Shown here one piece after another: positions 1 through 21,655 of a stretch of DNA of 21,655 nt (the stretch's first letter is position 1; each line of letters starts with the position of its first letter). The DNA is taken from IMG/VR virus record IMGVR_UViG_3300031521_000381, positions 1 to 21,655 of that record, one strand, 5' to 3'. A model generated the notes under the pieces. The model searched no databases. It worked only from the letters and a program-made list of their open reading frames with translations, and was not told the origin of the DNA. Source of the stretch: a virus. The position numbers and the translations under genes are program-made.

Positions 1-93
1 CCCGGCGAGCCCATGATCCGCGTCGGCAAGAAGGCCGCTGGCCGCGAGCTCGACGGCCGCACGTGGGACGAGTACCCAGAGGCGGTGTCCTGA
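1..93 (+). CDS. C-terminal end of a DUF5131 (phage Gp37/Gp68) family protein, partial
   Basis: An open frame enters from the left edge and stops at TGA 91-93, giving 30 residues. The tail VGKKAAGRELDGRTWDEYP is what I recognise as the usual C-terminus of the phage Gp37/Gp68 family (DUF5131), in which a G-K-(x)4-G-x-x-L-D-G-x-x-W-x-E/D-x-P end is common. The family is widespread in phages and its biochemical role is not established. The stop overlaps the ATG of the next gene by one base (TGATG), so the two are translationally coupled and belong to the same + strand operon. Only the end is visible, so the assignment rests on that tail. Confidence 0.75.
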   Translation, partial: PGEPMIRVGKKAAGRELDGRTWDEYPEAVS

Positions 94-425
94 TGGCCAC
101 CGCAGCAGTCACCGTGAACCTCACCGTCCGGCTCGATGAGGCCACCCGGCTGACCCTCGCCCACCTGTCCCAGATCGCGACCGTGTTCGGCATCGAAGCG
201 GCCATCACGTTCGACGACTTCGACCGGGCCGAACGGTTGATCAAGGGCTACGTCGACACGACGCTCACCTGCCTCGGGATCGAGCCCGTGTGCAGCTGCA
301 CCGCAGGCCGGCTCTGCCCGGACTGCGCAGCCGACCTCGCCGTACTCACCGCACGCCACAACCCGCTCGACGACATCGCCGCCGGGCTCCACAGACCCAC
401 TCACACCAGCAGGAGCATCGCGTGA
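93..425 (+). CDS. Small hypothetical phage protein with C-terminal Cys cluster
   Basis: A 110-residue protein of unknown function. I chose ATG 93, which overlaps the previous stop; an upstream in-frame GTG at 63 would lie inside the DUF5131 end. The first 70 residues (VNLTVRLDEATRLTLAHL and onward) look like a helical domain. Around residue 70-85 there is a cysteine cluster (CSCTAGRLCPDC) that could bind zinc. Its stop at 423-425 overlaps the GTG of the ATPase gene by four bases (GTGA), which supports translational coupling. It may be an accessory of the recombination block that follows, but that is inferred from position only. Confidence 0.7.
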   Translation: MATAAVTVNLTVRLDEATRLTLAHLSQIATVFGIEAAITFDDFDRAERLIKGYVDTTLTCLGIEPVCSCTAGRLCPDCAADLAVLTARHNPLDDIAAGLHRPTHTSRSIA

Positions 426-1642
426 AGATCATCCGACTTGAGGCCAGCAACGTGAAGAGACTGAAGGCCGTCGAGATCAAGCCCGACGGAACCTTGCAGG
501 TCGTCACCGGCCGCAACGCCCAAGGCAAGAGCAGTGTTCTCGACGCGATCTGGTTGGCGCTCGGTGGCGGGACCGCTGCCCGCGAAACCCCGCGCCCCGT
601 CCGAGACGGCGAAGGAGAGGCGCACGTCACCCTCGACCTGGGCGACCTCGTCGTGACCCGCACATGGGACACGGAGAAGGAGAATACCACCCTGACCGTC
701 ACCGCCCCGGATGGTGCCAAGTACAACTCGCCGCAGACACTGCTTGACCAGCTGGTGGGAAAGCTGTCGTTCGACCCGCTCGCGTTCACCCGCCTGTCGG
801 GACGCGACCAGCGGCAGGCGCTGCTCGACCTCCTCGGCCTCGACTTCACCGCCGAGGATCGGGAACGGGCCCGGCTGTACGAGGTGCGGCTCGACACGGG
901 GCGTCAGGCGCACGCGTTCGGTGACCTGCCGAAGTTGGAGAAGGACGCCATCCTCACTGAGACGCCTGCTACCGCGATCCTCGACCGGATCAGCAAGGCA
1001 CAGGACGAGTGGAACCGCATCCGGAGCCTCGAAGACAACCAGCGGGCCAACATCGCTGCGGCCGAAGATCTCGAGCGACAGGCCAAGGAGTTGCAGGCGA
1101 AAGCCAAGGGACTCCGGGAAGGTGCCGGCCAGATGCAGGACTTGCTCAACAACACCCCCGCACCAGATGACGTCGCCGAGCTTCGCGCCGAGCTCGCCAC
1201 AATCGAGGAACGCAACAAGGTCGCCCGCGACAACCAGCGCGTCGCTGCCGGCCGCCAGCAGCAGAAGGCGCTCGAGGACAAGTACACGGCGCTCGGTCAG
1301 CAGATCGCGACCATCGACGACTGCAAGGCCAAGGCCCTCGCCGCCGCTGAGATGCCAGTCGACGGGCTCGGCTTCGACGAGCAGGGCGTCACGTTCCGTG
1401 GTGTCCCGTTCCAGCAAGCCAGCAGCGCCGAGTAGATCCGGGTCAGCCTGGCCATGGCCATGGCGCTGAACCCATCCCTGCGCGTCATCAGGATCATGGA
1501 CGGCTCCCTGCTGGACGCCGAGTCGATGAAGGCCATCGCGGCGATGGCGAAGGACTCTGACTACCAGGTGTGGATCGAACGCGTCTCGGACGACGCCAAG
1601 GGTGCCGTCGTGATCGAGGACGGATCGGTGGTCGCACGATGA
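422..1642 (+). pseudogene. Rad50/SMC-like AAA ATPase interrupted by an in-frame amber codon
   Basis: The gene starts at GTG 422. Residues 30-38 (GRNAQGKSS) form a Rad50/SMC-type Walker A loop after a short N-terminal strand (KIIRLEASNVKRLKA). Residues about 190-310 are Gln/Glu/Lys/Ala rich and look like coiled coil. Codon 338 (bases 1433-1435) is TAG, directly after ASSAE, the part that corresponds to the ABC signature. The same frame then runs on without a gap to TGA 1640-1642. It encodes the Walker B/D-loop-like segment LRVIRIMDGSLLD, which belongs to the same domain. In homologues I would expect Q (CAG) at the amber position, so a single C-to-T change explains it. Other genes here end in TAG (3170, 12906, 13891, 14975, 19175), so TAG is not reassigned. 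As written, the product is a 337-residue fragment without Walker B. Restart at ATG 1454 could give a 62-residue tail. A sequencing error or amber suppression are alternatives. Its likely role is in recombination or end processing together with the following nuclease. Confidence 0.85.
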
Positions 1643-2100
1643 GCACCATCCTGACGGGGCAGGTGACCGGCGCCGAGTTCGTCCGCGAGGAAACCGTCCG
1701 GTGCGACTGCGTGGACTTCGGCGGATGCTGCAGCTGCTGCACCAACGGCCAGAGCAAGCCCGGCACCTACCTGGAGGTTCGCCTTGACGGTGACTCGCCA
1801 GTCACCCTCGGCGGGCGGGTGGCGATCGCCTACGCATCCACACCTCAGTCGGTACTCGACATCGCAGTGGAGCGGGCAACACACGCGGAACGCGGATGGA
1901 CCGCCGAGCACGACGCCGAGCACGGCACGGGGCATCTGACCCGTCTTGCGGGCGACCACCTTCGTGGGCTTGCCGCTGACCGGGTCAACCACCGGAGCAC
2001 GTTCGACAGCGACCGATCACATCTGGTCAAGGCTGCCTCACTACTGGTCGCCGCGATCGATCTACTCGACGCTGTCGCTGCGGGGGACGACCGTGGCTAA
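1639..2100 (+). CDS. Conserved actinophage hypothetical protein, Cys-rich N-terminus
   Basis: A 153-residue protein starting at ATG 1639, which overlaps the ATPase stop by four bases. Residues 22-34 contain six cysteines (CDCVDFGGCCSCC), enough for a metal site. The second half has the pattern W-T-x-E-H-D-x-E-H-G near residue 90 and a helix with LVKAASLLVAAIDLLDA near the end. I recognise this as the form of a common small phage protein (GWTPEHD...HG followed by DLVKAGALILAEIERLD-like helices) of unknown function. It is therefore a conserved early protein, possibly a fusion of a Cys-rich head to that domain. The next gene starts inside it at GTG 2093. Confidence 0.75.
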   Translation: MSTILTGQVTGAEFVREETVRCDCVDFGGCCSCCTNGQSKPGTYLEVRLDGDSPVTLGGRVAIAYASTPQSVLDIAVERATHAERGWTAEHDAEHGTGHLTRLAGDHLRGLAADRVNHRSTFDSDRSHLVKAASLLVAAIDLLDAVAAGDDRG

Positions 2101-3172
2101 GCCCGCGCCCAAGCTGCTGCCCTGCCGCCACTTCTCCCAGGACGGCACCGACCACTGCCGCATCTGCGCAGAGAAGAAGGTCGTCGAGAACCTCCAGATC
2201 CGTGCCGAACTCGACGCTGCCACACCGAGCCGCCCGGACCCTACCTCACCTGCCGGTGCGGAACCGGCAGGTGTCGCTGCGGCCTCGGAGACGGCTAGCC
2301 GCCCCACCATCACCAAGGCCGGCATCTACGACGGCCTGAGCCACGACGACTACCACAACGACCCGATCCCCGGCGGCTCCCTCTCGTCGACCGGTGTGCG
2401 GATGCTGACCGACCCGTCGTGTCCCGCTCTGTACCGGTGGGAGACGGATCACCGCGAAGACCGTGAGGTCACGGACGCGATGGAGTTCGGGCAGGCGTAC
2501 CACACGCTCGCGTTCGGGGTCGGCCCGGAGATCGCGCTCATCCCTGACGGTGTGCTCGCCAAGAACGGTGCCACGTCGACGACGGCCGCGAAGGAGTTCA
2601 TCGACAACGCCCGCTACGAGGGCAGGATCCCCCTCAAGGCTGCCGCGATTGAACGCCTCGAAGCCATGGTTGCCGTGCTCCGCGCAGACCCGATCTTCGC
2701 CGCGGCCAGCAAGACCGGGAAGCCCGAACAGTCGTTCTTCTGGCAGGACCTGTACGGCGTGTGGTGCCGCGGCCGTGTCGACTGGCTACCCGACCCGGGC
2801 AAAGGCCGGCTGATCGTGCCCGACCTGAAGTCTGCCGAGACTGCGCATCCTGGGGAGTTCGGCCGGGTCGCTGCGAAGAACTTCGGCTACGCCCAGCAGG
2901 CCGACTGGTACCTCCGCGGTCTCCGCGCTGTCGGTGCCGGCGACAAGCGGTCCGTGTTCGTGTTCTTCCCGCAGGAGAAGAAGCCGCCCTACCTGGTGCA
3001 GCCGATCCAGCTGGACGCCGAGTCGATGCGGGTCGGGGAGATCCTCAACGACCGCGCCCTCGAAACGTATGCGCGCTGCGTCGAGACCGGCACGTGGCCT
3101 GGCTATCACGACGGTGTCGCGCTCGCGTCACTTCCGCACTGGTTCATCCAATCCGTCTTCGAAAGCGAGTAG
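2093..3172 (+). CDS. RecE-like PD-(D/E)XK exonuclease
   Basis: A 359-residue protein starting at GTG 2093, preceded by a GGGGGA ribosome site and overlapping the previous gene by eight bases. Residues 8-25 hold a small Cys/His cluster (CRHF...HCRIC), followed by a Pro/Ala/Ser-rich linker to about residue 75. The nuclease core shows the PD-(D/E)XK pattern: E212 in KPEQSFFW, D230 in RGRVDWL, D244-x-K246 in PDLKS, then a helix with YAQQADWYLRGL. This matches the RecE/Cas4-like superfamily (DUF3799-type phage nucleases), which resects double-stranded DNA ends for single-strand annealing. The neighbours, an SMC-like ATPase upstream and a candidate annealing protein downstream, fit a phage recombination module. 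It ends in TAG 3170-3172. Exact polarity and substrate cannot be read from sequence. Confidence 0.88.
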   Translation: MAKPAPKLLPCRHFSQDGTDHCRICAEKKVVENLQIRAELDAATPSRPDPTSPAGAEPAGVAAASETASRPTITKAGIYDGLSHDDYHNDPIPGGSLSSTGVRMLTDPSCPALYRWETDHREDREVTDAMEFGQAYHTLAFGVGPEIALIPDGVLAKNGATSTTAAKEFIDNARYEGRIPLKAAAIERLEAMVAVLRADPIFAAASKTGKPEQSFFWQDLYGVWCRGRVDWLPDPGKGRLIVPDLKSAETAHPGEFGRVAAKNFGYAQQADWYLRGLRAVGAGDKRSVFVFFPQEKKPPYLVQPIQLDAESMRVGEILNDRALETYARCVETGTWPGYHDGVALASLPHWFIQSVFESE

Positions 3173-3176
3173 TTCC

Positions 3177-4010
3177 GTGACCGATTCCCTTGAGCGTTTC
3201 ATGCCTCCCGTACCGGCCGGCCGCACCACACAGACCACGATGGTTGAGCAGTCCAGAGCCGTCGCCGAAGTGCAGGCTGCTGTCACCGTGGCGCTGCAGT
3301 TCCCGCGCGACATGGCCCGCGCCTACGCCGAGATGAAGGCAGCCTGCGGCCGGCTCCAGCTGGCCAAGCGCGCGTTCTACTCGGTGCCCAACCGCGGCAA
3401 CGGACCCTCCGTGCACCTCGCCCGGGAGCTCGCCCGCATCTGGGGCAACATCGACTACGGCGTCCGTGAACTGTCCCGCGACGACACGGCTGCCATGTCT
3501 GAGGTGCAGGCCTACGCGTGGGACCAGCAGACCAACACCCGCTCTAGCCGCACCTTCCAGGCACCCCACGCTCGGATGAAGGGCAAGAACCGCGAGGTCC
3601 TCGTCGACCTTGACGACATCTACCGCAACAACCAGAACGTGGGCGCCAAAGCCGTCCGGGAAACCATCTTCTCCGTCCTCCCCGCCGAGTTCGTCGAAGA
3701 AGCACAGAACACCTGCCGCCAGACGCTGGAGAACGGCGATGGGGTGCCGCTCGAGAAGCGGATCTCCGACGCGGTCGCAGCGTTCAGCAGCATCCACATC
3801 GGCGTCGACCGGCTCGAAGCGAAGATCGGCAAGGCCCGCGGCCAGTGGGGCGCGCAGCAGGTTGCCGACATGGGCATCTGGTACACGTCCATCACCCGTG
3901 ACGGCATCGACGCATCGTCGCTGCTGCCCGAGGTCATCGTGACTGCCGCCGAACTGGCCGGAGACGGCCCCAACATTCCGCCGGCGAGCAACGCCACCTC
4001 AACCGAATGA
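3177..4010 (+). CDS. Conserved phage protein, candidate single-strand annealing (RecT-like) protein
   Basis: A 277-residue protein read from GTG 3177, four bases after the nuclease stop; ATG 3201 or 3240 are possible alternatives. The core motifs are VPNRGNGPSVHLARELARIW (about residues 76-95), an AYAWDQQTNTRSSRTF strand region, HARMKG, and DIYRNNQNVGAKAVRE. I recognise this as a family that sits next to RecE-like nucleases in many Gram-positive phages, and I think it is the annealing partner. The identification as RecT-like rests on that position and a general resemblance, not on a diagnostic catalytic motif. It would coat or anneal single strands made by the nuclease. The ending is Ser/Thr/Ala rich and looks disordered. 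A perfect stem-loop begins directly after its stop. Confidence 0.6.
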   Translation: MTDSLERFMPPVPAGRTTQTTMVEQSRAVAEVQAAVTVALQFPRDMARAYAEMKAACGRLQLAKRAFYSVPNRGNGPSVHLARELARIWGNIDYGVRELSRDDTAAMSEVQAYAWDQQTNTRSSRTFQAPHARMKGKNREVLVDLDDIYRNNQNVGAKAVRETIFSVLPAEFVEEAQNTCRQTLENGDGVPLEKRISDAVAAFSSIHIGVDRLEAKIGKARGQWGAQQVADMGIWYTSITRDGIDASSLLPEVIVTAAELAGDGPNIPPASNATSTE

Positions 4011-4033
4011 CCCGCAGCCACCACGGCTGCGGG
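4011..4033 (+). other. Perfect 9-bp stem-loop after the recombination block
   Basis: Bases 4011-4019 (CCCGCAGCC) and 4025-4033 (GGCTGCGGG) are perfect inverted repeats around the loop ACCAC. The hairpin begins one base after the stop of the preceding gene and is not followed by a T-run, so it is terminator-like or an RNA-processing or stability element and not a classical rho-independent terminator. It is also the reason I do not start the next gene at ATG 4007: the better start is ATG 4064 behind AGAAAGGGAT. Confidence 0.55.
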
Positions 4034-4063
4034 GGAACAGACCCCAACCAAGAAAGGGATCGC

Positions 4064-4443
4064 ATGACCGAACGGATCTACACCAACACCAGAACGGGCG
4101 AGGTGGTGGAGAACGTTGAACCCCGCCCGTTCGACCAAGTCCTCAGGGAACTCGGTGAGGGCGCAACCCTCTCCGAACTGTCGGAGGCCTTCTACGACGT
4201 CATCCAACGCGTGCAGGACACGTCCAAGGCCGGATCGGTGACCTTGCTCTGATCGTCGCGTTCGACGGTCAGGGACGCCTCGTCATCAAGGACGAGGTCA
4301 AGCAGAAGCTGCCCGAGTTCTCCCGCCCGGAGACCCGCTTCTTCGTCGACAAGACCGGCAACGCCAGCCGGCGTGACCCGAACCAACCCTTGCTGCCCTC
4401 CCTTGAGGACAAGCGCAACCAGAGAGAGGCCCAGAACTCATGA
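4064..4443 (+). pseudogene. Small conserved phage gene broken by a frameshift near 4249
   Basis: The start ATG 4064 follows a good ribosome site (AGAAAGGGAT, 4051-4060). The first frame encodes 62 residues with FDQVLRELGEGATLSELSEA and VQRVQDT..KAGSVT, then hits TGA at 4250-4252. The -1 frame from about 4249 continues as LIVAFDGQGRLVIKDEVKQK, LPEFSRPETRFFVDKTGN and RRDPNQPLLPSL to TGA 4441-4443, and has no ATG or GTG start of its own. Together they look like one small actinophage protein in which a beta-rich second half ends in FFVD..GN..R.DP.QP.LPL. A one-base deletion around 4244-4249 explains the break. No slippery heptamer is present (ACC TTG CTC TGA), so programmed frameshifting is unlikely. 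A sequencing error is possible. The second-frame stop overlaps the ATG of the DUF2303 gene by four bases, as expected for the undamaged gene. Confidence 0.75.
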
Positions 4444-5357
4444 CCCAACCCAACGACACTGCGATCCTCGACGGCATCGTCGAGGCGATCGACGATCGCG
4501 GCTACGCCCTGCTGACCGCGACCTCGCAGCAGGCGGTCCTGCCCCGGAAGCTCGACGAGGGCGTGTACGCCGTCCTCAACGACGACGGCGGCATCGACAT
4601 CCGGGAGACCGACGGCTACACCCAGCAGCGCGAGCACGACTGGGAACGGGCCCGGGCCGACAAGCCCGAGTTCGTGCACCGCTCCCCCATCCTGCTCGAC
4701 GTCGACAGCTTCATCGACTACGTCGCACACAACACCAGGAGCACCGACTTCACCGCGGTCGACGACTCGGGATTCGTGCACGGTTCCGGCGAGCTCGAGG
4801 TGTGGGCCAGCGTCGACGACCGCAAGATCACCGCCATCCTCGACGGCTACAACGGCCTCCGGAAGCACACCGCAACCCTCGCCCTGAAGACGTCGCGCGA
4901 GTGGAACGAGTGGCTCGGGATCGACGGCAAGCTCGTCGGCCAGGTCGAGTTCGCGCAGTTCATCGAGGACCACATCTCGACCATCGCCATGCCCGACGGC
5001 GGCCGTCTCGTCGACATCTGCGAGACGTTGACCGGCAACACCGGCGTGAACTGGAAGAGCCAGAACCTCGACAAGAACGGGCAGCGCAAGTTCGTCTACG
5101 AAGAGGTCATCGAAGCCAAGGCCGGCGCCAAGGGCGACCTCGACATCCCGACCGAACTCGTGCTGGTGCTCCGGCCCTTCCAAGGTTCCGAGCCGCAGTC
5201 GATCGTGGCCCGGTTCCGGTACCGGCTCGCTGAGGGCCAGCTGCGGATGGGCGTGAAGCTCGCCGAGCCGGAACGGACCTTGGAGGAAGCCTTCGACCGC
5301 ATCGTCGACGACGTGCAGGACCGGGTCCCGGTCCACGTCAACCACGGCCGTTCCTGA
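4440..5357 (+). CDS. DUF2303 (YfdQ-like) family protein
   Basis: A 305-residue protein starting at ATG 4440, which overlaps the end of the frameshifted gene. It matches what I know of the DUF2303/YfdQ family: a variable N-terminus with a YTQQREHDWERAR segment, a central SFIDYVAHN, an EFAQFIEDHISTIAMPDG motif around residues 170-187, and a C-terminal LVLRPFQGSEPQSIVARFRY region. Length is normal for the family. DUF2303 proteins are common in phages and prophages next to recombination genes and have no proven activity, so no function is assigned. After it the operon has its first gap of more than 80 bases, which contains a strong inverted repeat. Confidence 0.85.
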   Translation: MTQPNDTAILDGIVEAIDDRGYALLTATSQQAVLPRKLDEGVYAVLNDDGGIDIRETDGYTQQREHDWERARADKPEFVHRSPILLDVDSFIDYVAHNTRSTDFTAVDDSGFVHGSGELEVWASVDDRKITAILDGYNGLRKHTATLALKTSREWNEWLGIDGKLVGQVEFAQFIEDHISTIAMPDGGRLVDICETLTGNTGVNWKSQNLDKNGQRKFVYEEVIEAKAGAKGDLDIPTELVLVLRPFQGSEPQSIVARFRYRLAEGQLRMGVKLAEPERTLEEAFDRIVDDVQDRVPVHVNHGRS

Positions 5358-5367
5358 AGTTCCCCAC

Positions 5368-5408
5368 GGTTGGCCCGCCAGCGTCTTGGCGGGCACGGCG
5401 GGCCAACC
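5368..5408 (+). promoter_or_regulatory. Two mutually exclusive hairpins upstream of the surface-protein gene
   Basis: GGTTGGCCCGCC (5368-5379) pairs perfectly with GGCGGGCCAACC (5397-5408), a 12-bp stem. The inner piece GCCCGCCA (5373-5380) can instead pair with TGGCGGGC (5387-5394), giving an 8-bp stem with a six-base loop. The two structures share the left arm and cannot form together. No T-run follows. The element lies between the DUF2303 stop and the ribosome site (GGAGAG, 5431-5436) of the LAYTG gene, so it could be a terminator, an attenuator or a processing site. Function is inferred; the base pairing is seen directly. Confidence 0.6.
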
Positions 5409-5441
5409 CCTCATCCCCCGACTCATCGAAGGAGAGATCAA

Positions 5442-6221
5442 GTGAAGCGAGTATTCCTTGCGGCAGCTGCTGCTGTCTTGTCCGGCCTGTTCACTGTGTC
5501 TGTTGCGGCGGCATGCGAGCCGACGCCCACACCCAGCCCCACGGCCACCGTGTCTCCGACACCGGAGCCGACCCCCACCACGGCCAGCCCCGAACCGAGC
5601 CCGTCCGTGACGGAACCCACCCCGACCGTGACAGAGACGGCCACTGTGGAACCTTCCCCCTCAGCAACCGTGACAGAACCGCCCGTTGTGGAACCTTCGG
5701 AGACGCCGACCGCAGAGCCGACGCCAACCGTCACCCCGACCGAGCCAGAACCGAGCCCATCCGTCACGGAACCGACGCCGAGCGTCACGCCCAGCGAGAC
5801 CCCTGTCCCGTCCGGAACGCCGACCGTCACGCCTGAGCCGACCGCCTCCGAAGCTCCAACCACGGCACCCACGCCCACCGTCACCCCGACGCCGACACCC
5901 ACACCCGAGGTTGTCGTCTCCTACCAGTGGTTCAAAGGCAAAGCGCCCTGCGGCGCCACCGAAGTCCAGTGGACGTTGACCCGATACACGTGGACCACCG
6001 ACCCCATCACCGGGAAGGTCACGTTCGACGAGTTCGTGTGGGACCGCGAGATGCGCGACATCCCGGCGAAGGACCGCATCACCTGCCCCACCAGCGACAC
6101 CCTGGCCTACACCGGCAGCGACATCACCCTGAATCTGGCGTACCTGGTGGCCGGCTTCGCTGCCCTGCTGATCGGTTCCCTGGCCGTGTCGGTAGCGCGC
6201 GGGAAGCGGTGGACCCGATGA
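5442..6221 (+). CDS. Secreted Pro/Thr/Ser-rich surface protein with LAYTG sortase signal
   Basis: A 259-residue protein from GTG 5442 with GGAGAG six bases upstream. Residues 1-24 are a signal peptide (KR, then a hydrophobic Ala/Leu/Val run, cut near VAAAC; the Cys gives only a weak lipobox). Residues about 25-170 are a low-complexity stalk of Pro, Thr, Ser, Glu and Val. Residues about 175-219 form a small domain with two cysteines and Trp/Tyr (YQWFKGKAPC ... DRITC). Residues 221-225 are LAYTG, followed by a hydrophobic helix and the basic tail RGKRWTR: a complete cell-wall sorting signal of the LAXTG type used by class E sortases. The protein should be displayed on the host wall. A phage might use this for lysogenic conversion, adsorption blocking or superinfection exclusion (inference). 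The gene sits in the early operon beside a small membrane protein. Confidence 0.85.
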   Translation: MKRVFLAAAAAVLSGLFTVSVAAACEPTPTPSPTATVSPTPEPTPTTASPEPSPSVTEPTPTVTETATVEPSPSATVTEPPVVEPSETPTAEPTPTVTPTEPEPSPSVTEPTPSVTPSETPVPSGTPTVTPEPTASEAPTTAPTPTVTPTPTPTPEVVVSYQWFKGKAPCGATEVQWTLTRYTWTTDPITGKVTFDEFVWDREMRDIPAKDRITCPTSDTLAYTGSDITLNLAYLVAGFAALLIGSLAVSVARGKRWTR

Positions 6222-6436
6222 GTACCGCCCAAACCCGCCGTTGGTCCGGTGAAGCGAGACGGACCCAGACGGCCGACCCCACATGGGTACGGGCACTCGT
6301 CGTGTTCGGGATCGTCGCACTCGACATCGTGCTGTGGGCGGCCATCATCTGGGGAGCCGCCACGGTGATCGGCTGGCTCACATCCGTGCCTGTGCTGCTC
6401 GTGCATCTGGCCCAGGCTGTGGCGGCGTCACGATGA
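6218..6436 (+). CDS. Small membrane protein
   Basis: A 72-residue protein from ATG 6218, overlapping the end of the surface-protein gene by four bases. After a charged N-terminus (about 24 residues with several Arg) there are one or two hydrophobic helices: VRALVVFGIVALDIVLWAA, then IIWGAATVIGWL and VPVLLVHLAQAVAA. No enzyme motif is present. Coupling to the LAYTG gene suggests that both act at the envelope. A role as partner in superinfection exclusion, or as a holin-like protein, is possible but cannot be distinguished from sequence. The lysis genes are not in this window, which makes a holin less likely. Confidence 0.7.
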   Translation: MSTAQTRRWSGEARRTQTADPTWVRALVVFGIVALDIVLWAAIIWGAATVIGWLTSVPVLLVHLAQAVAASR

Positions 6437-6822
6437 GCAACTTCAACAGCGCCACCGTTCGCGGCGCATGGCACGACGCGACCTGCCCGGCAGGCCCCGA
6501 GTGCTCAGACCGCAGCATGCACGCCATGTCGCTCGACTACATGGTGGCGCCGCTCGACCGGTTCCTGACAGCCCTTCCTTCTCCGACGCTAGATGACCCA
6601 GGGCAGTCCGCGACGATCACCATCCCCCGTCCACATGTCCCGTTCGGCCCGAAGGGTGTCACCGCCGAGAAGGCCGACGCTGACTACCTGCGGTCCGCGG
6701 TGGGCAACATCGAGTTCTCCGTCGAACGCGGCCGAGCGCTGTGGGGGTCGAACCTCACGGCGACGATCATCAAGCTCCTGCGTGACGCAGCTGACGCGAT
6801 CGAGACGCAGGTGCAGCCGTGA
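6433..6822 (+). CDS. Hypothetical phage protein
   Basis: A 129-residue protein from ATG 6433, overlapping the previous stop by four bases. The N-terminus contains two Cys and several His (HDATCPAGPECSD, then MHAM). A central stretch is Pro-rich (IPRPHVPFGPKG), and the C-terminal part looks helical (SNLTATIIKLLRDAADAIET). I do not recognise the family. Position in the tightly coupled early operon and normal composition support a real gene. Its stop overlaps the GTG of the deoxyribosyltransferase-like gene. Confidence 0.65.
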   Translation: MSNFNSATVRGAWHDATCPAGPECSDRSMHAMSLDYMVAPLDRFLTALPSPTLDDPGQSATITIPRPHVPFGPKGVTAEKADADYLRSAVGNIEFSVERGRALWGSNLTATIIKLLRDAADAIETQVQP

Positions 6823-7253
6823 CGACCTACTACTACTTCGCCGCCAGGTACTCCCGGCACCCGGAGATGCGCGGCTACCGCGACGAACTGCTCACCAGCG
6901 GTCTCGACGTTGAGGTCACCTCACGCTGGATCGACTGTCACGACGACGAGCTCGAACAGTCATACACACCCGAGGCACTCAACTTCGACCCCGCGGGCTG
7001 CTGGCGCCACGGCGAGCACGACCTCGAAGACCTTGACGCAGCAGACGTGCTCGTGTCCTTCACCGGCAACGGTGGGGGCGGCAAGGGTGGCCGGCACATC
7101 GAACACGGCTACTGGCTGTCGACGCATCAGCGCTACGGACGAACCGTGATCGTCGGACCGCGCGAGAACATCTTCCACTGCCACCCGGCAACCGAGGTCT
7201 ACCCGGACTGGGCATCGTTCCTCGCTGCTGAGATCGCGCGGGTGCTGTCGTGA
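6819..7253 (+). CDS. Nucleoside 2-deoxyribosyltransferase-like protein
   Basis: A 144-residue protein from GTG 6819. The N-terminus YYYFAARYSR followed by RGYRDELLTSG fits the first strand and helix of the nucleoside deoxyribosyltransferase fold. D76 in LDAADVLVSF and E95 in GGRHIEHGYWL occupy the positions of the substrate-binding Asp and the catalytic Glu nucleophile. VGPRENIFHCHP then follows. Size is typical of the family. Such enzymes exchange or hydrolyse the base of deoxynucleosides, and phage members could remodel nucleotide pools. The related fold also appears in nucleotide-hydrolase effectors, so the true substrate is open. The gene lies just before the DNA methyltransferase genes. 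Confidence 0.75.
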   Translation: MTTYYYFAARYSRHPEMRGYRDELLTSGLDVEVTSRWIDCHDDELEQSYTPEALNFDPAGCWRHGEHDLEDLDAADVLVSFTGNGGGGKGGRHIEHGYWLSTHQRYGRTVIVGPRENIFHCHPATEVYPDWASFLAAEIARVLS

Positions 7254-7324
7254 GCCGCCTGATCCTCCACCCGCTGCGGGTCGTCCGGGCATACCTACTC
7301 AAGGTGTCGGGGTGGCTCGGATGA
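7250..7324 (+). CDS. Possible 24-residue minigene
   Basis: GTG 7250 to TGA 7322-7324 encodes 24 residues, basic and hydrophobic (MSRLILHPLRVVRAYLLK and a Trp/Gly end). It overlaps the previous stop by four bases (GTGA) and the next ATG by four bases (ATGA), the same coupling used by the genes around it. That makes it a plausible real mini-ORF, perhaps only a translational relay between neighbours. It could equally be what is left where the N-terminal half of the following methyltransferase was lost, although its sequence does not resemble a methyltransferase start. Confidence 0.4.
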   Translation: MSRLILHPLRVVRAYLLKVSGWLG

Positions 7325-8307
7325 CCAAGCAATCAGCTGTACTCAGGCCGGCGATCATTGATCAACGCTGGGTGATAAGTACGCGGGGCCCCGTTGGGCG
7401 TCTCCCAGGTGATCTCACGCGACACGAAAACCATGTCTTCGAGCTGTCGCCGAAGACGATGGCCCGGATCAAGGAAGGCCTGAAGCGGTACGGCGCGAGC
7501 CACGGACCGCTGGTGCAGCGGATGAACACCGGAGGAGCCGAGATGCTCACGCCGGCCTACGAGGTGATGCGCACGCTGACCACCGGTGGGCACCAGTCCA
7601 TCGTGGAGCCGTTCATCGTCGAGGCCACCGGCAACACGTACGACGCTGCAGACCCGAAGCACCCGCAGCACGGCACCGAAGGCGGCTACTACCGCGTGTG
7701 GCCAACTAGTGACCCGCTGCGCACTCTGCACGGCACGGCATCGAAGGGCATCGTCCTGGACTCCGTCCGAGGCTCGACGATCGCCACACCCACCGACGAC
7801 CCGATGGCGACGCAGACGACCAGCTACACCCGGGCGCTCCTGATCCCTGTCGAGGGCCGGGACGGCAAGGCAGCACAGGAAGCCGTCGAAGCCCTCAGGA
7901 CCCAGACGACCCGCAACGAGACGGGACTGCTCATGCCCTACTACTCGGCCAACGAGTACGCCAAGCCGACCAACCTGCCCATGGGAACACTCACCACGGT
8001 CGACCGTTACGCCCTCATCACCCTGCGCGGCCAGAACGCACCCAAGCCCGCCACCTACCCACTCGACACGTTCGCCGCCAACGGCAACCACCACGCCCTC
8101 GCCGACGTGTCCGTCCCCGACGTGGAGGACTGCCGGTTCCGGATGCTCGAGCCGTCCGAGATCAAACGCGGCATGGCGTTCCCCACCAGCTACGTAATGC
8201 TGGGAAACAAGAGGGAGCAGGTCAAGCAGGCCGGGAACGCCGTCACCCCGCCGGCTGCGCGCGACCTCATCGCGTGCGTCGCTGAGTCGCTAGGTAACGC
8301 AGCATGA
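7321..8307 (+). pseudogene. C-terminal half of a cytosine-C5 DNA methyltransferase (target domain, motifs IX and X)
   Basis: The frame gives 328 residues from ATG 7321 (GTG 7312 is an alternative). The C-terminus has the C5-methyltransferase motif IX RMLEPSEIKRGMAFP (residues 274-288) and motif X with GNAVTPPAARDL (from residue 305). The long middle with PLRTLHG, NETGLLMPYYSAN, MGTLTTVDRYALITLRGQ and LDTFAANGNHH is the large target-recognition region of actinophage C5 enzymes. Motif I (FxGxG), motif IV (PCQ or its PEC variant), motif VI (ENV) and motif VIII are absent here and nowhere upstream. Alone it cannot bind S-adenosylmethionine or form the cysteine adduct. Either it is a truncated remnant, or it is the beta subunit of a split enzyme (as in M.AquI, which splits before the target domain) whose alpha subunit lies elsewhere. 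The intact frame and coupling to neighbours are compatible with the second option. Confidence 0.75.
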
Positions 8308-9053
8308 AGCCCTACTACGTCGACGACAGCGTCACCCTCTACCACGGCGACTGGTGCGAGTCGATCGCGGACGACTTCACCGCTGACCTCATTCTGACCG
8401 ATCCGCCATATGGTGAGACCTCGCTCGCCTGGGACCGCTGGCCAGATGGATGGCCCGCGCTGGCAGCCCGCCACGCCAATGCCATGTGGTGCTGGGGCTC
8501 CATGCGCATGTTCCTCGATCGACGCGACGAGTTCACCGACTGGACCTTCTCCCAAGACCTCGTCTGGGAGAAGCACAACGGCAGCAACCTCGCCGCTGAC
8601 CGCTTCTCGCGGGTCCATGAGACCGCGACGTTCTGGTACCAGGGGCCTTGGTCGGAGATCCACCACGAGACGCCAACCACCGCTGACGCGACGCCGCGCA
8701 CAGTCCGCAAGAAGGCCAGACCCGCGCAGTGGATAGGAGCGACCGGCCCGAACGTGTACGTCTCGCAGGACGGCGGGCCGCGCCTCATGCGGTCAGTGCT
8801 CTACGCCCCATCAATGCACGGCAACGCGATCAACGAGACCGAGAAGCCCACCAGCTTCCTCGAGCATCTCATTACCTACGGCTGCCCTCCCGGCGGCACT
8901 GTCGTGGACTTCTTCGCCGGGTCAGCGTCAACGGGCGAGGCGTGCAAGTTGACCGGTCGCAAGGCTGTTCTGTTCGAGAAGCGCGAGCAGCAGTGCTACG
9001 AGGCGGCCAAGCGGCTGGCCCGGATGCCGATCGACTTCGGAGCATCAGCATGA
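8304..9053 (+). CDS. DNA adenine-N6 or cytosine-N4 methyltransferase
   Basis: A 249-residue protein from ATG 8304, overlapping the previous stop by four bases. Catalytic motif IV LILTDPPYGE is at residues 29-38 (DPPY 33-36). The cofactor motif I, VVDFFAGSASTGEA, is near the C-terminus (about 200-213), followed by AVLFEKREQQCYEAAKRL. The order IV then I is that of the beta class of amino-methyltransferases. DPPY favours adenine N6, but N4-cytosine enzymes of this class can look similar. No restriction endonuclease lies beside it, so it is probably an orphan enzyme that protects phage DNA or regulates it. Confidence 0.9.
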   Translation: MKPYYVDDSVTLYHGDWCESIADDFTADLILTDPPYGETSLAWDRWPDGWPALAARHANAMWCWGSMRMFLDRRDEFTDWTFSQDLVWEKHNGSNLAADRFSRVHETATFWYQGPWSEIHHETPTTADATPRTVRKKARPAQWIGATGPNVYVSQDGGPRLMRSVLYAPSMHGNAINETEKPTSFLEHLITYGCPPGGTVVDFFAGSASTGEACKLTGRKAVLFEKREQQCYEAAKRLARMPIDFGASA

Positions 9054-9208
9054 GCCGCTACGACAACTTGGTCCGCGCCCTCGCATCAGGCGACCTCGAA
9101 TCCTCGAAGGCCTTCTGGAGGTCGAAGGCGTGGACCGCTGACGAACGGGCCCGCGCCCGCCGGCTCCTCACCACCGCCCGCGACCTCAGCCTGGAGGTGC
9201 TGCCGTGA
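9050..9208 (+). CDS. Small hypothetical protein, 52 residues
   Basis: ATG 9050 overlaps the methyltransferase stop by four bases and the stop overlaps the next GTG in the same way. The protein is charged and helical in appearance, with AFWRSKAWTADERARARRLL in the middle. I do not recognise a family. The tight coupling on both sides is the main support. Confidence 0.6.
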   Translation: MSRYDNLVRALASGDLESSKAFWRSKAWTADERARARRLLTTARDLSLEVLP

Positions 9209-9456
9209 GTACGCCCGCAATAGACCCTCGGATCGAGCTGCACGCAGAGCTCAGGCGAGCGCACACACAAGCAGCCAAGGCACTCGCTGCGTTCGGCCGA
9301 TACCAGATGAACAGGCCATCGCCGCACCCACTCAGGTCCGCGATGGTGGCGATGAGCGTCGAGGGCATACATCTCCTCCACGCCGTGATGGGCCGCGCAG
9401 AGAAGGCGATCCGCGACGACCTGGACGACGAGACCGATGGACGAAAGGCCGCCTGA
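9205..9456 (+). CDS. Small hypothetical protein, 83 residues
   Basis: GTG 9205 overlaps the previous stop, and the stop at 9454-9456 shares one base with the next ATG (TGATG). The protein appears mostly alpha-helical with several Ala/Arg/His positions (ELHAELRRAHTQAAKALAAF, later IHLLHAVMGRAEKAIRDDL). No motif tells its function. It precedes the replication-like gene and may be an accessory of it, which is a guess from position. Confidence 0.6.
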   Translation: MSTPAIDPRIELHAELRRAHTQAAKALAAFGRYQMNRPSPHPLRSAMVAMSVEGIHLLHAVMGRAEKAIRDDLDDETDGRKAA

Positions 9457-9953
9457 TGACGTGGTTCAAGGTCGACGACAAGCTGCACGACCACCGCAAG
9501 GCGAGAGCAGCAGGGAAGTCTGCAATGGGAGTTTGGGTGCTCGCCGGGTCGTGGGCTGCCGACAACCTCACGGACGGCTTCGTGCCCGTCTCGATCCTGC
9601 CCAGATGGGGAACCTCTCGCGACGCCGCGAAGCTGTGCGACGTCGGCCTGTGGATGCCCGACGAGCAGGACGGCGAGCAGGGGTGGCGGTTCCACGAGTG
9701 GGAAGAGAGGCAGCCGACCAGAGCCGAGAAGATCGCCGAGAGGGCCGAGCGCGCCAAGGCTGGAAAGGCTGGCGGTCTGGCATCCGGACGAAGCAGGCGC
9801 GAAGCAAAAGCGAAGCAGGCTGCTTCGGGTCTGCTTAAACCCCCGTCCCGTCCCGTCCCGACCCGTCCCAATAGCGAAGCGACTCTGCATGGCATCGATG
9901 AGTTAGTAGAGCGAATCGCGGAGACGCATGCCATGCCAGGAGCTTCGCGATGA
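9456..9953 (+). CDS. Phage replication-initiator-like protein with repeat-rich C-terminal linker
   Basis: A 165-residue protein from ATG 9456. Residues 1-88 match the N-terminal domain of a widespread actinophage replication or helix-turn-helix protein: MTWFKVDDKLHDHRK, GVWVLAGSWAADNLTDGFVP, GLWMPDEQDGEQGWRFHEW. A basic linker with EKIAERAERAKAGKAGGLASG follows, then a short low-complexity part (PPSRPVPTRP) and a helical tail. Homologues I know are often longer with a further domain, so this could be a shortened form. The linker DNA contains 11-bp tandem repeats and a pentanucleotide repeat, reminiscent of phages whose origin lies inside the initiator gene. Function is inferred from the N-terminal pattern and context. 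Confidence 0.65.
   Translation: MTWFKVDDKLHDHRKARAAGKSAMGVWVLAGSWAADNLTDGFVPVSILPRWGTSRDAAKLCDVGLWMPDEQDGEQGWRFHEWEERQPTRAEKIAERAERAKAGKAGGLASGRSRREAKAKQAASGLLKPPSRPVPTRPNSEATLHGIDELVERIAETHAMPGASR
9789..9827 (+). repeat. Three 11-bp tandem repeats plus an inverted copy (iteron-like)
   Basis: CGAAGC begins at 9789, 9800 and 9811, exactly 11 bases apart. The units are CGAAGCAGGCG, CGAAGCAAAAG and CGAAGCAGGCT. The last unit runs into an inverted copy GCTTCG (9822-9827), giving the near-palindrome GAAGCAG-G-CTGCTTC. Further copies of CGAAGC occur at 9629-9634 and 9875-9880, and an inverted one at 9942-9947. All lie within or at the edge of the replication-like gene. Spacing of one helical turn is what an initiator-binding iteron array would show. 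Confidence 0.6.
9842..9866 (+). repeat. CCCGT pentanucleotide tandem repeat inside a gene
   Basis: Five consecutive units of CCCGW (CCCGT three times, CCCGA, CCCGT) encode the PSRPVPTRP stretch of the replication-like protein. Because the unit length is not a multiple of three, gain or loss of one unit by slippage would shift the frame of the last 35 or so residues. Confidence 0.7.
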
Positions 9954-10333
9954 CCGACCGCACCAAGGCCGAACGGGCACTCGCCTTCCTCATCCACGAG
10001 ATCCGCGACGAATGGGACGAACACGGCATCACCGCCACCCTCCGCAAATGCAGCGACAAGACGCTGCCTGACACCATCGCAGCCGCCCTGGACTGCGCCA
10101 CCCGACGCCACGAACAGCGCACCCCGGCATGCATCGCCCTCGACGGTGAGCACTGGCGGGCACTCGTCAACATGGCCGGCGGGTCGACACCTGCCGAGTC
10201 TGCGCCGTTGCCGTACTACGACCGGACACCGATCCGGACCGAGCCCAACCCCGTCACCGACGTCGAGAAGATCCGCGCCATCCGACTGGCCGCGAAGGCG
10301 GCAGCAACCACCGAAGGAGCAAGCGATGACTGA
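9950..10333 (+). CDS. Conserved hypothetical phage protein
   Basis: A 127-residue protein from ATG 9950, overlapping the previous stop by four bases. It contains a central TIAAALDCATRRHEQRTPAC segment followed by IALDGEHWRALVNM, a combination that I have seen in small actinophage early proteins of unknown role. The last 30 residues are helical and Ala-rich. The following gene begins eight bases before its stop. Confidence 0.65.
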   Translation: MTDRTKAERALAFLIHEIRDEWDEHGITATLRKCSDKTLPDTIAAALDCATRRHEQRTPACIALDGEHWRALVNMAGGSTPAESAPLPYYDRTPIRTEPNPVTDVEKIRAIRLAAKAAATTEGASDD

Positions 10334-10853
10334 CCTCGATCTAAACGCGATCGCAGAGCGCTACCACCGAGCACTGTCAGCAAAACCGGGCAAGGGCGAC
10401 ATGGACGCCGACGGGATCGCAGCCATCACCGACAGCGTGTGCGACGTTCCTGAGTTGCTGGCCGAAGTCACGCGGCTGCGCGACGAGATCGGCAGAGTGC
10501 AGTCCGTCGAGCGGCTCGTCGAGAACGCGCGCGTGATGGCGGAGGGCAGCACCCTGTCGTTCCCCGAAATGATTGAGGCGTTCGCGGGTCTCCTGCGGCT
10601 CGGCTACGACTCCGATGCCACTCAGGATCGGGTCAACCGTGCACGCCGGATCGCCGCCGAGATGTGCGACATGCAACGCCGGCGCTCCACGCGACGTGAG
10701 GGCGCCAGGATCCTCGCCGTGCTGAACGAGGGCATGCCGAAGATTGAGTTCGTCGATGACCTCGAGGATCGCGGACGTCAACTGCGCGGCCTGTACGCCT
10801 ACTCGCAGATCCCGCTGCGGCCCGTCAATGCGTTCGTGGTGGGGACGTCATGA
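10326..10853 (+). CDS. Conserved hypothetical phage protein with coiled-coil segment
   Basis: A 175-residue protein from ATG 10326. The N-terminal half (LNAIAERYHRAL ... SVCDVPELLAEVTRLRDEIG) follows a pattern common in actinobacterial and actinophage proteins, where DVP.L..EV.RLR leads into a coiled coil. The remainder has FPEMIEAFAGLLRLGYDSD and a very basic helix with RVNRARRIAAEMCDMQRRRS. No catalytic motif is seen. It belongs to the same operon as its neighbours. Confidence 0.65.
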   Translation: MTDLDLNAIAERYHRALSAKPGKGDMDADGIAAITDSVCDVPELLAEVTRLRDEIGRVQSVERLVENARVMAEGSTLSFPEMIEAFAGLLRLGYDSDATQDRVNRARRIAAEMCDMQRRRSTRREGARILAVLNEGMPKIEFVDDLEDRGRQLRGLYAYSQIPLRPVNAFVVGTS

Positions 10854-10984
10854 CCACCGCACCCACCATCGAACGCACCGCCAGATCCGGCTGGTGCCTA
10901 ACGAACGACTGCCCAGGCTGCAAGAAGCACCCCGAAGCCGTCAAGCACTGCAACTGCACCTGCCACCGCAAAGGAACCCAGTGA
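10850..10984 (+). CDS. 44-residue Cys/His-rich mini-protein
   Basis: ATG 10850 overlaps the previous stop by four bases, and the stop at 10982-10984 overlaps GTG 10981 of the next gene. The product has six Cys (16, 21, 24, 34, 36, 38) and His at 27, 33 and 39 in 44 residues, in the order C-x4-C-x2-C then HCNCTCH. That is consistent with one or two zinc sites. It could be a small DNA- or protein-binding regulator. The gene is short enough to be missed by gene finders, but coupling and cysteine spacing make it credible. Confidence 0.65.
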   Translation: MTTAPTIERTARSGWCLTNDCPGCKKHPEAVKHCNCTCHRKGTQ

Positions 10985-11994
10985 CCATCGATCCGACCAC
11001 CAGAACCACCACGGACCACCAGGTGCTCACCGCGCTCCACCTCAACCGCGGCCAACTCTGCGACATCACCGGCATGTACCCCGACGAATGCGGCTGCCCA
11101 GAGCACTACGCAGACCGACCCACCGTCATCTCGATCGCAGCCCTCGAGCGGCTCACCCACCACCCGCTGCCCGCGTACCGCATGAAGCGACGTGACCCGC
11201 GCTGGCGGGTCGAGGACCCCAGAACAGTCCGCTGCACCCACCGCAACGACGACCTGTGCGGAGACTGCGAAACGATCCTCACCAACCTCCTCAACGACCT
11301 CCCAGGCGTTGTCGAAGACCTCCACCTCGCACTCCGGAAAGCCGTACGGTTCACCCCGCACGGATTCCGGCGCGGCGACAAAGAAACCCCCGATGAATCA
11401 CCCATCCCGTGGAACCCGTCCGCCGCGGAAACGCTCGGCGACCTGAACCGGATCATGCTCAACGGCCACCTTCTCGACCGGCACACCCTCCTCGAGGACC
11501 TCTCCAAGACGATCCGGAGAGCACACAGGGTCATCGACCGGCCCAAGGACCGCGAGTTCACGCTATGCCCGGAATGCCGCGAAGAGATCCCCGTCACGTC
11601 CCGCAAACTCGCCGTGCAATGCTTCGCCACGATCATCGAGGACGACCCAGACGCACCCGAACCGGATGATGGTGAACAGCGCGCGCAACGCACCCGGCAA
11701 TGCGACTACGCAGCATCGTGGGAACAGCACCAGAAAGACATTCTCCAGGCCAACGAAGACGCACTCCTCACCATGTCCGACCTCGTCCTGGTCCTCACAC
11801 GCGCCGGCGAACCCATCACCCGCGACAAGGTCAACAACCTGATCCGCCGCCACGGCCTGCCCCGCGAGCAGATCCAGAAAGCGAAGTGGAAGGAAGGCAA
11901 GATCGTCACCGACCCGCAATGGGTGTACCGGCTCCGTGACGTCCGTGAACTCGTCGCCAAACTCGCCCCTGTGGAAGCGGGACAGAGTGAATGA
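10981..11994 (+). CDS. Actinophage protein with Cys motifs and C-terminal helix-turn-helix-like domain
   Basis: A 337-residue protein from GTG 10981. It has CTHRNDDLCGDC at about residues 84-95 and CPECREEIPV at about 200-209, both likely metal sites, separated by a helical region (LNDLPGVVEDLHLALRKAV ... WNPSAAETLGDLNRIML). The last 80 residues (LTRAGEPITRDKVNNLIRRH, then VYRLRDVRELVAKL) resemble a DNA-binding helix-turn-helix domain of the excisionase/MerR-like kind, in which V...WV/Y-R-x-x-D-V is typical. Proteins of this layout are common in actinophage early regions. A regulatory DNA-binding role is inferred. Confidence 0.7.
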   Translation: MTIDPTTRTTTDHQVLTALHLNRGQLCDITGMYPDECGCPEHYADRPTVISIAALERLTHHPLPAYRMKRRDPRWRVEDPRTVRCTHRNDDLCGDCETILTNLLNDLPGVVEDLHLALRKAVRFTPHGFRRGDKETPDESPIPWNPSAAETLGDLNRIMLNGHLLDRHTLLEDLSKTIRRAHRVIDRPKDREFTLCPECREEIPVTSRKLAVQCFATIIEDDPDAPEPDDGEQRAQRTRQCDYAASWEQHQKDILQANEDALLTMSDLVLVLTRAGEPITRDKVNNLIRRHGLPREQIQKAKWKEGKIVTDPQWVYRLRDVRELVAKLAPVEAGQSE

Positions 11995-12596
11995 CACCGC
12001 TGGCATTCATTGCTACCCTTGGCGTGACACAACGTGAGGGACGTTCACCGTCCCTGGAATCGGGCCCGACATTGGTCTACGCGCTCCGTCTTGCCGAGTA
12101 CCTCCGCAGGGAAGCTGAATGGCGTCGGGGTGTCGCCACAAAGCACTCCGACCTGCAGAGCAACCAGACGGCTCGCGGTTTCGACCAGGCCGCAGCCGAG
12201 ATCGAACAACTCACCGATGACCACCCGTGGCTGATGGCGCTCGTCGAAGCGGGGTGGCTGACCGCTGACGGCTTCGTGCCCGTCGGCGACAGCGCGACCC
12301 GCTACCTCGGCCAGTTCCGGCGCCACGGCAACGGCACGTGGGAAGAGTTGCTATTCTCCCTCGCGATCTACGCCGGCGGCGAGGACGTGTGGCGAGGGTA
12401 CGCAACGACGCTCCGTGGGCGTGCCCGCCGGTTCGACTTGATCCTCACCCCGCTTCGGCCGCAAGACACTCGTCTTCCTCAGTGGGAGTCGTACTCTCTG
12501 CGCGCGAGCCAGATGGGAACGAACCGGATCGCGCAGGAGACGCTGCTCGGGATCGACCGCTACTTGACCGCCCTCGAAGCCCCGAGGCAAGCGTGA
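11991..12596 (+). CDS. Hypothetical protein, 201 residues, last gene of the early operon
   Basis: ATG 11991 overlaps the previous stop by four bases. GTG 12024 is an alternative start, since a promoter-like sequence (ATGACA at 11991, 17 bases, TACCCT at 12014 preceded by TG) lies just before it. The protein is helical with YALRLAEYLRREAEWRRGVA, a WLMALVEAGWLTADGFVPVG segment and a C-terminal TNRIAQETLLGIDRYLTALE. I do not recognise the family. It is the last member of the continuous overlap chain; the next gene has its own promoter-like sequence. Confidence 0.6.
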   Translation: MTPLAFIATLGVTQREGRSPSLESGPTLVYALRLAEYLRREAEWRRGVATKHSDLQSNQTARGFDQAAAEIEQLTDDHPWLMALVEAGWLTADGFVPVGDSATRYLGQFRRHGNGTWEELLFSLAIYAGGEDVWRGYATTLRGRARRFDLILTPLRPQDTRLPQWESYSLRASQMGTNRIAQETLLGIDRYLTALEAPRQA

Positions 12597-12623
12597 CAGT
12601 CTCGCGCATCGCACCCCTACGAT
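12593..12623 (+). promoter_or_regulatory. Candidate promoter for a leaderless mRNA
   Basis: GTGACA (12593-12598) and TACGAT (12618-12623) resemble -35 and -10 boxes 19 bases apart. The -10 box ends six bases before ATG 12630 and there is no Shine-Dalgarno sequence upstream of that ATG. This is the arrangement of leaderless transcription, common in actinobacteria, where the TANNNT box sits about seven bases before the start codon. The sites are read by eye and are not verified. Confidence 0.45.
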
Positions 12624-12629
12624 GCTCAC

Positions 12630-12908
12630 ATGAGCGAATGGGTCATGCTTGCTGAACACGTCGTGAAGATTCAACCCCAGAGCATGCGGGTCGGAGCAGG
12701 TCGCCGCCCAGCTCTCATCGATCCAGCAGACAAGACCACAGTCCACGCAGTACCCGCCCGCGGCGGACAATCCGAAGCCGCATGCGGCATGCAGTTCACC
12801 GGCATCATCCGGCTGAGCCCACCCCGCGACTGGGTAGGAGCACTCAACCCCCGGATCACTCGCTGCCCCGACTGCATCGCCGCCGTAGGCATCGAGTCGG
12901 AACACTAG
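12630..12908 (+). CDS. Small hypothetical protein, 92 residues
   Basis: From ATG 12630, with no ribosome site but with a promoter-like sequence placed for leaderless expression. The N-terminus is WVMLAEHVVKIQPQSM. The rest has a His at HAVPARG, Cys in EAACGMQ, and CPDC near the end, which fits a small metal-binding fold of the type found in actinobacterial proteins with H...C...CPDC spacing. No specific role can be assigned. It ends in TAG. Confidence 0.6.
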   Translation: MSEWVMLAEHVVKIQPQSMRVGAGRRPALIDPADKTTVHAVPARGGQSEAACGMQFTGIIRLSPPRDWVGALNPRITRCPDCIAAVGIESEH

Positions 12909-13129
12909 GCAGCCACACCCCGGAGATTGCATCGGAGCCCCGTCCATTGGGCTGACCCTCCGGTTGGCGTGGACAGGGCAAGCGGCATGACCCGCAACCC
13001 CGACGCGGGATAGCCCACCGTGCAGCCCAACGGGCCCAACCAATCGTTCCCTGCCCACCTGCCTCGCTACGCGGGAACCGCGGCCCCGTTCCCACCGCGG
13101 CGGGCAGGGACACCACACGGGAGGCGCGC
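12909..13129 (+). ncRNA. Structured non-coding block with several inverted repeats
   Basis: About 220 bases without a convincing gene. CCGGAG (12920-12925) pairs with CTCCGG (12958-12963) and encloses AGCCC (12936-12940) with GGGCT (12949-12953). GTCCA (12942) could instead pair with TGGAC (12970). CCCGC (12991-12995) pairs with GCGGG (13005-13009). CCCTGCCC (13049-13056) pairs with GGGCAGGG (13102-13109) and encloses GGGAAC (13073-13078) with GTTCCC (13088-13093). Two CCGCGG copies (13078, 13095) allow further pairing. A ribosome site GGGAGG (13119-13124) follows for the next gene. It could be a small RNA, a structured leader or DNA-level sites; the type is a guess. Confidence 0.4.
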
Positions 13130-13564
13130 ATGCGGTCCGCCATCTGCCACAACGGCAACGACTGGTGGTGGGTACGCATCCACGACACCCAGCCCGACAT
13201 GCTGGCCACGGCCAACGCCCTCCATGTCAGGCGCGGTGGTGAACGAGACCACAACCCGCCCGACACGATGGCTTGCTTCCAGCCCTCCGGCTTCTGGTAC
13301 CACGTCGACGACGACGGCGACATGACACCCGCCCGCAAGAACGGTTACACCGGGACCATGCGCCTCGTCCAAGGCAACATCAACAGCGAGATCGTGGCTC
13401 ACGAATGCGTCCACCTCGCACTCAGGACCTACCGCGGCAGACACGACGACCAAGCCACCCTCGGAACCGACTGCGGACCAAACGAAGAGTCCCTCGCCTA
13501 CATCATCGGCCAGACCGTACGCACTATGACCGACGCCCTGTACGAGCTCGGCGTCTGGACCTGA
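13130..13564 (+). CDS. HExxH metalloprotease-like protein
   Basis: A 144-residue protein from ATG 13130 with the ribosome site GGGAGG five bases before it. H91-E-C-V-H95 in EIVAHECVHLAL is an HExxH zinc motif. E119/E120 in NEESLAYIIGQ, about 25 residues later, can supply the third ligand as in gluzincin-like and ImmA-like proteases. The N-terminal half (CHNGNDWWWVRIHD ... FWYHVDDDGD) is beta-rich by appearance. Possible roles are repressor cleavage, as with ImmA, or a peptidase that acts in assembly. A repressor gene is not in the window. Position just before HNH and the packaging genes does not settle the question. Confidence 0.6.
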   Translation: MRSAICHNGNDWWWVRIHDTQPDMLATANALHVRRGGERDHNPPDTMACFQPSGFWYHVDDDGDMTPARKNGYTGTMRLVQGNINSEIVAHECVHLALRTYRGRHDDQATLGTDCGPNEESLAYIIGQTVRTMTDALYELGVWT

Positions 13565-13566
13565 CC

Positions 13567-13893
13567 ATGGCCAAGCGACGTTGCGCCAGGTGCCCCGTCC
13601 TCGTCGACGTCGGCGCCTACCGCGGGCTATGTGATGACTGCCGCCGCACCTGGGACGCAGCACGCGGCACACGCGAGCAGCGTGGCTACGGTGCTCAGCA
13701 TCAGGCAGAGCGGCAGCGCATCCAAGACCAGATGGACCAAGGCGATACCTTCACCTGTGCCCGCTGCCACCAACCCATCACACCCGGCCAGGCATGGCAC
13801 CTCGACCACAACCGCAACCGCACCGGCTACCTCGGCCCAAGCCACGAGCACTGCAACAACAGCGCCGCAGGGCACGCCAGCCACACCCAATAG
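13567..13893 (+). CDS. HNH endonuclease
   Basis: A 108-residue protein from ATG 13567. C6-x2-C9 and C22-x2-C25 form an N-terminal zinc ribbon, and C64-x2-C67 starts the HNH domain. LDHN (D80, H81) with SHEHCNNSAAG (C96, N97) are the metal and catalytic parts of the beta-beta-alpha-metal site. Small free-standing HNH proteins next to terminase genes are an established part of the packaging machine of many cos phages, where they help terminase cut cos. The location, one gene away from the small terminase, fits that role. A homing-type nuclease is the alternative. Confidence 0.88.
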   Translation: MAKRRCARCPVLVDVGAYRGLCDDCRRTWDAARGTREQRGYGAQHQAERQRIQDQMDQGDTFTCARCHQPITPGQAWHLDHNRNRTGYLGPSHEHCNNSAAGHASHTQ

Positions 13894-13987
13894 GGGGTGG
13901 GGGGAGGGGCAAAACCCCTAGTCAGAACACCGCCGGTGAGAGCCGAAAAACGTGCGGAGGGTTCAAACTTTCGCGGAGGGGGCTCAG
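13891..13987 (+). other. G-rich non-coding gap, candidate cos/packaging region
   Basis: The gap between HNH and the MuF-like gene starts with runs of five, six and four G separated by T and A (13892-13909; the first G belongs to the HNH stop codon). AGGGG (13905-13909) pairs with CCCCT (13915-13919) around CAAAA, and TAGGGG (13891-13896) can pair with CCCCTA (13915-13920). CGGAGGG occurs at 13955-13961 and again at 13974-13980; the second copy is the ribosome site for GTG 13988. In HNH-type phages the cos site lies between the HNH and terminase genes, so this is the best cos candidate in the window. No cut position can be given. Confidence 0.35.
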
Positions 13988-14977
13988 GTGGCCACTCCGG
14001 CGGTCTTCTACTCCGAGCAGGTTCGCTTGGCTGATGCGGCAGCACTTATGGCCGCTCGCCAGTGGGAGAAGCTCGGCAGCGACCTGGACAAGTGGCCGGC
14101 GATCGCGGGCCGGCTGGCCTTGATCGTCTCAGGCGCTCAGGTGCGTGCCGCATCGAACGGGATCACGTACGTCGAGGATCAGGTTGGACCTCCGGTCGCG
14201 AAGGTCCGGGCTGCGGCGTTCGGTGGATGGGCCTCCGACGGCATGCCGCTCGACTCGTTGCTCTACGGCTCCGTCGTCCAGTCCCGGCTGAAGTTTGGCT
14301 CGGGCATGACCGACGAGCAGGTGATGGCGTTCGGCGGTAACTGGCTGAGCATGGCCGTCCAACAGCAGGTACTCGACGCCGGCCGTGGCGCTACCGGCGT
14401 GGCGATCGCGGCGACTCCCCGGACGGGCTGGATCCGGTACGTGCACACGCCCTGCTGCCAGTCCTGCGCAGTGCTCGCCGGGAAGTTCTTCAAGTGGAAC
14501 GCAGGGTTCGAGCGGCACCCCCGGTGTAAGTGCACCCACCATCCGGTGAGCGAGGATGCCCCGGAGGGCTTCACCTCAGGAATCACCCCGGACCAGATTC
14601 ACGACCTGACCGATGCGCAGCGCCGAGCGATCGCCGACGGCGCCGACATGAACCAGGTCATCAACGCCTATCGGGGCATGACGCCGAGCATGCGTGGTCG
14701 GATGATCACGACGACTGAGGGCACGACTCGTCGCGGCTGGGCGTCCTACGTGAAGCGCACTCGGGCTCGCCTCACTGGTGAGCAGGTCGCCGAGACAGCC
14801 AAGAACGTCGGCCAGCGCGGCTACATCAAGAACTACGTGGAGCGACGGACCAAGGCCCGTCCGAGCCCGGAACTCATCTACGCGCAGGACATCTCGCGCG
14901 AAGAGGCTGTGCGGCTTCTCGCTCGACACGGCTACATCGTCGGCGACCTCAAGCAGGTCGCCCGTCTATCTCTCTAG
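13988..14977 (+). CDS. MuF-like minor head protein
   Basis: A 329-residue protein. I start it at GTG 13988 behind CGGAGGGGG; GTG 13952 would add 12 residues but has no good ribosome site. The N-terminal half is helical (FYSEQVRLADAAALMAARQW ... AGRLALIVSGAQVRAA). Residues 150-187 hold the MuF/VG15-type signature: YVHTPCCQSCAVLAGKFFKW (C156, C157, C160), then HPRCKCTHHPV (H177, C180, C182, H184), a probable metal site. These minor head proteins line the portal region and help head assembly and DNA ejection. They usually follow the portal gene; here the gene comes before both terminase genes. Confidence 0.8.
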   Translation: MATPAVFYSEQVRLADAAALMAARQWEKLGSDLDKWPAIAGRLALIVSGAQVRAASNGITYVEDQVGPPVAKVRAAAFGGWASDGMPLDSLLYGSVVQSRLKFGSGMTDEQVMAFGGNWLSMAVQQQVLDAGRGATGVAIAATPRTGWIRYVHTPCCQSCAVLAGKFFKWNAGFERHPRCKCTHHPVSEDAPEGFTSGITPDQIHDLTDAQRRAIADGADMNQVINAYRGMTPSMRGRMITTTEGTTRRGWASYVKRTRARLTGEQVAETAKNVGQRGYIKNYVERRTKARPSPELIYAQDISREEAVRLLARHGYIVGDLKQVARLSL

Positions 14978-15018
14978 GGCGCGACGCCCTGGGGATTCCC
15001 TGCCTGGCGCGATGCCAG
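14976..15018 (+). promoter_or_regulatory. Two adjacent small hairpins with nearly identical loops
   Basis: AGGGC-GCGAC-GCCCT (14976-14990) and CTGGC-GCGAT-GCCAG (15004-15018) are perfect 5-bp stems with five-base loops that differ in one base. They lie between the MuF-like gene and the small terminase, and the second hairpin runs directly into the ribosome site AGAAGGAGAGG. They may tune translation or bind a protein. Confidence 0.5.
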
Positions 15019-15030
15019 AAGGAGAGGACC

Positions 15031-15510
15031 ATGACCAGTGGTGGTGCACGTAACCGTTCCGGGCAGGCCCCTGACCCGAACTCTGGCCGTTCGGATCGCC
15101 GCGGATATAAGCTGACGGCGCTCCCGGCTGAGGGGTATGGCGGAGACGCTCCCGAGTGGCCGCTGTCCGAAGCTTCGATCTCTGAACTCACACTCTGGGC
15201 CGAATCGTGGCGCACCCCGCAAGCCTGCGCGTGGTCGATGCCGTCCGAATCGTGGCGAATCCGCACCGTCGCGCTGTGGGTCCGTGTCCGGATCCGCTGC
15301 GAGGATCCTTCCGCCGGCGCGGCCATCCTTGGCCAGCTGCACCGACTCGCTGACCAGATCGGCATGACGACCGCCGGCCTAGCCGAGATGGGCTGGGCGA
15401 TCGCGAAGGACGAGCTGGCGCAACGTCGCAGCGACGAGCCGGAGCAGCAAGAGACTGCCCCCAAGCAGGGTTCGTCGCGGGACCGCATGAAGGTAGTCAG
15501 TGGCCAGTGA
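15031..15510 (+). CDS. Terminase small subunit
   Basis: A 159-residue protein from ATG 15031 with a strong ribosome site. The N-terminus MTSGGARNRSGQAPDPNS and the following LPAEGYGGDAPEWPL and LWAESWRTPQACAW form a pattern I recognise from actinophage small terminases, which continue with a helical core (here AAILGQLHRLADQIGMTTAG, GWAIAKDEL). It should bind the packaging site and load the large terminase. The last 25 residues are polar and disordered in appearance. It overlaps the large terminase start by 11 bases. Confidence 0.85.
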   Translation: MTSGGARNRSGQAPDPNSGRSDRRGYKLTALPAEGYGGDAPEWPLSEASISELTLWAESWRTPQACAWSMPSESWRIRTVALWVRVRIRCEDPSAGAAILGQLHRLADQIGMTTAGLAEMGWAIAKDELAQRRSDEPEQQETAPKQGSSRDRMKVVSGQ

Positions 15511-17125
15511 CGCCCTGGCCATCGACTTCGACCCGCTCCACAGCCTTGGCTTTCTGGTCACGGACTGGATAGAGGCCCACTGCCGGGTTCCCGGTGGCGT
15601 GTTCGAGGGTGAGCCTCTGGTCTTCAATGGCTGGCAGCTGTTCTGCACGGTCAACCACCACCGGATCATCCCGGAGGCGGTCTACGACCCGCGCCGACTG
15701 TTGGCGCCGTTCCACAACCGCCGCTCCGTGGTCGTCGGACCACAGAAGTGCGGGAAGTCGCCGTGGGGCGCAGGCATGCTACTCGCGGAGGGTGTTGGCC
15801 CGACTCTGTTCGCCGGATGGGCCCGTGGCGATGAGGTGTACCGCTGCGAGGACCACGGATGCGGATGTGGCTGGGAGTACCACTACCAGCCCGGCGAGGC
15901 GATGGGGATGCCGCGACGCAAGTCGCTGCTGGGCCTGTTGGCGTTCTCCGAGGCGCAGACGCAGAACGTGTATGAGCCGTTGCAGACGATGATCCACAAC
16001 GGTCCGCTCTCCGAGTTCGTGCACGTCCGCGAAGGCTTCATCCGGCTCCCCAACAGGGGCATGATCATCCCGTTGTCGAGGGCTGCACGGTCGAAGCTGG
16101 GCAAGCCGCTGACAGGGGCGCTCGGCGATGAGTCCGGGCTCTACACCAAGCAGAACGGTGTGCTCGACACGTGGCAGACGATGCGCCGCGGTGTGGCAGG
16201 CATGCAGGGCCGCTCGATCGAGCTCACGAACCCGTGGGACCCGATGGAGAACTCCGCCGCCCAGCAGGCCTTCGACTCGTTGCGGCCCGACATCTTCCGC
16301 TACTACCGCAAGCCGCCGGCGAACCTGTCGTACGCCAACAAGCGGGATCGGCACAAGATCCACGTCTACGTCTACGCAGACAGCCCGTGGGTAGATCCCA
16401 AGGGCATCGACGCGGACGCCGCCGAGCTCGTCGAGACCGACCCGACGCAGGCTGAGCGGTTCTTCGGTAACCGCCTCGTGCAGGGCTTGGGCGCCTACCT
16501 CACGGAAGCGCTGTACGAGTCGGCCGAGAAGCATATCGACGTCCCCGACGGAACCCCGGTATCTGGCGGGTTCGACGGCTCGAGGTCGGGTGACTGGTCA
16601 GTGCTCCGGCTGGAAACGCTCGACGGGCACCGGTTCACCCCGACGTACGGCCCCGACAAGCGGCCGGCGGTGTGGCGGCCGGATGAGTGGCCGGAGGGAC
16701 GTATCCCACGGGGCGAGGTCAACGCGTGTGTCGATGAGGTGTTCCGCCGCTACGACGTGGGCCTCATCTACTTCGACCCGCGGCACTTCGAGACGCAGGT
16801 GGACGCCTACGCGTCGGAGTTCGGGGAAGACCGGGCGGTGCAGTGGCCGACGAACTCGATCACCCGCATGTTCCCGGCGCTCGTTCGGTACCGCGAGGAC
16901 CTGGCCGAGAAGCTCACCACCCACGAACCGGATCCCGTGTTCCGGGCCAACGCCCTGGCGGCCCGGAAGGTCGCGAAGCCGGGCGACAAATTCATCCTCG
17001 GGAAGCCTTCCGAGAACCAGAAGATCGACGTCCTGATGGCCGACGTGCTCGCGCACGAAGCGGCCTGCGATGCACGCGCTACCGGATGGGCCCCGACCGG
17101 GGAGTCTGCAATGTACGTCTACTGA
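15500..17125 (+). CDS. Terminase large subunit
   Basis: A 541-residue protein from GTG 15500. Walker A is VGPQKCGKS (G80-S87) and Walker B is ALGDES (207-212, with D210 and catalytic E211). The region between contains a Cys-rich insertion (CEDHGCGCGW). The C-terminal RNase H-like nuclease shows D359 in GGFDGSRSGDWS, D426 in YFDPRHFE and D510/D515 in KIDVLMADVLAHEA. It packages DNA into the prohead with ATP and cuts the concatemer. Both domains are complete, so the gene looks functional, unlike three of the early genes. Confidence 0.97.
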   Translation: MASDALAIDFDPLHSLGFLVTDWIEAHCRVPGGVFEGEPLVFNGWQLFCTVNHHRIIPEAVYDPRRLLAPFHNRRSVVVGPQKCGKSPWGAGMLLAEGVGPTLFAGWARGDEVYRCEDHGCGCGWEYHYQPGEAMGMPRRKSLLGLLAFSEAQTQNVYEPLQTMIHNGPLSEFVHVREGFIRLPNRGMIIPLSRAARSKLGKPLTGALGDESGLYTKQNGVLDTWQTMRRGVAGMQGRSIELTNPWDPMENSAAQQAFDSLRPDIFRYYRKPPANLSYANKRDRHKIHVYVYADSPWVDPKGIDADAAELVETDPTQAERFFGNRLVQGLGAYLTEALYESAEKHIDVPDGTPVSGGFDGSRSGDWSVLRLETLDGHRFTPTYGPDKRPAVWRPDEWPEGRIPRGEVNACVDEVFRRYDVGLIYFDPRHFETQVDAYASEFGEDRAVQWPTNSITRMFPALVRYREDLAEKLTTHEPDPVFRANALAARKVAKPGDKFILGKPSENQKIDVLMADVLAHEAACDARATGWAPTGESAMYVY

Positions 17126-17138
17126 AGGGTGGTGACCG

Positions 17139-18566
17139 ATGACGCTGGTGCCGTTCACTCCACGAGCCACCGATCCGGACCAGGCCACTCTCACCATTCT
17201 CGGCAACCTTGAGGGTGTTCGCGCGAACTGGATCATGGGCGATCTCGGCCTCCTGGTCTGCGAGCAGTACTACACCGGGACCCAACCCCTGCAGTACATG
17301 TCGAAGGACCTGGAGAAGGACCTTGGCGAGACCGTCACGCAGCTGGTCATCAACTGGCCGCAGATGGTCGCCGACGCGTACGCCGAGCGGCACGTGTGCA
17401 CCGGCTTCCGCTATCCGTCCACGGACGCCGGCGCGGCTGTCAGCGGCGACGAGCTGTGGCAGTGGTGGCAGGCGAACAACATGGACGAGCAGGCCAACAT
17501 GGCCCAGGTCGACGCGATCTCGCTGTCGAAGGCGGCGCTGCTCGTCGGCCCTGCCGTCGGGAGCGGTGCTCCCGTGATTACGGCGGAGTCGGCGTTCGAC
17601 GTTGCATGGATCCGCGACCCCCGGTCCGGAATGGTGATTCGGGGCCTCAAGGCGTGGTCCGAGATGCTTGATGACCGGACGACCATTCAGTGGCGGAACA
17701 TCTACCTTCCCGGCCGACGGATCACCCTGCGCACGGCGCCCGGGGGTGGCGGTTGGTATGTCGACCAAGACGTGAAGTCGACCGAGTTCGTGCCACTGGT
17801 GCCGCTGGTGAACCGTCCCCGGTTGAAGCAGCGCGAAGGCCGGACCGAGTTCGCGCCGATCATTCCTGTCGCGAACGCTGCCAACAAGATGGCCACCGAC
17901 ATGATGGTGTCCGGCGAGTTCCACGCCATGCCCCGCCGGTGGGTGTTCGGCCTCAAGGCGACTGACTTCAAGAACCCTGACGGCACCACCAAGAACGCAT
18001 GGTCGGTCATCAAGGGCCGCCTGTGGGCGACAGAGAAGAAGCCGTCCGAGGTATCCGTTGGCCAGTTCACCGAGTCTTCGCTGACGAACTTCCACGACAC
18101 CATCAAGCTCCTCGCGCGCCTCACGGCGCAGCTGTCCGGGATGCCGTCGGACTACATGAGCTTCGACTCGGTCAACCCGCCCAGTGCCGATGCGCTGCGG
18201 GCATCTGAGCGGCGCATGGTCAAGAAGTGTGAGGACCAGCAGGTGTCGTTCGGCGGCTCGTACGAGACGGCCCTGCGGCACGCGATCAGGTTCGCGACCG
18301 GCAAGTACGACAACGCCGCGATGATGCTCGAAACCAGCTGGCGCGACCCGGGCACCCCGACCACCGCACAGGTGACGGATGCGGCTGTGAAGAAGGTCAC
18401 CACGAAGGGCGCCGACGGCCGGCCGCTCGTCCCGACCGAGCAGGGCCGCATCGACCTTGGCTACACCCCGCAGGAGCGCGACGACATGGTGCAGATGGAA
18501 GCCCGCGCGCTGAACCTCGACCCCGACGAGGTGGCGCTCATGGCGCTCCTCGACGGCGCCAAGTAA
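17139..18566 (+). CDS. Portal protein, SPP1 Gp6 type
   Basis: A 475-residue protein from ATG 17139 with GGTGGTGA just before it. The sequence has the usual features of SPP1-like portals in actinophages: YYTGTQPLQYM near residue 45, NWPQMVADAYAERH, a central VPLVPLVNRPRLKQREGRTE, a stem/wing region with HDTIKLLARLTAQLSGMPSD and NPPSADALRASERRMV, and an acidic C-terminus. It forms the dodecameric ring at the capsid vertex through which DNA passes. It lies between the large terminase and the scaffold gene with no MuF gene between them. Confidence 0.95.
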   Translation: MTLVPFTPRATDPDQATLTILGNLEGVRANWIMGDLGLLVCEQYYTGTQPLQYMSKDLEKDLGETVTQLVINWPQMVADAYAERHVCTGFRYPSTDAGAAVSGDELWQWWQANNMDEQANMAQVDAISLSKAALLVGPAVGSGAPVITAESAFDVAWIRDPRSGMVIRGLKAWSEMLDDRTTIQWRNIYLPGRRITLRTAPGGGGWYVDQDVKSTEFVPLVPLVNRPRLKQREGRTEFAPIIPVANAANKMATDMMVSGEFHAMPRRWVFGLKATDFKNPDGTTKNAWSVIKGRLWATEKKPSEVSVGQFTESSLTNFHDTIKLLARLTAQLSGMPSDYMSFDSVNPPSADALRASERRMVKKCEDQQVSFGGSYETALRHAIRFATGKYDNAAMMLETSWRDPGTPTTAQVTDAAVKKVTTKGADGRPLVPTEQGRIDLGYTPQERDDMVQMEARALNLDPDEVALMALLDGAK

Positions 18567-18582
18567 CACCCCCACAAGACCT

Positions 18583-18606
18583 CCCCGGCGAGCGAATCGT
18601 CCGGGG
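18583..18606 (+). other. Intergenic stem-loop between portal and scaffold genes
   Basis: CCCCGGCGA (18583-18591) pairs with TCG (18597-18599) and CCGGGG (18601-18606) with one bulged T at 18600, leaving the loop GCGAA. No T-run follows. It may set relative expression of portal and scaffold by processing or partial termination, which is inference. Confidence 0.5.
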
Positions 18607-18631
18607 TCATCCAAGCGATTTGGAGAAGACC

Positions 18632-19177
18632 ATGTCCCTGCCCACCACTGAGCCCATCACCCCCATCCCGACGCCGCCCCCGGCCGCCGCACCGGTGCCA
18701 CAAGCGCCGGCCAAGCCCGAAGCGGTACAGACCCCGGACCCTAAGCCGGAAGACGCCCTGCGCGCCCCCGGGTTGAAGGCCCTGGAGACCGAGCGGGAAC
18801 GTGCCAAGAAGGCTGAATCCCAGCTGGCGGCGCTCGAGCCCTACAAGAAGGTGCTCGAAGGCCTGCAGAGGATGCTCACCCCCGAAGGGGAGACCGAGCA
18901 GCCGAAGCCGGAAGACCTGATCAAGAAGATCAACGATCGTCTCGACCAGGCGGACCGCAAGGCCGCGGTGAACGAGCTCGCCCGTACCCACGGGATCACC
19001 AGCAATGACGACATTGCGCTGCTCGATGCAGTCGTTGATCCCCAGCAGCGCGAGGCGCTCGCACTCAGGCTCAAGGGCGTTGCGGCGGCCATCCCGCCCG
19101 ACCCCGGACAGGGCAACCACCCCGGCACTCAGACCCCTGAGGACGCCGAATACGAAACGTACTTCCCGACCAAATAG
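18632..19177 (+). CDS. Capsid scaffolding protein
   Basis: A 181-residue protein from ATG 18632 behind TGGAGAAG. The first 40 residues are Pro/Ala/Thr-rich and flexible. Residues about 45-75 form a coiled coil (LKALETERERAKKAESQLAA), followed by PYKKVLEGLQRML and the helical LIKKINDRLDQADRKAAVNE. The acidic tail ends in AEYETYFPTK. Length, charge pattern and position between portal and capsid genes are those of a scaffold that guides prohead assembly and is then lost. Confidence 0.85.
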   Translation: MSLPTTEPITPIPTPPPAAAPVPQAPAKPEAVQTPDPKPEDALRAPGLKALETERERAKKAESQLAALEPYKKVLEGLQRMLTPEGETEQPKPEDLIKKINDRLDQADRKAAVNELARTHGITSNDDIALLDAVVDPQQREALALRLKGVAAAIPPDPGQGNHPGTQTPEDAEYETYFPTK

Positions 19178-19194
19178 AAAGTGAGGGTACGGCC

Positions 19195-19548
19195 ATGGCC
19201 GACTACCTCCCCATCTTCAAGCCTGGTCAGGCATTCACTCTCAAGGCCTCCGCCACCATCACCGGTGGCCAGATCGTTGAGATGACTGGCTCAGGCACCG
19301 TTGGACCGGCTGGCGCCGCGTCCACCAAGGTCGTTGGTGTCGCTGGCTTCGACGCCGCGATCAACGACAACGTCACCATCTACGCCGGCGGAGTGCAGCA
19401 CTGCACCGCTTCCGGTGGCATCACTGCCGGTGACGTCGTCCAGGCCGCAGCTGCAGGAGCCATCGCAACCGGCTCCACCGCACCGCTCGGCGTCGCCCTC
19501 ACGACCGTGCTCACCGGCGCGGACGTCCGAGTTCTCTTCAACCGCTGA
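19195..19548 (+). CDS. Head decoration protein, DUF2190-like
   Basis: A 117-residue protein from ATG 19195. It begins YLPIFKPGQAFTLKASATIT and continues with GGQIVEMTGSGTVGPAG, VVGVAGFDAAINDNVTIYA, GGITAGDVVQAAAAG and a last strand ADVRVLFN. This Gly/Ala/Thr-rich beta protein is the DUF2190-type small capsid protein found directly before major capsid genes. It probably binds the capsid surface and stabilises it. Confidence 0.8.
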   Translation: MADYLPIFKPGQAFTLKASATITGGQIVEMTGSGTVGPAGAASTKVVGVAGFDAAINDNVTIYAGGVQHCTASGGITAGDVVQAAAAGAIATGSTAPLGVALTTVLTGADVRVLFNR

Positions 19549-19564
19549 GAGGAAGTGACCTGAC

Positions 19565-20494
19565 ATGAGCTCTTACCCTCCGGGTACCGTCACCGTTTCG
19601 GGGACCAACCTCACGGCGTCGTACTTCCTCTCCAAGCCCGACTTCGTGGCCCGTCGGCTGCGCCAGCTGGCCGATCTGCGTTACGTCGGCAGCAACCTGC
19701 TGCGCGGCCGTGCGCAGACCACCGGTGGAGCAGTTGGCTACGAGGTGGCCGGTGAGTCCATCTTCGCCGACAACGCTCCCGAGGTCGTCGCTCCTGGCGG
19801 CGAGTACACCCTCACCACGACCGGCGCCGGCACCCCTGCCGTCGCGAAGGTCTCCAAGTTCGGCAAGGATTCCCTCGTCACCGATGAGGACATCAAGCGC
19901 CGCAACATGGACCCGGTCAACCGTGGCCTGAACAAGCTGGCGAACTCCAGCGGCCTGATCGTCGATCAGGCTGTCGGCTCGGCCATCTCGTCCGCAGTCA
20001 CCACAACCGCTGCCGCGGCAGCCAAGTGGAACCTGACGGCAACCGACACCCTGCTCCTGGACGTCATGCTCGCGCAGGCCGCGATCACCGGCCAGAACCT
20101 CGGATACGTGCCCGACACCCTTCTGGTGTCCGACATCATCTGGGCCTGGATGACGGCCAACAAGGGACTGGCTGCCCTGCTGGGTCGCGAGAACATGAAC
20201 AACCCGGTCTACACCGGGCGGTTCGCCAACCTCGCCGGACTCGACATCGTCCACGTCCCGGTCGCGAACATGCCCGGCGCCGACGGCACCGCCGCATGGG
20301 TCCTCGACACCACCAACCTCGGCTTCATCGCCAAGGAGGACCTGGGCGGCGGCTACCTGCCGGCCGGTGATCTGGTGGAGTCCAAGACCATCCGTGACGA
20401 GAGCAACGATGCCTGGCGTCTGCGCGCCCGGGTCAACTTCGCTGCGGCCGTCACCGACCCGCTCGCCGGCTACAAGATCAACACGGTCGCCTGA
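19565..20494 (+). CDS. Major capsid protein, HK97 fold
   Basis: A 309-residue protein from ATG 19565 with GAGGAAGTGA upstream. It starts with a short N-arm and LTASYFLSKPDFVARRLRQL. The middle has FGKDSLVTDEDIKRRNMDPV (E-loop/spine-type region), a helix with LLLDVMLAQAAITGQNLGYV, and VPDTLLVSDIIWAWMTANKG, as in HK97-fold capsid proteins. A C-terminal RDESNDAWRLRARVNFAAAV strand follows. There is no long N-terminal delta domain, in agreement with a separate scaffold gene. Confidence 0.92.
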   Translation: MSSYPPGTVTVSGTNLTASYFLSKPDFVARRLRQLADLRYVGSNLLRGRAQTTGGAVGYEVAGESIFADNAPEVVAPGGEYTLTTTGAGTPAVAKVSKFGKDSLVTDEDIKRRNMDPVNRGLNKLANSSGLIVDQAVGSAISSAVTTTAAAAAKWNLTATDTLLLDVMLAQAAITGQNLGYVPDTLLVSDIIWAWMTANKGLAALLGRENMNNPVYTGRFANLAGLDIVHVPVANMPGADGTAAWVLDTTNLGFIAKEDLGGGYLPAGDLVESKTIRDESNDAWRLRARVNFAAAVTDPLAGYKINTVA

Positions 20495-20790
20495 TGCCCA
20501 GGCGGGCCGTGAGCAAGCCGGTCGAGGACCCGACGCCGGACGAGGTGCAGCCTCAGCCGGTCGTGGAACCTGCCCCGGTGCCGGACCCGACGGCCATCGT
20601 GCCCGAGGCCGCACCGGTCGAGGAACCGAAGGCCGACGAGCCCGAACGGCTCACGGTCCTGTCCGTGTTCGCCCACGCAACGCTCAAGACCGGTGAGGTC
20701 AAGATGCTGAGCAAGGGCGACGTGGTCGAAGCAGACAAGTACGACGAGAAGTCGCTGGCCCACCTCGTGGGCATCGGCTTCATCGGCTGA
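20494..20790 (+). CDS. Small Pro/Glu-rich protein after the capsid gene
   Basis: A 98-residue protein whose ATG 20494 shares a base with the capsid stop (TGATG). Residues 1-50 are Pro, Glu, Val and Ala rich and probably disordered. Residues 52-98 (LTVLSVFAHATLKTGEVKML ... LAHLVGIGFIG) form a compact beta-like domain. I do not recognise a named family; similar small proteins follow capsid genes in many siphoviruses. It may be a head or connector accessory protein. Confidence 0.65.
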   Translation: MPRRAVSKPVEDPTPDEVQPQPVVEPAPVPDPTAIVPEAAPVEEPKADEPERLTVLSVFAHATLKTGEVKMLSKGDVVEADKYDEKSLAHLVGIGFIG

Positions 20791-20814
20791 ACAACGAACG
20801 GAGGGGGTGCGGCC

Positions 20815-21180
20815 ATGGCAACTGTCACATGGGGCGATGTCCAGGCAACGCTGGGCCGCACCCTCACCAATGCGCAGCAGCAGCAGGCTGTGGCGTGGAT
20901 CGCTCAGGCGCGGACGATCATTAGCGCCCGGGCCGTTCGTGAAGCGACAACACTCGACGGCCTCGACCAAGACATCCTGGCCATGGTCGTCACTGAGGCT
21001 GTCGCAACCCGCATGAAGCGGCCGGACGACGCGACCGAAGTGCAGGTACAGGTCGACGACGCCCAGACCACCAAGCGCTACGAGTCATCCACCGGGCAGA
21101 TCGAGATCCTCGACATCTGGTGGAACCTCCTGTTCCCCGGCGAGATCCAAGCCGCGTTCAGCATCGGCTTCGAGGCCTGA
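20815..21180 (+). CDS. Head-tail adaptor, Gp19/Gp15/Gp42-like
   Basis: A 121-residue protein from ATG 20815 with a strong GGAGGGGG ribosome site. It is helical at the N-terminus (TWGDVQATLGRTLTNAQQQQ, AVAWIAQARTIISAR) with a middle ILAMVVTEAVATRMKRPD and a C-terminal aromatic part (IWWNLLFPGE). This is the pattern of the phage Gp19/Gp15/Gp42 family of head-completion adaptors, and the position after the capsid genes agrees. It would attach to the portal ring. Confidence 0.8.
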   Translation: MATVTWGDVQATLGRTLTNAQQQQAVAWIAQARTIISARAVREATTLDGLDQDILAMVVTEAVATRMKRPDDATEVQVQVDDAQTTKRYESSTGQIEILDIWWNLLFPGEIQAAFSIGFEA

Positions 21181-21599
21181 TGCTCGGCGACGACATCGCG
21201 CAGGCGCTCCCCGAGCTCCGCGCGCAGGCCGAGTCGATGATGATCGACACCGTTGAGATCATCCGCCCCGGCGGCACCGCGACCGACCCCACGACCGGCG
21301 CCGTGACGACAACGGGCCCGATCATGTACGGACCAACCATCTCCCCGTTCTACGGGAAGGCACGCTGGAAGGCGCCCCGCACCGTGGCATCCACCGACGA
21401 GGTCGGAACTGCCCAGATCACGTCCACCGCTGGCGAACTGCACCTGCCGGTCGGCATCTACCAGCCCCAGCCGGGCGACGTCGCCACGTGCGCCGACTGC
21501 CCGCTCAACCCCGGCCAAGTGGGCGCGAAGGCCCGCCTCGGCTCCCGCTTCGGCGGAACGCACGTCACCCAGTATCGGGTCCCGTTCGAGGAGGTCTGA
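21180..21599 (+). CDS. Head-tail connector/stopper, DUF6093-like
   Basis: A 139-residue protein from ATG 21180, which shares one base with the previous stop (TGATG). It has an N-terminal helix (LPELRAQAESMMIDTVEIIR), TDPTTGAVTT, and beta strands ending in YRVPFEEV. A Cys pair (CADC) lies near residue 103. This matches the small actinophage connector proteins classed as DUF6093, found directly after the adaptor gene and likely to act as stopper. Homology is by pattern and position. Confidence 0.7.
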   Translation: MLGDDIAQALPELRAQAESMMIDTVEIIRPGGTATDPTTGAVTTTGPIMYGPTISPFYGKARWKAPRTVASTDEVGTAQITSTAGELHLPVGIYQPQPGDVATCADCPLNPGQVGAKARLGSRFGGTHVTQYRVPFEEV

Positions 21600-21655
21600 T
21601 GATCATCATCGACACCTCTCCTCTCAGCCGCGTTGACGTCGATCTAGGCAGGATC
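21599..21655 (+). CDS. Start of a further head-tail or tail gene, partial
   Basis: ATG 21599 overlaps the previous stop by one base (TGATG), and the frame stays open for 19 codons to the window edge (MIIIDTSPLSRVDVDLGRI). By gene order the next product is expected to be an HK97 gp10-like head-tail or tail-completion protein, but 19 residues are too few to identify it. Confidence 0.5.
   Translation, partial: MIIIDTSPLSRVDVDLGRI

Follow-up and report, generated by a model that had tools for sequence, protein, structure and literature searches.

A putative leader RNA before the cos-proximal operon of a viral genome and two covarying RNA elements in the same slot of Arthrobacter phages

The gap between the early genes and the HNH operon at the right end of Arthrobacter phage genomes carries two covarying leader-region RNA elements, here called R1 and R2, which are the strongest result and the novelty of this analysis. 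The same slot in a 21,655-base IMG/VR virus record from a soil phage (the window) is occupied by a non-coding block, positions 12909-13129 on the plus strand, part of which is conserved in one relative. On balance, we take this block to be the 5´ untranslated leader RNA of the cos-proximal operon, acting in cis.

Results

The block is non-coding and probably close to the right genome end

A stop at 12908 and an ATG at 13130 bound the block. The gene caller, for which the window's own genes served as training set, left it as a gap of 221 nt, and codon scores are below zero in all six frames across it. The preliminary description of this DNA, which had placed a non-coding block before a metalloprotease gene, is confirmed to this extent. 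It had also called the genome otherwise gapless, which is partly wrong: the caller leaves more gaps, for example one of 187 nt at 4253-4439 and another in the cos region after 13893. A possible short ORF at 12987-13013 (plus strand; MTRNPDAG in the window, MTRNPDTDQPTV in the relative L025 described below) is weak and without sign of coding selection. In the window the frame of the ATG at 13130 has no stop from 12956 onwards, and in L025 it is open throughout the stretch. A coding relic was nevertheless rejected because of the negative codon scores and because the eight differences in 12971-13043 show no third-position bias (3/8).

According to PHROGs comparison, the genes on the 5´ side belong to replication and recombination, resembling exonuclease, methyltransferase and replication-initiation proteins. 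The first gene after the block (13130-13564, plus strand) carries an HExxH motif (HECVH) and is metalloprotease-like by that motif. It is preceded by a Shine-Dalgarno-like GGGAGG at 13119-13124 (plus strand), recognized from sequence and alignment and present as GGAGG in L025. An HNH endonuclease gene follows (13567-13893, plus strand; phrog_1808), related to right-end HNH genes of Arthrobacter phages, and then genes for a head maturation protease, a TerS-like protein, TerL, portal, scaffold and major head protein. The head maturation protease-like gene (13952-14977) sits between cos and TerS, and DNA matching part of it is found past the TerL-portal region in two related loci, L003 and L004 (9514-9840). 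For 15031-15510 the best PHROG label is minor tail protein; in the records listed, of the Arthrobacter genes under the TerL match, the first is named terminase small subunit in GenBank copies and minor tail protein in RefSeq copies.

The probable cos region (13910-13970, no strand assigned) was located by conserved DNA and by the left ends of related loci. In the set of TerL relatives, 9 of 55 loci start exactly 14 nt before GCGGAGGGTTCA (at most two mismatches) and two more start 15 nt before it; Gordonia phage Phishy shows this spacing at its left end. The genome left end thus probably corresponds to window position 13940, so that in the packaged genome the block comes close to the right end, some 0.8-1.0 kb short of cos. 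The likely cos has an inverted repeat (13924-13936/13997-14009) at its flanks. An HNH gene adjoining cos and terminase is a known arrangement, as in HK97 (PMC10448857, in the passages on this module).

The leader is conserved in one relative

The sole relative found with the same leader is L025, whose TerL is 73% identical. Positions 12971-13129 align with the leader of L025. In the conserved leader part (12971-13047, plus strand) 66 of 77 columns are identical, including a run of 31 identical nucleotides at 12974-13004. Identity is also high in the arms of the terminal stem described below (16/18), and lower in its loop (27/48) and in the upstream flank 12909-12970 (27/62); the difference from the loop gives p 0.011 for both arms and p 0.065 for the 3´ arm alone. 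This conservation is not exceptional beside TerL DNA, which is 75% identical (1230/1646) and in which 255 of 1552 stretches of 94 columns are as well conserved as the leader.

The leader keeps its place relative to the operon start, not relative to cos. From the conserved core, measured at CAGGGC, to the start codon there are 156 nt in both phages; the distance from core to cos is not kept, being 966 nt in the window and 558 nt in L025. The gene that follows differs: in L025 the leader directly precedes HNH, without a metalloprotease, whereas in the window it precedes metalloprotease and HNH. That the leader is kept up to the start codon despite a different first gene supports its function, and since cos comes after the operon in both phages, the block heads the cos-proximal operon. 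The HNH proteins themselves (window 13567-13893, L025 218-571) share, by eye, their N-terminal part and differ in the rest; a mosaic break inside the HNH gene may possibly account for this.

The stem-loop is exact, and the block as a whole folds as expected by chance

A terminal stem-loop occupies 13048-13110 (plus strand), ending 8 nt before the Shine-Dalgarno sequence. Its outer stem (13048-13056/13102-13110) is an exact 9-bp helix enclosing a spacer of 45 nt in both the window and L025, with two inner hairpins: a 6-bp one, CCGCGG/CCGCGG (13078-13083/13095-13100), and a weaker one (13058-13062/13071-13075). Of the stems noted previously, the 8-bp outer one (13049-13056/13102-13109) is exact and extends by one more pair (13048/13110). 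The same cannot be said of the claim that the block is structured overall, since the fold of 12909-13129 is no better than chance (z -0.65 on the plus strand, -0.28 on the minus strand). The local fold of 13045-13113, a stretch picked after the fact, gives z of about -3 on either strand, the minus strand folding as well as the plus strand. Of 500 shuffles of the block, 12% contain an inverted repeat of at least 9 bp; such repeats number 12 in the whole window and 7-12 in five shuffles of it.

Conservation and covariation had been suggested as a check on the structure. The former was found in L025, as described above; the latter is beyond proof with two sequences. Between the two sequences 19 of 20 stem cells are paired, and one outer pair changes from T-A in the window to G-C in L025, so that a single compensating change affects 1 of 10 pairs, a value reached by 242 of 500 shuffles. 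In both phages 12971-12978 could also pair with 13049-13056; a mismatch is kept in this helix, and therefore no switch is claimed. No match to a sigma-70-type promoter was detected in the block. A T-tailed intrinsic terminator (a short GC stem followed by a T run) is likewise absent from it; two terminator matches within 12300-14100 lie outside the block on the minus strand.

Searches for further copies and known families

DNA-pattern scans of viral contigs led to L025 or to unrelated places (five places and the contig L098 were inspected); another scan match, L099, was absent from the 40 best rows of a BLAST search with the block. Against phages and plasmids, blastn of the leader returned no match or weak, short ones, and 24 related virus records yielded seven matches of at most 24 bases each. 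Above threshold, nhmmer over the loci examined recovered only the window and L025, and scans around metalloprotease and HNH genes disclosed no second leader.

A known RNA family or a tRNA as the identity of the block was rejected. Rfam 15 gave no match at gathering score in the window, and a relaxed search of the block gave two sub-threshold matches on the minus strand; no tRNA or tRNA-like gene was found in the window or in L025 (ARAGORN, RF00005). A host attachment site was also considered. A 17-base part of the core occurs in 117 scattered stretches of the genome collection; when the block was compared with all of them by BLAST, the best 40 rows held only short matches (35 columns in the best one), and a widely conserved host attachment site is therefore unlikely.

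The same slot in other phages

Eight phages picked by eye were compared in the 150 nt on the 5´ side of the HNH operon. They fold better, with a mean z of -1.50, than 160 control stretches from the same contigs, with -0.28 (Mann-Whitney p 0.003); the window's own z in this test is -0.80, and an earlier scored set contained L011 (z -0.97) instead of L051. A large gap is not present in every one of the eight: before HNH the caller leaves 373 nt in L003, 235 in L038 and 258 in L013, but 49 in L036. By eye, some of the gaps before HNH hold hairpins, T-tailed or not (L036, L013, L011), and so do gaps of Arthrobacter phages.

Complete Arthrobacter phage genomes were reached by tblastn with the window HNH protein. 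Their right ends broadly consist of early genes, a non-coding gap, small genes, HNH and the genome end. Genes annotated as metalloprotease precede HNH in phages Raphaella and Gorpy; Anekin carries a second HNH gene there, and in Hum25 there are additional small genes plus an annotated ORF inside the gap. The gap measures 408-641 nt in six phages and 426 nt in Hum25, its annotated ORF included. In four of seven Arthrobacter gaps tRNA or tRNA-like genes were detected by ARAGORN and Rfam, and in several phages (right-end gaps of L218-L239) R1 has such genes in its vicinity, some of whose anticodons are odd or undetermined.

Seven of the 21 Arthrobacter loci were fetched via HNH or TerL matches, and among these R1 is present in six and R2 in five. 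The other 14 were fetched for a BLAST match to the elements, and the totals for R1 and R2 given below are therefore biased; several of the genomes are near-identical. The structures of both elements were drawn by hand before pairs were counted. Model searches covered 81 sources for R1 and 66 for R2, and further searches 12 and 14 sources, each with part of the loci.

R1, about 107 nt long, lies in the Arthrobacter gaps before the HNH operon. The R1 model, for which 10 of 19 sequences in an alignment (A2) were used, matches 20 of 21 loci at E 3.4e-5 or better; ten of these matches are training rows and ten lie outside the training set, some of them nearly identical to training rows. Phage Kukla, which BLAST searches had matched only at R2, is matched by the R1 model. 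In A2 the outer stem was misaligned, and the first automatic fold had for that reason given a weak consensus (-8 kcal/mol, two pairs with double changes). On an alignment of 11 distinct rows (A5), 97.6% of cells pair and 8 of 24 pairs show double changes; this pairing is reached by none of 500 shuffles and is abolished when the partners are slid, but A5 was fitted to the R1 model and therefore leans towards structure.

Four phages carry R1 without R2. The distance from the end of R1 to the next annotated gene is 32 nt in Eileen, 103 in Karkharias, 19 in RootBeer and 168 in Peas, that gene being HNH in the last three and not HNH in Eileen. In five bacterial genomes the R1 model found no match, in a search that was insensitive because only 150 candidates per genome were scored. 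An R1 pattern occurs in 7 of 395 genomes of the family (a reversed control pattern in two) and in none of 396 of the phylum, and all seven loci fail the R1 model. A place in contig L084 (2844-2934) is R1-like in its position before HNH and in its core and carries GCGTCAACG and a long stem, scoring 16.4 bits; with other places in the same contig at 14.6-14.8 bits, it is not separable from chance.

R2, about 124 nt long and lying further on than R1, is found in 16 of 21 loci. Its model was built from 12 loci, and 4 of the 16 matches are not training rows. On a plain MAFFT alignment of 12 rows (A8) with the hand-drawn structure, 98.4% of 372 cells pair and 9 of 31 pairs show double changes. None of 500 shuffles reaches this pairing, except in the count of further pair types (67/500), and sliding abolishes it. 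One helix forms a pseudoknot, in which U-A is replaced by C-G in three sequences. In five of seven phages measured, the distance from the end of R2 to the annotated start of the following gene is 14-17 nt; in Kukla and Anekin the element and that start overlap.

Of the 21 Arthrobacter loci, 11 were scanned with Rfam 15; no match overlapped R1 or R2, and what matched was tRNA-type or sub-threshold. Neither element showed up among the literature search results, and we claim no wider absence from print. R1 and R2 are accordingly put forward as candidate new RNA families.

The window shares the slot with R1 and R2

Within 12600-13600 the best full-sensitivity match of the R1 model is exactly the stem-loop 13048-13110 on the plus strand, at 11.2 bits (E 0.028 in 1 kb). 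This is noise level, as the model gives 48 matches of 7.4-16.4 bits across five other contigs, and the invariant R1 cores GTCAACG, CCAnCGAAGG and CCTGCG are absent from the block. With the R2 model the window does not score significantly either, its best being 7.1 bits (E 0.082 in 1 kb), against 5.0 bits for L025 (E 0.2 in 700 b). When gaps were aligned plainly with 16 Arthrobacter gaps, the score was reached by 28 of 200 shuffles for the window, 18 for L025, 8 for L038 and 191 for L003. The plain alignment of the window is thus within shuffles. The slot is common to the window and the Arthrobacter phages, but the window is not demonstrably a member of either RNA family.

Discussion

Of the roles proposed in the preliminary description (small RNA, regulatory leader, protein-binding array), the regulatory leader is best supported. 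The untranslated stretch, conserved in one relative, abuts the Shine-Dalgarno sequence of the first gene, as an operon leader would; stem arms, spacing and the 31-nt core are kept in that relative, and the element goes with the operon start, not with cos. The finding of R1 and R2 in the same slot of Arthrobacter phages and the better folding before HNH in the eight phages picked by eye point the same way. Against it stand chance-level folding of the whole block, the window's modest z in the eight-phage test, pair counts in the two sequences that are no better than shuffles, conservation equalled in parts of TerL DNA, a minus strand that folds as well, the lack of promoter and terminator matches and the noise-level scores of R1 and R2. 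Place and conservation thus speak for the earlier interpretation, and its structural part is weakly borne out.

The leader would head the metalloprotease-HNH operon, with cos and the packaging and head genes beyond, at the junction with the early region. Transcribed as part of the operon, it would act as RNA, its conserved 5´ part and branched terminal hairpin working in cis on the transcript. The most likely effects would be to keep the ribosome site clear of upstream pairing, to stabilize or process the transcript, or to let polymerase read on in an antitermination-like manner. The put-type antiterminator of HK022 is a leader RNA of the last kind, which makes polymerase ignore terminators.

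That the block encodes instead a separate trans-acting small RNA, regulatory or counter-defensive, near the phage right end seems to us improbable. Mycobacteriophages L5, D29 and StarStuff provide a precedent, with abundant non-coding RNAs made at their right ends, as described in the relevant sections of PMC5712189, and tRNA or tRNA-like genes do occur close to R1. The L5 RNA, in the same sections, is read from the bottom strand, from Pleft, whereas the conserved stretch of the window abuts the Shine-Dalgarno sequence of a rightward gene; nor does the block match a promoter or terminator of its own.

We rate just as low the chance that the block acts as DNA, be it an attachment site, a site related to packaging or a late promoter together with its activator site. 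An early/late junction is where one would look for a late promoter, that of phiC31 being a precedent; the 31-nt core is unchanged between two phages, and the inverted repeat would suit DNA equally well. However, the core is not repeated in the window, which also leaves the protein-binding array without support, the scattering of its 17-base part disfavours a widely conserved host attachment site, and the distance to cos is not kept.

A Rho-independent terminator of the early operon lacking its T tail is very unlikely: hairpins do occur in some other gaps before HNH, but the enclosed region here is 45 nt long and branched with no T run, and conservation runs on to the Shine-Dalgarno sequence. 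Least likely of all is a chance structure in GC-rich filler, which would agree with the whole-block folding, the frequency of such inverted repeats in shuffles and pair counts no better than theirs, but not with the conservation and equal spacing in L025.

To our knowledge, the control by which the packaging operon is switched on in actinophages is poorly mapped. It is conceivable, though we regard it as rather doubtful, that actinophages with this terminase keep the early/late junction before the cos-proximal operon as a dedicated place for structured RNA, one whose content changes fast, and use it as a common control step for packaging genes. If so, the slot would hold R1, the pseudoknotted R2 and tRNA-like genes in Arthrobacter phages, and in the window and L025 a different RNA, which would be a distant relative of these or replace them in function; the common step might be a leader, an antitermination or an anti-defence RNA. 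With a conserved leader here and R1 and R2 in isolated phages of Arthrobacter globiformis, RNA control at the early/late junction becomes testable in laboratory phages.

Among known systems, the HNH-cos-terminase module of HK97 resembles the window in having HNH beside cos and terminase; the source passages concern the nuclease, and the word "promoter" is absent from that paper's main text (PMC10448857). The RNAs of L5, D29 and StarStuff are, like the window block, non-coding and near the right end of an actinophage genome, but, as the sections devoted to them report, they are about 500 nt long and were seen by RNA-seq and Northern blot (PMC5712189), whereas the window block is known from sequence alone. 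Closest in position are the Arthrobacter elements. R1 shares with the block the slot before the HNH operon and an outer stem enclosing inner hairpins, and in RootBeer it ends 19 nt before the HNH start, but its invariant cores set it apart. R2 is branched as well and in most phages measured stands directly before the Shine-Dalgarno sequence of the first operon gene, differing from the window block in its length of about 124 nt and its pseudoknot.
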